Source: Planomicrobium sp. YIM 101495 (GTDB lineage: Bacteria > Bacillota > Bacilli > Bacillales_A > Planococcaceae). Taken from it: a DNA stretch of 64,000 nucleotides. The DNA lies in assembly GCF_009707665.1 (NCBI RefSeq), contig NZ_WLZW01000001.1:620001-684000 (forward strand), read 5' to 3'. Positions 1 to 64,000 of the stretch are shown here, one piece after another. The notes below the pieces were generated by a model, which was not told where the DNA came from, searched no databases, and saw only the letters and a list, made by a program, of their open reading frames with translations. A program made the position numbers and the translations under genes. Position 1 is the stretch's first letter. Each line of letters starts with the position of its first letter.

Positions 1-619
<619 letters not shown>

Positions 620-627
620 CTCATCAC

Positions 628-798
628 CTATGTCCTGTATATCGTGAAGACCGCTTTTTCCGGATTTTCTTTATCGAGTGCCAAACCGAACATCAAGTCT
701 TCTTTCTTTAGAGTCCGATTCAGCCCGTCGACTAGTTTATATAAATCGGACTGATAGTCGACGACGATTGTCGACAGCACTTCGATCTTGGATTCCAT
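628..798 (-). CDS. ypmA: YpmA family protein (DUF4264)
   Basis: A 56-residue open frame that begins with MESKIEVLSTI, contains LVDGLNRTLKKEDLMFGLAL and ends VFTIYRT. From memory this is very close to B. subtilis YpmA, which has the same length. It lies between dinG and ypmB, the B. subtilis position, and is separated from ypmB by only 8 bp. The start is complementary to 796-798 and is preceded by a GGAAAGGAAG ribosome-binding stretch. No function is known for the family; the size and lack of a membrane segment suggest a small cytoplasmic protein. Confidence 0.92.
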   Translation of the reverse strand: MESKIEVLSTIVVDYQSDLYKLVDGLNRTLKKEDLMFGLALDKENPEKAVFTIYRT

Positions 799-865
799 CA
801 GGCGTTCTTCCTTTCCATTCTTTCACATTTCTCAGCCGTTTGGAGGCTGAACAAGCGTCTTCGAA

Positions 866-3628
866 TCACTGTTCATTATACCAAGCTTCGATATCCGTTA
901 CCATCTTTTCCAATGGCCCTTTTACGACTTCCACTTTTGGCAAGGCACTGATAAACTCGTGCCCGTACGATTTCGTTTCGATCCGGCGATCCAGGACGAT
1001 GAACAGCCCTTGATCGTCTTTCGAACGGATCAATCGGCCGAACCCTTGCCTTAGACGCAGCACCGCTTCCGGTAATGCGTAGTGTAGGAACGGGTTCTTC
1101 CCTTCCTTCGAAATCGCTTCGCACCGTGCTTTGAAAATCGGCTCTTCAGGCGACGTGAATGGCAGACGGACGACGATGACTGCACGAAGCGCATCTCCTG
1201 GTACATCTACACCTTCCCAGAAGCTATTGGTCCCGAACAAGACGGACTTCTTGAAGCGCTGAAACGATTTCAACAACCTCATCCGGCTGCCAGACGAAAT
1301 GCCTTGTGCAAACAGCATGTAATCGTCAAGCAGTCCTGTATCTTGGATCAACTCCACCGTTTTGCGGAGCATGTCCTGAGAAGTGAACAAGACGAAGCAA
1401 CGCCCTTCCGTGACGAGCACGGTCTGAATGACTGCATCCGCCACACTCTCGATCCACTCCCTTTGGGAAACTTTCTGGATCTCCGGCATGTCTTCCACGA
1501 GAAACACTTGTGCGCCTTCGTAAAAGCCGATCGGCGGATCGAACTTCTCGATGCTGACCGATTCCGGTACACCCAGCTGGTTCGTGATGAAACGGTCATT
1601 CGAAGGGACACTCATCGTTCCTGACAGCCAAATGAGCGCGAGCTGTCCACGATACTTCCCGATGGCCCCATCGATCACTTCGCGCACCTCAAACGGCCGT
1701 TTATACAACGTCAAGCTGTTCGGCAAGCTGCGCAAGTCGCCATCGACCCACGCAATGCCATGTTCGGTCGAGTCGATGAAGATCTCCCCGAAGTTCTCGG
1801 TTTTGACCATGATCTCTTCCGTCCAATACCGCCACTCCGTCAGCACTAATCGTTCTGCCAGAGACGTTTCATGGAGCCGCTCCGCTTTTTGCATGATGAT
1901 CTGTGACAAATCGATCCACTCGTTCAAGTTGCGCAAAATCTCACGCGGCCCTTCTAGTGACATCGGCAATTCCTCGAGCAACACGGAATTTTTCTTATGA
2001 CGACTGCCTGCGAAACGTTCTGTAAAGTGAAATGTCAGTTCAGCCGCCAATTGATCGAACCCTGCAAAGATCTTTTTGGATAAACCTTCCAGCCTCAAAA
2101 GCTCTGGGATGGAGGCGAACCCTCTTGCTTCCGCAATCTCGTATAGTTTCGAATACAATTGTTGGTCTTCGAAAATCCCGATCTGTCCGAAGACATACTT
2201 CCACTGCGTATAGACGAGCGACTTTTCGTATTGGGAAACAGCCGTCTGGACAATCTGATGCGCTTCGTCAAAAATAATCGCACCAGCAGACTCCGTCAAT
2301 GCCCGTTCTGATACACGTTGGTTCAAAAGGAAGGCATGGTTCGTCACGACGACGTGTGCATTCTTCGCTTTTGCCATGGCATATTCATAAAAGTCATAAG
2401 CTGAATCATGCTTCGTCAGTTTACGGAAATGCGATCGGCGGATTTTATCAAGCACGAGTTGCCCTCCGCTTGAAGCGTTCAATTCATTCAAATCGCCCGT
2501 TTCCGTCTGCATGAGCCAAATCAGGATTTGCATGAGTGTAAAAGTCTCATCGTATGATTCGTCGTCTCCTTGCAAAAGCTCCGCAAAGCGGTGCAGATCC
2601 AAATAATTGCCGAGTCCTTTCACGAGCGCAAACCGGATCGGTGCATCGAAAAACTTGCCGACGATTTTGCCCTCTTTTTGCAGCAATTGATCTTGCAAGT
2701 GTGTGGTGTATGTAGAAATCAATACTTGCTTGCCTGACTCCAATGCATAATTGACAGCCGGCAATAAATAGCCGAGTGTCTTGCCCATCCCGGTCGACGC
2801 TTCGATGACGAGCTCTTCCTGCTCCTCAAGCGACTTCTCGACAGCTGCCATCATCTTGAACTGGCTTTCCCGCGGTTCGAACTTCGGGAACACACGACTC
2901 ATCCTCTCGTGCCAATCCCCTGACAGTGACACCGGTTCCAAAGCGCTTCCCTCGATCGGCATACGCATTTTCAGCGGGATGTTTTGGAATCGGTAGCCGT
3001 ATACTTCACCGCTCGTCCGTTTTTCACGGATCAAGTCGAAAAGAAGACGCGACAAATCCGACTTCAGCTGGAATGACCGTTTGTGTAAAAGCTCAAGCGT
3101 CTCACACGGCAATGTGCGCAAGTCGTCTCTTCCCTTTAAAAACAGTTCCGCCGTCGCCAGTGCATCGTCATCTGCACGATGTGCGTTCTTCAAATGAATT
3201 CCTTGCTCCGAACAAATATCTTGGAGCTTGTAGCTATAGGCGGTCGGATATGCAAGCCTTGTTAGCTCGACGGTATCCATCGCCAGGCCTTGCCATTTCG
3301 GATAGCCTGCGCGTGTGAGTTCCTGCTGGAGAAACGGCAAGTCGAACTGGACGTTATGTGCGACAAATACGGCATCCTGCAGGCGATCGAACACTTCAGC
3401 TGCCACATCTTCAAATGGTCCGGCATCTTGGACATCCCGCTCGGTGATCCCGGTTAGGTCTTGGATGAATCTTGGAATCGCTTTTCCTGGGTTGACAAAT
3501 GCCATGTATGTATCGGTAATCCGGTCATTTTCTATTGTCACCATAGCCAATTGGATAATGCGGTCACCTTTAGCAGGAGCGTGTCCGGTTGTTTCGATAT
3601 CGACAACGACAAATTTACGCGTATTCAT
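866..3628 (-). CDS. dinG: DinG-type helicase with N-terminal exonuclease domain
   Basis: A 920-residue protein joining a DEDD 3'-5' exonuclease (residues about 5-165) to an XPD/DinG-like superfamily 2 helicase. The exonuclease motifs are DIETTG at 10-15, HNVQFDLPF at 91-99 and HRADDDALA at 150-158. The helicase has a Walker A ASTGMGKT at 277-284, a DEAH box at 454-457 and a C-terminal RLRQGFGRLIRS motif VI. This fusion is typical of Firmicutes DinG. In B. subtilis the protein has been reported to act mainly as a single-strand nuclease; the role here is inferred as DNA repair. The start follows AAAGAGGGAG. It is probably the first gene of dinG-ypmA-ypmB-aspB. Confidence 0.95.
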   Translation of the reverse strand: MNTRKFVVVDIETTGHAPAKGDRIIQLAMVTIENDRITDTYMAFVNPGKAIPRFIQDLTGITERDVQDAGPFEDVAAEVFDRLQDAVFVAHNVQFDLPFLQQELTRAGYPKWQGLAMDTVELTRLAYPTAYSYKLQDICSEQGIHLKNAHRADDDALATAELFLKGRDDLRTLPCETLELLHKRSFQLKSDLSRLLFDLIREKRTSGEVYGYRFQNIPLKMRMPIEGSALEPVSLSGDWHERMSRVFPKFEPRESQFKMMAAVEKSLEEQEELVIEASTGMGKTLGYLLPAVNYALESGKQVLISTYTTHLQDQLLQKEGKIVGKFFDAPIRFALVKGLGNYLDLHRFAELLQGDDESYDETFTLMQILIWLMQTETGDLNELNASSGGQLVLDKIRRSHFRKLTKHDSAYDFYEYAMAKAKNAHVVVTNHAFLLNQRVSERALTESAGAIIFDEAHQIVQTAVSQYEKSLVYTQWKYVFGQIGIFEDQQLYSKLYEIAEARGFASIPELLRLEGLSKKIFAGFDQLAAELTFHFTERFAGSRHKKNSVLLEELPMSLEGPREILRNLNEWIDLSQIIMQKAERLHETSLAERLVLTEWRYWTEEIMVKTENFGEIFIDSTEHGIAWVDGDLRSLPNSLTLYKRPFEVREVIDGAIGKYRGQLALIWLSGTMSVPSNDRFITNQLGVPESVSIEKFDPPIGFYEGAQVFLVEDMPEIQKVSQREWIESVADAVIQTVLVTEGRCFVLFTSQDMLRKTVELIQDTGLLDDYMLFAQGISSGSRMRLLKSFQRFKKSVLFGTNSFWEGVDVPGDALRAVIVVRLPFTSPEEPIFKARCEAISKEGKNPFLHYALPEAVLRLRQGFGRLIRSKDDQGLFIVLDRRIETKSYGHEFISALPKVEVVKGPLEKMVTDIEAWYNEQ

Positions 3629-3663
3629 CGCACTCCCTCTTTTCCTGGTGATGATCTAAAAAA

Positions 3664-3669
3664 ATTGTA
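3664..3669 (-). promoter_or_regulatory. Probable extended -10 element for dinG
   Basis: Reading the minus strand, TGGTACAAT ends about 35 nt before the dinG start. It fits a sigma-A extended -10 (TGn-TACAAT). The matching -35 region is poor, so this is a weak prediction. Confidence 0.4.
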
Positions 3670-3735
3670 CCATATCCGCGCCGTTTCCGCTTTTTTTGTT
3701 GGATTGGGAGGTGTGCATTAGAGTTATAACATAAC

Positions 3736-3775
3736 GCTTGGCGGCTTACTGCATAGGCCGCTGCGATTCTTGTTT
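3736..3775. repeat. Composite repeat A, 40-nt element copy 1
   Basis: A 40-nt sequence starting GCTTGGCGGCTTACTGC that recurs with one mismatch at 3972-4011, exactly 236 bp away. Its core forms a small inverted repeat GCGGC...GCCGC. A related core GGCGGCTGACTGCGTAGG occurs twice at 49.0-49.3 kb. Confidence 0.85.
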
Positions 3776-3827
3776 GGGTATGTGGAAAAGAGAACTGGTG
3801 TCGCATGTAATGTCGCTCATGGCTTAA

Positions 3828-3888
3828 GGACATGGCTCCCGGGGTAAGCCGAGCTGAGAACTGCTCATCTTACCCCTCCGCCATGTCC
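3828..3888. repeat. Composite repeat A, 61-nt long imperfect hairpin
   Basis: A 61-nt inverted repeat. The outer arm GGACATGGC pairs with GCCATGTCC, the middle arm GGGGTAAG pairs with CTTACCCC, and the inner AGC pairs with GCT around an 8-nt loop. The joints TCCC/TCC and CCG/CAT are unpaired. The element at 49114-49174 has the same length and joints, but its middle stem is GGAAGAAG/CTTCTTCC, which is compensated change. No T-run follows, so it is not a simple terminator. Confidence 0.85.
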
Positions 3889-3971
3889 AGGCCAGCCACT
3901 TCGCTGTTGATCTGTTTAAGTAGTGGAGAATAATAATCAGTATTTCTTTCTAATTTGAGTGTTTCATATTT

Positions 3972-4011
3972 GCTTGGCGGCTTACTGCGTAGGCCGCTGC
4001 GATTCTTGTTT
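3972..4011. repeat. Composite repeat A, 40-nt element copy 2
   Basis: Second copy of the 40-nt element at 3736-3775, in the same orientation and differing by one base. The two copies flank the 61-nt hairpin. Confidence 0.85.
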
Positions 4012-4221
4012 TGGCGAGTTACTACTTCGGCAACACGAGTTACTACTTGGCATCAAATTCTGCATTGACGTTGTCAAGATGCGACTTGATGACTGCGAGA
4101 TACAACTTCGCCAGCTTGAGGTACGGCATGCATCTCCGACTCGCTCATTTTCAAGAGTGGAAAAAACTGCGTCGCGACTAAATACCGAATTAGCTTGAAA
4201 TCTGAAATCACTCACTAATAC

Positions 4222-4394
4222 TTGACACCTTCTGTGAGAATACGACACTGGCTGCTATGCATGGTTCATCCAATCCCCAAGATTCGATGAAACTCCTGTT
4301 AGCGAAGGAGCATAGCGACTGAGGAGGCTCAAAGGCAAATATATGCTTTAGCATGTGAAACTCTTGAATGTAGGTCAGCCTATCATCTCCAATT
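4222..4394. repeat. Composite repeat A, distal module
   Basis: Contains TTGACACCTTCTG, then CATAGCGACTGAGGAGGCTC, then CATGTGAAACTCTTGAATG followed by AGGTCAGCC and ATCATCTCCAAT. The same blocks occur in the same order at 49452-49702. The GCGACnGAGGAGGCTC block resembles a motif I recall as recurrent in intergenic repeats of many Bacillales genomes. Confidence 0.75.
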
Positions 4395-4440
4395 CATACT
4401 CCTAACACAAATTAAAACTTGAAGCACAAATTCTAAAACT

Positions 4441-4487
4441 TAAAACAGCCGCCCCTCCCCTCTAGTTGGAAGGAAGGACGGCTGTTG
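4441..4487 (-). terminator. Terminator after panD
   Basis: On the minus strand AACAGCCG is followed by an interrupted inner stem, then CGGCTGTT and a TTTTA tail, just 3 bp beyond the panD stop codon. This is a likely rho-independent terminator for panC-panD. Confidence 0.75.
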
Positions 4488-4489
4488 GA

Positions 4490-4873
4490 TTAGCGGATGG
4501 TTGCTTCTGGTTCGTAGTGCATGATTTCTTCGATGACGTTGCCTTCGCCCATAATAGCAACGGTTGGCTCGTGTGCTGCTGCTTCTTGGTCTAAGACGTA
4601 TCCGTACGTTAGGACAATGACAATGTCGCCTTTTTGGACTAGGCGTGCCGCCGCGCCGTTGACACAGATGACGCCGCTGCCGCGCTTGCCGGAGATGATG
4701 TACGTTTCAAAACGTGCACCATTGTTATTGTTGACGACGTGGACTTTTTCGTTCGGTATCATGCCGACAGCGTCCAGGATGTCTTGGTCGATCGTGATAC
4801 TTCCGACGTAGTTCAAGTCAGCTTCCGTGACAGTTGCGCGGTGGATTTTGGAGTTCAGCATCATTCTCATCAT
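4490..4873 (-). CDS. panD: Aspartate 1-decarboxylase proenzyme
   Basis: A 127-residue protein that decarboxylates aspartate to beta-alanine for pantothenate synthesis. It is a pyruvoyl enzyme that self-cleaves between Gly24 and Ser25, seen here in [22 protein letters not shown] at the N-terminus and the NGAAARL stretch are typical. The gene starts 1 bp beyond the panC stop and its GAAAGGA ribosome-binding site lies inside the end of panC, so the two are translationally linked. Two or three in-frame ATG codons near the start leave a few residues of uncertainty. A terminator follows immediately. Confidence 0.95.
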
Positions 4874-4874
4874 A

Positions 4875-5714
4875 TTAATTCGGTCCTTTCGTTTTGAAAA
4901 TGGTGTTGTCGATCAGGCGTGCGCCACCGAATTGGACGGCGATGGCTAAAGCAGCTTCGTTCGTAATCGGTCCATGCAAATCCGGAAAGCTGTGCAGTTC
5001 GATGTAGTCGATTTTTCCAGACGTATGATGCTGGATATAGTCGGTCATCTCTGGGATCGGATCTTTCCCTTCCCGATAAAGGGCTGTTCCGAGCTGAAGC
5101 GCTTTTTGCAGATGTGGTGCTTCCATTCGCTCTGTTTCCGTCAAGTAGACATTGCGTGAGCTTTTCGCGAGGCCGTCTTCTTCTCTCACTGTTTCACCGC
5201 GGACGATTGTCAGGGGGAAGTCGTAGTCACGGACAAATGCTTCGATGATTGCGAGTTGCTGCGCATCTTTCTGACCGAAGTACGCACGGTCCGCTTCCGT
5301 CAAATGGAAGAGTTTCGTGACCACTTTCAAGACGCCGTCAAAGTGTCCTGGACGCGAGACGCCGCACATCACTTGTGCTTGTTCACCTGCGTGAATGGCG
5401 ATGCGGCTCTGCGTCGGGTACATTTCTTCTGTTGTTGGTGCGAATAATACGTCGGCTCCAGCAGCTTCTGCCAAGCCGTGGTCGCGGTCAAAATCGCGTG
5501 GATAGCGGTCAAAGTCTTCATCTGGTCCGAACTGTGCCGGGTTGACGAATAAACTCATGACGACTGCATCGTTTTCTTTTCGCGCTTTTTTAAGTAGTGA
5601 AAGGTGGCCGTCGTGCAACGCGCCCATCGTCGGGACGAGCCCGATCGATGCGTTCGCGTGTTTCTTCTTGCGCACCCATTTTTTCAATTCGTCAATCGTT
5701 GTGATTGTCTTCAT
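4875..5714 (-). CDS. panC: Pantothenate synthetase
   Basis: Joins pantoate and beta-alanine, using ATP, to make pantothenate. The 279-residue product has the nucleotidyl-transferase motif [10 protein letters not shown] at 28-37 and a KSSRN motif about two thirds along, as expected. The frame stays open upstream, but the start at 5714 ([13 protein letters not shown]) is chosen because AAAGGAAG lies 8 nt before it and family members begin there. panB, which normally precedes panC in B. subtilis, is not present. Instead there is a separate promoter, and a leader with a terminator-like hairpin, between birA and panC. Confidence 0.95.
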
Positions 5715-5890
5715 CTTGCTTCTTCCTTTCTGGAAAAAGAAGAAAACCATATAAAAAGTCCTTCTGCAGAACAGAAAGACAGAAAAAGACTGATTCGGTT
5801 TCTTCCGTCCCTGTCGATTCATGTGATCAAGGCAGTGTGATATGTTAGTTTTCAGGCCGTGCAAAGGTGCAGTTCACAAGGATACTGCCC
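5715..5890 (-). promoter_or_regulatory. panC leader RNA, possible attenuator
   Basis: The predicted transcript has about 175 nt before panC. It contains GGGCAGT, which can pair either with a nearby ACTGC or with a more distant ACTGCC, and ends in a terminator-like hairpin at 5751-5780. Alternative pairing plus a terminator suggests attenuation. A pan-motif RNA is known upstream of pantothenate genes in Firmicutes, but I cannot confirm a match by eye. Confidence 0.4.
5751..5780 (-). terminator. Terminator-like hairpin in panC leader
   Basis: On the minus strand GTCTTTCTG, a 5-nt loop and CAGAAGGAC form a nine-pair stem (one U-G), followed directly by TTTTTAT. It lies about 37 nt upstream of the panC start codon, so if active it would control panC expression. 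Confidence 0.6.
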
Positions 5891-5896
5891 ATACAT

Positions 5897-5925
5897 ACTA
5901 TAGCAGAATTCGCTTTCGAAACCAA
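5897..5925 (-). promoter_or_regulatory. Sigma-A promoter for panC-panD
   Basis: On the minus strand TTGGTT (5920-5925), a 17-nt spacer and TATAGT (5897-5902). This is a good fit to the vegetative consensus and lies between the birA terminator and the panC leader. Confidence 0.65.
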
Positions 5926-6014
5926 AATATTTTTATGGGATTTCTACTCGAAAAAGTATTGCTTTCACTCTTGAGGTTACATAATATAAATATGTAACGA
6001 TAATAAATTTCCAC

Positions 6015-6060
6015 AAAAAATCGCCTCCGAAAAAGATCCACTCCCTTCCGAAGACGATTT
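6015..6060 (-). terminator. Terminator after birA
   Basis: On the minus strand AAATCGTCTTCGGAA pairs with TTCGGAGGCGATTT (with U-G pairs) and is followed by a run of T. It lies 3 bp beyond the birA stop. Confidence 0.75.
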
Positions 6061-6063
6061 GCT

Positions 6064-7044
6064 TTAAGTTAATTCGATATCTGCAGAGTAAATCGCATGC
6101 ACGACGCCGTCATCCGTTCGTAGCTTCAGCACACCGTCGTCGGTGATGCTTTCGGCGACACCGATCAGCGTTTCTTTCGCGAGACGTGCACGGACGCGGT
6201 TGCCGATCGTATTGGAATAGCTTTCCCACACTGATTTGACCGGTGAGAAACCTTCTTCGAGATACAAATCGGTGTAGAATTCCAGGTGGTTTAGCACCGC
6301 TGCAGCAAGTGCAGCGCGGTTGACCGCTTCCCCTTTTTCCATCCGTATGGACGTGGCGATCGAGCGCAGGTCTTCCTGGAAGTCTTCCTCCACTTGGTTG
6401 GCGTTCAAGCCGATTCCGATGATCAATGCTTGGACGCCATCCACGTCGGATTGCAATTCCGTCAAAATGCCTGTGCTCTTCTTGCCTTCGATCAAAATAT
6501 CGTTCGGCCATTTGATGGAAGGTGCTCTGCCGATAGTTTCTTCAATGGCTTTCGCAGCAGCTACCGCTGCAACTAGCGTGAATTGCGGTGCTTTGTGGAT
6601 CGGGATTTGCGGGCGCAAAATGATACTCATCCAAACGCCTTTGCCATATGCCGACTCCCATTTTCTCGCCATTCTTCCGCGCCCAGTCGTCTGTTCTTCC
6701 GCAATAACAGCCGTCCCGTCCGGTGCCCCATCTTGTGCCAACTGATGTGCAATGATTTGCGTCGATGTTACAGATGTGTGGTAGGAAAGGTTTTGTCCGA
6801 TGCGCACTGTGCGCAAAAACGGACTGATGCCAATTGGGTCGAGCGTATCAGGCGCTTGTTTCAGCACGTAGCCTTTTTTCCGGATAGTCTCGAGCTCGTA
6901 ACCTTGTTCTTCGAGCTCTTTCATGTGCTTCCAGATAGCTGTTCGCGATATGCCGAAGTCTTCGGCTAGCTGTTGGCCAGAAACTGGATTCCCTTTGTTC
7001 GCAAGGAGCCGCTCCGCGATTTGCTGTGTAATAGTCGTATTCAT
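6064..7044 (-). CDS. birA: Biotin protein ligase and biotin repressor
   Basis: Attaches biotin to carboxylases and, when loaded with biotinyl-AMP, represses biotin genes. The first 60 residues form a winged helix-turn-helix (ISRTAIWKHMKELEEQGYEL). The ligase has GRGRMARKW at 121-129 and KWPNDILI further on. A GTG at 7068 in the same frame is possible, but the start at 7044 (MNTTITQQIAERL) gives the same N-terminal length as B. subtilis BirA (326 residues), so it is preferred even though the AAAAGG site is close. It follows cca, as in B. subtilis, but the next gene panB is missing. Confidence 0.93.
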   Translation of the reverse strand: MNTTITQQIAERLLANKGNPVSGQQLAEDFGISRTAIWKHMKELEEQGYELETIRKKGYVLKQAPDTLDPIGISPFLRTVRIGQNLSYHTSVTSTQIIAHQLAQDGAPDGTAVIAEEQTTGRGRMARKWESAYGKGVWMSIILRPQIPIHKAPQFTLVAAVAAAKAIEETIGRAPSIKWPNDILIEGKKSTGILTELQSDVDGVQALIIGIGLNANQVEEDFQEDLRSIATSIRMEKGEAVNRAALAAAVLNHLEFYTDLYLEEGFSPVKSVWESYSNTIGNRVRARLAKETLIGVAESITDDGVLKLRTDDGVVHAIYSADIELT

Positions 7045-7101
7045 GAACCTTTTACCGCCGCGATCCACTACGTGGACACGGCGGCTTCACCCCCTGTTTT
7101 G

Positions 7102-8241
7102 TCATTCGTCTTGCGTTGAAAATTCCACTTGGAACCATTCTTTGATCGTTGCCGGATCATTCGGAAGCTCTCCGAAAACAATTGCGCGCTCGATACGGCT
7201 AATCCAGTCCTTCAGCCATGGCCCTTGTTTTTTTCCGGTCCATTCCATCAAGTCTTTACCGTTGATCGCCACTTCCTGCTTGTGCGCAATTGGTAGCAGT
7301 GACTTCTTTTTGGGAATTGCTACTTGCCGGTCTGTCAGTTTCGCCGCCATTTCAAGCGCTTCTGTGCCGATCGAATAATAAGTCCACGCGTTCCACGTCT
7401 CAAGTGAAGCTGCACACAACGTATTCGCCAATTGCTGTTTTTCGTCATTCGAGAGCTTGTACAGCCGAAGTGCAGACACGTCAAAACCTCCGCGGTGCAG
7501 CATGAATGCCCAGCCGTAGAGAGAGTTTCCTGTCGCTTCGTATGCCGTCCAATCCACGTCGAACATTTTGCCATTCGGCAGATGTTCGTTGAGCTTCGCT
7601 TCCTGTAAATAACCGAGACTTCTCGCCGCTTGCTCGTGCAGGAACATTTTGTCCAGTTCCGCCTTCACGCGTTCGATCGAAATTGATGAAATCAAAGAAG
7701 CTTCCTGCTTAATTGCAGCGAACGTCTCGTCGTCGAGCGCAAAATCAAGCTGACCAGAAAAACGGATAGCACGGAGCATACGAAGTGCATCTTCCGAGAA
7801 ACGTTCCGAACTATTTCCGACCGCACGAATGCGCTTATCTTCCAAATCTATACGTCCACCGAATGGATCAATGATATCCATCGTCTCGGTCATGGCCATC
7901 GCATTGATTGTGAAATCACGGCGCTTCAAATCTTCCTCCAGCGTCCGGACGAATGCAACTTCGTCCGGACGTCGGTGGTCTGTGTACGCACCTTCCGTAC
8001 GGAACGTCGTTACTTCGATTCCTTCTCCGTCAAGCAGCACAAGGACTGTGCCGTGAGCGATTCCTGTATCGACGGTCCGCTCGAATACGCGCTTCACTTC
8101 TTCCGGCAGTGCGGAAGTAGCAACGTCTGTATCATGAGGCACACGGCCTAACAACAAATCCCGTACAGCACCGCCGACGACATATGCTTCGAAGCCTGCC
8201 GTCTTGAGTTCTAGGATAATCTTCTTTGCAGTGTCCATCAT
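7102..8241 (-). CDS. cca: CCA-adding tRNA nucleotidyltransferase
   Basis: Builds or repairs the 3' CCA end of tRNAs without a nucleic acid template. The 379-residue protein has the class II nucleotidyltransferase head GGAVRDLLLGR at 23-33 with the metal-binding pair in HDTDVA (36-41), then the RRDFTINAMAM motif near residue 110. It overlaps the end of bshA by 4 bp, so the two are translationally coupled. The order bshA-cca-birA is the same as in B. subtilis. The next in-frame ATG is only one codon in, so the start is uncertain by one residue. Confidence 0.95.
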   Translation of the reverse strand: MMDTAKKIILELKTAGFEAYVVGGAVRDLLLGRVPHDTDVATSALPEEVKRVFERTVDTGIAHGTVLVLLDGEGIEVTTFRTEGAYTDHRRPDEVAFVRTLEEDLKRRDFTINAMAMTETMDIIDPFGGRIDLEDKRIRAVGNSSERFSEDALRMLRAIRFSGQLDFALDDETFAAIKQEASLISSISIERVKAELDKMFLHEQAARSLGYLQEAKLNEHLPNGKMFDVDWTAYEATGNSLYGWAFMLHRGGFDVSALRLYKLSNDEKQQLANTLCAASLETWNAWTYYSIGTEALEMAAKLTDRQVAIPKKKSLLPIAHKQEVAINGKDLMEWTGKKQGPWLKDWISRIERAIVFGELPNDPATIKEWFQVEFSTQDE

Positions 8242-9374
8242 TGGCGTGCATCCAGGAGCTGTTCATATATTTCTTCGTATTGTGCAAGGATCATATCCGA
8301 GTGGAACTTCTTCCGGGCTGTTTCGAGTGCGCCGGCTTTCAGTTTTTCCATCAACTCCGGATTTTTCAAAGCAACGGTAATGCGGCTCGCAGCAGTTTCA
8401 ACGTCTCCCAGGTCGACAAGGAGCCCATTCGCACCATCCTCGATGATTTCCGGGATGCCGCCGACACGCGTGCCAAGACACGGGACACCACATGCCATTG
8501 CTTCGAGCGCTACTAAGCCGAATGCTTCTTTTTCGGACATCAACAATTTCACATCGGAAATGTTGTAAAGGTCCGCTAATCTATTTTGATTGCCGAGGAA
8601 CAGGACGTCCCCCTCGATGCCAAGCTCTTTCACTTGCTGGACGATTTGTCCCATTTCCGGGCCATCCCCGACAAGGAGCAGCTTGCTTTGAAGCTTACTG
8701 CAGACTTTTGCGAACGTCGAGACGATATCTCCGACGCGCTTCACTTTCCGGAAATTCGAAACGTGGATCAGCACCGGTTCGTCTTCTGAAAGGCCAAGCT
8801 GCGCTTTTAATTCCGGCTGTTCTTTCCGTTTATATTCGCGTTCGTCAACGAAGTTGTAGACAGTCTTGATTTCCTTGTCCGGCTCGATCATTTCATACGT
8901 CTGCTCGCGCAACGAGTTTGACACTGCGGTCACGACGTCCGACTGTTCGATGCCATATCTGATTGCTTGCTTGAGTGATGAATCAGTCCCCAGTACGGTG
9001 ATATCCGTGCCGTGGAGCGTCGTGACGATACCGATATTCGAGCCAGCCATGCTGCGGCCAAGAATCGCACAGACAGCGTGCGGGATCGCATAGTGGACGT
9101 GGAGCAAATCCAGTCCTTCGTTTTTGATGACTTCCGAAATCTTCGTCGCCAGCGCAATATCATACGGCGCGTACTGGAAGACGGAGTAATGGTTGACTTC
9201 CACTTGGTGGCTGATGATGTTGCTGTAGATCCGGTTCAAGCGGAACGGTGTGGATGACGTGATGAAATGCACTTCATGCCCAGCTTCCGCGAGACGCTTG
9301 CCCAGCTCCGTCGCCACAACACCTGATCCGCCGACCGTCGGGTAGCAAACGACCCCAATTTTCATTTTTCTCAT
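8238..9374 (-). CDS. bshA: N-acetyl-glucosaminyl L-malate synthase (bacillithiol synthesis)
   Basis: First enzyme of bacillithiol synthesis: it transfers N-acetylglucosamine from UDP-GlcNAc to L-malate. The 378-residue GT4-family protein begins KIGVVCYPTVGGSGVVATEL, and carries the BshA hallmark HVHYAIPHAVCA and an EKEAFGLVALEAMACGVP nucleotide-binding stretch. AGGAG lies 7 nt before the start. In B. subtilis the deacetylase gene bshB1 sits between mgsA and bshA; here only 10 bp separate mgsA and bshA, so the deacetylase must be encoded elsewhere. Confidence 0.95.
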   Translation of the reverse strand: MRKMKIGVVCYPTVGGSGVVATELGKRLAEAGHEVHFITSSTPFRLNRIYSNIISHQVEVNHYSVFQYAPYDIALATKISEVIKNEGLDLLHVHYAIPHAVCAILGRSMAGSNIGIVTTLHGTDITVLGTDSSLKQAIRYGIEQSDVVTAVSNSLREQTYEMIEPDKEIKTVYNFVDEREYKRKEQPELKAQLGLSEDEPVLIHVSNFRKVKRVGDIVSTFAKVCSKLQSKLLLVGDGPEMGQIVQQVKELGIEGDVLFLGNQNRLADLYNISDVKLLMSEKEAFGLVALEAMACGVPCLGTRVGGIPEIIEDGANGLLVDLGDVETAASRITVALKNPELMEKLKAGALETARKKFHSDMILAQYEEIYEQLLDARQ

Positions 9375-9384
9375 AGTTCCACTC

Positions 9385-9789
9385 CTATTCCCGTGACTTC
9401 CTGATCAGCCGCCAATCAGCGAACCCTTCCTGTAATCCTTTCAACAATAATTCTGCCGTGCCCATATTCGTCGCAAGCGGAACGTGATAGACGTCGCATA
9501 GTCGCAGCAACGCCGTAATATCCGGCTCATGCGGCTGTGCAGTGAGTGGGTCTCTGAAGAAGATGACCATGTCCATTTGATCGGTCGCGATCATCGCGCC
9601 GATTTGCTGGTCCCCGCCGAGCGGTCCTGATTGGAAACGTGTGATCTCGAGCGCTGTCTCGTCTATGACGCGCTGCCCTGTAGTTCCTGTCGCGAAAATT
9701 GTATGATCTGCCAAGATGCTTTCGTAAGCGATCGCGAATTGAACGAGATCATCCTTTTTCCGGTCGTGTGCGATTAGTGCGATATTCAT
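9385..9789 (-). CDS. mgsA: Methylglyoxal synthase
   Basis: Converts dihydroxyacetone phosphate to methylglyoxal and phosphate, a bypass that relieves sugar-phosphate stress. The 134-residue product has the phosphate-binding GTTG at 35-38, the [11 protein letters not shown] block holding catalytic Asp60, and PHEPD with the conserved histidine near 87. Length is typical. It lies 15 bp downstream of dapB within the ypjD-dapB-mgsA-bshA-cca run. Methylglyoxal is detoxified with bacillithiol in Bacillales, so sitting beside bshA fits functionally. Confidence 0.95.
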
Positions 9790-9804
9790 ATAATGTGATC
9801 TCCT

Positions 9805-10605
9805 TTAGATGATGATATGTTCAAGTCCGTAGACTAATTGATCCAACTCCATGACGCGCTCGACAGACAAGACGACGCCAGACATGAAGGAACCGCGATT
9901 GAATGAATCGTGGCGGATCGTAAGCAGCTGTCCTTCGCCGCCCATCATCACTTGCTGATGCGCGACAAGGCCTGGTAAACGGACACTGTGGATGCGCATG
10001 CCGGTATAATCTGCGCCTCTTGCACCTTCGAGTGTCTCTTTTTCATTCGGGTGACCTTGCGCATGCGTTTGGCGTTCCTCTGAAATCAGATGCGCCGTCT
10101 TCATTGCCGTCCCTGAAGGAGCGTCGAGCTTTTGATCATGGTGCATTTCGATGATTTCGACTTCCGGCATATATTTCGCTGCTTGCTGTGCAAATTTCAT
10201 CATCAATACAGCACCGATTGCGAAGTTCGGTGCGATGATGCAGCCGAGTCTGTCACATTCAGCTTGTGCCGTCAGTTCCTTCAATTGCTCGTCCGAAAAC
10301 CCGGTGGTTCCGACAACTGGACGGATACCGAGGTCAAGTGCTTGTTTCGTATGTTCATAAACCGATTCCGGCGAGGTCAAATCGACTAAGACATCCGGCT
10401 TCGTTTCGCGGTGCAAGTGTGCCAGCTCTAAAAATACTGGAACGGTAAAGCTATCCGGAAAGACATCCGTATCTCCGAGCGTTTCGCCCACTTCTTTATA
10501 GTCTAAAACGGCTACGAGTTCCATCCCTTGTTGTTTCATGATCGTATGTACTGCTTCTTGTCCCATTTTTCCTCTTGCCCCTGCGATTGCAACGCGGATC
10601 TTCAT
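9805..10605 (-). CDS. dapB: 4-hydroxy-tetrahydrodipicolinate reductase
   Basis: Reduces hydroxy-tetrahydrodipicolinate with NAD(P)H in the diaminopimelate and lysine pathway, serving cell wall synthesis. The 266-residue protein opens with the Rossmann motif GARGKMG (9-15) and has the active-site signature HHDQKLDAPSGTA. A clear AAAGGAAG site precedes the ATG. The gene overlaps the end of ypjD by 4 bp, so it is coupled to it. The last pathway enzyme, lysA, is elsewhere in the window (56.6-57.9 kb). Confidence 0.96.
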   Translation of the reverse strand: MKIRVAIAGARGKMGQEAVHTIMKQQGMELVAVLDYKEVGETLGDTDVFPDSFTVPVFLELAHLHRETKPDVLVDLTSPESVYEHTKQALDLGIRPVVGTTGFSDEQLKELTAQAECDRLGCIIAPNFAIGAVLMMKFAQQAAKYMPEVEIIEMHHDQKLDAPSGTAMKTAHLISEERQTHAQGHPNEKETLEGARGADYTGMRIHSVRLPGLVAHQQVMMGGEGQLLTIRHDSFNRGSFMSGVVLSVERVMELDQLVYGLEHIII

Positions 10606-10940
10606 TTCGCATCTTCCTTTCTTGTCCAGCGATCTTTATCGCGGGAATTGAATTTCTGTAATACTTTATCATGCTCTTCTTGTAGGTCGATGTCGAGTGA
10701 GTTCGCTAGACAGGTCATGACGAATAGCAGGTCGCCGAGCTCTGCGCCGATTGAATTGTCTTGTTCGTCTTCTTTCTTTTTCTTCGGTCCGAATTCGTGC
10801 ATCACTTCGCGCGATAATTCGCCTAGTTCTTCCGTCAGGCGCGCGACGAGTTCCATCGGCGTGAAATAGCCTTCTTTGAACTGTCCGATGTATGCATCCA
10901 CTTCGCCCTGTATTTGCTTTATTGTTTTCTGTCCGCTCAT
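10602..10940 (-). CDS. ypjD: MazG-like nucleotide pyrophosphohydrolase YpjD
   Basis: A 112-residue all-alpha MazG-like protein. The metal-binding glutamates are visible in LTEELGELSREV and later in GAELGDLLFVM, the ExxE...ExxD arrangement of this superfamily. Such enzymes hydrolyse nucleoside triphosphates to monophosphates and pyrophosphate, often as house-cleaning; the substrate here is unknown. It is first in the operon running to cca. AAGGAG lies 9 nt before the ATG, and a strong promoter lies 40-65 bp upstream, overlapping the divergent ypjC promoter. Confidence 0.88.
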   Translation of the reverse strand: MSGQKTIKQIQGEVDAYIGQFKEGYFTPMELVARLTEELGELSREVMHEFGPKKKKEDEQDNSIGAELGDLLFVMTCLANSLDIDLQEEHDKVLQKFNSRDKDRWTRKEDAK

Positions 10941-10977
10941 TCCAGCTCACTCCTTCTACTTGCCAGTCCATAGTTTC

Positions 10978-11006
10978 ATCGTAAAGAACAAAAACTATAT
11001 TGTCAA
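10978..11006 (-). promoter_or_regulatory. Sigma-A promoter for ypjD-dapB operon
   Basis: On the minus strand TTGACA (11001-11006), 17 nt, TACGAT (10978-10983). The -35 is a perfect consensus. It overlaps the -35 of the divergent ypjC promoter. Confidence 0.7.
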
Positions 11007-11028
11007 AATCCTCTCTATCTATGATAAT
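11000..11028 (+). promoter_or_regulatory. Sigma-A promoter for ypjC
   Basis: TTGTCA (11000-11005), a 17-nt spacer and GATAAT (11023-11028), about 17 bp before the ypjC start. Its -35 shares bases with the divergent ypjD promoter. Confidence 0.65.
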
Positions 11029-11044
11029 ACAGAAGGTGGAATGA

Positions 11045-11929
11045 ATGGGAGGAGATTGTTTGCTAAAGGGGTTAAAACTAAAAAATATCATTTTCATCCT
11101 AATCGGAGCAGCGTTGTTCAGTTTCGGTTTTGTGCATTTCAATATCCAGAATGAACTTGGTGAAGGCGGCTTCGCCGGCATCACATTGATCATGTTTTTC
11201 TTGTGGAAATGGGATCCTGCACTCATGAACTTATTATTGAATATCCCGATGTTCATCATCGGCTGGAAGTTGCTCGGCCGGAAAGTATTTGTCTACACAA
11301 TCATCGGCACCGTCGCAGTCTCCGTATTCTTGAAGCTGTTCCTCATTTACGAAGTGCAAGTGCACTTGCAAAATGACTTGTTGCTTGCATCCTTGTTCGC
11401 TGGCGTCTTCGTCGGAGCGGGACTCGGCATCATCTTCCGCTATGGCGGGACGACGGGTGGCGTCGATATTATCGCGCGCCTTGTTCAGAAGTATTTCGGC
11501 TGGAGCATGGGGAAAACGATGTTCTTGTTCGACGCAATAGTCATTTTCCTGTCGTGGCTGACATTCTTGAACAACCGGACGATGATGTACACGCTCGTTG
11601 CCGTATTTGTCGGCGCACGTGTCATCGATTTCGTGCAAGAAGGTGCTTATTCCGGACGGGGAGCGCTCATCATCTCTTCTGCCCAGGAAGAGATCGCAAG
11701 CCGGATTGCCGTGGAGATGGACCGTGGGGTAACGGTTCTCCGCGGCTATGGCCATTACACGAAAGAAGAACGTGAAGTGCTTTACTGTGTCGTCGGACGG
11801 AACGAGATCGTACGGCTCAAGAATATCGTGAACTCGGTTGACCCGCATGCTTTCGTGTCACTGATGGAAGTCCACGATGTCATGGGCGAAGGATTCACGC
11901 TTGATGACCAGAAAAATCCGATCGGGTAA
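11045..11929 (+). CDS. ypjC: YitT-family integral membrane protein YpjC
   Basis: A 294-residue membrane protein with about five hydrophobic segments in the first 195 residues, followed by a soluble DUF2179 domain (about 205-285) containing RGVTVLRGYGHYTKEEREVL. The family is widespread in Firmicutes; transport has been suggested but no function is established. The ATG at 11045 follows AAGGTGG. A TTG at 11060 also has a good site (GGGAGGAG), so the true start may be five codons later. It is the only plus-strand gene between 3 kb and 43 kb. It ends 10 bp before a shared bidirectional terminator. Confidence 0.88.
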   Translation: MGGDCLLKGLKLKNIIFILIGAALFSFGFVHFNIQNELGEGGFAGITLIMFFLWKWDPALMNLLLNIPMFIIGWKLLGRKVFVYTIIGTVAVSVFLKLFLIYEVQVHLQNDLLLASLFAGVFVGAGLGIIFRYGGTTGGVDIIARLVQKYFGWSMGKTMFLFDAIVIFLSWLTFLNNRTMMYTLVAVFVGARVIDFVQEGAYSGRGALIISSAQEEIASRIAVEMDRGVTVLRGYGHYTKEEREVLYCVVGRNEIVRLKNIVNSVDPHAFVSLMEVHDVMGEGFTLDDQKNPIG

Positions 11930-11939
11930 CTGAAATTGA

Positions 11940-11981
11940 AAAACAGGTGAAGGAAAACAATTGTTTTCCTTCACCTGTTTT
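11940..11981. terminator. Bidirectional terminator between ypjC and yugP-like gene
   Basis: A perfect 42-nt palindrome (AAAACAGGTGAAGG mirrored by CCTTCACCTGTTTT) with T-runs on both strands, between two convergent genes. Confidence 0.88.
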
Positions 11982-11985
11982 ATTA

Positions 11986-12669
11986 TTATGAACGGTTCAT
12001 GTTCGTATAGATTAGGAGGAGACGTGCCAGTTCAAGCACTGCTACAGCTGTTGCGGCAACATATGTCATGGCAGCTGCGTTCAACACTTTCTTCGCGTGC
12101 GGTTCTTCTTCATTACGGATGATGTTCGCGCTTAACAGCTGGTCCATCGCCCGGTTGGATGCGTTGAACTCAACCGGCAGTGTGATCAATTGGAACAGCA
12201 CACCGACCGCGAGCAAGCCGATTCCAAGCAAAAGCATTCCAGGTAACGAAGAGAAAATCCCGATCATGATGAAGATCCATGAAGCATTGGATGAAATGTT
12301 GACGACCGGCACTAACCGATGACGGAAACGCAGGAACGAATAATCTTCCGCATCCTGAATCGCGTGACCTACTTCGTGTGCAGCAACTGCCGTACCGGCA
12401 ACTGAAGCTTCATGGAAGTTATGGCTGCTTAGTGCAACCGTTTTCGTCATCGGGTTGTAGTGGTCACTCAACATCCCCCGGCTTTCTACGACTTTTACAT
12501 CATGAAGTCCGTTCTCGTCCAGAATCTGGCGGGCAACTTGTGCACCGTTCAACCCTGAAGTCGAGCGTACTTTCGAATATTTTCCATACGTACGTTTTAA
12601 TTTGAATTGGGCCCATAATGGCAAAATCAGCAATACAGCAAAATAGATTAGATATGATCCTAAACTCAT
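11986..12669 (-). CDS. Membrane zinc metallopeptidase, YugP family
   Basis: A 227-residue membrane protein with an N-terminal transmembrane segment, the zinc-protease motif HEVGH at 98-102 and hydrophobic segments in the C-terminal half. It belongs to the DUF2268-unrelated YugP-type neutral zinc metallopeptidases, whose substrate is unknown. In B. subtilis yugP is at another locus; here the gene sits between ypjA and ypjC, where B. subtilis has the sporulation gene ypjB. It converges on ypjC with a shared terminator. Family assignment is firm and biological role unknown. Confidence 0.85.
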   Translation of the reverse strand: MSLGSYLIYFAVLLILPLWAQFKLKRTYGKYSKVRSTSGLNGAQVARQILDENGLHDVKVVESRGMLSDHYNPMTKTVALSSHNFHEASVAGTAVAAHEVGHAIQDAEDYSFLRFRHRLVPVVNISSNASWIFIMIGIFSSLPGMLLLGIGLLAVGVLFQLITLPVEFNASNRAMDQLLSANIIRNEEEPHAKKVLNAAAMTYVAATAVAVLELARLLLIYTNMNRS

Positions 12670-12719
12670 GTCGATTTCCTCACCCTCTGTCTAGTCTATC
12701 TTAATTTTACTAAAGAAAG

Positions 12720-13331
12720 TCAATTTTGGTCAACTGGAACGCTGTTAGGGCGGTTCAACCACGCTGCGAACAACGCGAAAGCAATGCACACGATCGACAG
12801 CCAAAACGTGAAATAGCCGATCTGGCTGCTGAATTCACTCAAACTTGGATAAATCGGCATCTGGCCGAAGACATAATCGATGACATCGTTATGCAGCGTC
12901 CAGACAGCAGCGAGTGCGGCCGATAGCCAGCCAAACCGGTAATGATCGAGATACAAGACCGCTTGGAACGCCATCGCGCCATGCGATGCGACAAGCATCC
13001 ATCCCATCCAGCCGATATCCCCCGTCTGCCAAAGCGTCAGCAAATTCATGCCGACTGCCCACACCCCATACTTGATGAGCGTAATGAAAGCCAGTGCTTC
13101 CATGAGGCGCCAGCGTTTCCCGATAATCCAGAAGCCTAGAACGATCGTGAAGAACAAACTCGCTGTCGGACTGTCCGGTACGAACAAGAGGAAAATCGGC
13201 TCGGTCTTTTCGAGCTGGTAGCCGTACCAATAATAGCCGTATATCGTTCCGCCGAGGTTGATGAAGAACAACAAGATGAGGAATGGCCGGAACATCAACC
13301 ACACGGAAATCTTTTGGATCAATTCGTTCAT
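12720..13331 (-). CDS. ypjA: YpjA-like membrane protein (DUF1405)
   Basis: A 203-residue integral membrane protein with about six hydrophobic segments and many tryptophans and tyrosines. The start at 13331 (MNELIQKISVWLM) is preferred over an upstream in-frame codon because AAGGAGG lies 6 nt before it. Length and position downstream of qcrC match B. subtilis YpjA. Function is unknown. A terminator lies between qcrC and ypjA, so ypjA may depend on readthrough or on its own promoter. Confidence 0.85.
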   Translation of the reverse strand: MNELIQKISVWLMFRPFLILLFFINLGGTIYGYYWYGYQLEKTEPIFLLFVPDSPTASLFFTIVLGFWIIGKRWRLMEALAFITLIKYGVWAVGMNLLTLWQTGDIGWMGWMLVASHGAMAFQAVLYLDHYRFGWLSAALAAVWTLHNDVIDYVFGQMPIYPSLSEFSSQIGYFTFWLSIVCIAFALFAAWLNRPNSVPVDQN

Positions 13332-13390
13332 TGGGGTCCTCCTTTTTGAAATCCACGTAAAATGAATTTTCACACTTCATCGTCTTGAAA

Positions 13391-13418
13391 AAAAAGAGCC
13401 GGATTTCCGGCTCTTTTT
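13391..13418 (-). terminator. Terminator after qcrC
   Basis: AGAGCCGG, a 4-nt loop and CCGGCTCT flanked by A-run and T-run, 11 bp beyond the qcrC stop codon. It ends the qcr operon. Confidence 0.85.
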
Positions 13419-13429
13419 CGACTTGATCA

Positions 13430-14212
13430 TTATTCAGTTTCAAGGCCTGCGATGAATTCTGCAAGAACCTGAAGGTCTTCATCCGTTCCATCCCATGATG
13501 GTGGCATTGTTTGCGCGCCGCCTTCACTGATTCCGTTCACTGCAATTTCTGCAATTTCTTCAGCAGTAAGGCCAGTGCCGGCAAGGGCTGGTCCGACTGC
13601 ACCGCTCATGTCTTCACCATGACAGTTAATACAAGCTGAGTTGGTGTAGACTTCGTAGCCTGGTGCAGATGTATCAAGTTCAACCTCTTCTTTGATCTGT
13701 CCTTGTGCTTCAGCAGCTTCCCAGTCGTGGTAAGCTACAGACTGCCAAGTCAGGAATACGATAGAAGCGACTGCCAGAAGCATGAAAGCTGTCGGCAACG
13801 GACGTTTTGATGGACGTCTTTCTTTTCCGCGATCCAAGAATGGAGCAAGTGCCAATGCACCAAATGCAAGGCCTGGCATGATGATAGCGCCGACGATGTT
13901 ATATGGTCCAGAAGCGAACTCATATTTCAATAATTGGTACAAAAACAGGAAATACCAGTCTGGCAATGGAATGTATGCTGTGTCTGTCGGATCCGCTTGA
14001 CCTTCAAGAGGCGACGGGTGAGCGACAGTCAGGAGCAAGTAACCAATAAGGAATACTGCACCGATCATCCATTCTTTCAAAAGGAAGTTCGGCCAGAAAG
14101 CCTCGGTTTTACCAGGGTATTCGGAATAGTCTTTAGGGACGTTCGGCATTCTATGTTCTAAGCCTTTAACGCGAGAGTCCCCAACAAATTTCATCCCTTT
14201 ACCGCGATGCAT
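13430..14212 (-). CDS. qcrC: Menaquinol:cytochrome c reductase cytochrome b/c subunit
   Basis: A 260-residue fusion typical of Bacillales bc complexes. The first 160 residues carry three membrane segments equivalent to the C-terminal part of cytochrome b (subunit IV), including the quinol-site stretch PLPDWYFLF. The last 80 residues are a cytochrome c domain with the heme-binding motif CINCH at 194-198 and a Met ligand in QTMPPSW. It is the third gene of qcrABC. Covalent heme attachment would need the cytochrome c maturation proteins ResB/ResC encoded at 50-52.6 kb. Confidence 0.96.
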   Translation of the reverse strand: MHRGKGMKFVGDSRVKGLEHRMPNVPKDYSEYPGKTEAFWPNFLLKEWMIGAVFLIGYLLLTVAHPSPLEGQADPTDTAYIPLPDWYFLFLYQLLKYEFASGPYNIVGAIIMPGLAFGALALAPFLDRGKERRPSKRPLPTAFMLLAVASIVFLTWQSVAYHDWEAAEAQGQIKEEVELDTSAPGYEVYTNSACINCHGEDMSGAVGPALAGTGLTAEEIAEIAVNGISEGGAQTMPPSWDGTDEDLQVLAEFIAGLETE

Positions 14213-14251
14213 AATGTCCCCTCCTTTAAAAAATCTTCAAAAAGTTTCAGC

Positions 14252-14926
14252 TTACAGTGGGCCTGAAATCCCTTGTCTGCGAATCATGATAAAGTGAGCA
14301 GCTAGCAACCCAAGCAACGCTGCAGGTAAGAAGAATACATGAATCGCAAAGAAGCGGGTCAATGTTTGTGCACCGAGAATAACGGAATCTCCTGCTAGAA
14401 GAATCTTGATGTATTCCCCGATGAACGGTACGGAAGCGGCAATTTCAATACCTACTTTCGTAGCGAACAATGCTTTCATATCCCATGGAAGCAAGTAACC
14501 TGTGAAGCTCAGCCCTAGGATTACGCCGAATAACATAACTCCGACCACCCAGTTAAGCTCACGCGGTTTTTTGTAAGAACCAGTAAAGAACACCCGAAGT
14601 GTATGAAGGAAAATCATAACTACTACTAAAGAAGCTCCCCAGTGGTGCATCCCACGCACAATTTCTCCGAATGCTACTTCATTCTGGAGATAGTAGACCG
14701 ACTGCCAAGCATTCTCGATGTCCGGAACGTAATACATTGTCAAGAACATCCCAGATAGGATCTGGATTACCGTGATGAAGAAAGTCAGTCCTCCAAAACA
14801 ATAGACGAATGCTGAAAAGTGGTGTGCGGGGTTTACGTGTTCCGGTACTTCATGGTCTGCGATATCGCGCCAAATCGGCGTAATATCTAGACGCTCATCA
14901 ACCCAATCATATAACTTGTTTAGCAC
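14252..14926 (-). CDS. qcrB: Menaquinol:cytochrome c reductase cytochrome b subunit
   Basis: A 224-residue, four-helix cytochrome b6-type protein that carries two b hemes and oxidises menaquinol in the membrane. Heme-ligand histidines are seen in MHHWGASLVVVM and in the FAIHVFFLPAALLGL and AAHFIMIRRQG helices. N-terminal DWVDERLDITPIWRDIADHEV is typical of the Bacillales protein. It lies between qcrA (21 bp) and qcrC (39 bp) in one operon. Confidence 0.96.
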   Translation of the reverse strand: MLNKLYDWVDERLDITPIWRDIADHEVPEHVNPAHHFSAFVYCFGGLTFFITVIQILSGMFLTMYYVPDIENAWQSVYYLQNEVAFGEIVRGMHHWGASLVVVMIFLHTLRVFFTGSYKKPRELNWVVGVMLFGVILGLSFTGYLLPWDMKALFATKVGIEIAASVPFIGEYIKILLAGDSVILGAQTLTRFFAIHVFFLPAALLGLLAAHFIMIRRQGISGPL

Positions 14927-14947
14927 TGGTGACGTACCCCCTAACTA

Positions 14948-15451
14948 TTAAACTAAAGTGTTTGCTCTTGGTGCTCCGATGGCGATAAAACCATCTTGCA
15001 CTTGAGTTTCATACTCGTCAAGCGGCCCAAGCGGCGGTGTACCCGCAACGTTCTGGCCATTTTTTTCATAACGCCCTGCGTGACATGGACAGAAGAATTG
15101 GTGTGGCTCTTCTGGATCGCCTGCCCAGTTCACTGTACAGCCTAAATGCTTACATACAGGTGATAGTGCGATAATTTTATCGCCTTCTTTGAATACCCAA
15201 GCTGAGTTGGTCACTTCAGATGTGTACCAAGCATCCACTTGTTCAAATGCGAAGTCGACACGTACCGGCTCTGCTGTTAGGTCATCAACGCGCTGATCTG
15301 TTAATACGAAGTCGCTCGTGCCTCCTGCTTGCAGGACTGGATCGACTGCGAAACGGATCATCGGCATCAACATTCCTGCTGCCATGAACCCGCCTACTCC
15401 TGTCAGTGTGTAACCTAAAAATTGACGTCTTGACACACGATTGTTGCTCAT
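14948..15451 (-). CDS. qcrA: Menaquinol:cytochrome c reductase Rieske iron-sulfur subunit
   Basis: A 167-residue Rieske protein that passes electrons from menaquinol to cytochrome c. A twin-arginine-like signal (SRRQFLGYTLTGVGG) precedes the single membrane anchor. The cluster ligands are in CKHLGC (100-105) and CPCHAG (121-126). The start at 15451 is chosen because it follows AGAGGGGGG by 6 nt and gives the B. subtilis length; the longer frame upstream lacks support. It is first in qcrABC. In B. subtilis this operon is under ResD and other controls; no operator could be identified by eye. Confidence 0.95.
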   Translation of the reverse strand: MSNNRVSRRQFLGYTLTGVGGFMAAGMLMPMIRFAVDPVLQAGGTSDFVLTDQRVDDLTAEPVRVDFAFEQVDAWYTSEVTNSAWVFKEGDKIIALSPVCKHLGCTVNWAGDPEEPHQFFCPCHAGRYEKNGQNVAGTPPLGPLDEYETQVQDGFIAIGAPRANTLV

Positions 15452-15590
15452 CCTTTTCCCCCCTCTAACATTCAAGGTCAGTCCAACGGACATACTCATT
15501 CAAATATAATAACTAGGACAATCTAATGATATATCAATCAAATCCTAAAATCAATAAGACATCTTACGAAAGCGCTAGTTTGTGAACATT

Positions 15591-16043
15591 TCATGAAGGA
15601 TTTGTCCACCGTTTAGTGAAAAGCGGCAACACTTGTCTCAACTGGTCTTCCATCACCGATTTCCGGAACGAAGCATCCATGCTTTCGATCGGAATCGCCG
15701 GGAGCCACAAGACGTTCTCCAACTGCCCGGAATCCTTCCAGGAAACGTCTGCTGTCATGTAAAAGATGTGCTTGAAATCTGTGCCATCCATTTCCGCTTT
15801 CAATTCCTCAGCTAAGCGTATACGATCGGCCTTCTTCGCGTAGGTGATCGGTGGAAATAGAAGCATCCGGCCTTTAAATTGTTTTTCCAGTAAAGCAGTC
15901 AGTAGCTGCATATATTCAGAAGCACCTGCACTTGCTCTCATTCCGCCTGCACTGGCATCCAACTCGATGAGCGGGACGACCGCTGTGTCGACGTACTCTT
16001 TTTGGTCAATGTATTGTGCGATATCTTTTCCTGTGTAATGCAT
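15591..16043 (-). CDS. ypiF: YpiF-like protein (DUF2487)
   Basis: A 150-residue soluble protein of unknown function. The N-terminus HYTGKDIAQYIDQKEYVDTA aligns with B. subtilis YpiF from its first residue, which supports the start at 16043 rather than an upstream in-frame GTG that overlaps ypiB. The protein lacks membrane segments and recognised catalytic motifs. It lies 4 bp beyond ypiB and upstream of qcrA, as in B. subtilis. Confidence 0.85.
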   Translation of the reverse strand: MHYTGKDIAQYIDQKEYVDTAVVPLIELDASAGGMRASAGASEYMQLLTALLEKQFKGRMLLFPPITYAKKADRIRLAEELKAEMDGTDFKHIFYMTADVSWKDSGQLENVLWLPAIPIESMDASFRKSVMEDQLRQVLPLFTKRWTNPS

Positions 16044-16047
16044 CTTA

Positions 16048-16611
16048 TCAGTCACACTCCATTTCTTTCTTTGTGACGAATGCGTTCAGTGCTCCAGTCA
16101 GCTTCAGGAAGCGCTCACGGTCACCTGCATCAAGTGCTTCGTCGATCTGCTTCACGAGCATTTCCTCCTGGAACGCCATGAGACTCTCTTCCATGATCCG
16201 CTCGGCCGCCAGCGCGTCTTTCTTCACTTGCACCGCGTCGGTCGGCTCATATGGATTCTCTTCCAGGACGGACATATAGAGCGGCGACGGCGGGTAGCTC
16301 GGGAAATTCAGCTGAACGTACAATTCCTCTTCCGGGTTCAGCCGCAGTTCGTGGAATGACCGCTCCGCATCCGCCGTCATCAAACTCCCTTTGTAAAAAC
16401 GAAACGGAGCTTCCTCTGATTCCACCGACGACATCATCATCGCACGCGGGCAGTAATGTGCCTGCTCGACAAAGTGGGTGCGTGTCAAAAGTGTATCATT
16501 GCTCAGCATGTAATTCAGAATCCAGATGCATTCGCGCCGTTTCAGTTTATAAGATTCCAAAAACCACCGGACAAACTGCTTCTTCTCATCGACAGAGATG
16601 GAAGCGGCCAT
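16048..16611 (-). CDS. ypiB: YpiB family protein (UPF0302)
   Basis: A 187-residue soluble protein of unknown function. It contains FVRWFLESYKLKRRECIWIL and ALDAGDRERFLKLT, both typical of the UPF0302/YpiB family. The central region is rich in acidic and aromatic residues and the C-terminal part is helical. It is part of the ypiA-ypiB-ypiF run that links the aro cluster to qcrABC, the same as in B. subtilis. Nothing in the sequence indicates a catalytic role. Confidence 0.88.
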   Translation of the reverse strand: MAASISVDEKKQFVRWFLESYKLKRRECIWILNYMLSNDTLLTRTHFVEQAHYCPRAMMMSSVESEEAPFRFYKGSLMTADAERSFHELRLNPEEELYVQLNFPSYPPSPLYMSVLEENPYEPTDAVQVKKDALAAERIMEESLMAFQEEMLVKQIDEALDAGDRERFLKLTGALNAFVTKKEMECD

Positions 16612-16629
16612 AACAATTCCTCCCTCTTA

Positions 16630-17889
16630 TTATTCCTGTTCCAAGGACTGCGCCCAATCGATCCATTCCGGATTATCCGGCTCCAGTACTTGCAGCTGTT
16701 GTATTAATTCAAGAGCGGCAGGGCGTTTTCCTTCTTCTACGAGGAACCTTGCATAAGCTTGCAGAAATTCCGGGTCGTCCGTGAAGGCTGGATACGCTTC
16801 TGCATAGTATTGTGCTGCTTTGTCGTATTGCTCCGTGCGGCTATACGCATCGGCAAGCATCGGATAAAGCCCGGACCAATCCTGTCCTTCCGTAATGATC
16901 GTCTCGTTCAATTCGATCAAATCGTCATCCTGCTCTTCCGCATGGAAATAAGCTGTCAACGTGTAAATGGCTTCCATGTACTCCGGATCCAGTGCGATGG
17001 CTTGGCGTAAATGCTCGATGCCTTCATCCTTCATCCCGAGCTTGAGTGCCAATTTCCCGGCGAACAAGTAAAATTCCTTATCGAACTCATCGCGGCTCAG
17101 ACCTTCTGTAATCGTTGCGTATGCCGCTTTGTAGTTCTCCTGCATGTTCTCACTTTGCGCTTTCAATAAATACGCGGAGAAATAATCCGGGTCGCTCTCG
17201 ATCAATTCTGCGAGACGGCTGACCGCTTGATCGTAAGCTTTCGTCTGGAAAGAAGCGACAGCTGCTCCGAACAAAGTGTCCGGCAAGACCATCTTTTTCA
17301 ATGTCTCTTCATAATAGGGCAGCGCTTCTTCATAAGCGGCTCCCGCACTGTATACTTCTGCCAATCGTTCCGACAAATCGACACCTTCAATGACCGTGCC
17401 CTCGTTCTTCAGATCCAAATATATTTTCGCTGATTCCAAATAACGCCCGGAATCAAGCAGCAATTCCGCTTTTGCCTGCAATAGCAGTGGTTCCCCCGGC
17501 ATTAACGCGATCGCTTCATCCAGCCGCTTCTCAGCCGCTTCCAATAAGCCTTGCATGTGGAACAAGTCCGCTAGTGTTACGAGTGCTTGCGGATACAGCT
17601 CGTCGTCTTCTGAAATCTCCATCAAAGCATTCAGCGCATCGTCCTCGCGATCGATTTCGATCAGCAAATTCGCGCGGTCGATGACCAGTTGGGACTCATC
17701 CGGCAAAATGAACTGCAAGTGCTCAAGGATTTTCACGGCCTCTTCCACATAGCCGATATCCGCTAGCCATTCGGATACATCGTATTGTTCATCCGGACTG
17801 CCTGACAGCAGGAAACCTTCCAACGCTTTATCCAGTGCGACGGGGCTTCCGGCCTCGACAGCCTGTTGTATTTGTTCTATATTCGCCAT
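16630..17889 (-). CDS. ypiA: TPR-repeat protein YpiA
   Basis: A 419-residue all-helical protein with about ten tetratricopeptide repeats, for example ALVTLADLFHMQGLLEAAEK and AAQYYAEAYPAFTDDPEFL. It is strongly acidic and has no signal peptide or membrane segment, so it is probably a cytoplasmic protein-binding scaffold. The start at 17889 (MANIEQIQQAVE) has AGGTGAGG before it; the frame continues upstream into unlikely sequence. It follows aroA, as in B. subtilis. Its partners are unknown. Confidence 0.88.
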   Translation of the reverse strand: MANIEQIQQAVEAGSPVALDKALEGFLLSGSPDEQYDVSEWLADIGYVEEAVKILEHLQFILPDESQLVIDRANLLIEIDREDDALNALMEISEDDELYPQALVTLADLFHMQGLLEAAEKRLDEAIALMPGEPLLLQAKAELLLDSGRYLESAKIYLDLKNEGTVIEGVDLSERLAEVYSAGAAYEEALPYYEETLKKMVLPDTLFGAAVASFQTKAYDQAVSRLAELIESDPDYFSAYLLKAQSENMQENYKAAYATITEGLSRDEFDKEFYLFAGKLALKLGMKDEGIEHLRQAIALDPEYMEAIYTLTAYFHAEEQDDDLIELNETIITEGQDWSGLYPMLADAYSRTEQYDKAAQYYAEAYPAFTDDPEFLQAYARFLVEEGKRPAALELIQQLQVLEPDNPEWIDWAQSLEQE

Positions 17890-17973
17890 TTCCTCACCTA
17901 CTTCATAATCTCTCTTATATCCTACACGAAAGCGGGCTTTGCTCCCAATCAAAAAGACTTCCCCGAAGGAAAG

Positions 17974-19257
17974 TCAGCGAATCATAGACTCAAGTTGTTC
18001 AAAAAAGTTCGGATACGAAACGGCGATGCATTCCACATCATCGATTTCAACCGGTCCATCTGTAATTAATGCCGCTACTGCAGCCATCATTCCGAGGCGG
18101 TGATCTCCGTATGATGCAAGCTTCGCACCGTTCAGTTTCGTCGGTCCATTGATGACCATCCCGTCTGTGGTCGCTTCGATGTCAGCACCAAGCTTCTTCA
18201 GCTCCGTGACGACTGCGTCGATGCGGTCCGTTTCTTTCACACGCAGCTCTTCTGCGTCTTTGATGACCGTCGTCCCTTCAGCTTGTGTCGCAACAAGTGC
18301 AAGAAGTGGAATTTCATCGATCAAGCGTGGGATAACCGCTCCGCCGATTTCCGTCCCGACAAGCTTGGAATAACGGATCGTCATGTCGGCAGAAGGCTCT
18401 CCTGCTCCGTCACGCTCCACTAGTTCAAAGTCCGCACCCATCGCCTTGATGACATCCAAGATGCCCGTGCGCGTCGGGTTCGTCCCCATCTGTTCAATCG
18501 TGATGTCGCTTCCTTCTGCAACTAATGCGGCACCGATCATGAACGCTGCAGATGAAATATCTCCTGGCACTTCAACATTCGCTGTCTTCAATTGCTGGTC
18601 GCCCGAGATTTCGATTTTGCTGTCTTCTTGGCTCAATTGAACACCGAACGTTTGCAACATGATTTCCGTATGGTTACGCGAAGGAACCGGTTCGATGATT
18701 GTCGTCGTACCTTCCGCGTTCAGCGCAGCGAGTAAAATCGCAGACTTTACTTGCGCACTGGCGACAGGCATCGTATATTCGATTGCCTTGAGCGTCTTGC
18801 CTTGCACCGCGACCGGCGTATACTGACCGCCTTCACGGCCACGGATATCCGCCCCCATTTCTCTCAGTGGATTCAGCACACGGTTCATCGGACGCTTCCC
18901 GATCGAAGCATCCCCTGTCATGATTGAATGGAAGCCGGTACCCGCAAGGATTCCGAGCATGAGCCGTGTCGTTGTGCCGGAGTTTCCTGTGTACAGCACT
19001 TCGGCAGGTTCCCTCCAGGCGTTCATGCCTTCACTCTCAACGGTTACGTGCCCACCGTCCTGTGTGATCTGGACGCCTAACTGCCGGAAGCAATCGATCG
19101 TCCGCAGACAGTCCTCTCCAGCAAGGAAACCAGTGACTTCCGTCTTCCCTTGTGCCATTGCACCGAACATCACTGCCCGGTGAGAAATCGATTTATCGCC
19201 AGGTACCTTAATGTTCCCGTTCAATACAGGTGACATGTAATTCAGCTGTTTACTCAT
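17974..19257 (-). CDS. aroA: 3-phosphoshikimate 1-carboxyvinyltransferase (EPSP synthase)
   Basis: Adds enolpyruvate from PEP to shikimate 3-phosphate in the shikimate pathway. The 427-residue protein has the signature GDKSISHRAVM near the N-terminus, LMLGILAGTGF, and RVKETDRIDAV near the C-terminus. The start at 19257 (MSKQLNYMSPV) avoids overlap with tyrA and follows AAAGGA by 9-10 nt. It is the last gene of the aroC-aroB-aroH-tyrA-aroA run. B. subtilis calls this gene aroE. Confidence 0.96.
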   Translation of the reverse strand: MSKQLNYMSPVLNGNIKVPGDKSISHRAVMFGAMAQGKTEVTGFLAGEDCLRTIDCFRQLGVQITQDGGHVTVESEGMNAWREPAEVLYTGNSGTTTRLMLGILAGTGFHSIMTGDASIGKRPMNRVLNPLREMGADIRGREGGQYTPVAVQGKTLKAIEYTMPVASAQVKSAILLAALNAEGTTTIIEPVPSRNHTEIMLQTFGVQLSQEDSKIEISGDQQLKTANVEVPGDISSAAFMIGAALVAEGSDITIEQMGTNPTRTGILDVIKAMGADFELVERDGAGEPSADMTIRYSKLVGTEIGGAVIPRLIDEIPLLALVATQAEGTTVIKDAEELRVKETDRIDAVVTELKKLGADIEATTDGMVINGPTKLNGAKLASYGDHRLGMMAAVAALITDGPVEIDDVECIAVSYPNFFEQLESMIR

Positions 19258-19271
19258 CCGCTTCCATCCTT

Positions 19272-20363
19272 TCAGGAAATATACGTATCGAAATCGGTTC
19301 TCTTCGACAGACACCGCTCAGCATCCGCACGATCTTCTGACGTTTGGAAAGAAATGACGAGTATCCCGAAGACATCTTCACGCGTCTCCAAGATGCGCAA
19401 GTTAACGATACTGATCTGCTCTTCCGCAAGATGTCCCATGACTTCTGCCAAGACACCGGGAACGTCAGGCACATCGACATACAAGTCGAATGCTGAATAA
19501 AACGCACCGTGACCAGCAATCGGCAATGCATCACGCACTTGTTTTGCGTCATTGAAGTATTGTTTGATGGAATCGCCATTGTTCTCTGTAAGCAATTGTT
19601 TCAAGTCGGCCATTTCAGCCATCCAGTTATCCAGCTGCGCGAGGATTACCGGGTTGTTTTGGATCGTGATATCCCGCCACATATCCGGATTGGACGAGGC
19701 GATACGGGTAATATCACGGAAACCACCTGCTGCAAGCTGCTTCGCAAACGGGTACTGTTCTTGTTTGTCCAGCTGGTGAACGAGCGACGCCGCAATCAAG
19801 TGAGGGAAGTGGCTGACGATCGCCGTCATTTCATCATGTTCGAACGCTTGCATGACATGGACTTTCGCCTTTGTCACTTTTAGCAGCTCATGCAACTGTT
19901 CCACTTCTTCTCCGCCGATTAGTGCGGCTGTCGGCGTCAATATGTAAAATGCATTTTCGAACAAGACATCTTTCGCAGCTTCTACGCCGCTTTTATGTGA
20001 ACCTGCCATCGGGTGGCCACCGATGAAGCGAAGACCGAGCCGTTCGGCAGCTTCCATGATGATCACTTTCGTACTGCCTGTGTCAGAAAACACAGCCGTA
20101 TCTTTCGTTTCCCACGTTTTGCATTGTTCCATCAAAGTAAGTGTCGCACCGACCGGCGTTGCGAAAATAATCCAGTCGGCTCGTTTGACACCTTCTTCGA
20201 TGTTCCGAGGCGCTTCTTGCACAACCCCCATCTTAAGTGCTTTCGTCACCGCCAGCGGATCGCTGTCAAAGCCGGTGACAAGAAGATTTTCGTTCCGTTG
20301 CAAGGCACGTGCAAGAGAACCTCCGATCAAGCCGAGTCCGATGATGAAGACGTGGCGCATCAT
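19272..20363 (-). CDS. tyrA: Prephenate dehydrogenase with ACT domain
   Basis: Oxidatively decarboxylates prephenate to 4-hydroxyphenylpyruvate for tyrosine synthesis. The 363-residue protein has the NAD-binding GLGLIGGSLARAL at residues 9-21, the GGHPMAGSHKSGVEAA substrate region, and a C-terminal ACT domain (about 290-363; DVPGVLAEVMGHLAEEQIS) that probably binds tyrosine for feedback control. It overlaps aroH by 4 bp. In B. subtilis, seven genes (trpEDCFBA and hisC) lie between aroH and tyrA; here the two are directly coupled. Confidence 0.95.
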   Translation of the reverse strand: MMRHVFIIGLGLIGGSLARALQRNENLLVTGFDSDPLAVTKALKMGVVQEAPRNIEEGVKRADWIIFATPVGATLTLMEQCKTWETKDTAVFSDTGSTKVIIMEAAERLGLRFIGGHPMAGSHKSGVEAAKDVLFENAFYILTPTAALIGGEEVEQLHELLKVTKAKVHVMQAFEHDEMTAIVSHFPHLIAASLVHQLDKQEQYPFAKQLAAGGFRDITRIASSNPDMWRDITIQNNPVILAQLDNWMAEMADLKQLLTENNGDSIKQYFNDAKQVRDALPIAGHGAFYSAFDLYVDVPDVPGVLAEVMGHLAEEQISIVNLRILETREDVFGILVISFQTSEDRADAERCLSKRTDFDTYIS

Positions 20364-20740
20364 ACAGACTTCACCTGTTTCTGTACAAGGTCAGGACGCA
20401 GTTTGGTGGCATCATTCAAATAGATGTGCCGGATTTCCTGTTGGGCGATCTTCGTGTTGACATGCATCATGAGACGGATGCAGCGCGGCAAAGAGTTCGG
20501 CACGCTCATCTCATGCGTGCACATGACCGGCACGTACGTCCATCCTTCGATGGTGCGGATCGCTTTTGCCGGAAAAGCGGAAGAAAGATCCGTTGTTGTT
20601 GAAATGATAACCGATGCGACTTCATCAGGAGAAATAGAATTTTCCGCTACCATCTGCAAAGCAAGCTGGCGTGTTGCTTCGAAAATTTCATCTGCATGGT
20701 CTTCCGTTACTGTGGTCGCGCCTCTGACTCCCCGTATCAT
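20360..20740 (-). CDS. aroH: Chorismate mutase, AroH type
   Basis: Rearranges chorismate to prephenate. The 126-residue protein begins MIRGVRGATTVTEDHADEI, the mark of the trimeric AroH fold, with the active-site Arg7 present. The Cys-Arg pair of the second catalytic region is probably represented around SLPRCIRLMMHV. It overlaps both aroB (4 bp) and tyrA (4 bp), so translation of the three is coupled. Length equals that of the B. subtilis enzyme within a residue or so. Confidence 0.95.
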   Translation of the reverse strand: MIRGVRGATTVTEDHADEIFEATRQLALQMVAENSISPDEVASVIISTTTDLSSAFPAKAIRTIEGWTYVPVMCTHEMSVPNSLPRCIRLMMHVNTKIAQQEIRHIYLNDATKLRPDLVQKQVKSV

Positions 20741-21813
20741 GCAATCATCCCCTTAATTAATGATTTCAATTCTCCATAAGCGGCTGTTGCTACTTGTTCA
20801 TCGATTGTCTGCATGAACGGCTGTCCCGTCTGTTCAAGCATGACAAAATTCAATTGGCCGTCCGAAGACTTTTTATCTTTTTTCATGTATGGCAATAGTT
20901 CGGTAAAATCCGTTTCTCTCAGGCGTCCGAGCGGGTAATCGTTCTGCTCGGCCCACGTGAGGTAAGCAGCTAGCTTATCGTGGCGCGACAATACAAGGGC
21001 ATAGGCCATTCCTAGGACGACCGCTTCACCGTGTGTGATGTTGCCATAGCCCCAGTACCCTTCTAGTGCATGCGCAAGCGTGTGGCCGAAGTTCAAGAAC
21101 TTCCGCACACTTCCTTCGCGCTCATCTTCAGAGACGATGGCCGCTTTCACCAAAATGCCTTTTTCCAGGTGATCCGCTAACACTTCTTCCGTCATGTCCG
21201 AAAAGCTTCCAGCTGTCAAAAGTTCTTCAAGCCAGCCTTCATTCGAAATGAACGCGTGCTTGATCACTTCCGCCATTCCGGAACGGACTTGTTCAGGCGG
21301 GAGACTCGTCAGGAGTGATGTCTCATAAACGACCGCTGCGGGCTGATAGAACGTGCCGACCATATTTTTCCCTTGTGGGTGGTTGATCGCCGTCTTCCCG
21401 CCGACTGCACTGTCATGAGCCAAAATGGTCGTCGGCACTTGAATGTACGGAATGCCGCGCATGAATGTCGATGCGACGAATCCGACGACGTCTCCTGTTG
21501 CACCCCCGCCAAAAGCGATTAGCACAGATTTTCGTGAGAATCCTTCAGTCAGCAAGAACGTTTGGCAGTCCATGAAGACGTCCACGGATTTCGCCTGTTC
21601 GCCGGAAGGGATGACTTTCGTCAATACCGGTAAGCCATCAAGTTCTTTCATCAGCTTATCCAAATGGAGCGCCGCGACCTTCTCGTCCACTATGACCGCA
21701 ATTTTGTCCGCCTGTCCGAGAAGCTCTCCGTACACTTGACTGAAAAGCCCGAAGACACCGGCACCGATATGGACGTTGTATGGTTCACTTGCTTGGACCT
21801 CCAAAGTTTTCAC
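20737..21813 (-). CDS. aroB: 3-dehydroquinate synthase
   Basis: Cyclises DAHP to 3-dehydroquinate, using NAD and a divalent metal. The 358-residue protein has GGGATGDVVGFVASTFMRG (NAD and substrate binding), the DSAVGGKTAINHPQGKN stretch and NFGHTLAHALEG with metal-binding histidines. It begins 3 bp beyond aroC and overlaps aroH by 4 bp. It is the second gene of the aromatic operon. Confidence 0.96.
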   Translation of the reverse strand: MKTLEVQASEPYNVHIGAGVFGLFSQVYGELLGQADKIAVIVDEKVAALHLDKLMKELDGLPVLTKVIPSGEQAKSVDVFMDCQTFLLTEGFSRKSVLIAFGGGATGDVVGFVASTFMRGIPYIQVPTTILAHDSAVGGKTAINHPQGKNMVGTFYQPAAVVYETSLLTSLPPEQVRSGMAEVIKHAFISNEGWLEELLTAGSFSDMTEEVLADHLEKGILVKAAIVSEDEREGSVRKFLNFGHTLAHALEGYWGYGNITHGEAVVLGMAYALVLSRHDKLAAYLTWAEQNDYPLGRLRETDFTELLPYMKKDKKSSDGQLNFVMLEQTGQPFMQTIDEQVATAAYGELKSLIKGMIA

Positions 21814-21816
21814 GGT

Positions 21817-22989
21817 TCAGTACCCCTTTGCGTATTGTTTGAACTCTTCGATATTCGCCTTCAAGCGTGGGAGTTGGTCAGCATCGAACTGCTCAAGCAA
21901 CGCTTTTGCCACTTCGAATGCGACAACGTGTTCTGCAACGATCGACGCTGCCGGTACTGCACAGCTATCCGAACGCTCGATACTTGCTTGGAACGGCTCT
22001 TTTGTGTCGATGTCGACACTTTGGAGCGGCTTGTACAATGTCGGGATCGGCTTCATCACACCGCGTACGACAATCGGCATCCCCGTTGTCATGCCGCCCT
22101 CTAATCCGCCAAGACGGTTCGTTTTGCGTGTGTAGCCCTGCTCTTCGTCCCACAGGATTTCATCGTGCACTTCGCTTCCAGGTTTGCGTGCCATTTCGAA
22201 GCCAAGACCGAACTCGACGCCTTTGAACGCATTGATGCTCATTACCGCACCAGCGATTTTCGAATCAAGCTTGCGGTCGTAATGGACGTAAGATCCAACT
22301 CCTGCAGGCATGCCTTCGACCACCACTTCGACAGTTCCACCGATCGAGTCTCCGTTTTTCTTCGCCTCGTCGATTAGGTCCGTCATTTGTTTCGTGACGC
22401 TTGGATCTGCACAGTACACTGCGTCTTCTTCGACGATTGCGCGGATTTCACTCGCTGATTTGCCTTCGTATGTTTCCGGATTCGTCCGGATGCCTCCGAT
22501 TTCCGTAACGTGAGAGACGATTTCAACGCCGAGCTCTGCAAGCAGCTGTTTCGCTACTGCTCCAACTGCAACGCGTACAGTCGTTTCACGTGCTGAAGAT
22601 CGTTCAAGGACGTTACGCAAGTCGCGGTGGCCATATTTCATACCGCCGTTCAGATCCGCATGTCCTGGACGTGGTCGCGTAAGCTGACGCTTCACTTCTG
22701 CATCGTCTTCGACAGGTTCGATACCCATGACGTTCGTCCAGTGCTTCCAGTCATCATTTTTCACGACAAGAGCAACCGGGGAGCCAAGTGTCAAGCCGTG
22801 GCGCACGCCGGAAACGATCTCCACCGTGTCTTTCTCGATCTGCATTCTTCTCCCACGCCCGTGACCTCCTTGGCGCCGTTTCAACTCTTTGTTGATCATT
22901 TCTGCAGTCAGTGGCATTTGAGCCGGTAAACCTTCTATAATAGCTGTCAATTGTGGCCCATGGGATTCTCCCGCTGTTAAGTAACGCAT
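21817..22989 (-). CDS. aroC: Chorismate synthase
   Basis: Makes chorismate from EPSP with reduced FMN. The 390-residue product has the signatures [27 protein letters not shown] and [13 protein letters not shown]. The ATG at 22989 is preferred over a GTG two codons upstream because GGGGG lies 9 nt before it and the B. subtilis protein starts [11 protein letters not shown] as well. It is first in the run aroC-aroB-aroH-tyrA-aroA. cheR, which lies between ndk and this gene in B. subtilis, is absent. B. subtilis calls it aroF. Confidence 0.96.
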
Positions 22990-23113
22990 CGACACTTTCC
23001 CCCTTCAACGTGCTAAAGTATTATATATATCACTATAACATATCATATTCGTTCAATTCTATATGATTTCACTGAAAAACGAAACAATCAAAAAAGTGTT
23101 GCAGGTGTAATAG

Positions 23114-23160
23114 AAAAGACCGCTCGGACAACCAAATAATGGCTGTCCGAGCGGTCTTTT
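23114..23160 (-). terminator. Terminator after ndk
   Basis: A 17-bp perfect stem (AAAAGACCGCTCGGACA paired across a 13-nt loop) with T-run, 15 bp beyond the ndk stop codon. Confidence 0.9.
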
Positions 23161-23175
23161 GCCGAAGCTTGGGAA

Positions 23176-23622
23176 TTAGTTTACCCAGCTAGACATTGTT
23201 TTTTCGTATGTTACCAATTCTTCTTCTTTGAAGAACAAGCCGATTTCGCGCTCAGCGCTTTCAGCTGAATCCGAACCGTGGATCATGTTTTTGCCGACAG
23301 TAACTGCGAAGTCTCCGCGGATTGTTCCTGGAGCTGCATCTTTAGGGTTTGTAGCGCCCATCATCTGACGTGCAGTCAAGATAACGTTTTCACCTTCCCA
23401 AACCATTGCGAATACAGGACCTGAAGTGATGAAGTCAACCAATTCACCGAAGAATGGGCGCTCTTTGTGCTCGCCGTAATGCTCTTCAGCCAATTCAGTT
23501 GGGATCTGCATCAATTTCGCTCCAGCAAGGTTGAAACCTTTTTTCTCGAAACGTGCTACGATTTCACCGATTACGTTGCGTTGAACGCCGTCTGGTTTTA
23601 CCATCAAAAATGTTTTTTCCAT
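23176..23622 (-). CDS. ndk: Nucleoside diphosphate kinase
   Basis: Transfers the gamma phosphate between nucleoside triphosphates and diphosphates through a phosphohistidine. The 148-residue protein has [12 protein letters not shown] at 5-16 and the active-site His115 in [13 protein letters not shown]. The start at 23622 ([12 protein letters not shown]) has GGAG 10 nt before it; an upstream in-frame extension has no site. It follows the hepT-menG-hepS cluster, as in B. subtilis, and is closed by a strong terminator. Confidence 0.96.
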
Positions 23623-23720
23623 TTTATAAACACTCCTCTTTCCCAAAATCGGGCGTGTTGCCCACCTTAAAAAATACTATCATTGTCCACTTAAAAGTCA
23701 ACTATATATATCGAATCAAA

Positions 23721-24695
23721 TCAAAGTTTCCGATTGCCCATCGTCAAGGCAATGCGTCGCATCATTTTGGTCGCAGAGCTTTTAGGCAGCTCGTCCAGTT
23801 CATCAAGTGCTTTCTGCAAATAACGGTCGCTCAGTGCACGCGACTGCTTCATCGCGTCACTGTCCCGGACCGTCGCGACGATCTCGAGCCGTTCACTGTC
23901 CGTCAACTCACGTTCGTTGCCGCTTTTCAGCAATGCATAAATTTTCGGGTCTTTCCGCGCATACAGGACCGGCAATGTGATATTGCCTTGCATGAAGTCG
24001 CTGCCCGATGGTTTCCCGAGCACTTCATCGGAAGACGTGAAATCAAGGATATCATCGATGATTTGGAACGACATCCCCATGAAGTAACCGAAGCGGCGAA
24101 GATGTGCGGTCGTCTTGGCATCCGCACCAGCAGCGACGGCACCAAGTTCACAGCTCGATGAAATGAGCAGTGCGGTTTTCCGCTTGATGCGCCGTAAGTA
24201 GTCACGGAGGTTCTGGTCCAGCTTGAACTTGTCTTCGATCTGGATGATTTCGCCTCTGCACACCTCGATGATCGTTTTCGATAAGATTCGATGAATGACC
24301 GGCGACTCGACACGCGTGATGTATTCGAGTGAACGGCCCAGCAAGAAATCACCAGTATACATCGCAACGCTATTGTTCCACTGCGATTTGACCGTCGGAC
24401 GTCCTCTCCGGATCTCCGAATCGTCGATGACATCATCGTGCACGAGCGAAGCCATATGGATCAGCTCGAGTGGCACCGCGATCTTTTTCAATATATCGAT
24501 GTTGTAATCACCGAATTTGCCTGCGAGTAACACAAAAATCGGCCGGATCCGTTTCCCTCCGGCCTGCAATAAATGAAGAGAAGCATCGTTTAGTAGGAGA
24601 GATTCGGAATTCACTGCCCGTTCTAATTCTTTTTCGATCACTTCCAACTCAGGCTTTATGTCGGAATAAAGCAATTTCAACTTCATCTTTTCCAC
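23721..24695 (-). CDS. hepT: Heptaprenyl diphosphate synthase component II
   Basis: Catalytic subunit of the enzyme that makes the C35 side chain of menaquinone-7 from FPP and IPP. The two aspartate-rich motifs are DDVIDD and DDILD, with GGKRIRPIF upstream. The GTG at 24695 (VEKMKLKLLYSD) follows AGAAGG by 7 nt; ATG at 24686 and TTG at 24713 are alternatives. The small partner subunit hepS is two genes upstream and menG lies between, as in the B. subtilis gerC operon. Confidence 0.94.
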   Translation of the reverse strand: MEKMKLKLLYSDIKPELEVIEKELERAVNSESLLLNDASLHLLQAGGKRIRPIFVLLAGKFGDYNIDILKKIAVPLELIHMASLVHDDVIDDSEIRRGRPTVKSQWNNSVAMYTGDFLLGRSLEYITRVESPVIHRILSKTIIEVCRGEIIQIEDKFKLDQNLRDYLRRIKRKTALLISSSCELGAVAAGADAKTTAHLRRFGYFMGMSFQIIDDILDFTSSDEVLGKPSGSDFMQGNITLPVLYARKDPKIYALLKSGNERELTDSERLEIVATVRDSDAMKQSRALSDRYLQKALDELDELPKSSATKMMRRIALTMGNRKL

Positions 24696-24715
24696 TGATG
24701 AACCTTCTCCCAACT

Positions 24716-25414
24716 TTACTTTTTCGTACCAAGGTGAAGCGCAGCGGCTCCGCCTGTATACGGCTTATATTTCACGTCTTTGAATCCGATGCGGTCGAAC
24801 AGCTTCGCCAGCTCTTTCATCCCAGGGAAATCTTTCGCAGATTCCTGGAGCCATGAATATTCCTTGTAGCTCTTAGCGAACAGTCTTCCGAATGTCGGCA
24901 TGATAAAGCGGAAATAGAAGCGGAATGCCGGCTTGAACAGCATGTTGTTCGGCTGTGAAGTTTCCAGACAGGCGATGACGCCACCCGGCTTCAAGACACG
25001 GTACATTTCAGATAGTACCTTTTCGTAATCAGGTACGTTCCGAAGACCAAAACCGATCGTCACATAGTGGAAGGAGTTATCTGGAAACGGCAATTCCATC
25101 GCGTTGCCGCGAATCATCTCCACTTGTGGATAACCTTTCGTCTTCTCGATGCCGACATCAAGCATGTTCTGGCTGAAGTCCAATCCTGTGACACTGCCTT
25201 CCGGTCCTACCGCATCCGCAAGGGCAATCGTCCAGTCCCCCGTGCCGCAGCAAACGTCAAGTGCTGCCGTGCCGGGTTGTACGTCCATCTTCTCCATCGT
25301 ATCCTTACGCCACTTACTGTGTTGCTGAAAACTGATGACACTATTCATTTGATCATAGTTACCTGAAATCTTCTCGAAAACTTCATGTACACGCCGTTCT
25401 TTAGATGTCTGCAT
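24716..25414 (-). CDS. menG: Demethylmenaquinone methyltransferase
   Basis: Methylates demethylmenaquinone with S-adenosylmethionine, the last step of menaquinone synthesis. The 232-residue UbiE/MenG protein has the SAM-binding [31 protein letters not shown], and [16 protein letters not shown] near the C-terminus. AAGGA precedes the ATG. It lies between the two subunits of heptaprenyl diphosphate synthase. The product feeds the menaquinol-oxidising qcr complex encoded at 13-15 kb. Confidence 0.95.
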
Positions 25415-25434
25415 TTTTTCTCATCCTTCTCATC

Positions 25435-26199
25435 TCAATTGCTCAGCTTGATGCTGATCTTATGCGGAATTAATTGATGCAAATAGTGATCTGCTGCGTA
25501 CGGCAGCGCACATGCGCGTGCTGCTTCGGAAATCTCCCGCTCGAGCGCTTCGAGTTTTCCTGTGAGCCACGCTTCTTTCGCTGCCGGTTCAGGGAAGTGA
25601 TGGTCCAGCTTGCGCAAGATCGGCGTCGTACCGCCTGCCTGCATCAGCTGCAGCTCCTTTGCATAACGCTCGTAGACAAGCACCAACCTGGAGAGGTCGC
25701 TGTATCGTTCATATCCATAGAAACGATAGAACGCTTCTATGAGTGACGACTCAATGGAGTGAATCGAGCGATCGAAGTCAGCGAGCGAACCGTTCGCCGC
25801 TGTATGGAACGAAGCCCTCTGTTCACTAACTGTGACGACGGCAGATGCCAGCTCCCTGATCAAGTCGATGTTGTCCAGATTGGCGAGCAGTTGGTAGTAG
25901 ATGCCGCTATAGAAATCCCCGGCCAGAACCGTCAATTGCTGCTCTTTTGTCGCCGTCCCGTGCTCTTCGATCAAATCATGCGCATGGAGTGCCGCATAAA
26001 TGATTGCAACGGTCTTTGCAGAAGTCCGGATCTCATCCGACCAATGCATACCCCCGAACTCCGGAATCAGCAAAAAAAACAAACGGGCTCGGGAAATGAC
26101 CGGCCCAGCTGTATATTGTTGCAATGTCCGCTGATGGACCATTTCCTGAATCTCAGCTTCCATTGATGAAATTTTTAACGGTATCATTTGTTCGTTCAT
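25435..26199 (-). CDS. hepS: Heptaprenyl diphosphate synthase component I
   Basis: Small non-catalytic subunit needed by HepT. The 254-residue protein is helical and poorly conserved, with AALHAHDLIEEHG and LTVLAGDFYSGIYYQLLA, which resemble degenerate prenyl-synthase helices without the full aspartate motifs. The start at 26199 (MNEQMIPLKIS) has GGAG 8 nt before it; ATG at 26217 has no site. Assignment relies on these motifs together with its position upstream of menG-hepT. Confidence 0.88.
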   Translation of the reverse strand: MNEQMIPLKISSMEAEIQEMVHQRTLQQYTAGPVISRARLFFLLIPEFGGMHWSDEIRTSAKTVAIIYAALHAHDLIEEHGTATKEQQLTVLAGDFYSGIYYQLLANLDNIDLIRELASAVVTVSEQRASFHTAANGSLADFDRSIHSIESSLIEAFYRFYGYERYSDLSRLVLVYERYAKELQLMQAGGTTPILRKLDHHFPEPAAKEAWLTGKLEALEREISEAARACALPYAADHYLHQLIPHKISIKLSN

Positions 26200-26276
26200 A
26201 CTGCTTGCTCCATTCATCAGTTAGCCACACTTTACTAGTATAGCACAGGCAGCTGCAGCCTAAAGGGGCATCGCGC

Positions 26277-26498
26277 CTATTTTTTCGATTCGCTTTCAAT
26301 CACACCATGGGCTGTGTGTATCTCGGCTTTCCCGCGGATCTTCATCGCTGAAGTATGCTCTGTAAACTGTGCAATCATGACTTCGCCGTCGTCCAGCTTT
26401 TCGGTATGGTGGAATTTCGTGTTATTGCCACGCGTCAGTCCGATGACGTTGACGCCATCTTCCTGTGCACGGATTACAATGTATTCTGTTTGGGACAT
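26277..26498 (-). CDS. mtrB: trp RNA-binding attenuation protein (TRAP)
   Basis: Ring-forming protein that, with bound tryptophan, binds (G/U)AG repeats in RNA and attenuates the trp operon. The conserved core [23 protein letters not shown] and [19 protein letters not shown] is nearly the B. subtilis sequence. The ATG at 26498 gives 73 residues; a GTG at 26507 would give 76 and aligns equally well. It lies 24 bp beyond folE, as in B. subtilis mtrAB. The trp operon itself is not in the aromatic cluster of this window, so the target must be elsewhere. Confidence 0.95.
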
Positions 26499-26522
26499 TC
26501 TCTTCACCCATCTCTCTCGTCA

Positions 26523-27107
26523 TTAGTTCCGATTGATATACGTAATCACTTCTGAACGTTTCACATCGTCCGTTTCGAGGAGTCCGCGTGAAACCGCAGT
26601 GACCGTTTGTGCCCCCGGCTTCTTGATGCCTCTCATCGTCATGCAGAGATGCTCCGCTTCGACCATGACATACACACCATGTGGATTCAACGTCTCCATC
26701 AGCGAGTCTGCGAGAGTCGAGGTAATGCGCTCCTGCAATTGCGGCCGTTTCGCGACCGTCTCAACAGCACGCGCTAATTTACTCAGACCAGTGACGACTC
26801 CATCACGCGGAATGTAAGCAATATGCGCTTTGCCGAAGAATGGGACGAGGTGATGCTCGCACATGGAGTAGAACGGAATGTCTTTCACAAGAACCAATTC
26901 TTCATGCCCTTCGTGGAAAACCGTCTGGAAGTATTCCTTCGGGTCTTCTGACAGCCCTGAAAAAACTTCTGCGTACATCCGCGCAACACGCTTTGGCGTA
27001 TCCTGCAAGCCTTCCCGCTCCGTATCTTCACCAACAGCTTCAAGAATCATCGCAACCGCTTTTTCTATTTTATCCAGATCAACTTTACCTGCACCGATAT
27101 CAATCAC
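26523..27107 (-). CDS. folE: GTP cyclohydrolase I
   Basis: Converts GTP to dihydroneopterin triphosphate, first step of folate synthesis. The 194-residue protein has the zinc-binding [18 protein letters not shown] block and the downstream cysteine in [15 protein letters not shown]. It starts with GTG at 27107, 7 nt after AGGAGG. It forms a pair with mtrB, known in B. subtilis as mtrA-mtrB. Confidence 0.96.
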
Positions 27108-27240
27108 TCTGCTTCCTCCTGTAAGGGCATCAAGTCATGCCTATTCACCAGAAGCTGCAAGGACGCGCAGCTTTCTGCAATTAGTCGTTATCAAGAAAAT
27201 TCTAGCACAAGGGCCCGCGTTTCGCAAAAATGTGGGCTGA

Positions 27241-27530
27241 CCGAAAAGCGCAAGCGCCTGTCCAGCTCTGACAGGCATAAGACGGACCCGCGAAGCGACG
27301 CTCTTTGCCGCTTAGTTGGGCCGGATTATGACCCGAAGAGCTAGGCGCTGGAGCCTAGACACCGAAAAGCGCAAGCGGCCGTTTAGACCCGACAAGCGCT
27401 GGAGGCTTTGCGAATGATGGCGCACTTCAGCCTTCAGGCGTAAAGACGAAGCGTCTCGAGGGGCTGGCCGCTGGAGCCTGGACACCGAAAAGCGCAAGCG
27501 GCTTGTTCAGATTCGATGGGCATAAGCCCT
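27241..27530. repeat. Tandem structured repeat, 121-123 bp units
   Basis: Units begin at 27241, 27362 and 27485, each with CCGAAAAGCGCAAGCG; the first two end in CGCTGGAGCCT.GACA and the third is cut short. Each full unit is closed by an inverted repeat: AGCGCCT/AGGCGCT in unit 1 and AGCGGCC/GGCCGCT in unit 2, so the stem is kept while the sequence changes. Internal sequence diverges. I recall repeats starting GAAAAGCGCAAGCG as common in Bacillus-group genomes. Confidence 0.8.
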
Positions 27531-27544
27531 ATGTATACATTCAA

Positions 27545-27592
27545 GAAAAAAGAATGGCTCCCGCAGACCAGAAAGTCCGAAGAAGCCATTCT
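27545..27592 (-). terminator. Terminator after hbs
   Basis: On the minus strand AGAATGGCT pairs with AGCCATTCT around a 24-nt loop that can pair further, followed by TTTTTTCTTG, 16 bp beyond the hbs stop. Confidence 0.8.
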
Positions 27593-27608
27593 ATGTACAG
27601 TGCTTTGA

Positions 27609-27881
27609 TTATTTCACAGCATCTTTAAGAGCTTTGCCTGGTTTGAATGCTGGAACTTTACTAGCAGCGATCTCGATCTCTGCGCCTGTCTGCGGGTTAC
27701 GGCCTTTGCGGGCTGCACGTTCGCGGACTTCGAAGTTACCGAATCCGATCAACTGTACTTTTTCACCTTTTGTCAATGCGTCTTGAATTGCATCAAAAGC
27801 TGCATCGACTGCTTTAGAAGCATCTTTACGTGAAAGTTCTGCTGCTTCAGCAACAGCGTTTACTAGTTCTGTCTTGTTCAT
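27609..27881 (-). CDS. hbs: DNA-binding protein HU
   Basis: A 90-residue nucleoid protein that bends DNA. The sequence [20 protein letters not shown] and the beta-arm [12 protein letters not shown] with K/P-rich end [15 protein letters not shown] are diagnostic of the HU/HBsu family. The start at 27881 follows AGGAGGTG by 6 nt, a very strong site consistent with high expression. In B. subtilis spoIVA lies directly upstream; it is absent here. Confidence 0.97.
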
Positions 27882-27933
27882 ACCATTCACCTCCTCTCAA
27901 AGGGGATGCAAATCGTTCAAGCCTGTAAAAAGA

Positions 27934-27962
27934 GTATCACAACGAAAAACGCATAGCAACAA
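27934..27962 (-). promoter_or_regulatory. Probable sigma-A promoter for hbs
   Basis: On the minus strand TTGTTG (27957-27962), 17 nt, TGATAC (27934-27939), about 50 bp before the hbs start codon. Confidence 0.5.
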
Positions 27963-28054
27963 CAATCCTCGGGCTTTTTACCGAAAAAGAAGAGATTCGG
28001 CGTGAACATTTCAACTATATGCTTTTTTAGCGAAAAAATTGTGCTTTCGGTTCC

Positions 28055-28771
28055 TCAGTTCTCTAGGAAAACCGGTTCGCCGTTTTCATCCACCGTATAA
28101 GGAAGTGAGTACGCAGGAACGACTGGATGGTCTGCATATAGCAGGAATCGAATATCTTCCCCCCGCTCGATTTCCCCGTCGTATTCCTGAAGAGCACTAT
28201 ACAGGTCGATCGAATAGTCGACGAAGACCTGTCCCTTCCCGTTCACGATAAACGGCAATCCGCGCCCTGTATAAGGACTTGTAACTTCCTGGCTACCCGA
28301 GAATCCCATCGCTTCATAATTGAGCTTGTATACATTGTCCGCAATGGTCTCAGCGATCGGTGCTCGGCCTCCGTTAGCGCCTTTGCGGATATTGATGGAA
28401 CGGATCGATTCCGGAATCTGCAGATCCACCAGCTTGACTGTCGGATTCTCTTCCACATCCATCAGCACGTATTGGAAAATGCCACCCGTCTCGAAAGCGT
28501 TCGGTGGAATCTCCGGCATATAATCCGGCACGATCTTTGCAAAATCTATCGGATATTTGATGTATTGGTCGACCTCTTGATCACGTGTCTTGATCGGCAA
28601 TAGGCCGCCAGACGCTTCCTGATACCGCTCGACCGCGTTCTGGACGGATTGTATTTGTTCTTCATAAGGAATCATCGTGCCCGCCTTTTCGCTATCCGGC
28701 ATCATGCAGCCTGACAAGATCAGCACACTTCCGACCAACGTCGCCAATAATGCTTTCATCTTCATTTTCAC
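28055..28771 (-). CDS. yphF: YphF-like lipoprotein
   Basis: A 238-residue lipoprotein of unknown function. The signal peptide ends in the lipobox LILSGC, so Cys20 or so would be lipidated and the protein anchored outside the membrane. The start is a GTG at 28771 (VKMKMKALLATLV) placed 7 nt after AGGGGGT. Position between hbs and yphE, and length, match B. subtilis YphF. No catalytic motif was seen. It lies 4 bp beyond yphE, so the two are probably cotranscribed. Confidence 0.82.
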   Translation of the reverse strand: MKMKMKALLATLVGSVLILSGCMMPDSEKAGTMIPYEEQIQSVQNAVERYQEASGGLLPIKTRDQEVDQYIKYPIDFAKIVPDYMPEIPPNAFETGGIFQYVLMDVEENPTVKLVDLQIPESIRSINIRKGANGGRAPIAETIADNVYKLNYEAMGFSGSQEVTSPYTGRGLPFIVNGKGQVFVDYSIDLYSALQEYDGEIERGEDIRFLLYADHPVVPAYSLPYTVDENGEPVFLEN

Positions 28772-28775
28772 TAGG

Positions 28776-28976
28776 TCAACCCCCTGTCGGTCCAGTGAAT
28801 ACAGTGAATACCATAATAAAGAAACCAAGGATCAATAACACATATGCAACTAATGCAACTACGAATTTCACAGGGCCGTATTTAATTTTGTAACGGCTCA
28901 AATAGATCAGTACCATTGACAGGATCAAAAAAGCGATGCCTGCAAAGGAAACCCACATTTTATCTAACGAACTCAT
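28776..28976 (-). CDS. yphE: YphE-like small membrane protein (DUF2768)
   Basis: A 66-residue protein with two hydrophobic helices (about 10-27 and 37-57) separated by a basic turn SRYKIKYG. It fits the DUF2768 family and B. subtilis YphE by size and position. Function unknown. It begins after the gpsA terminator and is followed directly by the lipoprotein gene. Confidence 0.85.
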   Translation of the reverse strand: MSSLDKMWVSFAGIAFLILSMVLIYLSRYKIKYGPVKFVVALVAYVLLILGFFIMVFTVFTGPTGG

Positions 28977-29010
28977 TGGATTGCCGCCTTTCTAAAAAGT
29001 CTCACCGCTT

Positions 29011-29016
29011 AGTATA
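29011..29016 (-). promoter_or_regulatory. Possible -10 element for yphE-yphF
   Basis: On the minus strand TATACT about 36 bp before the yphE start. A -35 (TTGGCT) would lie within the gpsA terminator with a short 15-nt spacer, so this is tentative. Confidence 0.3.
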
Positions 29017-29021
29017 ACATA

Positions 29022-29049
29022 GAAAAAGAAGAGCCAAAAAGAGCTCTTC
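29022..29049 (-). terminator. Terminator after gpsA
   Basis: On the minus strand GAAGAGC, an 8-nt loop and GCTCTTC, followed by TTTTTCT, 17 bp beyond the gpsA stop. Confidence 0.75.
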
Positions 29050-29066
29050 CCTCTACTTTGTGACAA

Positions 29067-30086
29067 TTATAGCAAGTCGATCAAATCGGCCATTTCGTTC
29101 TTCTTCATCCGATTCATCAAGTTCCCGACCGCTTCTTCTGTCGTCGTCTCTTCGAACAGCACTTCGTATAGGGCGTTCGTGATCGGCATCAGAACATCGT
29201 ACTTGGCAGCCAGCTGATACGCCGCTTTCGTTGTGCGGATCCCTTCCACGACCATTCCCATTTCACTCAGCACTTCTTCGATCGATTTGCCTTTGCCGAG
29301 CATGTTCCCCGCACGCCAGTTGCGTGAATGCGGGCTTGTGCACGTAACAATCAAATCACCGACACCTGACAGGCCAGAGAACGTCAATGGGGTTGCGCCC
29401 ATCTTGACGCCGAGCCGGGCGATTTCAGCCAAGCCACGCGTCATGAGCGCTGCTTTAGCGTTGTCGCCATATCCTAGGCCGTCCGTGATGCCGACAGCGA
29501 GGGCGATGATGTTCTTCAACGCTCCGCCGATTTCGACACCGATGACGTCCGTGTGCGTATAGACGCGGAAATAATGGTTCATGAACAAATCTTGTACCCG
29601 CTTCGCAGAAGCTAAGTTCTCACATGCTGCTGTGATCGTTGTCGGATGCTCAAGAACCACTTCTTCTGCGTGGCTTGGACCTGACAAGACTACGACGTCC
29701 TCGATCCATTCAGCCGGGATTTCATCCCGGATCATCTCGGAAACACGCTTCAGCGAGTCTGGTTCAATCCCTTTGGACACATGGACGAAAAGGACCGGCT
29801 CCTCAAGACGCGCTGCGATATCGCGGCATACTTCACGAATCGCCTTCGTTGGCACTGCAATAATGAATACTTTTGCGTGCGCAACTGCTTGGTCGATTGA
29901 CGACGTTGCTCGAAGCGTTTCCGGCAGACGGATTTCTTTTAAATACTTTTCATTCGAATGAAGATTGATTTCCTGTGCCTGGTCCGCGCGGTGTGTCCAC
30001 ATAAGCGTGTCACAGTCGTTTTGGGCAAGCACGTATCCAAGGGCCGTTCCCCAGCTGCCCGCTCCGAATACTGAAACTTTATCCAC
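29067..30086 (-). CDS. gpsA: NAD(P)H-dependent glycerol-3-phosphate dehydrogenase
   Basis: Reduces dihydroxyacetone phosphate to sn-glycerol 3-phosphate, the backbone of phospholipids. The 339-residue protein has the nucleotide-binding GAGSWGTALGYVLAQN at residues 8-23, and the catalytic region GGALKNIIALAVGITDGLGY with its conserved lysine. It starts with GTG, 5 nt after AGGAGGGG. It follows der by 21 bp, as in B. subtilis, and is closed by its own terminator. Confidence 0.96.
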   Translation of the reverse strand: MDKVSVFGAGSWGTALGYVLAQNDCDTLMWTHRADQAQEINLHSNEKYLKEIRLPETLRATSSIDQAVAHAKVFIIAVPTKAIREVCRDIAARLEEPVLFVHVSKGIEPDSLKRVSEMIRDEIPAEWIEDVVVLSGPSHAEEVVLEHPTTITAACENLASAKRVQDLFMNHYFRVYTHTDVIGVEIGGALKNIIALAVGITDGLGYGDNAKAALMTRGLAEIARLGVKMGATPLTFSGLSGVGDLIVTCTSPHSRNWRAGNMLGKGKSIEEVLSEMGMVVEGIRTTKAAYQLAAKYDVLMPITNALYEVLFEETTTEEAVGNLMNRMKKNEMADLIDLL

Positions 30087-30107
30087 ATTAACCCCTCCTA
30101 GACATAG

Positions 30108-31418
30108 TCACGTCCGTGCGCGTGTGATGAGGTGAAGGGGTGTCCCTTCGAAATCAAAGCTTTCACGCAGACGGTTTTGAAGAAAACGCTCATACGAGAA
30201 GTGCATGAGATCCGGTTCGTTTACGAACACGACAAATGTTGGCGGCTGTACAGCCACTTGTGTCGCATAATAAACACGGAGACGTTTCCCTTTTTCCGAT
30301 GGTGCCGGATTTCGTGCCACAGCATCTTCAATGACTTCGTTCAAGACACTGGACTGGATCCGGCGCATGTGGTTTTCGTTAACGCTATTGATGATACCAA
30401 GCACTTGGTGGACCCGTTTGCCGCTCAATGCGGAAACGAACATGATCGGTGCATAATCAAGGAATTGGAAATGCTCCCGGATGGTTTGCGTCATCACGTT
30501 CATGGTTTTCTCATCTTTTTCGACAGCATCCCATTTGTTGACGACGATGATGACACCTTTACCCGCTTCGTGGGCATAGCCTGCAATCTTCTTGTCCTGT
30601 TCCTGGATGCCTTCTTCGCCGTTCAGGACGACGAGTACGACATTCGAACGTTCGATCGCCCGCAGTGCACGGAGCACACTGTATTTCTCAGTCGTCTCAT
30701 ACACTTTCCCTTTTTTGCGCATTCCGGCTGTATCAATGATGACATACGGCTGGTCATTGTATTCATACTGCGTATCCACTGCGTCGCGTGTCGTACCAGC
30801 GACGTCGCTGACGATGACCCGCTCTTCTCCCAAGAATGAATTGACAAGCGAGGATTTCCCTACGTTCGGACGGCCGATCAACGAGAACTTGATTGTATCA
30901 TCCGGGTATTCTTCTTCATCTTGTTTCGGGAAGTTCTTCGCGACTTCATCAAGCAAGTCCCCAAGCCCTAGGCCGTGTGAGCCGGAAATCGGATATGGCT
31001 CACCCATGCCAAGTGTGTAAAAGTCATACAGCATGTGGCGCATTTCCGGGTTGTCGATCTTGTTGACTGCAAGAACGACCGGTTTTTTGGCGCGGTAAAG
31101 AATCTTCGCAACTTGCTCATCTTGCACAGTTACACCGTCGCGACCGTTCACAAGGAAAATGATGACGTCCGCTTCGTCCATTGCAATCTCCGCTTGTTGA
31201 CGGATCTGCTCAAGGAACGGTTCGTCGGACAGGTCGATTCCTCCTGTGTCGATGATATTGAATTCGTGTGTCAGCCACTCTGCGGAACTATAGATACGGT
31301 CCCGTGTGACGCCTGGGATATCTTCTACGATCGAAATCCGTTCACCGACGACGCGGTTGAAGATTGTCGATTTCCCTACGTTCGGCCGGCCAACGATTGC
31401 TACTACCGGTTTAGACAT
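30108..31418 (-). CDS. der: Ribosome-assembly GTPase Der (EngA)
   Basis: Essential tandem GTPase acting in maturation of the 50S ribosomal subunit. Two G domains are visible, each with GRPNVGKS (residues about 10-17 and 182-189), with DTGG and DTAG motifs and NKID/NKWD specificity motifs. A C-terminal KH-like domain (about 350-436) contains [19 protein letters not shown]. The gene has an unusually long leader (about 225 nt from the best upstream promoter) with a terminator-like hairpin. Confidence 0.97.
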
Positions 31419-31568
31419 AAATTTTTCATCCTTCCAATTCTGATCTGCATATGTTGAACTTAATGAACTAAACTACCGATATTCCGTAAAACAGCTACGC
31501 TCTTTTACTCCATATCTCTTCACTATCATTTGTGAGAGCGGATGACGAGCACCATCTCTCTTTATTTA

Positions 31569-31594
31569 GAAGAAAAAGCGGAGAACGTCCGCTT
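31569..31594 (-). terminator. Terminator-like hairpin in der leader
   Basis: On the minus strand AAGCGGA, a 5-nt loop and TCCGCTT followed by TTTCTTC. It lies about 50 nt downstream of the putative der promoter. It may be a second fni terminator or an attenuator. Confidence 0.5.
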
Positions 31595-31662
31595 GGAGCG
31601 ATTTCTTCCAGCTTTTTTGAATTAAAAACTCTTCCGTTCAACCTATATTGCTATTATACACG

Positions 31663-31695
31663 AAAAAGGCGATGGCATCTGCTGAATGGCCACCG
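31663..31695 (-). terminator. Terminator after fni
   Basis: On the minus strand GCGGTGGC pairs with GCCATCGC (one G-U) and is followed by CTTTTT, starting about 19 bp beyond the fni stop. Confidence 0.65.
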
Positions 31696-31713
31696 CGCTC
31701 AAACGTGAAATTT

Positions 31714-32769
31714 TCAGTTTTTTCGTTCCTTTGCATAAATGCTCGCATCAAATCCGCGCATCGTCAAATAATGATGCAGTTCACCGGAGAGAATTGCAGG
31801 GCATTTCTTGATTTCGGGAACAGTCTTCGCTCCGAGCGCCGTCATCATGAGACGCAAGTCGTCGTGAAGGTCTACAACCTCCATAATGAGCGCTTCTTCT
31901 CCGTCTTCGATGGCTGTCCGGAGAAAACTGCCGGCAAGGCCGCATGCATTCGCGCCGAGCAGCAAGGACTTCAAGACATCTTCGCTCCCACGGATTCCGC
32001 CAGATGCAAAAATCGGCCGTTCAAAGACACTTTTCGCTTCAATGATTGCAGCGGGTGTCGGCACTCCCCACGACTGGAAGAATGCAAGCTTCCGCTGACG
32101 GCGTTCGTTCTCTACTGCCGCAAAGTTTGTCCCACCGCAGCCACTTATATCCAGTGCGGTGATGTTGATACCGGCGAGTTTCGCTGCCGCTTCAGCAGAA
32201 ATGCCGAATCCCGTTTCTTTGACGATGACCGGGACATCCACTGCGTCTGCAATCGCTTCGATACGTCCGAGGGCTCCTGTGAAATCCCGATCCCCTTCAG
32301 GCATCGTCAATTCCTGGATGACGTTCAAATGGATCTGGATGGCATTCGCGCCGATCATATCGATCGCTTGCCTCGCTTGCCGAACGGTCACTTCACTTCC
32401 CAAGTTGGCGAAAATGATGCCGTCCGGATTTTCTTCACGGACGCCAGCATAACTGGCGATTTCTTGTTCGTCTTTCAAGGCTGCCATCTGTGAACCAACA
32501 GCCATTGCAATTCCCGTCTTCTTTGCCACTCTTGCAAGAAGGCAGTTGATCTCTTCGGTTTCCAGTCCGCCGCCACCTGTCATGGCATTGATAAAAACAG
32601 GCGACTTGAGCTGCAAGTCGCCTGTTTCAGGAGTTAGATCAATATCCCCGATGCCGATATCCGGTAATGCCCGGTGGACAAGTCGGATGTCGTCAAAGAG
32701 GTTGCGCAGTTCCGTGGAAGTCGAAAGTGCATGCTTTATATGATCCCGCTTTCGTTCTGCACGAGACAT
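31714..32769 (-). CDS. fni: Type 2 isopentenyl-diphosphate isomerase
   Basis: FMN- and NADPH-dependent enzyme that interconverts IPP and DMAPP for isoprenoid synthesis. The 351-residue TIM-barrel protein has RKRDHIKHAL at the N-terminus, the NAMTGGG flavin stretch, HLNVIQELTMPEGDRDF and the phosphate-binding GGIRGSEDVLKSLLLGA. It begins 1 bp beyond the S1-domain gene, so it is in the cmk-plsC-ypfD-fni run. It supplies DMAPP for the heptaprenyl chain made by HepST. Confidence 0.95.
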   Translation of the reverse strand: MSRAERKRDHIKHALSTSTELRNLFDDIRLVHRALPDIGIGDIDLTPETGDLQLKSPVFINAMTGGGGLETEEINCLLARVAKKTGIAMAVGSQMAALKDEQEIASYAGVREENPDGIIFANLGSEVTVRQARQAIDMIGANAIQIHLNVIQELTMPEGDRDFTGALGRIEAIADAVDVPVIVKETGFGISAEAAAKLAGINITALDISGCGGTNFAAVENERRQRKLAFFQSWGVPTPAAIIEAKSVFERPIFASGGIRGSEDVLKSLLLGANACGLAGSFLRTAIEDGEEALIMEVVDLHDDLRLMMTALGAKTVPEIKKCPAILSGELHHYLTMRGFDASIYAKERKN

Positions 32770-32770
32770 A

Positions 32771-33916
32771 TTACTCCGGTTTAAAACCTTTCAGTTTATC
32801 GCCGATGACGTCACTGATTGAGAAGCCTGTAGATTCTTCCGGCATTTCATAATCCGAATGGTCTTCTTCCGCCTCTTTCTCGACCATTTCCTTGATGCTG
32901 AGTGACAGGCGTTTCTCTTCTTTGTTCGCATCCAACACTTTCACTTGTACTTCCTGACCTTCCGTCAGTACTTCGTGAGGTGTTGCGATGTGTTTATGTG
33001 CGACCTGGGAAATGTGGACGAGTCCTTCTACTCCAGGAAGCACTTCGACGAATGCACCGTAGCTGACAAGGCGCTTCACCGTTCCTGTATGGACCGATCC
33101 ACGCGGAGCCTGCTCTTCGATGTTTTCCCATGGTCCAGGAAGAGTATCTTTAATCGACAAGGAGATGCGCTCGGAATCACGGTCGACAGAAAGGACTTTG
33201 ACTTTCACTTCCTGTCCTTCCGTCACAACATCGGACACTTTCTCGACATGCTCATGCGACAGCTGGGAAATGTGGACAAGTCCATCCACTCCGCCAATGT
33301 CTACAAACGCACCGAATGAGGCAATGCGCTGTACTTTTCCATCAAGGACGTCCCCAGCATGGATATTGCCCATGACTTCTTCTTTCTGGGATTCCTTCTC
33401 TTGCTCGACCACTGCCCGGTGAGACAAGATCAAGCGATTGTTCTCTTTCTCCATTTCGACGATTTTGAACGTCAATTCGCGTCCTTTATAATCTTCGAAG
33501 CTCTCGACGAAATAGTCTTCAACTAAAGAAGCCGGAACAAAGCCACGGACGCCTAGGTCCACTACGAGACCACCTTTGACGACGTCCTTCACTTCCGCAG
33601 TAATGATTTCACCTGATTCGAATTTGCTTTCCAAGTCATCCCATGCTTGTTCCGCATCGACTTTACGCTTGGACAAGACAAAATTCTCATCTTCCACTTT
33701 TGTAATGATCAATTCGAGTTCATCGCCGGCCTTCACCGAATCAGAAGCTTTCTCGATATGGAGACTCGACAATTCACTAATCGGGATCACACCATCAAAT
33801 GGAGCACCTTCAATCGTTACTGTCACTGCTTTGTCTTCGATTTTTTCAACGATACCTTTTACACGGTCCCCTACTTGAAAACCGCTGTTTTCCATCATGT
33901 TCGTTTCCTCTGACAT
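32771..33916 (-). CDS. ypfD: S1 RNA-binding domain protein (ribosomal protein S1 homologue)
   Basis: A 381-residue protein with four S1 domains (about 15-85, 100-170, 187-257 and 274-344), each with GxF/GxV and [15 protein letters not shown] motifs. This is the short four-repeat S1 typical of Bacillales, not the six-repeat protein of proteobacteria; its B. subtilis equivalent is not essential. It should bind mRNA and may associate with the 30S subunit. AAGGAGGG lies 6 nt before the start. It is cotranscribed with fni. Confidence 0.92.
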
Positions 33917-33984
33917 AAGTAGCCCTCCTTCACAAACTATCCAACTTCTATTTTATGCGAATTCTCTAATAAAAACAAAAATTA

Positions 33985-34575
33985 TCACTTATTATTATGG
34001 TATTCGTCCAGAATTCCCTGGATATTCGCCATAATCACTTCTGTCACTTCTTCAGCCGATGCTTTTCGCTCACGATAAGGAGCCATGAGAATCGGTTCTC
34101 CAAAGACGATTTGGACTTTCTTGAAGCGGCGGTAGGGTCCGATAATGGCACATGGAACGACATCCGCATCTCCGCGCAGCGCAAAGAAACCGGCACCGCT
34201 CAGGCCTTTCTTCAAGACACCATCAGTTGAACGTGTACCTTCCGGGAACAGTCCGACCACTTCTCCACTTTTCAACTTCTTCAATGCAGTCCGCAGTGCT
34301 TCCCGGTCGCTCATCCCGCGTTTGACGGGAAATGCATTGACCTTCGGAAGGATCTTACCCAGAACCGGTGCATTGAACAGTTCTTCTTTTGCCATGAAGT
34401 GGACCGGTCTCGGAGCCGACATGCCGACCACCGGTGGATCCAATGCATTGATGTGGTTCGTGCACAGAAGGATGCCCCCTTCTTTAGGGAATTTTTCCGT
34501 GCCGATCACCTCGAAACGGTACATCGGCTTCAAGACGATGCCAACCAAAGCTTTTCCGAATGTATATAAATTCAC
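33985..34575 (-). CDS. plsC: 1-acyl-sn-glycerol-3-phosphate acyltransferase family protein
   Basis: A 196-residue acyltransferase that probably makes phosphatidic acid from lysophosphatidic acid at the membrane. The catalytic HxxxxD is in NHINALD and the glycerol-phosphate-binding motif in FPEGTRSTDG. It starts with GTG and lies 1 bp beyond cmk, so translation is likely linked. Substrate is inferred from family; other lysophospholipid acyltransferases share these motifs. Confidence 0.9.
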   Translation of the reverse strand: MNLYTFGKALVGIVLKPMYRFEVIGTEKFPKEGGILLCTNHINALDPPVVGMSAPRPVHFMAKEELFNAPVLGKILPKVNAFPVKRGMSDREALRTALKKLKSGEVVGLFPEGTRSTDGVLKKGLSGAGFFALRGDADVVPCAIIGPYRRFKKVQIVFGEPILMAPYRERKASAEEVTEVIMANIQGILDEYHNNK

Positions 34576-34576
34576 A

Positions 34577-35251
34577 TCAGCTCAACCTTTCCTCTGCAAG
34601 TGCAAGAATTTCATCCGCTGCCTGCTCGATCGACAGCTCCGTCGTATCCAGATAGATTGCGTCTTCCGCCTGTTTCAACGGCGCCACTTTCCGCTCGCTG
34701 TCCATTTTGTCCCGCGCTGCGATTTCAGCCTGCAATTCCACTAGCGGTGTCTCGATGCCACGCAAACCATTTTCCGCAAAACGGCGTCTCGCACGCTCTT
34801 CGACAGAAGCAGACATGAAAACTTTCAGCTGTGCTGCAGGCAATACGTGTGTTCCGATATCACGGCCATCCATGACGACTCCGCGACCTTCTGCAAGGCG
34901 CTGCTGTAATTCCGCCATCTGCATCCGAACGCTTTCGTGTGCGGAGATCTCCGAAACTGCAGCAGTAACCGCCTGCGACCGGATTGCTTCCGTTACATTG
35001 TCTCCGTCCAAGAAGACAAGCTGCCCACTGTCTGATGGCTGCAGATCGATGTCCGTACTTTCCAGCAGCGCACCGATCTTTTCATTGCTCGATAGATCAA
35101 TGCCTTTGTTCAACGCTTTCAATGTGATCGCCCGGTACATAGCACCCGTATCGATATAAACATAGCCAAGGCGGCCCGCAACTATTTTCGCGATCGTACT
35201 TTTCCCCGCAGCTGCCGGACCATCTATTGCAATTTGAATTTGTGTTGTCAA
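34577..35251 (-). CDS. cmk: (d)CMP kinase
   Basis: Phosphorylates CMP and dCMP. The 224-residue protein has the P-loop GPAAAGKST near the N-terminus, YIDTGAMYRAITL and DGRDIGTHVLP. The TTG at 35251 is chosen because GAGGTG lies 6 nt upstream and the length then equals the B. subtilis enzyme; a GTG at 35260 in the same frame overlaps that site. It heads the run cmk-plsC-ypfD-fni. In B. subtilis ypfB, ypfA, ypeB and sleB lie upstream of cmk; none is present here. Confidence 0.95.
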   Translation of the reverse strand: MTTQIQIAIDGPAAAGKSTIAKIVAGRLGYVYIDTGAMYRAITLKALNKGIDLSSNEKIGALLESTDIDLQPSDSGQLVFLDGDNVTEAIRSQAVTAAVSEISAHESVRMQMAELQQRLAEGRGVVMDGRDIGTHVLPAAQLKVFMSASVEERARRRFAENGLRGIETPLVELQAEIAARDKMDSERKVAPLKQAEDAIYLDTTELSIEQAADEILALAEERLS

Positions 35252-35281
35252 CCTTGTCACCTCATCATCAGTAGTGAATAT

Positions 35282-35287
35282 ATTTTA
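35282..35287 (-). promoter_or_regulatory. Possible -10 element for cmk operon
   Basis: On the minus strand TAAAAT, with a possible -35 TTGGGA 18 nt upstream inside the prsW terminator. It would start transcription about 25 nt before cmk. Confidence 0.35.
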
Positions 35288-35294
35288 GCATAAA

Positions 35295-35329
35295 GAAAAG
35301 AATTGTCCCAAAAGAGATGAGGACAATTC
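35295..35329 (-). terminator. Terminator after prsW
   Basis: On the minus strand GAATTGTCC, a 12-nt loop and GGACAATTC followed by TTTTCTTT, 11 bp beyond the prsW stop codon. Confidence 0.8.
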
Positions 35330-35339
35330 CGTGTCAATG

Positions 35340-36029
35340 TTATTTTGATAGCTCTTGTGGGTTGTTATGGTAATGCGTGACAGACAGTTTGTGTGCCTGT
35401 TTCACTTTCTTCAGCCCGAACCACCAGAGGAACAGCATGAACGGGAAGATCGTGTAAAACCAGTTGAAATCCATATAGAGCGCCGAATTATACAAGATAT
35501 GTAACAGGAATGCAGTGCCGAGTGAAGCGACCAGCCACTTTCGTCCTTCCTTGTCTGGCAGGAACTTCGCCTTCCCGAAATAGTAGCCCATGACCACTCC
35601 GAAAAGTGCATGGCTCGATACCGGCAGGAACGCTCGTAAAAACGCTGTCTGCAAGCCGAATTCCATTAAGTACAAAATATTCTCGACAGTCGCGAAGCCA
35701 AGTGAAACGCTCGCACCGTACAAAATGCCATCGTACGGATCTTTGAAATCGATGTGTCGGTAGATAGCGATAATCAACACAAGCCACTTAAAAAACTCCT
35801 CGATGCCGCTCGAAAATAGCACCGTCTGTATGAATGTATTCGCAAATACGCCTTCCTCATTGAAGACGTATTGAAGGAACAAAATCGGAAATGTCAGGAT
35901 TGCACCGTAGACGAAACACTGGAAAATCAGTCTCGATGGCTCCTCGGAGAATTGATCCCGCAAATAAAAATAGCTGAACAAAGCCAAACTTGGAGCAATC
36001 GCTACAGTTAATAAAATGATCATCAGCAT
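35340..36029 (-). CDS. prsW: Intramembrane glutamic protease PrsW
   Basis: A 229-residue integral membrane protein with about seven hydrophobic segments. The catalytic signature EEFFKW is present in SSGIEEFFKWLVL, with the later SHALFGVVMGYYFGKAK motif. In B. subtilis PrsW makes the first cut in anti-sigma factor RsiW to activate SigW. Whether the target here is an RsiW-like protein is not shown; the anti-sigma factor in this window (44.6-45.8 kb) is RsiX-like. GAGGAG lies 7 nt before the start. An 8-bp perfect inverted repeat lies in its leader. Confidence 0.92.
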   Translation of the reverse strand: MLMIILLTVAIAPSLALFSYFYLRDQFSEEPSRLIFQCFVYGAILTFPILFLQYVFNEEGVFANTFIQTVLFSSGIEEFFKWLVLIIAIYRHIDFKDPYDGILYGASVSLGFATVENILYLMEFGLQTAFLRAFLPVSSHALFGVVMGYYFGKAKFLPDKEGRKWLVASLGTAFLLHILYNSALYMDFNWFYTIFPFMLFLWWFGLKKVKQAHKLSVTHYHNNPQELSK

Positions 36030-36061
36030 GCTCCTCTTTCAGAGTTTGGCAAAGTACGGCT

Positions 36062-36088
36062 TTTTACTGAAGGATAACTACAGTAAAA
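36062..36088. repeat. AT-rich inverted repeat in prsW leader
   Basis: TTTTACTG and CAGTAAAA separated by 11 nt, 33 nt upstream of prsW. It has no T-run, so it could be an operator or RNA stem rather than a terminator. Confidence 0.4.
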
Positions 36089-36186
36089 TGTGTCTTTGAT
36101 GTCTTCTGCTGCATTGAGACAGTAGAAAATCCCCCTCTATTATAACATGGATGCTTTACTTGAATGAATCATTTCCCGATATTTCT

Positions 36187-37152
36187 TCAATGGTTGAAAT
36201 CCGCTGCCGTCACAGCACTTTTTTCTGCCAGCACGACAGACAGTTTGATCCGGGCTTTCTTGCTGTCGTAATCACTTCCAAGCAAGACCCCGCGCTTCAA
36301 CAGATCGTGGGCGCTTCCCGGATAACCATAACTCGGATACGCATTACCTTCTTCCGCGCTCGATGTCAAAATGACTACGACGCCTTTTGAAACAGCCCGT
36401 TCGATGGCATCGACCATGTGGGGTGAAACTTGCCCCCGACCAGCCGCTTCCAAAATGATGCCAGCGGCTTTCTCGGCAAGCATGTCGATGATATACCCGT
36501 CTTGTCCGGAATGGCATTTCACGATATCGACACGCGGAATTGGCGACTTCGCCTGGTGGACATCACGTGTCACTGGCTTCTGATAAACCCACACGTCATC
36601 GTTGTCGATGATCCCCAAATAACCATGGCCGAACGAATCGAAGCCTTGCAAGTTACTCGAATGCACTTTCTTCACATATTTCGCGGAGTAAATCCGCTCG
36701 TTGAAGACGACAACCGTTCCGACACCGTAAAGACTTTCGTCAACCGCTGCATAGACCGAATTGCGCAAGTTCGAATACACATCCGTTCCGACTTCTTCAG
36801 GGGCACGCTGTGAGCCTGTGACGACGACTGGTCGATCGTCTTTGATCGTCAAGTCCAGGAAATACGCCGTTTCCTCAAGCGTATCCGTCCCGTGTGTCAC
36901 AACAACTCCAGCCACTTCCGGGTCTTCCAGTTCTTTGTCGATCACGTCTGTCAGCTTAAGCATCTCATCGAATCCGATGTGCATACTCGGCAACTGAAAC
37001 AAATCGACGACCTTCATTTCGATATGTTCCGGCAATTGGCAGAGCTTCGCCAATTCCTCACCCGAAATAACTCCGGAGCGAAGCAGCCCCTTCTCCACTT
37101 CCTTCGAAGCGATTGTTCCCCCTGTCGTAATGAGCGTCACTTTCTTTTTCAT
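36187..37152 (-). CDS. ansA: L-asparaginase, type I
   Basis: Hydrolyses asparagine to aspartate and ammonia in the cytoplasm. The 321-residue protein has the two threonine motifs TTGGTIAS near the N-terminus and HGTDTLEETAYFL near residue 90, plus a conserved lysine region. The ATG at 37152 follows GGGGG by 8 nt; a GTG one codon upstream is an alternative. It lacks a signal peptide. In B. subtilis ansA is at another locus, so its position between prsW and ypdA is a lineage difference. Confidence 0.93.
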   Translation of the reverse strand: MKKKVTLITTGGTIASKEVEKGLLRSGVISGEELAKLCQLPEHIEMKVVDLFQLPSMHIGFDEMLKLTDVIDKELEDPEVAGVVVTHGTDTLEETAYFLDLTIKDDRPVVVTGSQRAPEEVGTDVYSNLRNSVYAAVDESLYGVGTVVVFNERIYSAKYVKKVHSSNLQGFDSFGHGYLGIIDNDDVWVYQKPVTRDVHQAKSPIPRVDIVKCHSGQDGYIIDMLAEKAAGIILEAAGRGQVSPHMVDAIERAVSKGVVVILTSSAEEGNAYPSYGYPGSAHDLLKRGVLLGSDYDSKKARIKLSVVLAEKSAVTAADFNH

Positions 37153-37170
37153 CACAAAATCCCCCTTGCT

Positions 37171-38133
37171 TTACTGTCTTAAGCCAGCGATTGCCTGTGC
37201 AATTTGCTTGCCGTGGAAACGCCCATTTTCGATGAAAATCTCATTGGCATTGTTTCCTGCAGCGATGACACCGGCAATATAAATACCAGCCATATTCGTT
37301 TCCATAGTTTCTTCATCGAACATTGGACGGCCGCTTACCGGGTCGATCTGGATTCCCATCGTTTCCATGAATCGATAGTCGGGATGATAGCCGATCATCG
37401 CAAACACGAATTCGTTTGGAATCGTTTCAAGCTGATCGTTGACCGTCAGCTCGACGGAGTCTGTCCCGATGCGATTGACCGTCGAATCAAACAGCATACG
37501 AATTTCACCGTTACGGATCAACGAATCGAATTCCGGCAGAATCCACGGTTTGACACTCTTCGAATAGCTCGTCCCGTGATACGAAACGGTGACGTTACTA
37601 CCAGCTTTATGCAGCTCAAGCGCTGCGTCGACGGCGGAGTTCTTCCCTCCGATTACTAAGACGTCGCGCCCGAAAAACGGGTGGCCTTCCTTGAAATAAT
37701 GGTGTACTTTCGGGAGGTCCGCTCCTGGAACGTTCAATGTATTCGGCTGTCCGTAATACCCCGTCGCAATGATGACATAAGTGGCTTCGAATTCACCTTT
37801 CGATGTGCGGACGAGGTACTTCTCCCCTTTTTCGACTGCCAGTACTTCTTCATACGGCCGGACATCGAGTCCGCTCGCCTTCACGACTTCACGATAATAG
37901 ACGAGTGCCTGGTTGCGTTTCGGCTTGCGTTCTTCCGTAATGAACGGAACGTCTCCGATCGACAGCCGTTCACTTGTCGAGAAAAAGGTCTGGTGCGTCG
38001 GGTAACGATAAATCGCTTCGACGATATTGCCTTTTTCGATGACGGCTACATCTAGACCAATGTTCTTCAGCTCAATTGCCGCAGAGAGACCGCATGGACC
38101 TCCGCCAATGATAATGGCATCCTTTTGTTCCAT
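37171..38133 (-). CDS. ypdA: YpdA-type bacillithiol disulfide reductase
   Basis: A 320-residue FAD- and NADPH-binding oxidoreductase, proposed in Bacillales to reduce oxidised bacillithiol disulfide. It has the FAD motif GGGPCGLSAAIEL with the conserved cysteine near residue 14, and the NADPH motif VIGGKNSAVDAALEL. The start at 38133 (MEQKDAIIIGGG) has AGGAG 9 nt before it; an in-frame extension upstream lacks a site. Its presence fits bshA at 8-9 kb, since both belong to bacillithiol metabolism. Confidence 0.92.
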   Translation of the reverse strand: MEQKDAIIIGGGPCGLSAAIELKNIGLDVAVIEKGNIVEAIYRYPTHQTFFSTSERLSIGDVPFITEERKPKRNQALVYYREVVKASGLDVRPYEEVLAVEKGEKYLVRTSKGEFEATYVIIATGYYGQPNTLNVPGADLPKVHHYFKEGHPFFGRDVLVIGGKNSAVDAALELHKAGSNVTVSYHGTSYSKSVKPWILPEFDSLIRNGEIRMLFDSTVNRIGTDSVELTVNDQLETIPNEFVFAMIGYHPDYRFMETMGIQIDPVSGRPMFDEETMETNMAGIYIAGVIAAGNNANEIFIENGRFHGKQIAQAIAGLRQ

Positions 38134-38172
38134 TTTTTTCATCTCCTGACTATTAGTTAAGTTCATTTCAGT

Positions 38173-38937
38173 TCAAATGTGTGAATCTGCCAACTCCGGT
38201 ACGAGATGCAGGAGATGATATTCCCCTTGCGTTCCGAGACGCAGATGCAAATGCGTGGTACCGAATCCATTACTGACGAGTTCCACAAAGCCATTCCGCT
38301 TTCGGAAACTGCCCTTTTCATAAATACCGAACGGTCCGAAGCGGATCTGGCCGCCGTGTGTATGACCTGCCAGCAATAAATGTGGTGCGTATTTCTTTTC
38401 CACTTGCTCGAAGACGAACGGAGTATGCGTCGCGAAGATGACCGTGTCATCTGCTGCGACATCGGCAAACGACCGCTTGAGACCGTCTGGGTCAAACCTG
38501 AAATAATCGTTTCCGACAAGTTTGACATGCGGGTTACCCACCAGTTCGACCGACCGGTTCGCGAGCACTTCGACGCCACAGCGCTTGAAAACATCCATCA
38601 ACTGTTCGATATCTGTCTCGCGGTCATTGTTTCCCCATATGAAATAGACGGGTGCGATACGGGAAAGCTTTTTCAAGTTCGCTTCGACCCGGGCAAGCGG
38701 CACGCCACCTTCTAATAGATCCCCACCGATCAAGACTACATCGGCTTTCTCTTCCATCATTTTTTCCGGAATTCTCCGGCGATGAATGTCTGAAATGAAC
38801 AAGAGGTCGATCGGTTCGAATGGTTTCACTGCAGGAAGTGGTACTTCATGCGTGCGGCGCTTGCAATCAAATGCATTTTTGGCCATAAAAAGAAGCAGCG
38901 TAGAAGCTGCCAGACCCAATTGGTATATCTGTTTCAC
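38173..38937 (-). CDS. ypbG: Membrane-anchored metallophosphoesterase (YpbG-like)
   Basis: A 254-residue calcineurin-like phosphoesterase with an N-terminal hydrophobic segment. The metal-binding motifs appear in order: DLLFISDIH, GGDLLEGG, WGNNDRE and AGHTHGGQIRFG. The substrate is unknown; such enzymes act on nucleotides or lipid phosphates. It starts with GTG after AAAGGAAG. The position beside ypdA and near recQ matches YpbG in B. subtilis. ypbH and gudB, which lie between in that species, are absent. Confidence 0.85.
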   Translation of the reverse strand: MKQIYQLGLAASTLLLFMAKNAFDCKRRTHEVPLPAVKPFEPIDLLFISDIHRRRIPEKMMEEKADVVLIGGDLLEGGVPLARVEANLKKLSRIAPVYFIWGNNDRETDIEQLMDVFKRCGVEVLANRSVELVGNPHVKLVGNDYFRFDPDGLKRSFADVAADDTVIFATHTPFVFEQVEKKYAPHLLLAGHTHGGQIRFGPFGIYEKGSFRKRNGFVELVSNGFGTTHLHLRLGTQGEYHLLHLVPELADSHI

Positions 38938-39027
38938 ATAAAGCTTCCTTTCGATCGATAATCACCGGTTTTCTTCACGTATCAACCCAGTTGTACGAAA
39001 AGGAAGTGTGCATCACGCAAGAAAACT

Positions 39028-39067
39028 AAAGCAGATGGAGAGGTATCGCCCGACCTCCATCTGCTTT
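39028..39067 (-). terminator. Terminator after CBS-domain gene
   Basis: AAAGCAGATGGAG pairs with CTCCATCTGCTTT around a 14-nt loop, about 40 bp beyond the stop codon of the CBS gene. The T-run on the minus strand is weak (CTTTAGTTTTC). Confidence 0.6.
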
Positions 39068-39107
39068 CAGTTGACCGTTGATGATCCTTATTCGTTCACG
39101 ATGCAGG

Positions 39108-39737
39108 TCAATCTTCTGAAACATCCAGGACGCGGAACCCCGCAGCTTCCAGATGCTTGACGAAGAGAGCGATATTATCTTTCTTTCTGATTTTCAACAC
39201 AATGCGGCGGACCACTTTATCGGTCTCGTCGAATGTCACAAGTGAAATGACGGATTCCTTGAACTTCTCGATGATTTCACCAAGCCGACCGATTCGTCCT
39301 TCCGATTCGACAGACGTGAACGTAATGCGCGTGCCTTTTTGATTCATCCCGAATGCGCTTTGGAGTTGGTTCATCAGGTCGAAGCGTGTAACAATTCCTA
39401 GAAACTCGCTGTTTTCGACAACAGCGATGATCGGGAAGTCACTCACTTCCACAAGTGCCTTCTCGTACACGTCATCGATGCCAAGATAAACATCTTCATT
39501 GACCAGAATGTCTTTTATTTTCGTTGATGCATTGAACTCCTCTTTGGTTTGCCCGGAGTAAAAGTATGCACGGTATGCATGGTACCAAGTGAAGATTCCT
39601 TTATAGGTAGTCCCTTCGACGACCGGCAGTGCATCTACTGTGTAACGCTCCAGAATCTCCAGTCCTTTTTCGATCGGATCATCAGGTGTCACTGTGTATA
39701 CTTTTTCTCTGTTGACCATGACACTTTTTACAAACAT
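39108..39737 (-). CDS. CBS-domain pair protein with C-terminal ACT-like domain
   Basis: A 209-residue soluble protein. Two CBS motifs span about residues 1-125 (VNREKVYTVTPDDPIEKGL and FLGIVTRFDLMNQLQ), and the last 75 residues look like an ACT-type regulatory fold. Related proteins bind adenine nucleotides; a sensor role is possible but not shown. The start at 39737 (MFVKSVMVNRE) has GAGGTG 6 nt before it. It lies between the phosphoesterase and LysM genes. I do not recognise a B. subtilis gene at this exact place. Confidence 0.8.
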   Translation of the reverse strand: MFVKSVMVNREKVYTVTPDDPIEKGLEILERYTVDALPVVEGTTYKGIFTWYHAYRAYFYSGQTKEEFNASTKIKDILVNEDVYLGIDDVYEKALVEVSDFPIIAVVENSEFLGIVTRFDLMNQLQSAFGMNQKGTRITFTSVESEGRIGRLGEIIEKFKESVISLVTFDETDKVVRRIVLKIRKKDNIALFVKHLEAAGFRVLDVSED

Positions 39738-39809
39738 CCCATTCACCTCTGCTTTTGATTTCTTGGTAATATAATACTCTATTCGATCTAAAGCTTAGCG
39801 AATCCTCTT

Positions 39810-40559
39810 TTATGGCAGAATTAATGTTTGCCCGACGCTGATCTCATTGGAAGTCAGGCCATTTGCCGCTTTGATCTTGTCAACAGCGTCTCCTGATCCA
39901 TAATAATTCACAGCGATCCGGTAAAGTGTCTCACTCGCTTGAACTGTATGTGTCCGCTGGGAAGCTGGCGGGTCTTTCTTTTCAGCTTCTTCACGTTCAC
40001 GTGCTTCTTTCTCTGCTTGTGCACGCTCTGCTGCTTCACGTTCAGCTTGCTCTTTCGCAGCTTGTTCTTTCGCAGCTTGTTCTTTTTCGGCTTGCTCTTT
40101 CGCAGCTTGTTCTTTTTCCGCCTTCTCTTTGGCAACCTTCTCTTGTTCCGCCTTCTTCTTAGCTGCAGCTTCTTTCGCAGCATTTTCTTCCGCTACAGCA
40201 TCGGCTTCGGGTTTGGGTTTGGTTTCTTCTTGTTCTTCATCGTCCTCGGTCACAACCTGGTCCGATCCGGATGGGCTCGTATTTGTCTCTACGCTCACTT
40301 CATTTTCATTCGCAGAAGTCTGTAGCATATCGTCCGGTTCATATACGAATGCCACGTAAATGAGAATGGACACGGGAATCAATATAAAGATGAAAAACAA
40401 AGAAGGCAGTAAAAAGTTCCGATTCTTCTTCGGCTTTTTCCCGGAAGAATTCCGCTTCGCTACCCGTGAAGGCACGTGCCGGTTATCGGAAGCCGAACCC
40501 TGTAATTGGCTATGATTCATTTCACGCTGTTTTTGTTTTCCCATAGTTGACTGCCCCAT
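39810..40559 (-). CDS. ypbE: LysM-domain membrane protein with Ala/Lys/Glu-rich linker (YpbE-like)
   Basis: A 249-residue protein: basic N-terminus, a transmembrane segment (about 50-72), an acidic linker, a long helical linker of repeated [14 protein letters not shown] units (about 125-190), and a C-terminal LysM domain ([17 protein letters not shown]). The LysM domain should bind peptidoglycan outside the membrane with the linker spanning the periplasm-like space. The repeat is visible at DNA level as near-identical 18- and 30-nt steps around 40045-40125 and may vary in length. YpbE of B. subtilis has the same layout. Confidence 0.85.
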
Positions 40560-40623
40560 TCCTCTCTAATAATTCTATTATGCCGAAATTCGTTCCATTT
40601 GTAAACGTTCCAAGCAATTTCCC

Positions 40624-42048
40624 TCAGTCTGGAAGTAGTCTCGCCAGCCTTGCTTGCCATCCTTCCACCCGTACTTGTGGAGACGACTTCGTCCCTGTCT
40701 CGAAAGTGGTGTAATCGATTCCCTCAAAACAACAACAATTCGATGGTTTCCCCTGTATGGTCTGGTCGAATGATTGTGCAATATAGGATCGGACGCACCC
40801 TTCTCCGGTTACGAGCTCACTGACTTTTCGTCCTTGCCACCATTTTTCGTTTTGCAGCTTGCGGATCTGCTCGATTGTCTTCTCGATGGTCATTTGGCTC
40901 AGCCAGTAGGCACCGACCCGCAGCGCCGTCTCGCGAACGATTCCTTGATCGACGAGAAGCTGACGATTTTCCGCATCGTGAATTGCCCGAATCTCGAATT
41001 CAGTCGGCAGCTCGTCCATAAGCAAACTTTCCATCAACGCTTCATCACCTTCTGCGTACATCAAAGTCGCGAGTGACGGGTTGCCGTCCCTTCCAGCACG
41101 TCCGACTTCTTGGACGTAGCCTTCGATGGACGTTGGTAATTGATAGTGGATGACGTGGCGGATGTCCGGGATGTGTACACCCATACCGAACGCATTCGTC
41201 GAACATACCCACTCAAGCTCTCCATTTTGGAATTGCTGCTGCACGAAGATCCGGTCCTGCTGCTCCATCCCGCCATGATAAAATGCGGCGGATTCCCCTT
41301 TTTCAATCATCAGGGCTGCAAGCTCCTCCGCTTTTTTTCGCGTTCCCGCATAGACGATACCTGGTCCACGATAGCGATCTGTGTAATGGAGCAGCCAATC
41401 AGTCTTGTCTTTATGGCTGTCGAACTTTTTGATGTCATACACAATGTTTTTCCGGTCGATCGGATGCTCGTAAAGGAACGCTTCCGGAATGTGGAGGTAT
41501 TTCCTTATATCTGCGACAACTTTTTTCGTAGCAGTCGCCGTCAATGCCAGCACTTGTGGATTGCCGAGATGCGGAAGCATATCTCCGATGCGCAAGTAAT
41601 CTGGCCGAAAATCGAAGCCCCACTGAGAAATGCAGTGCGCTTCATCCATAACGAGCAAGGAAATCTGGATCCGTGCGAGCTGCTGCCGGACAAACGGCTG
41701 CGCCAGCATTTCAGGTGAGATGAAGATGTAACGGTATGTCCCGAGCGTGCGCCACACTTCTTCTCTTGCACCTTGCTTTAGAAAAGAGTTGATAGCAACA
41801 ACACTCTTCTCTCCCAGCTTCTTCAGTTGCGCGACTTGGTCCTGCATCAACGACAGGAGCGGTGAAATGATCAGCACGCTGCCTGGCAGGAAACGGGCTG
41901 GAAACTGGTAACAAAGAGATTTCCCCATCCCAGTCGGCAGTAAAGCGATGACGTCTTTGCCGTCCAGCACTCCTTCTATTACTTCACGCTGTCCCGGACG
42001 GAACGCCGAGAAGCCATATGTCTCTTGCAATACTTGCTCCAAGTTCAT
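40624..42048 (-). CDS. recQ: RecQ-family ATP-dependent DNA helicase (short form)
   Basis: A 474-residue 3'-5' helicase used in recombination and fork repair. Walker A is in LLPTGMGKSLCYQ, the DEAH box in VMDEAHCISQWGFDFR, and motif VI in QEVGRAGRDG. Zinc-binding cysteines occur in CVRSYIAQSF and NCCCFEG near the C-terminus. No HRDC domain follows, so this is the short Bacillales form. It overlaps ypbB by 4 bp, and AGGAGGAG lies before its start, so the two genes are coupled. Confidence 0.94.
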   Translation of the reverse strand: MNLEQVLQETYGFSAFRPGQREVIEGVLDGKDVIALLPTGMGKSLCYQFPARFLPGSVLIISPLLSLMQDQVAQLKKLGEKSVVAINSFLKQGAREEVWRTLGTYRYIFISPEMLAQPFVRQQLARIQISLLVMDEAHCISQWGFDFRPDYLRIGDMLPHLGNPQVLALTATATKKVVADIRKYLHIPEAFLYEHPIDRKNIVYDIKKFDSHKDKTDWLLHYTDRYRGPGIVYAGTRKKAEELAALMIEKGESAAFYHGGMEQQDRIFVQQQFQNGELEWVCSTNAFGMGVHIPDIRHVIHYQLPTSIEGYVQEVGRAGRDGNPSLATLMYAEGDEALMESLLMDELPTEFEIRAIHDAENRQLLVDQGIVRETALRVGAYWLSQMTIEKTIEQIRKLQNEKWWQGRKVSELVTGEGCVRSYIAQSFDQTIQGKPSNCCCFEGIDYTTFETGTKSSPQVRVEGWQARLARLLPD

Positions 42049-43070
42049 TTCGCTCCTCCTTGCGTCGCGAGTGCCAGGCGGATCTGAAAATAGCCAGCTT
42101 CCGGCAAATGCTCTTTTATATCCCGCAGGCGTTTGGACTGCGTCAACTTACTCGTGGAGATGATTTGTTCATAAAGCGGAACAGGAATGAACGGCCTGAA
42201 ATCGAACGAAGGATCGTTGATCGCCATCTCGACGAAATGGTCTTCGATCGTGCTGGTTTTCAACGTGCGCCGCACCGCGATCTCTTCAAGTGATAACCCT
42301 TGCTCGAACAATCGCTTCGTGTGGACGGCGGACTCGGTCATTGCTGATTGCTGTGTGATATTTTCCAGCAAAGGCAGGAGTAACGGATAATTCCCGCGCT
42401 CGATTTCACGCATCCAGCCGTGGAGTGTCTCCACACCGCTCAATTGCACATCAAGCGGTTTCAGGCCGGTTGACGTCGCTATCTGAAGCCATGTGAGCCC
42501 GCTCACTTGAAAGCCTGATAGACGGTTCATGACGACCTGTTTTCCGGCATCCGGCAGTTGGACTGCGATCATGCTTGCGAACAGCTCCTGCTTGAAAGAT
42601 TCCGCAACACCAGCTTCACGGAAGGAAATCATACTTAAATAGCGCTTTACCCAACGCTGGACGTCTTCCTCGGTCTGAACCGGGTCGAAACGACGGATTT
42701 TATGTGTGGCATGGGAGAAAGTTTGAACAATTAGTGACAACCGCTTGAAAAACAGGGTCTCTTTGCCACGGTATTTCCAGCCATCCAAGCAACTTTGCAT
42801 ACTGAAAACGGTTCTCGACTTGTCTGTTAATTGAATCATATCGGTCCCTTTTACGAGGAATCCGTCATTCTCCAATGCCGCGATTTCTTGGTCATACAGC
42901 GCCTTATCAAGCTTCGGAAACAGTGCAAAGTAGGCGTGCAGATTGAAGTAGCCGACATCTTGAATGGTCTGGCCGGATTTTTTGCCTTTGAGTAGATGGT
43001 AGGGAGAAGAGACCGTCCGCTGACCGTCGATGCTTTTCATGATGCCTAGAATCAACTCACTGAATAGCAT
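42045..43070 (-). CDS. ypbB: Helix-turn-helix protein YpbB
   Basis: A 341-residue protein coupled to recQ. The middle is helical and of unknown fold; the C-terminal region (about 265-310; KRLFEQGLSLEEIAVRRTLK) is an HTH/helicase-and-RNase-D C-terminal-like domain, which is what RecQ here lacks. This suggests YpbB supplies the HRDC-like function in trans; that is an inference. The start at 43070 (MLFSELILGIMKS) has GGAGGTG 6 nt before it. Confidence 0.85.
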   Translation of the reverse strand: MLFSELILGIMKSIDGQRTVSSPYHLLKGKKSGQTIQDVGYFNLHAYFALFPKLDKALYDQEIAALENDGFLVKGTDMIQLTDKSRTVFSMQSCLDGWKYRGKETLFFKRLSLIVQTFSHATHKIRRFDPVQTEEDVQRWVKRYLSMISFREAGVAESFKQELFASMIAVQLPDAGKQVVMNRLSGFQVSGLTWLQIATSTGLKPLDVQLSGVETLHGWMREIERGNYPLLLPLLENITQQSAMTESAVHTKRLFEQGLSLEEIAVRRTLKTSTIEDHFVEMAINDPSFDFRPFIPVPLYEQIISTSKLTQSKRLRDIKEHLPEAGYFQIRLALATQGGAK

Positions 43071-43095
43071 TGCGAACACCTCCTGCTTTAAATTG

Positions 43096-43124
43096 TTGAA
43101 AAAACGGAGAAAGACCTATAGAAT
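43096..43124 (+). promoter_or_regulatory. Sigma-A promoter for fer
   Basis: TTGAAA (43096-43101), 17-nt spacer, TAGAAT (43119-43124), 50 bp before the fer start. Confidence 0.6.
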
Positions 43125-43158
43125 GAATACGGTGGATATACGACTTGCAAGGAGATAA

Positions 43159-43425
<267 letters not shown>

Positions 43426-43431
43426 TAAAAG

Positions 43432-43487
43432 AAGAGCCATTCCGGAAAAGCCATGTCTTCATGGTTTACGGAATGGCTCTTTTTTTC
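43432..43487 (+). terminator. Terminator after fer
   Basis: AAGAGCCATTCCG pairs with CGGAATGGCTCTT, with a long internal loop, followed by a run of T, 7 bp beyond the fer stop. Confidence 0.88.
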
Positions 43488-43537
43488 GTGAAAAATAGTT
43501 GAAGCCGGTCGGATGCATTATGCACCCGTCCAGCTTC
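43488..43537 (-). terminator. Terminator after ribU
   Basis: On the minus strand GAAGCTGGACGGGTGCA pairs with TGCATCCGACCGGCTTC (a few mismatches) and is followed by AACTATTTTTC. It lies about 32 bp beyond the ribU stop and converges on the fer terminator. Confidence 0.65.
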
Positions 43538-43568
43538 GCTGTCTTCTATCTATTATGAGTGCCGCCGA

Positions 43569-44165
43569 TTAAACGGTGCGGCTTTTTGGTCGGTAATAAT
43601 TACGCTGCTTCTCGATCCACGGCTGGATGCTATTGAACATCAGCAAGGTGATCGCAGTCAGAATGAATCCTTTGACGATATTGAACGGCAAAATCCCAAG
43701 TACGATTGTCGTGAACAATGCATTGCCTGTTTCAGCAGGGACGTTCAAGAAATACGTGTACATCGGCAGGAAGACGAAATAATTCAAGACGCTCATCCCA
43801 ATTGCCATTGTAATCGTACCAAGTACTAGTCCTGCAATAATGCCTTTTTTCGAAGCGATCTTCCGGTAGATTACATACACCGGCAGAATGAATAAGATAC
43901 TCGTCACCAAGTTCGCCATATGGCCGACTGGAACGCCCGTCGGACTACCAGCAAATAGCCAGTCCAATACGTTCTTGAAAAATGCTACGAGTATGCCGGC
44001 AACCGGCCCCATCGTGATCGCTGCGATCAACGCTGGAATATCACTGAAATCAACTTTTAAAAATGGTGGCAGTGCCGGCAGCGGGAAGTTGAATAGCATC
44101 AATACGAAAGAAATACTGCTCAACATGCCGACGACAATCATCGCCTGAAGCTTTTTGTTCTTCAT
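43569..44165 (-). CDS. ribU: Riboflavin ECF transporter substrate-binding protein RibU
   Basis: A 198-residue integral membrane S component with about six helices, which binds riboflavin and works with the shared ECF ATPase module. Features include SSISFVLMLFNFPLP at the N-terminus and KVDFSDIPALIAAI, typical of RibU/FmnP. Identity is strongly supported by the FMN riboswitch directly upstream. AGGAG lies 8 nt before the ATG. The ECF ATPases are not in the window. B. subtilis equivalent: fmnP (ypaA). Confidence 0.94.
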   Translation of the reverse strand: MKNKKLQAMIVVGMLSSISFVLMLFNFPLPALPPFLKVDFSDIPALIAAITMGPVAGILVAFFKNVLDWLFAGSPTGVPVGHMANLVTSILFILPVYVIYRKIASKKGIIAGLVLGTITMAIGMSVLNYFVFLPMYTYFLNVPAETGNALFTTIVLGILPFNIVKGFILTAITLLMFNSIQPWIEKQRNYYRPKSRTV

Positions 44166-44224
44166 GTTCCTCTCTCCTTATATGATTCACCAGAAGAAAG
44201 GTTTGATTTGCTGCCGTTTCAATA

Positions 44225-44256
44225 GAAAACCCCTAAACGAAAAGACGTTTAAGGGA
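44225..44256 (-). terminator. Riboswitch-controlled terminator upstream of ribU
   Basis: On the minus strand CCCTTAAACG, a 6-nt loop and CGTTTAGGGG followed by TTTTCT. It lies about 58 nt past the FMN aptamer and 60 nt before ribU, as expected for an expression platform. Confidence 0.85.
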
Positions 44257-44313
44257 GAGAAAGCATGCTTTAAGAAGCGTCTCGTTTCTAAAGAAACTGA
44301 CACAATCGCACCT

Positions 44314-44440
44314 CCATCTTCTCCCATCCAGACTATACTGTCGGCTTTGGAATCTCACCAAATCCTGCGTTTTACGGCTCGCGGGCTTATGAACAGTGTT
44401 CAATTACCGCCGGTAGGGAATTGCACCCTGCCCCGAAGAT
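44314..44440 (-). ncRNA. FMN riboswitch (RFN element)
   Basis: On the minus strand the aptamer runs from ATCTTCGGGGCAGGGTG through AATTCCCTACCGGCGGT, AGCCCGCGAGC and GATTTGGTGAGATTCC to GACAGTATAGTCTGGATGG. These are the conserved blocks of the RFN family. With FMN bound the downstream terminator should form and shut off the riboflavin transporter gene. Confidence 0.96.
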
Positions 44441-44464
44441 GAATCGTTATTTTATTCTATCCTA

Positions 44465-44493
44465 ATACTAGTATAAGAAAGGAGAAATGTAAA
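44465..44493 (-). promoter_or_regulatory. Promoter of the riboswitch-ribU transcript
   Basis: On the minus strand TTTACA (44488-44493), 17 nt, TAGTAT (44465-44470), about 25 nt before the aptamer begins. No terminator separates it clearly from rsiX upstream. Confidence 0.5.
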
Positions 44494-44584
44494 TAAGTTT
44501 GCTCACATTCCTCCAACATTATTCAAACTATTCTTATCGCGCCAAAATTTCTTTGTTCTATTACACAAGATTGGGTCATTTTTT

Positions 44585-45760
44585 TCAGGAATTCCAGTCC
44601 AATCGGTTCGGTGCGACAGGAATCGGAATTGGCGATGTGAAATCAAAGCCGCTCCAGTCCGACTGGACAACCCCTTCAAACAGCAGCTCTTTGTCATAAG
44701 AACCCGCTGTCAGCGCCATGCTCTCGATCATGCGCATCACGTCAGTAGACGGCAATGATGCAAGATCCAACGAATCGAATGCTACAATCAGCTGCCGTTC
44801 CGTTTCGCGAACAGAATAGCCGATACTCTCCGGAACGGTCGCCTGCTGCAAATCATTCGGCGACGTGGCTAGTGCCTCGAGTGCCGCTGCACCGCTTTCG
44901 TAGTCCCCACTCCAGTCCGGGACGAAATAATGCGTGCCGTTGTTTAACTTGAATTGATAAAATGGCGTCCCGCTATCTGTCGGTGTAATGTCTTCCAACG
45001 GCCCAACCTGGTCAAATTCAGCAGGTGCGCCTTCCGTATCGAGGATGCGAAACACTTCTGCCTCGCCGAACGTCGCCAAGAGCGATTCCAAGTACACATT
45101 GATTGACGCGGATGCCAGATCATATGAATGATCGTCCGGCAGCCTGTGTTCAATCGCTGCTCCTTCAGCTGCAAGTGAACCTGCATACGGGTGGTACTCG
45201 TCAAAGCCAAGTGCCGTCTCATCGATCAGCGGTGCCAGCTGTTCATAGAGCTCCACTGATCCTAGACCTTCAACATCTTCTCCCGGGACCAAGAATGTAA
45301 GAGGAACGACAACTGCATTCTCCGTCAGACCGATCGTGAACGGTATGCGTCCTTCCAGGTCGTCAGCGTATACAGCTGTCCGCTCTTCCACCACCATGGA
45401 AGTTGCCGTGTTGTTCGATTCGGCCGCTTCCTCCGCGGAGTCGGCACTTGATGATTCTGTTTCTTCCGCTCCGTCATCCTGGTGGTACATCTCCGTCGAA
45501 GCGTTCTCCGAATCTTCGCTTGTCAAACTGTCGGATGCCTGATCGAACGAGGTGTTCGATGTGAGCATCGCATAAAGCAGACCAGCTGCTCCAATGAACA
45601 CTACAGCTGCAATCAAATAGCGCGGCCATGTTACTTGCTTCTTCATTTTCTTCGGAGGAAAGAGCTTGGCATGCACTTGTTCTTTCGTCCGGTCGTCTTC
45701 GATGTCAGGGAAATCGTTCAATAGTCTTTCGATCTTGTCGTCATCCCATTTATCTGCCAT
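44585..45760 (-). CDS. rsiX: Anti-sigma factor, RsiX-like
   Basis: A 391-residue single-pass membrane protein. The N-terminal 45 residues would face the cytoplasm and bind SigX; a transmembrane helix (about 47-66) follows, then an acidic Ser/Glu-rich linker (about 70-120) and a folded extracellular domain. The start at 45760 (MADKWDDDKIERL) has AAAGGGGGG 6 nt before it and overlaps sigX by 11 bp, so the two are coupled. Sequence beyond the N-terminus is poorly conserved; the call rests on topology and position beside sigX. Confidence 0.85.
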   Translation of the reverse strand: MADKWDDDKIERLLNDFPDIEDDRTKEQVHAKLFPPKKMKKQVTWPRYLIAAVVFIGAAGLLYAMLTSNTSFDQASDSLTSEDSENASTEMYHQDDGAEETESSSADSAEEAAESNNTATSMVVEERTAVYADDLEGRIPFTIGLTENAVVVPLTFLVPGEDVEGLGSVELYEQLAPLIDETALGFDEYHPYAGSLAAEGAAIEHRLPDDHSYDLASASINVYLESLLATFGEAEVFRILDTEGAPAEFDQVGPLEDITPTDSGTPFYQFKLNNGTHYFVPDWSGDYESGAAALEALATSPNDLQQATVPESIGYSVRETERQLIVAFDSLDLASLPSTDVMRMIESMALTAGSYDKELLFEGVVQSDWSGFDFTSPIPIPVAPNRLDWNS

Positions 45761-46283
45761 GCTCTTCCCCCCTTTCAAGCGCATTCATCCTTTCACGCAA
45801 TGCTTTGATGGCCCGGTGTTGCGTCGTCTTCACTTTCGACTCGGTCCAGTCGAGCACATCAGCAGTCTCCGCAATCGATAGATCTTGGAAAAAGCGTATG
45901 ATGATGACCATCTTCTGATCACCGGTGCACGCATCGAGCGCACGATAAAGCATGATCTTGTCCTCATTCAATGCCGACACTTCTTCCGGCAGCCGCTCCG
46001 AAGATACGAGCTGCTCGGTTTCCCAATCGAAATTGGCGACTGCGCGTTTGCGGCGGACGGCCATCTTCCGGAAGTGGTCGATCGAGACGTTTTTGGCAAT
46101 CGAAAATAGCCATGTCTTTTCTGTGCTTTTCCCTTCGAATCGGTCGAATGCGCGGAATGCCCTAATATATACTTCATGCATCAAATCCTCCGCCGTCTCC
46201 CTATCTTTTATGAGATAGACGAGAAACTGGAAGACGTCGCGGTGATAATAGTCATACAATCGATGAAAAACGGAGTCGTCCAT
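45750..46283 (-). CDS. sigX: ECF-type RNA polymerase sigma factor SigX
   Basis: A 177-residue ECF sigma factor. Region 2 (about 10-75) contains ETAEDLMHEVYIRAF and WLFSIAKNVSIDHFRK; region 4 (about 115-170) contains DLSIAETADVLDWTESKVKT. In B. subtilis SigX controls cell-envelope charge and lipid genes. The position next to resE and coupling to an anti-sigma gene support SigX rather than SigW or SigM. A candidate self-recognised promoter lies just upstream. A GGGGGGAG site precedes the ATG. Confidence 0.92.
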   Translation of the reverse strand: MDDSVFHRLYDYYHRDVFQFLVYLIKDRETAEDLMHEVYIRAFRAFDRFEGKSTEKTWLFSIAKNVSIDHFRKMAVRRKRAVANFDWETEQLVSSERLPEEVSALNEDKIMLYRALDACTGDQKMVIIIRFFQDLSIAETADVLDWTESKVKTTQHRAIKALRERMNALERGEEHGR

Positions 46284-46307
46284 CTACTCCCCCCGTTCAA
46301 TAGATTA

Positions 46308-46333
46308 GTTGTGCAGCTTCGCAAAAAGTTACA
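46308..46333 (-). promoter_or_regulatory. Candidate SigX-dependent promoter for sigX-rsiX
   Basis: On the minus strand TGTAAC (46328-46333), 16-nt spacer, CAAC (46308-46311), close to the ECF consensus TGTAAC-16-CGAC. It overlaps the last codons of resE and would start transcription about 17 nt before sigX. Confidence 0.5.
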
Positions 46334-48110
46334 TATTTTTCAACGGCAAGAGGAAGTAAAATGTCGAGCCTACCCCTTCTTCACTTTCGACACTGATTTT
46401 TCCGCCATGCGCTTGCACGATATTCGCTGCAATCGCAAGTCCGAGGCCCGTGCCGCCTTTTCCGCGTGTTCTCGCTTTATCCGCTTTATAGAACCGTTCG
46501 AAAACGAATTCCAAGTCTTTACCGGAAATTCCCGGTCCTGTGTCGCGAATGGAAACTTTCGCATAGTCGCCTTCTTGCTCGACTTCGACTTTCACTTTCC
46601 CATCTTCCGGTGTGTGACGGATTGCATTATCGATCAAGTTCGTAATGACTTGCTCGACGCGGTCCTCGTCGATTTCGGCGATTGCCCAGTCCGTCAGATG
46701 TGAATCGAACGACAATTCAATCCCCTCTTCTTTTGCCGATTGGTAAAACTTCGTTGTCATGCGTTCGAGTGATCCGTTCAGTTGGACGTCTTCCTTGTAG
46801 AGGCGCATATGGCCCGATTCCATCCGGGCGAGATTCAAGAGGTCTGTCACTAGACGGCCCATCCGCTGTGACTCGTCGTAAATAATGCGCATCATTTCAT
46901 GACGTTCCTCTTCGGACGCGACCATGTCGTCGAGAATCGCTTCACTGTATCCTTGCAGCATCGCGATTGGTGTACGCAACTCATGGGAGACGTTCGCGAT
47001 GAAGTCTTCCCGCAGTTTTTCTAATTTATGCTGTTCTGTTAAGTTGTAGAGAACCGCAACGGCTCCGCGAATCGACGCTTTGCTGTAAAGCGGGCTGATC
47101 GACACGGCGTAATAGTTCCCGCCCATCTCCAGCTCCTCCTCGACCTCTTCCTCGAAGGAAAGAACGTGGTCCAGCATGTGTCCAATCTCCGGCGGCAACG
47201 GCTCTCCCGTCTGCTCGCCGGTTCCTAGACGCCATTGCTGCAGGAACTTCTCAGCAGGTGGGTTGCTCAGTAAAATCGTACGGTCTTGATTAAATGTGAT
47301 GACGGCATCCGCCATCGAAGTCAAAATGCTCGATAATTGTTCTTTTTCTTGATTGATGACTTCTACATGGTGCTTCAATTGAAGTCCCATCTGATTAAAC
47401 GCGATCGCCAATTGGCCGATCTCATCACGGGAAGACGCTTTCACTTTCGTATCGAAATTCCCTTTTGCGAGCTCGAATGCTCCTTCACGAAGCTTGCGAA
47501 GCGGCAGCGTAATGCGTGTAGATAGGAAAAATGCAAAAAATGTCGTTAACAAAAATGCAAGAAACGCCGATAGGAAGACGATATTCGTCGTACGCTCTGA
47601 CGTCCGGTCCATCACTTCGAGTGATTGATAGATGAACACTGTCCCGTGCAACGCTTCTCCCGTATCGATCGGACTCGCGAGAACGATATACGGCTCAAGA
47701 ACATCTTCCTTGGACGCAGATGGCAATAGCATCTCTTTCATGACGGTTTGGTCGGTCTGGAATACTTTTTGGAAACCTTCCTCTTGCAGGATTGCCTCTC
47801 TCACCCGTTCCCCGTTCAAGCCATCATGTAGGAAAAACGTACTCTCAAACGGCTTCTCCGCGATGATAACGTTCGTCTCTGCGCCGAGCATGTCGTCGAC
47901 AATCGCCAATGAGTTCTCAAATTCATAGTGCCCGTTGAAAATCTGGGCGATGACCGCTGCTTCCTGATTGAGCGTCTCTTCCACTTGCTCGCTGTGGTAA
48001 TTCCCGAGAAACTCGAGCAGCAGGATCGTCACGATAAACAGGACAAAGGAAACGAGAAGCAATATGGTGATCCATAGCTTCCCGACAATACTATTCCATA
48101 TTCTATTCAT
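46329..48110 (-). CDS. resE: Sensor histidine kinase ResE
   Basis: A 593-residue membrane kinase controlling respiration genes with ResD. Two transmembrane segments flank an extracytoplasmic sensor domain (about 35-165), then HAMP (SRDEIGQLAIAFNQMG), PAS, and the kinase core with the phosphorylated His in NVSHELRTPIAM, the N box NLIDNAIRHTPEDG and GTGLGLAIA. The start at 48110 (MNRIWNSIVGKLW) has GAGG 6 nt upstream and overlaps resD by 8 bp. Confidence 0.95.
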   Translation of the reverse strand: MNRIWNSIVGKLWITILLLVSFVLFIVTILLLEFLGNYHSEQVEETLNQEAAVIAQIFNGHYEFENSLAIVDDMLGAETNVIIAEKPFESTFFLHDGLNGERVREAILQEEGFQKVFQTDQTVMKEMLLPSASKEDVLEPYIVLASPIDTGEALHGTVFIYQSLEVMDRTSERTTNIVFLSAFLAFLLTTFFAFFLSTRITLPLRKLREGAFELAKGNFDTKVKASSRDEIGQLAIAFNQMGLQLKHHVEVINQEKEQLSSILTSMADAVITFNQDRTILLSNPPAEKFLQQWRLGTGEQTGEPLPPEIGHMLDHVLSFEEEVEEELEMGGNYYAVSISPLYSKASIRGAVAVLYNLTEQHKLEKLREDFIANVSHELRTPIAMLQGYSEAILDDMVASEEERHEMMRIIYDESQRMGRLVTDLLNLARMESGHMRLYKEDVQLNGSLERMTTKFYQSAKEEGIELSFDSHLTDWAIAEIDEDRVEQVITNLIDNAIRHTPEDGKVKVEVEQEGDYAKVSIRDTGPGISGKDLEFVFERFYKADKARTRGKGGTGLGLAIAANIVQAHGGKISVESEEGVGSTFYFLLPLKNM

Positions 48111-48819
48111 TCGGTACCTCGAATTTATAGCCAACGCCCCATACCGTTACGATCATTTTGGCAGCTGGTTCAGAGACACGGTTCAATTTTTCACGTAAGC
48201 GTTTCACGTGCGTATCGACTGTACGCAGATCACCGAAGAAATCGTAATGCCAAACCTCCTTCAGCAAATGTTCACGGTCGAACACTTTGTCGGGCGATTT
48301 CGCCAGGAAATAAAGCAGTTCGTACTCTTTCGGTGTCAAATTGACTTCTGTCCCGTCCGCTGTCACACGGTGTGCATCGTGGTCGATTGACAGATGCGGG
48401 AAGACGACTAGATCTTTCGAAACCGGTGAGTTGGAAATTTGTGCAGCGGCAGATGAGCGACGCAGAATCGCTTTGACGCGGAGCACGACTTCACGCGGGC
48501 TGAACGGTTTGACGATGTAATCATCGGCACCCGATTCGAACCCTTCCACACGGTTCGCTTCTTCACCTTTTGCCGTCAGCATAATAATCGGCGTAGTTTT
48601 CTTTTCACGTAGTTCGTTCGCTACTTCAATTCCATCTTTTTCAGGCATCATCAAATCAAGCAGGATGCAGTGGTAATCTTTTTCAAGTGCGAGTTCGAGC
48701 GCTTGCACACCATTCTCCGCTTCTTCTACCAGATATCCTTCGCGCTCAAGATACATCTTCAATAATCGACGAATTCTTTCTTCGTCATCTACTACCAATA
48801 CCATGATCTCTTCAGACAT
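48103..48819 (-). CDS. resD: Response regulator ResD
   Basis: A 238-residue OmpR-type regulator. The receiver has the acidic pair VDDEERIRR, the phosphorylated Asp in LLDLMMPEKDG and the conserved Lys in VKPFSPREVVL; the C-terminal winged helix includes LTPKEYELLYFLAKSPDKVF and VDTHVKRLREKL. In B. subtilis ResD activates resA, ctaA, qcr and anaerobic genes. It overlaps resE. Unlike in B. subtilis, about 970 bp of repeat-containing DNA and a terminator separate it from resC. Confidence 0.96.
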   Translation of the reverse strand: MSEEIMVLVVDDEERIRRLLKMYLEREGYLVEEAENGVQALELALEKDYHCILLDLMMPEKDGIEVANELREKKTTPIIMLTAKGEEANRVEGFESGADDYIVKPFSPREVVLRVKAILRRSSAAAQISNSPVSKDLVVFPHLSIDHDAHRVTADGTEVNLTPKEYELLYFLAKSPDKVFDREHLLKEVWHYDFFGDLRTVDTHVKRLREKLNRVSEPAAKMIVTVWGVGYKFEVPNE

Positions 48820-48947
48820 CGGAATCCCTCCAAGTTTCTTCTCTTACCTATTGTACCGATAAGCGTCTTAAAAATAAATAGAAATAGCCTTGTGGGTGGA
48901 TTTTGGGGTGAAGGCAAGTGTTTCATAAATCTTCGCTTCAGGGATTC

Positions 48948-48967
48948 GGACAGGGCTCCCGGAAGAA
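48948..48967. repeat. Truncated left arm of the 61-nt hairpin
   Basis: GGACAGGGCTCCCGGAAGAA matches the left half of the hairpin at 49114-49174, but the right arm is missing. It belongs to a first, partly deleted unit of a 240-bp tandem repeat. Confidence 0.7.
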
Positions 48968-48996
48968 ATAGTGGTGAGGTGGAATTTTCGTTTTAT

Positions 48997-49048
48997 TCTA
49001 CTGTTGGTGTTGGGTTAAATGTTTGGGCGGCTGACTGCGTAGGCCGCC
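48997..49048. repeat. Composite repeat B, unit 1 core
   Basis: TCTACTGTTGGTGTTG at 48997 followed by GGCGGCTGACTGCGTAGG at 49026. Both blocks recur exactly 240 bp later. The second contains GGCGGC...GCCGCC and is related to the 40-nt repeats at 3.7-4.0 kb. Confidence 0.85.
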
Positions 49049-49113
49049 GATGTTCTGATCTGGCGAGAGAAAAAGAATATTGGATGTCGCGTGAGAATCC
49101 GCTTCGTCGCTGC

Positions 49114-49174
49114 GGACAAGGCTCCCGGAAGAAGCCAAGCTGAAGGACGCTCGTCTTCTTCCTCCGCCCAGTCC
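49114..49174. repeat. Composite repeat B, 61-nt long imperfect hairpin
   Basis: Same length and layout as 3828-3888. Outer arms GGACAAGGC and GCCCAGTCC, middle arms GGAAGAAG and CTTCTTCC, inner AGC and GCT, with the same TCCC/TCC joints. The middle stem differs from copy A at several positions, each compensated. Confidence 0.85.
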
Positions 49175-49236
49175 AAACCACCTCCTCCGCTGGGTGTTGT
49201 GGGAGAGGTGGTGATGAGATACAATTTTCATTTCTC

Positions 49237-49288
49237 TCTACTGTTGGTGTTGAGGTAAATGCCTAGGCGGCTGACTGCGTAGGCCGCC
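49237..49288. repeat. Composite repeat B, unit 2 core
   Basis: Second copy of the 48997-49048 block, offset by 240 bp, with a few mismatches between its two sub-blocks. Confidence 0.85.
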
Positions 49289-49451
49289 GCTTTCGGATGA
49301 TTTTGTGTGTACAAGTTATCGGGAGCGCATCAGTATGGATCCCTTCTTATCCAGCATCGCATTGCAACTAAAAATTGATGAGATATGACGAGATGCTCAC
49401 GAGTCTCAATTGAATTTGAGATGACAAACTTCCTGAAATTGTCCGCCAATA

Positions 49452-49702
49452 CCCGACACCTTCTGATAGAACGAGAAGAAGGCACCTTATGCTGGGATCA
49501 TCCCAATCACTGAAATTCTATATAAACCACAATTCTCGAACGAGCTGAGCCAGAATGGAAGAGTGAACGTGCCGGAGTATTAGAGTGAATCCGAGACCCC
49601 ACAGGTTGCGATAGCGACCGAGGAGGCTCGGGTTTGCTCCTCCAGCACGTGAAACTCTGGAATGGAGGTCAGCCGGACTCCGCATAAATCATTTCCAATC
49701 TT
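49452..49702. repeat. Composite repeat B, distal module
   Basis: Contains CCCGACACCTTCTGATAGAA, then GCGATAGCGACCGAGGAGGC, then CACGTGAAACTCTGGAATGG and AGGTCAGCC, ending ATCATTTCCAAT. Same block order as 4222-4394, but about 70 bp longer in the middle. Confidence 0.75.
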
Positions 49703-49714
49703 CCTCACGATAGA

Positions 49715-49754
49715 AGAAGCCGCTCCGACATGTTTCCACATCGGAGCGGCTTCT
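49715..49754 (-). terminator. Terminator after resC
   Basis: AGAAGCCGCTCCGA pairs perfectly with TCGGAGCGGCTTCT around a 12-nt loop, about 40 bp beyond the resC stop. The T tail on the minus strand is short (TCTAT), so efficiency is uncertain. Confidence 0.7.
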
Positions 49755-49792
49755 CTTTATTCATACCGGACGCGTAGTCCAGTCATTTTTGA

Positions 49793-50977
49793 TTATGCGT
49801 AAGAGTGAAGGCCAGCGATGATCAAGTTGACAACTACGAAGTTGAACATGATGATTGCGAAGCCGACCACGCCAAGCCATGCCGCCCGTTCGCCGTTCCA
49901 GCCTTTACCGAGACGAAGATGTAGATACGCTGCATAGAAGAGCCACGTGATAAGTGCCCATACTTCTTTCGGGTCCCAGCCCCAGAAACGGGACCAGGCG
50001 ATTTGTGCCCAGATCATCGCGAAGATCAACGCACCCAATGAGAACAATGGGAAGCCGATGATGATCGCGCGGTAACCGATTTCGTCCATCAGTTGCAGGT
50101 CGACGTTTTTCACTAACGGCTGCAGCAATTCTGCCAAACGTTTACGTGTGATGAGCCGGATTAGCAGGTAGAGGACCGTACCGAAAACGAACGACCAGAA
50201 GATCGTTGTCAATTTACCAGCATCGATGACTGGTGGCATTTCAACAAGTGGTGCCATTGTGCCTTCTGTCAATGAAACGTGTTCGTTCATTCCGAAGACC
50301 GGTGGCAAGTTGTAGACCATTTCTTGGTCCTTGCCGTCTTTGTCGACGTAAGTGAATTCCGCTTCGTAGTCCATCACGTTGAACGTTACACTCGCGATGA
50401 TGAAACCGACAACGACAACCAATGCGTAGAGCATTGTTTCAAGCCAGAAACGTTTCTTCGATTTCGTTTTCATGTCGACGACTTTCAGCAAGTAAACGAT
50501 TCCTGCTGCAGCACTCATCGACAAGATCCCTTCAGAAATAACCGTTGTTGATACGTGGATTGCTAGCCAGTGCGACTGCAATGCCGGGATCAACGGGCTG
50601 ACTTCGCTTGGGAACATCGAAGCGAATGCGATTATCAGTAAAGCGACCGGCAAGACGACCATGCCGAGAACCGGTGTTTTGTAGATTGCGTACAGGATGA
50701 CGAATCCACCGACGATCGTCAAGCCGAATGCCGTAGCGAACTCGAACAAGTTACTCAGGGGTGCGTGTCCTGTTGCACCCCATCTTGTGAAGAAATACCC
50801 TAAGTTTGCAGCAAAACCGATCAAGGTGATGATGAATGCCACTTTACTCCAACGTTGCTCGGATTTGAACGTGCGCTGTTTGTTTCCTTTGACTGCGCCC
50901 CCGAAGACAAATGTTGCGATTAAGTACGCGAAGAATGCAACGTACAGTAAATTCGAACTAATATCGGCTAAACTCAT
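49793..50977 (-). CDS. resC: Cytochrome c biogenesis protein ResC
   Basis: A 394-residue integral membrane protein of system II cytochrome c maturation that, with ResB, exports heme and attaches it to apocytochrome c. The tryptophan-rich heme-handling motif is WGWDPKEVWALITWLFYAAY, flanked by conserved histidines in HWLAIHVSTTV and YLHLRLGKGWNG. It overlaps resB by 4 bp. The substrates would include the cytochrome c domain of QcrC. Confidence 0.95.
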   Translation of the reverse strand: MSLADISSNLLYVAFFAYLIATFVFGGAVKGNKQRTFKSEQRWSKVAFIITLIGFAANLGYFFTRWGATGHAPLSNLFEFATAFGLTIVGGFVILYAIYKTPVLGMVVLPVALLIIAFASMFPSEVSPLIPALQSHWLAIHVSTTVISEGILSMSAAAGIVYLLKVVDMKTKSKKRFWLETMLYALVVVVGFIIASVTFNVMDYEAEFTYVDKDGKDQEMVYNLPPVFGMNEHVSLTEGTMAPLVEMPPVIDAGKLTTIFWSFVFGTVLYLLIRLITRKRLAELLQPLVKNVDLQLMDEIGYRAIIIGFPLFSLGALIFAMIWAQIAWSRFWGWDPKEVWALITWLFYAAYLHLRLGKGWNGERAAWLGVVGFAIIMFNFVVVNLIIAGLHSYA

Positions 50978-52632
50978 GACTTGTTGTCACCGTCCTTTTT
51001 CTCTTGATTCTCTAACTCTTCCTGCTGGTCCATGTAGGCTGGCAATGATGCATGTTCAGTCACTTGATCCAGGTCCTTCTTCAAGCCAAACCAGTTTTTG
51101 TTCGTATGTCCTGCTAGAATGACCGTGCCATCTGCTTGCTGCTGAATCCACAGCCGGCGGTGGTTGAAGTACATTCCCTGACAAACACCGATCATGAAGA
51201 TCAATCCGCCGATGCCGAGTAGTGGCAAAGTGCGGTCTTTACGTACAGTCAATCCAGACACATCACGTGTTTCGACGTTTTGGAATGATAGCTTATGTGT
51301 ATTGTCGCCGAACGGTTCGATTGTGTTCTGGATCAAGACGAAACTGATTTCGCCTTCAGGTGTATCGGGCGTGAACAGCTCGACCAAGAATCCTGGGTTG
51401 TTCGGGATCGGTGTTGCGGTTTGTGGCTCGCCGTCTACGAAGCCGGAGAAGTCCGGGTAGTAGCCCATCAATTCGACGCGTGCACCATTGCCAAGATCAT
51501 ATACTTCTTCCGGATTCGTCAGATCGATCGTCAATTCGCCGAACGATTCTTCCGTTTCCTTGTTCGTCAAAGCGAATGACATGGCTTTCAGTTCATCCAA
51601 GCGGAAGTCCATTTGGTAAACGGCATAGCCATCGAACTTGAGTGGTTCGTTCACGAGGATCGAATACTCTTTTTCCACTTCGATGTTATCGGTTGCGCCT
51701 GGTACGCTATCGTCAGTGTTCTTATAAAGAACGACATCCGATCGGTACGTTTTGACGACGTTTCCGACGCGGTCGATCGCTTGGCCGAAGACCTCTTCTT
51801 CTCCCTCACCCGTATATGTTTCCAGTATGAATTCTTTATTCTCTAAATAAAAGCCGGGTGCTTCAGGGATCGAGCGTGTTTCACCTTCACGCAGCCAAAG
51901 CATTTCATCGACGTAAAAGCCGGGAACCATGCGCAGCATGACGCCACCGAGGAAGATGATGAGTCCTAAATGGTTGACGTAAGGGCCCCATCTGGAGAAC
52001 CTGCCTTTTTCGGCAAGCAAACCATTCTTGTCGAATGACACGTTGTATTTCAGTTGTTTCAGCTTTTCGCCTGCTTTTTCCAGACTGTCGTCAGCTGCCG
52101 CACCGTTCGCATAAATGCGCTGCTTCGACATGAAGCTCGGGTGGCGCAGGACGCGCTGATTTTTCAGCGAGCGGTAAAGCGGTACGACCCGGTCGATACT
52201 TGCGATGATCAGAGAAATCGCAAGCATGCCGACAAGGATGATGAACCAATAGGAATCATACAAGTCATGCAACCCGAGGAAGTAATACACATCACCGAAG
52301 ATGCCGTAAACTTCACCATAATACTCTTTTAATCCTGCTTCGTCATTTTCGGCTACCGGTACGTACTGCTCCTGCGGCAAAATAGTGCCGAGCGCAGCTG
52401 CGACGAGCAGGATGACGATAAGTGAAACACCGATCTTGACGCTCGAGAAGAAGTTCCAGGTTTTGTCGATGATCGACTTGTTATAAGTCTGGGAGCGGCG
52501 TGCCGTCCCTTCATAGCGCATGTCGACCAGCTTTTCCTTTTGCCCCTCTTCCGTCAAAGAACGCCCGCAGGACTCACATAGAAGAGTACCTGCGGGGTTA
52601 ATGTGTCCACATTTACATTGAACTTTTTCCAT
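50974..52632 (-). CDS. resB: Cytochrome c biogenesis protein ResB
   Basis: A 552-residue membrane partner of ResC. It starts with a small zinc-ribbon (CKCGHINPAGTLLCESCG), found also in B. subtilis ResB, then membrane segments (about 65-85, 125-150 and 220-240), a large extracytoplasmic domain (about 245-450) and a last membrane segment. SSVKIGVSLIVILLVAAALG is the first helix. It lies 12 bp beyond resA, and resC overlaps its end. Confidence 0.95.
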   Translation of the reverse strand: MEKVQCKCGHINPAGTLLCESCGRSLTEEGQKEKLVDMRYEGTARRSQTYNKSIIDKTWNFFSSVKIGVSLIVILLVAAALGTILPQEQYVPVAENDEAGLKEYYGEVYGIFGDVYYFLGLHDLYDSYWFIILVGMLAISLIIASIDRVVPLYRSLKNQRVLRHPSFMSKQRIYANGAAADDSLEKAGEKLKQLKYNVSFDKNGLLAEKGRFSRWGPYVNHLGLIIFLGGVMLRMVPGFYVDEMLWLREGETRSIPEAPGFYLENKEFILETYTGEGEEEVFGQAIDRVGNVVKTYRSDVVLYKNTDDSVPGATDNIEVEKEYSILVNEPLKFDGYAVYQMDFRLDELKAMSFALTNKETEESFGELTIDLTNPEEVYDLGNGARVELMGYYPDFSGFVDGEPQTATPIPNNPGFLVELFTPDTPEGEISFVLIQNTIEPFGDNTHKLSFQNVETRDVSGLTVRKDRTLPLLGIGGLIFMIGVCQGMYFNHRRLWIQQQADGTVILAGHTNKNWFGLKKDLDQVTEHASLPAYMDQQEELENQEKKDGDNKS

Positions 52633-52644
52633 CAGAAAAACTCC

Positions 52645-53208
52645 TTATTCCGGGCTGATTTCTTCCAAATAGCCTGCAATGTCCTGTTCCGTCATCTCCC
52701 CAGTGACAATCCGTTGAATCTTGCCTTCCGGATTGACCAGAACAGTTGTCGGCAACGGTTTGATGCTGTAAGCTTCCATCACGCTTTTGTTCGAATCGAT
52801 CGTTACAGGGAAGGACAAGTTAAAACGGTCGATGAATGATTGGACTTCAAAATTCGATTGAGCAATGTTGATGGCAAGGATTTGGATTCCTTGCTCCTTA
52901 TACTCTTCATATTGACGGTCCATCGCCGGCATCTCACGGACACACGGCTCACACCAAGTCCCCCAGAAGTTCAAGAAGACGCCCTGCCCTTCGTAATCCG
53001 AAAGCTTATGGCTGTTCCCTTCCATATCCGTCAAGGTGAAGTCAGGTGCATTATCTCCAACTTTCATGACGCTTACATCGCCAGCAGTCGCACTATTGTA
53101 GATCGTATAGCCGATTGCTGCCACGAGAAGTGCCATGATCGCCGTCCGCATGATGGTCCTATTGCGTTTTTTGTTGCGTTTATTCGTATTCTTATCGTTG
53201 CCGCTCAT
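52645..53208 (-). CDS. resA: Membrane-anchored thiol-disulfide oxidoreductase ResA
   Basis: A 187-residue thioredoxin-like protein that keeps apocytochrome c heme-binding cysteines reduced outside the membrane. A basic N-terminus and one hydrophobic anchor (about 20-38) precede the thioredoxin fold with the active-site WCEPC and the cis-proline loop in PLPTTVLV. The start at 53208 (MSGNDKNTNKRNK) has AAGGAGG 6 nt before it. First gene of resABC. Confidence 0.95.
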   Translation of the reverse strand: MSGNDKNTNKRNKKRNRTIMRTAIMALLVAAIGYTIYNSATAGDVSVMKVGDNAPDFTLTDMEGNSHKLSDYEGQGVFLNFWGTWCEPCVREMPAMDRQYEEYKEQGIQILAINIAQSNFEVQSFIDRFNLSFPVTIDSNKSVMEAYSIKPLPTTVLVNPEGKIQRIVTGEMTEQDIAGYLEEISPE

Positions 53209-53299
53209 GTTTATCCTCCTTCTGAGGGGGTGAATGCAAATAACATTATAACAAAGATCGAGCACCCTTAATCCCTTAGTTTTGAAGGGTTTGTGAACG

Positions 53300-54031
53300 T
53301 TAGCCGCGCTTGCCGGTCTCCGCGTGGACACGCAGGACTTTCACTTCGTGCGCTGTCAATTCCCGGTATTCGCCGGCATTCAAGCCGCGCAGGTCAAGGA
53401 AGGCAAACTGCTCCCGGCTCAACTTCTGGACCGGGTATCCGATCGCGTCGAACATTCGCCGCACTTGGCGGTTCCGTCCTTCATGGATCGTGATTTGGAC
53501 GATCGCTTTGCTCTGTTTTTTCTCGGATGACAGCATTTTCACTTTTGCCGGTGCCGTCATGCCGTCTTCCAGTTTGATGCCGCGCTCGAGCTTCTGCAAT
53601 TCCTCTCGCTTCGGGATGCCTTTCAAACGGGCCACGTATGTTTTCTCGATTTCGAATTTCGGGTGTGTAAGCATGTGTGCGAATTCCCCGTCATTGGTCA
53701 TGAGGATCAAGCCGGACGTATCATAATCAAGACGTCCTACCGGATAGACACGCTGTTCGATGTGCTGGAAGTAATCAGCGACCACTTTACGGTTCTTGTC
53801 GTCAGACACAGCGGAAATGACGCCGCGCGGTTTGTAGAAGAGGTAATACACTTTCGTTTCTTTCTCCAATTGTACGCCTTCGACTTCGATCTTGTCATTT
53901 GCGGATACTTTTACGCCCAGTTCCTTGACGACTTCCCCGTTGACCCGGACTTTCCCGTCTTGGATCATCTGTTCAGCTTTTCTTCGCGAAGCGACGCCGG
54001 CGTGTGCCAGCACTTTCTGTAATCTCTCCAT
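53300..54031 (-). CDS. rluB: 23S rRNA pseudouridine synthase RluB
   Basis: A 243-residue RluB/RsuA-type enzyme. An N-terminal S4 RNA-binding domain (about 1-60; LAHAGVASRRKAEQMI) precedes the catalytic domain with GRLDYDTSGLILMTNDG holding the active-site aspartate. It should modify helix 89 of 23S rRNA. It follows scpB by 31 bp; in B. subtilis ypuI, dacB, spmA and spmB lie in this gap. Confidence 0.94.
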   Translation of the reverse strand: MERLQKVLAHAGVASRRKAEQMIQDGKVRVNGEVVKELGVKVSANDKIEVEGVQLEKETKVYYLFYKPRGVISAVSDDKNRKVVADYFQHIEQRVYPVGRLDYDTSGLILMTNDGEFAHMLTHPKFEIEKTYVARLKGIPKREELQKLERGIKLEDGMTAPAKVKMLSSEKKQSKAIVQITIHEGRNRQVRRMFDAIGYPVQKLSREQFAFLDLRGLNAGEYRELTAHEVKVLRVHAETGKRG

Positions 54032-54062
54032 ATAAGCACCTTCTCTTCTTTATTGGTCGTCC

Positions 54063-54668
54063 TCAAACTTTGACTGGTTCTTTTTTGAATGTTTCCTGCA
54101 GCTTGGTCATGAACAAATCTGTTTCCTGCTCTTCTTCATATGCCGCTTCCTGTGGCAACGGCGGTAGCTCTTTCAAGCTTTGGAGGCCGAAGTAGTCCAA
54201 GAATTCCTTTGTCGTGCCGTAAAGGATCGCGCGTCCCGTCCGTTCGGCGCGGCCCACTTCCTGCACAAGCGCTTTTGCACTTAATGTGTGCAGCGCCTTT
54301 TCACTTTTCACGCCGCGCAAATCCTCGATTTCGACACGGGTGATCGGCTGCTTGTATGCGATGATCGACAAGACTTCCAGGGAAGCCTGCGACAATGCTT
54401 GAGCTGTCGGGTTATCCGCAAGCTTCTGGACGGTGTCCGCCATCTCAGGACGCGTCACGAGCTGGTAGACACCCGCCAATTGCTTCAGCATGATGCCGCT
54501 GTCGTTCTGGTCGTATTTCCCTTCCAGCAGTCCGAGATGCCGTTTCAATTCCTGTTCGTCCGATTCAGTCAGGAAAGACAATTGCTTGATCGTCAATCCG
54601 TCATCACCGGCAACAAAAAGAAGTGCTTCGATTTTACTCGAAAGTGATGTCTTCATCTTCCCACTCAT
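54063..54668 (-). CDS. scpB: Segregation and condensation protein B
   Basis: A 201-residue subunit of the SMC condensin complex. It has tandem winged-helix folds with EALLFVAGDDGLTIKQL and the conserved VLSIIAYKQPITRVEIEDLR. The ATG at 54668 overlaps scpA by 35 bp; an internal ATG at 54656 is also possible. Coupling to scpA fits their joint function in chromosome organisation. Confidence 0.95.
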   Translation of the reverse strand: MSGKMKTSLSSKIEALLFVAGDDGLTIKQLSFLTESDEQELKRHLGLLEGKYDQNDSGIMLKQLAGVYQLVTRPEMADTVQKLADNPTAQALSQASLEVLSIIAYKQPITRVEIEDLRGVKSEKALHTLSAKALVQEVGRAERTGRAILYGTTKEFLDYFGLQSLKELPPLPQEAAYEEEQETDLFMTKLQETFKKEPVKV

Positions 54669-55407
54669 CCTTCCTTAATTCCACCATCAAATCCGTGAAA
54701 TTACCTTTCTGTTCGACATGGATCACCTGTCGCTTCATCAATTCGAGAACCGATAAAAATGACACGACAAGCACCGAGCGTTCTATTGAATCGAAGAGTT
54801 CGGAAAAATTCGTTCGTCCATTCCGTTCCTTGAGCCTTCCGACAATCGATGTCATTTGGTCCTTGATCGAGATTTCCTGTCGCGCAATACGCGTCGATAG
54901 TGGAGACTTCAGCTGTTTCCGTCTCAAGAGTTTCTGGAATGCTGCGAGCATATCGTAAACATTAACGTCCATATCGTGTTCTTCAAAAGCTTCCAGCGGC
55001 TGGACCGCCGATAAATCCATCGGGGCTTTCGTGAAGATGGCCGCCCGCTCCGCCTCGAGCTCCTGCAGCCCGACAGCTGCCTGCTTGAATCGCTGGTATT
55101 CCACAAGCCGTGAAATCAGTTGTTCCCGCGGGTCTTCTTCCACATATTCATAATCGAATTCATCCTCTTCAGATTCATGCACCGGCAGCAACGTTTTGCT
55201 CTTGATTGCGAGTAGCGTAGCAGCCATTACGAGATATTCGCTCGCTTCATTCAATTCCAAAACTTGCATCGCGCGGATATGTTCCATATACTGTGAAGTG
55301 ATTTCCGAAACCGGAATATCGTAAATATCGATTTCCAAACGCTGGATTAAATGCAATAATAAATCTAGAGGCCCTTCAAACGCCTCCACTTTCACTTCAT
55401 AAGACAT
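54634..55407 (-). CDS. scpA: Segregation and condensation protein A
   Basis: A 257-residue kleisin that bridges SMC heads. The N-terminal motif FEGPLDLLLHLIQRLEIDIYDIPVSEI (split here: FEGPLDLLLHLI then DIYDIPVSEI) and C-terminal winged helix (VVSFLSVLELMKRQ) are diagnostic. The start at 55407 (MSYEVKVEAF) follows AGGTGG by 7 nt. It is divergent from ypuF. Confidence 0.95.
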   Translation of the reverse strand: MSYEVKVEAFEGPLDLLLHLIQRLEIDIYDIPVSEITSQYMEHIRAMQVLELNEASEYLVMAATLLAIKSKTLLPVHESEEDEFDYEYVEEDPREQLISRLVEYQRFKQAAVGLQELEAERAAIFTKAPMDLSAVQPLEAFEEHDMDVNVYDMLAAFQKLLRRKQLKSPLSTRIARQEISIKDQMTSIVGRLKERNGRTNFSELFDSIERSVLVVSFLSVLELMKRQVIHVEQKGNFTDLMVELRKDEWEDEDITFE

Positions 55408-55466
55408 ACCATTTCCACCTGACTTTAAAAAGATACTTAACATATTATAGTAGAAAGGGGTCCAAA

Positions 55467-55976
55467 ATGCACCCGCTGCGCCATCCGCTCTTTATCCGTT
55501 TTATCATCCATTTCAATTATGAAGCAGATTATTTCGAATGCCATGAAGTCGGTGAAGATTACTGGAAGCAAATCGCCCCGAAAGATAAGACCCACCCATT
55601 GACTGGCTGGATCCAAGTGGCCGTCGGTATGTACCACTGGCGACGAAGCAATTATCCCGGTGCGCTCCGCTCCTTCATCCGGGCGAAGCCGAAGCTTACC
55701 GATGCCGGTGTCTGGACGGAAGGCTTCGATGCCGATTCTCTGATCGAACAAATCGGGACGGCGATCGAAGCCGTTACGAAACGCGAGGAGTTTCAACCCT
55801 TCAAGCTACCGCTCATCGGCGAGGAACTGACGAAGGAAGTCGAGACCACGCTATCCGCTTATACATTGACAGAAGACGATGTATATTACTTGATGCACAA
55901 ACATCGACTTCGCGACCGCAGTTCCATCATCTCTTTGCGCGAACAAAACAAGCGGAAGAATTTCGATAAATTCTGA
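55467..55976 (+). CDS. ypuF: YpuF-like DUF309 protein
   Basis: A 169-residue helical protein of unknown function. The DUF309 signature is HFNYEADYFECHEVGEDYW near the N-terminus with a downstream QVAVGMYHW...GA block; the conserved HE and W residues suggest a small ligand or metal site, but none is established. AAAGGGG lies 6 nt before the ATG. In B. subtilis ypuF is in the same orientation as scpA; here it is inverted. Confidence 0.87.
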   Translation: MHPLRHPLFIRFIIHFNYEADYFECHEVGEDYWKQIAPKDKTHPLTGWIQVAVGMYHWRRSNYPGALRSFIRAKPKLTDAGVWTEGFDADSLIEQIGTAIEAVTKREEFQPFKLPLIGEELTKEVETTLSAYTLTEDDVYYLMHKHRLRDRSSIISLREQNKRKNFDKF

Positions 55977-55987
55977 ACACTTCATTC

Positions 55988-56019
55988 AAAAAGCGGGCTG
56001 CACAGGCAGCCCGCTTTTT
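55988..56019. terminator. Bidirectional terminator between ypuF and ribT
   Basis: AAAAAGCGGGCTGC, ACAG loop, GCAGCCCGCTTTTT. It serves both convergent genes. Confidence 0.92.
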
Positions 56020-56031
56020 TACGCTTTTTGA

Positions 56032-56403
56032 TTAATCCGCAGCCACATGGCCGTCGTCGTCTTCAAATATTTTCTTCAGGAACGGCTCCGTCTCTACGGT
56101 CATTTTCATCCCCCGCTGTTGCATCATTTCCGTAATCTTGCGGACCATCTCATGTCCGACCCCCTCACCGCGGTGTGATGGGTTTACAGAAATATGATGC
56201 ACGGTAAAAATGAACTCCTCGACTTCGATTCCGATCAGTCCCACAAAATCCTCATCTTTTTTCCATAAGAACAATTGCCATTCCGGCTCTTCTTCATAAA
56301 TATGCATCGTCTGCTGCAATTTTTTCAAGTCACGCTCATTCGGCATGAATGATAGGAGCCCCATTGCGATTTTTTGGAATGATTTCTTATATCTTAATAA
56401 CAT
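56032..56403 (-). CDS. ribT: RibT-like GNAT acetyltransferase
   Basis: A 123-residue GNAT-fold protein. It begins LLRYKKSFQKIAMGLLSFMP, very like B. subtilis RibT, and has the acetyl-CoA-binding HISVNPSHRGEGVGHEMV. The start at 56403 follows AGAGGG by 8 nt; an upstream extension has no support. In B. subtilis ribT ends the riboflavin operon; here ribDEAH are absent beside it. The substrate is unknown. Confidence 0.88.
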   Translation of the reverse strand: MLLRYKKSFQKIAMGLLSFMPNERDLKKLQQTMHIYEEEPEWQLFLWKKDEDFVGLIGIEVEEFIFTVHHISVNPSHRGEGVGHEMVRKITEMMQQRGMKMTVETEPFLKKIFEDDDGHVAAD

Positions 56404-56482
56404 AATCGAATCCCTCTTTTTCATCTGTTGCGGCTTTTTACATCCTACTATATTGCCTGCCATAACTCAAGAGTCATTCGGC

Positions 56483-56587
56483 TCATGAACCGATTACGTT
56501 ATCCGCAAAAAAGATCCAGTAAACAAGTCCCCATCCTATCGCCATGACCAGGATGAATATAAATAATAAAATATTCTCTTTCTTCAT
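56483..56587 (-). CDS. Predicted 34-residue single-pass membrane protein
   Basis: A very short open frame starting MKKENILLFIFILVMAIGWG and ending DNVIGS. One hydrophobic helix (about 6-28) follows a charged N-terminus. AAGGAG lies 8 nt before the ATG, and the ATG overlaps the lysA stop codon (ATGA), so it is translationally coupled to lysA. I do not recognise a family. The strong site and coupling make it a credible gene. Confidence 0.7.
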   Translation of the reverse strand: MKKENILLFIFILVMAIGWGLVYWIFFADNVIGS

Positions 56588-57906
56588 TCTTGCAACTCCT
56601 TCTTGCCATATGACAGATCGTGGCTGATCAAATCTTCGAGCGATTCACGCCGGATCACAAGCTGGGCCCGGGCATCTTCCACAAAGACCACTGCCGGACG
56701 CGCGAGACGATTGTAATTGCTCGCCATCGAATAGCCGTATGCCCCTGTACAGAATACCGCCAGGATGTCGCCTGCCGTAACGGCCGGAAGTTGCGCCTCT
56801 TCGATCAATTTATCCCCCGACTCACAGCATTTCCCTGCGATCGTATACGTTTCGGATAGAGTTTCCTGTGCGCGGTTCGCAAGCACTGAGCTATACTTCG
56901 CACCATACAATGCGGGCCGGATGTTATCGGACATACCGCCGTCGACTGCCGCATAATTGCGGATGCCTGGCACTCGTTTCGTCGCACCGATCGTGTACAA
57001 CGTCGTCCCTGCATCACCGATCAAAGAACGGCCTGGCTCGATCCAGATTTCCGGCACCGGATAGTTCGAATCTCCTGCGACAATTTTCACTGCCTCGATC
57101 ATTTCCTTTACGTAGACAGATGGCTCGAGGGGCGTGTCTTCTTCAGTGTAACGGATGCCGAAGCCCCCCCCTAAGTTCAGAACTGAACACGTGTAACCAT
57201 GCTTGTCATGCCACTCCGCCATTTTTCCGACCAACTTCTCTGCTGCTAAGCGGAACGCGGACGTTTCGAAAATCTGTGAGCCGATATGGCAATGAAGCCC
57301 GAGCACATTCAGCCGGTCTGCTTGCATCATTTGCAAGAACGCTCGATCCGCCTGGCCGTTCATCAAGTCGAAGCCGAATTTCGAGTCTTCCTGACCTGTC
57401 GTTATGTAATCATGTGTGTGCGCTTCGATTCCTGGTGTAACGCGCAGTAACACCGGAATCGTCCGGTCATACTCCTGTGCCAATTTCGTCAACTGTTGGA
57501 TCTCGTAGAAATTGTCGACGACAATACAGCCGATCCCTTCTTCGAAAGCCATACGCAGCTCTGCATCACTCTTATTGTTGCCATGGAAGTGGATGCGTTC
57601 CCGCGGGAAGCCTGCCTGGATTGCTGTGTATAACTCTCCGCTCGATACAACATCCAGCGATAAGCCTTCCTGTGCTGCCACTTGATAGATCGCAATGCTC
57701 GAAAATGCCTTGCTCGCATAAGCGACTTGGTAGGAAACGTCTGCTTGCTTGAATGTTTCCTGGAATGCCCGCGCACGTTCGCGGAACAATTGGATATCAT
57801 AAACAAATAAGGGCGTCCCGTATTCAGCAGCTAGTTGTGTCGCGTCCATCCCGCCGATTTCCAAGTGGCCGCTCCCGTTCACTTTTTGTGTGCCATAAAG
57901 GTGCAT
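56584..57906 (-). CDS. lysA: Diaminopimelate decarboxylase
   Basis: PLP enzyme that converts meso-diaminopimelate to lysine. The 440-residue protein has the PLP lysine in YQVAYASKAFSS, the HCHIGSQI and NLGGGFGIRY motifs, EPGRSLIG and the C-terminal active-site CCESGDKL. The start at 57906 (MHLYGTQKVNGSG) has GGAGGAG 7 nt before it. dapB, an earlier pathway step, is at 9.8-10.6 kb. In B. subtilis the spoVA operon lies directly upstream; here a terminator and pdp do. Confidence 0.96.
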   Translation of the reverse strand: MHLYGTQKVNGSGHLEIGGMDATQLAAEYGTPLFVYDIQLFRERARAFQETFKQADVSYQVAYASKAFSSIAIYQVAAQEGLSLDVVSSGELYTAIQAGFPRERIHFHGNNKSDAELRMAFEEGIGCIVVDNFYEIQQLTKLAQEYDRTIPVLLRVTPGIEAHTHDYITTGQEDSKFGFDLMNGQADRAFLQMMQADRLNVLGLHCHIGSQIFETSAFRLAAEKLVGKMAEWHDKHGYTCSVLNLGGGFGIRYTEEDTPLEPSVYVKEMIEAVKIVAGDSNYPVPEIWIEPGRSLIGDAGTTLYTIGATKRVPGIRNYAAVDGGMSDNIRPALYGAKYSSVLANRAQETLSETYTIAGKCCESGDKLIEEAQLPAVTAGDILAVFCTGAYGYSMASNYNRLARPAVVFVEDARAQLVIRRESLEDLISHDLSYGKKELQE

Positions 57907-57932
57907 CGTTATCCTCCTCCATTTGCGCAAAG

Positions 57933-57964
57933 AAAAAAATCTTGCCGGAAAGGTCCGGCAAGAT
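57933..57964 (-). terminator. Terminator after pdp
   Basis: On the minus strand ATCTTGCCGGA pairs with TCCGGCAAGAT and is followed by TTTTTTT, a few bases beyond the pdp stop. Confidence 0.88.
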
Positions 57965-57967
57965 CGA

Positions 57968-59272
57968 TCATTCAGTGATCAGCGCAGAAATCAATTCCTT
58001 CTTCTCGGTTGGTTGATTCGTGATTTCCATGCTATTATATATCATTTCCACACATTTCGCTATTGTCTCCGAATTGGCATGGACTGTTGCAATCGCTTCA
58101 CCTGCGGCAATATGGTCCCCGACCTTCTTATGAAGGACGATGCCGACAGCAAGATCGATCTCGGAATCTTTCGTTGCACGCCCTGCTCCCAGAAGCATAG
58201 CAGCCGTCCCGATATCGTCCGCTTCCATATGCGCGATGTAGCCTTCTTCGCGTGATAGGACCGGTGTTACGAATTCCGCTTGCGGAAGCAACGTCAAGTC
58301 GTCTGCAACAGCCGCGTTCCCCCCTTGGCTTGCAATGAACTCCTTGAACACTTCCAGCGCTTTGCCACTTGAGATCGCCTCTTCAAGCATTCCACGTGCT
58401 TCCTCAAGTGTCTCAGCGCCGCCTCCGACAACGACCATCTGGCTGCCAAGCACCAGGCAAAGCTCCGTCAAATCTTCCGGGCCATTCCCTTGAAGCGTTT
58501 CAATCGCTTCTTTCACTTCAAGTGCGTTCCCGATTGCAAAGCCGAGTGGCTGGCTCATATCGGAAATGATTGCCATCGTCTTACGTCCGACTGCATTCCC
58601 GATGTTGACCATCGCTTTTGCAAGCTCTACCGCGTCTTCGTGCGTCTTCATGAACGCACCTTCCCCGGTTTTCACATCAAGAACGATTGCGTCAGCGCCT
58701 GAAGCGATTTTCTTGCTCATGATCGACGATGCGATCAATGGGATACTGTTGACTGTTGCTGTCACGTCACGAAGTGCGTACAATTTCTTATCCGCTGGCG
58801 TCAAGTTCCCGCTTTGGCCGACGACTGCCACTTTCAGATCGTTCACTTGTTTGATGAAGTCTTCCGTCGACAATTCCACGTGGAAGCCTTCAATCGCTTC
58901 AAGTTTGTCGATTGTACCGCCCGTGTGGCCAAGGCCACGTCCGCTCATTTTCGCAACCGGCACGCCGCAAGCAGCCACAAGTGGCCCAAGAACAAGCGTT
59001 GTTGTATCGCCCACGCCGCCAGTGGAGTGCTTGTCGACTTTCAACCCTTCAATTGCAGACAAGTCGATCTGGTCGCCTGAAGCCGCCATTGCCAGCGTCA
59101 AGTCAGCACGTTCGCGCTCTGTCATGTTCTTGAAGTAAATCGCCATCAAAAATGCGCTCATTTGGTAATCTTCGATGTCCCCAGCTGTATAGCCGTTGAT
59201 GATGAATTGGATTTCTTCGGTCGACAATTCGATACCGTCCCGTTTTTTCTCGATCAAATCTACCATTCTCAT
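57968..59272 (-). CDS. pdp: Pyrimidine-nucleoside phosphorylase
   Basis: Splits uridine, thymidine or deoxyuridine with phosphate in nucleoside salvage. The 434-residue protein has the signature [17 protein letters not shown] and [18 protein letters not shown]. The ATG at 59272 ([13 protein letters not shown]) has AAGGTGG 9 nt upstream and matches the family N-terminus; an in-frame ATG at 59281 abuts that site. It follows deoB by 15 bp. In B. subtilis pupG lies downstream of the deoB gene at this place and pdp is elsewhere. Confidence 0.95.
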
Positions 59273-59287
59273 AAGTTGCATCCACCT

Positions 59288-60475
59288 TTATTGGTTTAGT
59301 TTGGATAAGAAGCTCGTACCGAATTCCGGAAGTTTCGCGCCGAAGTTGTCTGCAATCGTTGCACCAACATCAGCGAATGTCTCTCCTAGGCCAAGTTCAT
59401 TCCCGACTGTCAGACGCGGTGTGTATGCAAGTAACGGCACAAATTCACGCGTGTGGTCCGTCCCGTAAAACGTCGGGTCGTTGCCGTGGTCTGCTGTGAT
59501 GATCAACAAATCATCCGCATCCATCTGTTCGATCAATTCCGGAAGACGGCGGTCGAATGCTTCAAGCGCCTGTCCGTACCCTTGTGGATCGCGGCGATGA
59601 CCGTATAGCGCATCAAAATCGACGAGGTTCAAGAAGCTCAGGCCGTTGAATGGTTTCTTCGCGACTTCGATGATCTTGTCCATCCCGTCCATGTTGTCTT
59701 TTGTGCGGACCGCTTCCGTCACCCCTGCACCGTTGTAAATGTCGTCGATCTTGCCGATCGCGATGACGTCTTTCCCGATGTCTTTCAGCTCGTTCATGAC
59801 TGTGCGGCTGAATGGTGCAAGCGCATAGTCATGGCGGTTCGATGTACGCTGGAAGTTGCCTTGCCCGCCGACGAACGGACGTGCGATGACACGTCCTACC
59901 AGGAATTCCGGTGACAGCGTCAATTCACGTGCCGCTTCACAAATTGCGTATAGCTCCTCAAGCGGTACAACTTCTTCGTGTGCTGCAATTTGCAGGACAG
60001 GATCCGCTGAAGTATAAACGATGATCGCGCCTGTATCGATATGCTCCTGTCCAAGTTCATCCAAGATCGCTGTGCCACTTGCCGGTTTGTTGCCGATCAC
60101 TTTGCGCCCGATTTTCGCCTCGAGCTGCTCGATCAATTCTTGCGGGAAGCCTTCCGGATACACTTTGAACGGTGTATCGATGTTCAAGCCCATGATCTCC
60201 CAGTGTCCGGTCATCGTATCTTTGCCGACAGATGCTTCCTGGAGCTTGCCGAAAGAAGCTGCCGGTTCTGTGGCCGCTTCGATCCCTTTGACCGGCTTGA
60301 TATTGCCTAGCCCCATCTTCTCCATGTTCGGCATATATAAACCGCCCACCGCGTCCGCGATGTGGCCTAGTGTATCAGATCCTTTGTCTCCGAAGGCATC
60401 TGCATCCGGTGCTTCTCCGATTCCGACTGAATCAAGGACGATCAGATGGATCCGGTTATACGGTTTCATTGTCAT
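59288..60475 (-). CDS. deoB: Phosphopentomutase
   Basis: Interconverts ribose (or deoxyribose) 1- and 5-phosphates, linking nucleoside phosphorolysis to central metabolism. The 395-residue alkaline-phosphatase-fold protein has the metal-binding [25 protein letters not shown] with the catalytic threonine, and [10 protein letters not shown]. The start at 60475 follows AAGGAGG. It forms a unit with pdp. B. subtilis name: drm. Confidence 0.96.
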
Positions 60476-60543
60476 TATAATTCCTCCTTGTCTACGCTTA
60501 CATTTTATCACAGATGATGCTCTCGTCGGAAGTCAGACTTCCT

Positions 60544-61446
60544 TCATGCTCTTGGATGAAATTGTGAATAGACTTCTTTCAGTCGCGTTTTGCTAACGTG
60601 TGTGTAGATCTGTGTCGTTGAAATATCGGCATGCCCAAGCATTTCCTGGACTGCACGCAAGTCCGCACCGTTCTCGACCAAATGTGTGGCAAAAGAGTGA
60701 CGAAGTGTATGCGGTGTCAGCTCTTTCTGAATTCCGGCCTTTTGTGCATGCTGCTTCAGCAATTTCCAAAAACCTTGCCTTGTTAACCGTTTTCCCCTTT
60801 GATTGAGGAATAATGCATTTGTCGGTTGAGTATTTTTCGCGAATTCGCCGCGCGCTTCCCCGAGATATGTCTGACAAGCCCCGAGCGCTGACTGGCCGAG
60901 TGGCAAAATCCGTTCTTTCCCACCTTTCCCAAAACATCTGACAAACCCCATCGTCAAGTTGATGTCTTCTGCATCCAGCTGCAAGCATTCACTGATGCGC
61001 ATGCCGCTGCCGTAAAGGAGTTCGAGCATTGCGCGGTCCCTGACGCCATTCGGCTTCGAAGTATCCGGGCTTTCGATCAGCGCATCCACTTCCTCGATCG
61101 ACAAGACGTTTGGCAATTTCTTCTCCATTTGCGGCATCTCAAGATGAATCGTCGGATCGCCTTCCACGATGCGCTCCCTGACGAGGAACTGGTGGAATGA
61201 GCGGATCGAGGAAATATGGCGCGCAATCGTCCGTGATGCATGTGTCTGTTCCTTCAAATGCCTCAAATGATTCAAGATATGTACACGTTCCACTTCGTTC
61301 AGCGACTTCAACTGTTCGACCTGCTCGATGTAGCTCAAGTAACTCTTCAAATCACGTTCATAAGAACTCAATGTATTATCAGCCAATTGGCGCTCAATCC
61401 GTAAAAAATGGAGATAATCAGCAAGTGCATCTTTTGCCTTTTCCAC
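60544..61446 (-). CDS. xerD: Site-specific tyrosine recombinase XerD
   Basis: Resolves chromosome dimers at dif with its partner XerC/CodV. The 300-residue protein has the SAM-like N-terminal domain (DYLHFLRIERQLADNTLSSY) and the catalytic residues in LLYGSGMRISE (Arg), LTPHTLRHSFATHL (His-x-x-Arg), LGHADISTT (His) and QIYTHVSK (Tyr). Between fur and deoB, as in B. subtilis; this supports the housekeeping XerD rather than a phage integrase. Confidence 0.95.
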   Translation of the reverse strand: MEKAKDALADYLHFLRIERQLADNTLSSYERDLKSYLSYIEQVEQLKSLNEVERVHILNHLRHLKEQTHASRTIARHISSIRSFHQFLVRERIVEGDPTIHLEMPQMEKKLPNVLSIEEVDALIESPDTSKPNGVRDRAMLELLYGSGMRISECLQLDAEDINLTMGFVRCFGKGGKERILPLGQSALGACQTYLGEARGEFAKNTQPTNALFLNQRGKRLTRQGFWKLLKQHAQKAGIQKELTPHTLRHSFATHLVENGADLRAVQEMLGHADISTTQIYTHVSKTRLKEVYSQFHPRA

Positions 61447-61497
61447 CGTCCTGCCCCCTTCGTCGTTCTACTTCTAGAATATTTCGCTCTGGAACCA

Positions 61498-61530
61498 AAA
61501 AGAAGGACGCCCGCGGGTCATCCTTCTTTT
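61498..61530 (-). terminator. Terminator after fur
   Basis: AAAAGAAGGA pairs with TCCTTCTTTT around a GC-rich loop that can pair internally, followed by TTT on the minus strand. It begins directly at the fur stop codon. Confidence 0.8.
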
Positions 61531-61986
61531 TCACTCTTCTACGCTTCCGCGATCATTACAGCGCCAGCAAATGCCATGGAACGTCAGGCGGTGGTCCTTC
61601 ACAAGGAAGTTCCATCGTTTCTCGACGACCTGTTCGACATCTTCCAGCAAGTCTTCCTGAATCTCATCCACTGCTCCGCACTCTATGCAAACTAGATGGT
61701 GATGGAAATGCGCAGCACCTTCTTGGCGCAGATCATAGCGGGCGACTCCATCGCCAAAGTTGATTTTATCGACAATCTTCAGTTCGGTCAGCAATTCCAA
61801 TGTCCGGTAGACAGTCGCTAATCCGATTTCAGGTGCTTTATCTTTCACGAGCAGAAAAACATCCTCTGCACTTAAATGGTCTTCTTCATGTTCCAATAGT
61901 ACACGTACAGTCGCTTCACGCTGTGGCGTCAATTTGAAACTCGCAGCGTGGAGTTGCTTTTTTATTCGATCGATTCTGGTTTCCAT
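61531..61986 (-). CDS. fur: Ferric uptake regulator family protein Fur
   Basis: A 151-residue metal-sensing repressor. The winged helix (about 15-85; LTPQREATVRVLLEHEEDHL and GLATVYRTLELL) is followed by the metal-binding region HFHHHLVCIECG and a second CxxC (CWRC). Beside xerD, this corresponds to B. subtilis Fur rather than PerR or Zur. A 7-1-7 inverted repeat lies upstream of its promoter, suggesting control by itself or a relative. GAGGGAGGG precedes the start. Confidence 0.93.
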   Translation of the reverse strand: METRIDRIKKQLHAASFKLTPQREATVRVLLEHEEDHLSAEDVFLLVKDKAPEIGLATVYRTLELLTELKIVDKINFGDGVARYDLRQEGAAHFHHHLVCIECGAVDEIQEDLLEDVEQVVEKRWNFLVKDHRLTFHGICWRCNDRGSVEE

Positions 61987-62012
61987 GTGACGCCCTCCCT
62001 CAAACTGCCTCT

Positions 62013-62042
62013 ATTATAGCAAAAGAGCGTTCTCATTTACAA
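62013..62042 (-). promoter_or_regulatory. Sigma-A promoter for fur
   Basis: On the minus strand TTGTAA (62037-62042), 18 nt, TATAAT (62013-62018), 27 bp before the fur start. Confidence 0.7.
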
Positions 62043-62061
62043 TAGAAAGAGCGCCTTCAGA

Positions 62062-62076
62062 TAATAATGATTATTA
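62062..62076. promoter_or_regulatory. Fur/PerR-type 7-1-7 operator
   Basis: TAATAATGATTATTA is a perfect 7-1-7 inverted repeat and matches the TGATAATnATTATCA consensus at all but two positions. It lies 20 bp upstream of the fur -35 and 24 bp beyond the nudF stop. Confidence 0.55.
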
Positions 62077-62099
62077 ATTAATAATTTGTTTTATTATCA

Positions 62100-62642
62100 T
62101 TAACTTGTTGTCATTTTTGCCCATAGAACAGCAAACGCTGTTTTGGCATCGTAAATCCGCTCGTCTTTCATCATTTCTTCCGCTTCCTCAATCGTCACTT
62201 CCATCAATTCCACGAATTCATCTTCGTCCAGCAATGCTGGTTGCTCGACTCGTTCGAGACCGGTCGCTTCATATAAATGGATGATTTCGTCCGCGAACCC
62301 CGGTGAAGTCGAGAAGGTCTGAATGTGCTTCCAGTCAGCTGCACGGTAGCCCGTCTCTTCTTCGAGTTCCCGTTTCGCTGTCGTTTCCGGCGCTTCGCCC
62401 GGCTCCAGCTTGCCTGCCGGGATTTCGATGATTGACCGCTCCAGTGCTTTCCGGAATTGCTCGACCATGATTAGCTTCCCTTCATCCGTCAGCGCAATGA
62501 CTGCGACGGCACCAGGATGCTCGATCAGTTCGCGCTTCCCTTGCTTGCCGTTCGGCAGTTCGACGTCGTCTACTTTCAAATTGATGATTTTTCCTTCATA
62601 AAGTCTTTCGGAATGGATTGTGCGTTCTTCAAATTTTTTCAT
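62100..62642 (-). CDS. nudF: ADP-ribose pyrophosphatase, Nudix family
   Basis: Hydrolyses ADP-ribose to AMP and ribose 5-phosphate. The 180-residue protein has the Nudix box GKLEPGEAPETTAKRELEEE continuing into TGY, with the catalytic RELEEE. The start at 62642 (MKKFEERTIHSERL) follows GAGGA by 5 nt; an in-frame ATG at 62654 overlaps that site. It is divergent from the aldo/keto reductase gene, and upstream of fur. Confidence 0.93.
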   Translation of the reverse strand: MKKFEERTIHSERLYEGKIINLKVDDVELPNGKQGKRELIEHPGAVAVIALTDEGKLIMVEQFRKALERSIIEIPAGKLEPGEAPETTAKRELEEETGYRAADWKHIQTFSTSPGFADEIIHLYEATGLERVEQPALLDEDEFVELMEVTIEEAEEMMKDERIYDAKTAFAVLWAKMTTS

Positions 62643-62720
62643 GATGGTCCTCATTTCGTTTGTGGATTGTCTACCAAAAAGTATACCATAGAAGAAACAG
62701 ATGGATGGAGGTGCTTGATC

Positions 62721-63623
62721 TTGAAGAACAACCGATTAGGCAAGAGTGAGTTGGAAGTAAGTGAGATCGGACTCGGCTGCATGTCGTTGCCGAACGATCT
62801 TGAAGTGGCGAAATCAATCATAGACGAAGCATTCGATCACGGCATCCGCTTTTTCGACACTGCCGACTTTTATGGCAAAGGCGAGAACGAGCAATTGGTC
62901 GGAGCTGCACTGAAAGCAAGACGACAAGATGTCATTCTCGCGACAAAAGTCGGGAATGAATGGCAAGCCGATTCCGACGAAGTGAGCTGGAACGCGACGA
63001 AGGAATACATCACCGAGCAAGTGCATAACAGTCTGCACCGCCTCGGCACCGACTACATCGACTTGTATCAGCTGCACGGAGGGATGATCACTGACGATAC
63101 AGAAGAAACGATCGATGCCTTCGAGACACTCAAAAAAGAAGGGCTGATCCGTGCTTACGGGATTTCCTCGATCCGTCCGAACGTCATCCGCCGCTTCCTC
63201 GACCAGGCGGACTTGGCATCCATCATGATGCAGTACAGCCTCCTTGACCGCCGCCCGGAAGAATTCCTCGGGCAAATTGAGGATGCAGGCGTCTCCGTCA
63301 TCACACGCGGCAGTCTCGCACAAGGCTTATTAACGAATTCCGGACTGAGCCGTGCGGAAACGAAAGGCAACTATATGAGCTACGAAAAAGAACAATTGGC
63401 GAAAACCATCTCCGACTTGACGGACGTCCACGGAGACTTGCATGCACTGGCGCTCCATAGCGTGCTCCACAATCCGGCAGTGGCATCCGCCATTACAGGT
63501 GCAAGCTCACAGACGCAGCTGCAAGACACGCTGCGTGCTTATCACGAGCAAATACCGGAGGAAACGATTCAAGATGCATTCCAGCAAGTGAAACAGGAGA
63601 ACTATACACAGCACCGCGAATGA
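62721..63623 (+). CDS. Aldo/keto reductase (YqkF-like)
   Basis: A 300-residue NADPH-dependent oxidoreductase. The TIM-barrel catalytic residues are in FFDTADFYGKGENE (Asp, Tyr) and ILATKVGNEW (Lys), with the LYQLHGG strand in the usual histidine position. The TTG at 62721 is chosen because GGAGGTG lies 7 nt before it; the frame is open further upstream only as antisense of nudF. B. subtilis has yqkF beside nudF, which supports orthology. Substrate unknown. Confidence 0.9.
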   Translation: MKNNRLGKSELEVSEIGLGCMSLPNDLEVAKSIIDEAFDHGIRFFDTADFYGKGENEQLVGAALKARRQDVILATKVGNEWQADSDEVSWNATKEYITEQVHNSLHRLGTDYIDLYQLHGGMITDDTEETIDAFETLKKEGLIRAYGISSIRPNVIRRFLDQADLASIMMQYSLLDRRPEEFLGQIEDAGVSVITRGSLAQGLLTNSGLSRAETKGNYMSYEKEQLAKTISDLTDVHGDLHALALHSVLHNPAVASAITGASSQTQLQDTLRAYHEQIPEETIQDAFQQVKQENYTQHRE

Positions 63624-63631
63624 TCATAAGC

Positions 63632-63665
63632 AAACAGCCCGGGAGAATTACTTCCCGGGCTGTTT
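63632..63665. terminator. Bidirectional terminator
   Basis: AAACAGCCCGGGA and TCCCGGGCTGTTT around an 8-nt loop, between the aldo/keto reductase and cation efflux genes, which converge. Confidence 0.9.
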
Positions 63666-63666
63666 T

Positions 63667-64000
63667 TTAATGCGCATGAGGATGGTCTGTTTGTGATCGA
63701 GTCCCTTGGCACAACATCGACTCGACGTGCGGATGGTCTTTTCCTTCTAATTGCAGTGTGACATGTCCGATCCGCTTCGCTCCGAGCTTCTTCTCAACGT
63801 CCCGCAGCAGCTGCTGGCTTTCCGTGAACGTGATGCCGTCTTCGATGACGACGTGCCCGGATAACGCATGGTCTCCGCTCGTGATGCTCCATACATGCAA
63901 ATCGTGCACTCCGCATACTCCCGGAACCGCAATAATCACGTCTACTATTTCATCAAGGTCGATATTTTTCGGCGTTCCTTCCATTAAGATATGGACCGCT
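63667..64000 (-). CDS. Cation diffusion facilitator transporter, C-terminal fragment
   Basis: Only the last 110 codons are in the window; the 5' end lies beyond the right edge. The visible part is the cytoplasmic C-terminal domain of a CDF (CzcD-like) metal exporter: ILMEGTPKNIDLDEIVDVI, then GVHDLHVWSITSGDHALSGH, a ferredoxin-like fold. The tail QTDHPHAH is histidine-rich and may bind zinc or a similar metal. Substrate metal cannot be judged without the membrane part. Confidence 0.9.
   Translation of the reverse strand, partial: AVHILMEGTPKNIDLDEIVDVIIAVPGVCGVHDLHVWSITSGDHALSGHVVIEDGITFTESQQLLRDVEKKLGAKRIGHVTLQLEGKDHPHVESMLCQGTRSQTDHPHAH

What the first reader, a model, noticed from the sequence alone, without database searches (positions are those of the whole stretch)
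3736..4394. Ordered composite of short repeats shared by two distant intergenic regions
The dinG-panD gap and the resC-resD gap (48948-49702) hold the same modules in the same order: a GGCGGC..GCCGC element, a 61-nt hairpin about 88 nt further on, a second GGCGGC element 236 bp (here) or 240 bp (there) from the first, and a distal module with GACACCTTCTG, GCGACnGAGGAGGCTC and GTGAAACTCT.GAATG. There is no transposase, terminal repeat or gene. Both gaps separate genes that are neighbours in B. subtilis, so a unit of about 0.7 kb seems to spread or be maintained as a whole. This could be a non-autonomous mobile element, a structured noncoding RNA family or a chromosome-organising site.
Basis: partly seen in the sequence, partly recalled or inferred. 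Interest (0 to 1): 0.75.

Follow-up and report, generated by a model that had tools for sequence, protein, structure and literature searches.

The report
Mosaic hairpin repeats in Planococcus genome
Two stretches between genes turn out to belong to a family of about 40 hairpin-forming DNA repeats, most of them built from several modules, which swap parts, multiply locally and differ in place between related bacterial species, most likely as small DNA passengers that cannot move on their own.

Summary
The two gaps belong to a family of about 40 intergenic elements in this 2.9 Mb genome, whose nearest named relatives are Planococcus and Planomicrobium. Elements hold 1-3 tandem ~240 nt units (a ~60 nt hairpin plus a GGCGGC..GCCGC palindrome); 29 of 40 unit clusters also carry a long distal hairpin. 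The order never varies here: 30 of 30 distal hits with a unit nearby have it upstream on the same strand. Both hairpins show strong compensatory change and match no Rfam family.

A 0.7 kb block spreading as a whole is not supported: divergence of unit and distal hairpin is uncorrelated over 26 copies (Mantel r = -0.02), although halves of one module correlate. The elements are mosaics.

Related species carry the same two hairpins, in the same polarity when adjacent (11 of 12), but mostly alone and elsewhere. One locus holds 7, 5, 4, 3, 2 and 1 units in six sister species; others have a gene there. A third cassette is nested inside hairpin arms.

Best reading: a non-autonomous, BOX/BIME-like modular repeat family reshuffled by recombination. 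No mobilising enzyme was found; function and strand remain open.

The parts
3736..4400 (+). Composite element 1 (panD-dinG gap)
3740..3761 (+). R module GGCGGC..GCCGC, copy 1
3795..3913 (+). Unit hairpin (covariance model R1 hit, 116.6 bits); core stem about 3830-3886
3976..3997 (+). R module, copy 2 (236 nt after copy 1)
4224..4234 (+). Linker motif GACACCTTCTG
   Evidence: conserved in the alignment
4285..4382 (+). Truncated, mosaic remnant of the distal hairpin; no longer folds as one hairpin
48915..49700 (+). Composite element 2 (resC-resD gap)
48934..48967 (+). Truncated extra unit (left arm of the hairpin only)
49026..49047 (+). R module, copy 1
49081..49199 (+). Unit hairpin (R1 hit, 129.8 bits); core about 49114-49174
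49266..49287 (+). R module, copy 2 (240 nt after copy 1)
49455..49465 (+). Linker motif GACACCTTCTG
49533..49683 (+). Distal long hairpin (R2 hit, 168.6 bits)
31478..31516 (+). 39 nt minimal copy of the related GATAT-ended hairpin family: end arms with almost no inner part
31568..31612 (+). 45 nt minimal copy of the AGAAGAA..TTCTTC outer arms, inner part missing

Best explanation
The two gaps hold members of a multi-copy family of composite, non-autonomous, stem-loop-rich interspersed repeats. They work like BOX or BIME elements: a variable number of tandem unit hairpins is followed, in most members, by one long distal hairpin in fixed polarity, mostly in the space between a gene's terminator and the next gene. 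Shown here: copy number, fixed order, conserved base pairing, differences in presence and orientation between species, unit number varying from 1 to 7 at one locus, mosaic exchange between copies, and a third cassette recurring inside hairpin arms. Inferred: that the modules were dispersed by an enzyme acting in trans (or one now lost) that recognises the hairpins rather than a fixed end sequence; that homologous recombination or gene conversion among dispersed copies then shuffled the modules while keeping their order; and that they are tolerated because they lie largely outside transcripts.
For: About 40 elements. Order and polarity: 30 of 30 R2 hits with an R1 within 1.1 kb have it upstream on the same strand; 29 of 40 R1 clusters carry R2 downstream. 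Covariation: unit hairpin in relatives, 95.9% of cells paired, 14 of 17 pairs changed on both sides, 0 of 500 shuffles as high on four of five measures; distal hairpin, 21 of 42 pairs, 0 of 500 on all five. Mosaic: Mantel unit-distal -0.016 (p 0.55), unit-R 0.33 (p 0.004), linker-distal 0.165 (p 0.04), halves of one module 0.33-0.51 (p 0.0003). Gaps: resC-resD 973 nt here, 100-545 in 27 of the 29 relatives' loci fetched (two not measured), and no R1 or R2 hit in any of the 29; panD-dinG 861 nt here, 173 or less in 16 of 22 measured Planococcus/Planomicrobium loci. One locus holds 7, 5, 4, 3, 2 and 1 units in six sister species. The fliS-motA gap (names by Pfam) holds R1 in either orientation, R1 with R2, or R2 alone in either orientation. 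The cassette lies inside distal hairpins and upstream of units.
Against: No mobilising enzyme found: PF01797 (RAYT) has 0 hits in this genome, and 14 loci around RAYT genes in relatives hold no R1 or R2 hit; other transposase families were not surveyed. No target-site duplication and no exact ends were established. No match in the plasmid or phage collections. The fixed order in every composite could also reflect selection for a function. In the closest sister comparison (G014 with G029, 92% flank identity) the absence of R1 may be a deletion. At the array locus the 24 other loci are not empty sites: they carry a 340-417 aa ORF there. One pair of composites (L076, L082) is close in distal hairpin, unit and R alike (5, 11, 11%), as block copying would give.
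Confidence: 0.7

Rival explanations
1. A structured noncoding RNA family: each composite, or each hairpin, is transcribed and acts as an RNA (sponge, processing signal or trans-acting RNA), so pairing is under RNA-level selection.
For: Strong covariation. On strand-neutral pairs the unit hairpin tolerates A-C (= G-U on the minus strand) more than G-U: 18 against 1 in this genome, 25 against 11 in relatives, and the minus strand of the unit folds better as RNA in both window copies.
Against: No Rfam match to the elements: none at gathering score in the window, and at E<=1 in six loci only three weak hits, all outside the elements. The distal hairpin shows no such bias here (7 against 9) and the opposite one in relatives (10 against 2), so the two hairpins do not agree on a strand. 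Orientation to flanking genes is mixed: both genes antisense 23, both sense 11, divergent 6, convergent 1. Many copies lie just outside terminators.
Confidence: 0.14
2. A chromosome-organising or protein-binding DNA site, such as a nucleoid, segregation or gyrase site, kept for its cruciform or hairpin.
For: Copies are spread over the genome; paired cells are mostly Watson-Crick with few wobbles, as expected of DNA palindromes. In one relative (G009) unit arrays are sparse in the middle of the chromosome (3 of 31 arrays between 0.97 and 2.34 Mb, positions) and lean to one strand on each half.
Against: G014 and G035 show no such strand lean and G035 no sparse middle by inspection. R1 hits range from 1 to 58 per genome within the genus. 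The origin of replication was assumed, not located.
Confidence: 0.08
3. Ordered chance accretion: two independent mobile hairpin families that prefer the same kind of gap, with no composite unit.
For: In three relatives both hairpins mostly occur alone (12 R2 hits within 600 nt of 97 R1 arrays); unit and distal divergence is uncorrelated.
Against: Polarity when adjacent is not random: 30 of 30 here, 11 of 12 in three relatives. R module, linker and spacings are shared in register between composites of this genome.
Confidence: 0.08

Closest known systems
BOX elements of Streptococcus pneumoniae and S. suis (PMC3049150, passages seen)
   Same: Ordered modules with a variable number of the central one, stem-loop potential, intergenic, many copies, no own gene.
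   Different: Here the modules are larger (~240 nt unit, ~140 nt distal hairpin; elements about 0.2-1.2 kb), the distal hairpin carries nested cassettes, and convergent gaps are rare (1 of 41) whereas that paper finds BOX over-represented there. No sequence comparison with BOX was made.
REP / BIME mosaic elements with RAYT transposase (PMC2817692: start of abstract in listings; PMC3733652: start of abstract and passages)
   Same: Palindromic units combined into mosaics between genes.
   Different: All units have one orientation rather than alternating; much longer hairpins; no RAYT hit in this genome.
MITEs such as bcr1 of the Bacillus cereus group (named in passages of PMC3733652 and PMC2267715)
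   Same: Short, non-coding, hairpin-rich, dispersed.
   Different: No shared terminal inverted repeat seen at the ends of the composite. The related GATAT-ended hairpins do have inverted ends; other R2 subfamilies end in other, still complementary letters (seen by eye).
A dispersed hairpin repeat of Planococcaceae with arms like GACTCCTGCGG..GAGACCCCGCAGG..GAGGAGGCTC (resemblance to a common Bacillaceae repeat is recalled; no published name known to me)
   Same: The distal hairpin of this genome looks like a divergent subfamily of it: R2 has hits in 205 of 250 genomes sampled in the order, and one copy here (C2:199871) is of that type.
   Different: Here it is regularly fused to the unit array and R module; in three relatives only 12 R2 hits lie within 600 nt of an R1 array.

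Membership tests
BOX-like modular interspersed repeat | Fixed order of distinct modules with a variable number of one of them | tested here: met
   1-3 units per cluster; 30 of 30 in the same order
BOX-like modular interspersed repeat | Sequence relation to boxA/boxB/boxC | not tested
   No BOX sequence was fetched or aligned
REP/BIME | Palindromic units in alternating orientation | tested here: not met
   one orientation within each element (one search flagged both strands for element 1; the covariance models did not)
REP/BIME | Cognate RAYT (Y1_Tnp) gene in the genome | tested here: not met
   0 hits in G000; 14 of the 22 genus genomes searched (G000 included) have a hit
REP/BIME | GTAG or CGTC tag at the foot of the palindrome | not tested
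   -
MITE | Terminal inverted repeats shared by copies | tested here: not met
   by inspection: ends of the composites show no shared inverted ends; the separate GATAT-ended hairpins do
MITE | Target-site duplication | tested here: inconclusive
   ends too vague, no clean empty/filled pair
MITE | Related autonomous element with the same ends | tested here: inconclusive
   exact pattern in four genomes (G014 has none): end pairs lie about 70-250 nt apart; the one facing pair at kb distance (5.2 kb, G035) encloses ordinary genes, no transposase. Other transposase families were not surveyed
Rfam RNA family | Match to a known family | tested here: not met
   window, gathering score; six loci, E<=1: three weak hits, none overlapping an element

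The most novel reading that the evidence does not exclude
A family-wide system of nested stem-loop cassettes: hairpin modules that are inserted into, removed from and exchanged inside other hairpins at fixed positions, keeping the outer arms and the pairing while the inner part is replaced wholesale, driven by an as yet unknown structure-specific (not sequence-specific) mobilisation or template-switching process.
Probability: 0.25. Interest if true: 0.68.

Novelty: new variant of a known kind. Interest (0 to 1): 0.43.

Why it matters
A hairpin repeat found in all 36 genomes of its genus searched, and in 5 of 19 genera sampled in its family, has no Rfam entry and no name that I could find in the listed searches. 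It shows in one data set how composite bacterial repeats are built: ordered modules, tandem arrays of varying length, mosaic exchange, and replacement of the inside of a hairpin with the outer arms kept. That makes the old question of how BOX- and BIME-like elements are assembled and moved testable by comparing strains.

Tried and rejected
RAYT as the mobiliser: PF01797 has no hit in this genome, and 14 loci around RAYT genes of relatives hold no R1 or R2 hit. Autonomous partner of the GATAT-ended hairpins: only one facing end pair at kb distance in four genomes, enclosing an oxidoreductase, a phospholipase-D-like protein, a GntR regulator and a PfkB kinase. Phage or plasmid origin: no match to 679 nt of element 2 in either collection, none for the cassette in plasmids, none for two exact patterns in viral contigs. 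Conserved position (cis-regulation): 42 element loci from relatives against 41 stretches of this genome gave six shared neighbourhoods, about what I would expect by a rough estimate of my own; L107/L061 share the gap and L108/L085 possibly do, both with the element in opposite orientation. Wobble asymmetry as a test of strand: the two hairpins disagree. A replication bias: suggestive in G009 only.

Limits of the counts. The terminator scanner is crude and missed some terminators visible by eye (L061, L074, L087, element 1). One search used 53 typed unit hits and 28 distal hits; L063 and L089 (4644) dropped out because their weaker units were not typed in. One search used all 64 unit hits and 32 of 34 distal hits; the two dropped (20.2 and 19.5 bits) are strong hits read on the other strand. 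Three pieces under 150 nt were left out; one search used 39 of 44 pieces. The structure counted was predicted on the same alignment, which was itself fitted to R1. My first check for the R palindrome in relatives read one strand only and was replaced.

Full report
WHAT IS THERE. The four GGCGGC..GCCGC elements, the hairpin between each pair and the distal motifs are present as described. BLAST of each copy against the window's own assembly (G000, 2.93 Mb in 9 contigs) gave 93 and 98 matching pieces, which merge into about 40 substantial elements; 39 further stretches holding them were fetched. They lie between the longer ORFs; short ORFs of 91-139 aa are called inside some and a few flanking ORFs overlap an end. 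Relatives named by a dinG search are Planococcus and Planomicrobium at 65-68% DinG identity; the species of the window itself is unnamed.

ANATOMY. Motif mapping shows one grammar with near-constant spacing: a unit of h -47- H -104- R -88- (about 240 nt), repeated, then the linker motif GACACCTTCTG, then about 157 nt on the GAGGAGGCTC motif, 35 nt on GTGAAACTCT and 15 nt on GGTCAGCC; several elements lack or add modules. The last three motifs belong to one long hairpin of about 138 nt. Two covariance models were built: R1 for the unit hairpin (38 sequences) and R2 for the distal hairpin (20 sequences). In the window and the 39 stretches R1 gives 64 hits in 40 clusters (19 single, 18 double, 3 triple; some partial) and R2 gives 34 hits at E<=0.01. 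Every R2 hit with an R1 within 1.1 kb lies downstream of it on the same strand, 30 of 30; two R2 hits are alone; 29 of 40 R1 clusters have R2. Element 1 has R1 but only an R2 remnant.

STRUCTURE IS CONSERVED. In relatives the unit hairpin keeps 95.9% of cells paired while 14 of 17 pairs change on both sides. Four of five measures are reached by 0 of 500 shuffles; the fifth, number of further pair types, is not special (332 of 500). Slid partners fall to 31-47%. In this genome 21 of 42 pairs of the distal hairpin have compensatory changes, 0 of 500 on all five measures; several of these are single rows, by inspection mostly the separate classical-type copy L091. No Rfam family matches the elements. 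Which strand matters is unclear: strand-neutral pairs give G-U against A-C counts of 1:18 and 11:25 for the unit (this genome, relatives), but 7:9 and 10:2 for the distal hairpin. Template switching between near-palindromic arms could also produce compensatory changes without selection; I cannot exclude it.

DISTRIBUTION. R1 has hits in 36 of 36 genomes of the genus searched and in 0 of 24 genomes from other families of the class. A family-wide sample gave 43 of 200 genomes and 5 of 19 genera. R2 is wider: 205 of 250 genomes and 17 of 19 genera in an order-level sample whose listed members are all of this family. The R palindrome, read on both strands at up to five mismatches, occurs 62 times in 34 of 39 stretches of this genome and 0 times in 131 loci from relatives; at six mismatches one appears (L216). 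So it looks specific to this genome.

NOT ONE BLOCK. For 26 composites, pairwise divergence of the nearest unit and of the distal hairpin is uncorrelated (r = -0.016, p = 0.55). The control works: halves of the same module correlate (0.33-0.51, p = 0.0003), as do adjacent modules (unit-R 0.33, p = 0.004; linker-distal 0.165, p = 0.04); R-linker and R-distal are weak (0.15 and 0.11, p = 0.10 and 0.16). The two closest distal hairpins (4% apart) have nearest units 31% apart, though one pair (L076, L082) is close throughout. Units within one composite are 2-6% apart in 5 of 12 pairs and up to 39% in others, and nearest and farthest units correlate (r = 0.37, p = 0.02, n = 10). So units of one array share history, while the composite is a mosaic with preserved order, as homologous exchange between dispersed copies would give.

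DIFFERENCES BETWEEN SPECIES. The resC-resD gap is 973 nt here and 100-545 nt in 27 of 29 relatives' loci fetched (two not measured), and none of the 29 has an R1 or R2 hit. The panD-dinG gap is 861 nt here and 173 nt or less in 16 of 22 measured Planococcus/Planomicrobium loci, with no R1 or R2 hit in that gap; by eye one long gap (L135) holds a GATAT-type hairpin. At one gap in the G014 clade, orthologous loci hold 7, 5, 4, 3, 2 and 1 units in six species, over intervals of 359-1545 nt. The other 24 loci have no R1 hit, but carry an ORF of 340-417 aa in that interval, so they show no empty site. In the fliS-motA gap species hold R1 in either orientation (L254, L255, L257; L262), R1 with R2 (L254, L255), or R2 alone in either orientation (L256; L260); two others keep only a degraded R1 by eye (L263, L264). 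In three complete relatives R2 lies within 600 nt of an R1 array 12 times, 11 of them downstream on the same strand; about 1.7 would be expected under uniform placement, which ignores that both are intergenic.

NESTED CASSETTES. Distal hairpins of this genome carry an insert of about 78 nt at the same point after GAGGCTCG (L073, L077, L086, L097; nearly whole in L089, part in L071); others carry a different insert in the left arm (L092, L099, the second copy of L074), and L073 and L096 a third. The cassette recurs upstream of unit hairpins (L065, L089, L097), 16 times in all in this genome's stretches, and its 49 nt core is 98% identical in three relatives' loci (L208, L258, L261). At the R2 of the fliS-motA gap the outer left arm is 96% identical between G014 and G029 and the outer right arm 87%, while the inner part drops to 36-59%; G015, whose flanks are more distant, keeps the inner part of G014 (95-100%). 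The window holds two minimal outer-arm copies with the inside missing (31478-31516, 31568-31612), and GATAT-ended pairs elsewhere come in lengths from 70 to about 250 nt. Against a simple hairpin-in-hairpin picture, the isolated cassette does not fold significantly by itself (z = -1.16).

SETTING. Flanking genes run antisense to the element on both sides in 23 of 41, sense in 11, divergent in 6, convergent in 1; 23 against 11 gives p = 0.058. By a crude scan 22 of 34 gene ends facing an element have a terminator in between, 19 of these ending within 60 nt of the element. So most copies lie in the space between a terminator and the next gene, which speaks for tolerance rather than regulation.

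KNOWN OR NEW. The nearest described kind is the BOX element (PMC3049150, passages), with REP/BIME and MITEs next (abstract starts; passages). PMC12306157 on REP detection mentions neither Planococcus nor Sporosarcina (passage search). PMC2267715 lists stem-loop families of B. halodurans (passages), which I could not compare because no sequences were seen. I found no paper on this family in search, which cover only the open-licence library.

Noticed in passing
window 31478-31612: Two minimal outer-arm hairpins (GATAT type, 39 nt, and AGAAGAA..TTCTTC type, 45 nt) side by side, with the inner part missing.
   Followed up: partly
window 27240-27510: A different dispersed repeat (ACCGAAAAGCGCAAGCG.C / CGCTGGAGCCT) in two to three copies about 121-123 nt apart; a similar piece stands in the resC-resD gap of relative L226.
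   Followed up: no
L156:3672-3822: In Lysinibacillus sp. FJAT-14745 an R2-type hairpin sits in the same panD-dinG gap as element 1.
   Followed up: no
L208, L258, L261 and 16 matches in this genome's stretches: A 49 nt cassette core 98% identical between species whose ResC proteins are 76-77% identical to that of the window: either recent spread or strong constraint.
   Followed up: partly
L284-L313 (array locus of the G014 clade): The tandem hairpin array stands where 24 other loci of the genus carry an ORF of about 340-417 aa: the gene seems lost or replaced in that clade.
   Followed up: no
G009 whole genome: Unit arrays are sparse in the middle of the chromosome (3 of 31 between 0.97 and 2.34 Mb) and lean to one strand on each half; not seen in G035.
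   Followed up: partly
window 5801-5891 and 44312-44444: Rfam matches on the minus strand: pan motif and FMN riboswitch.
   Followed up: no
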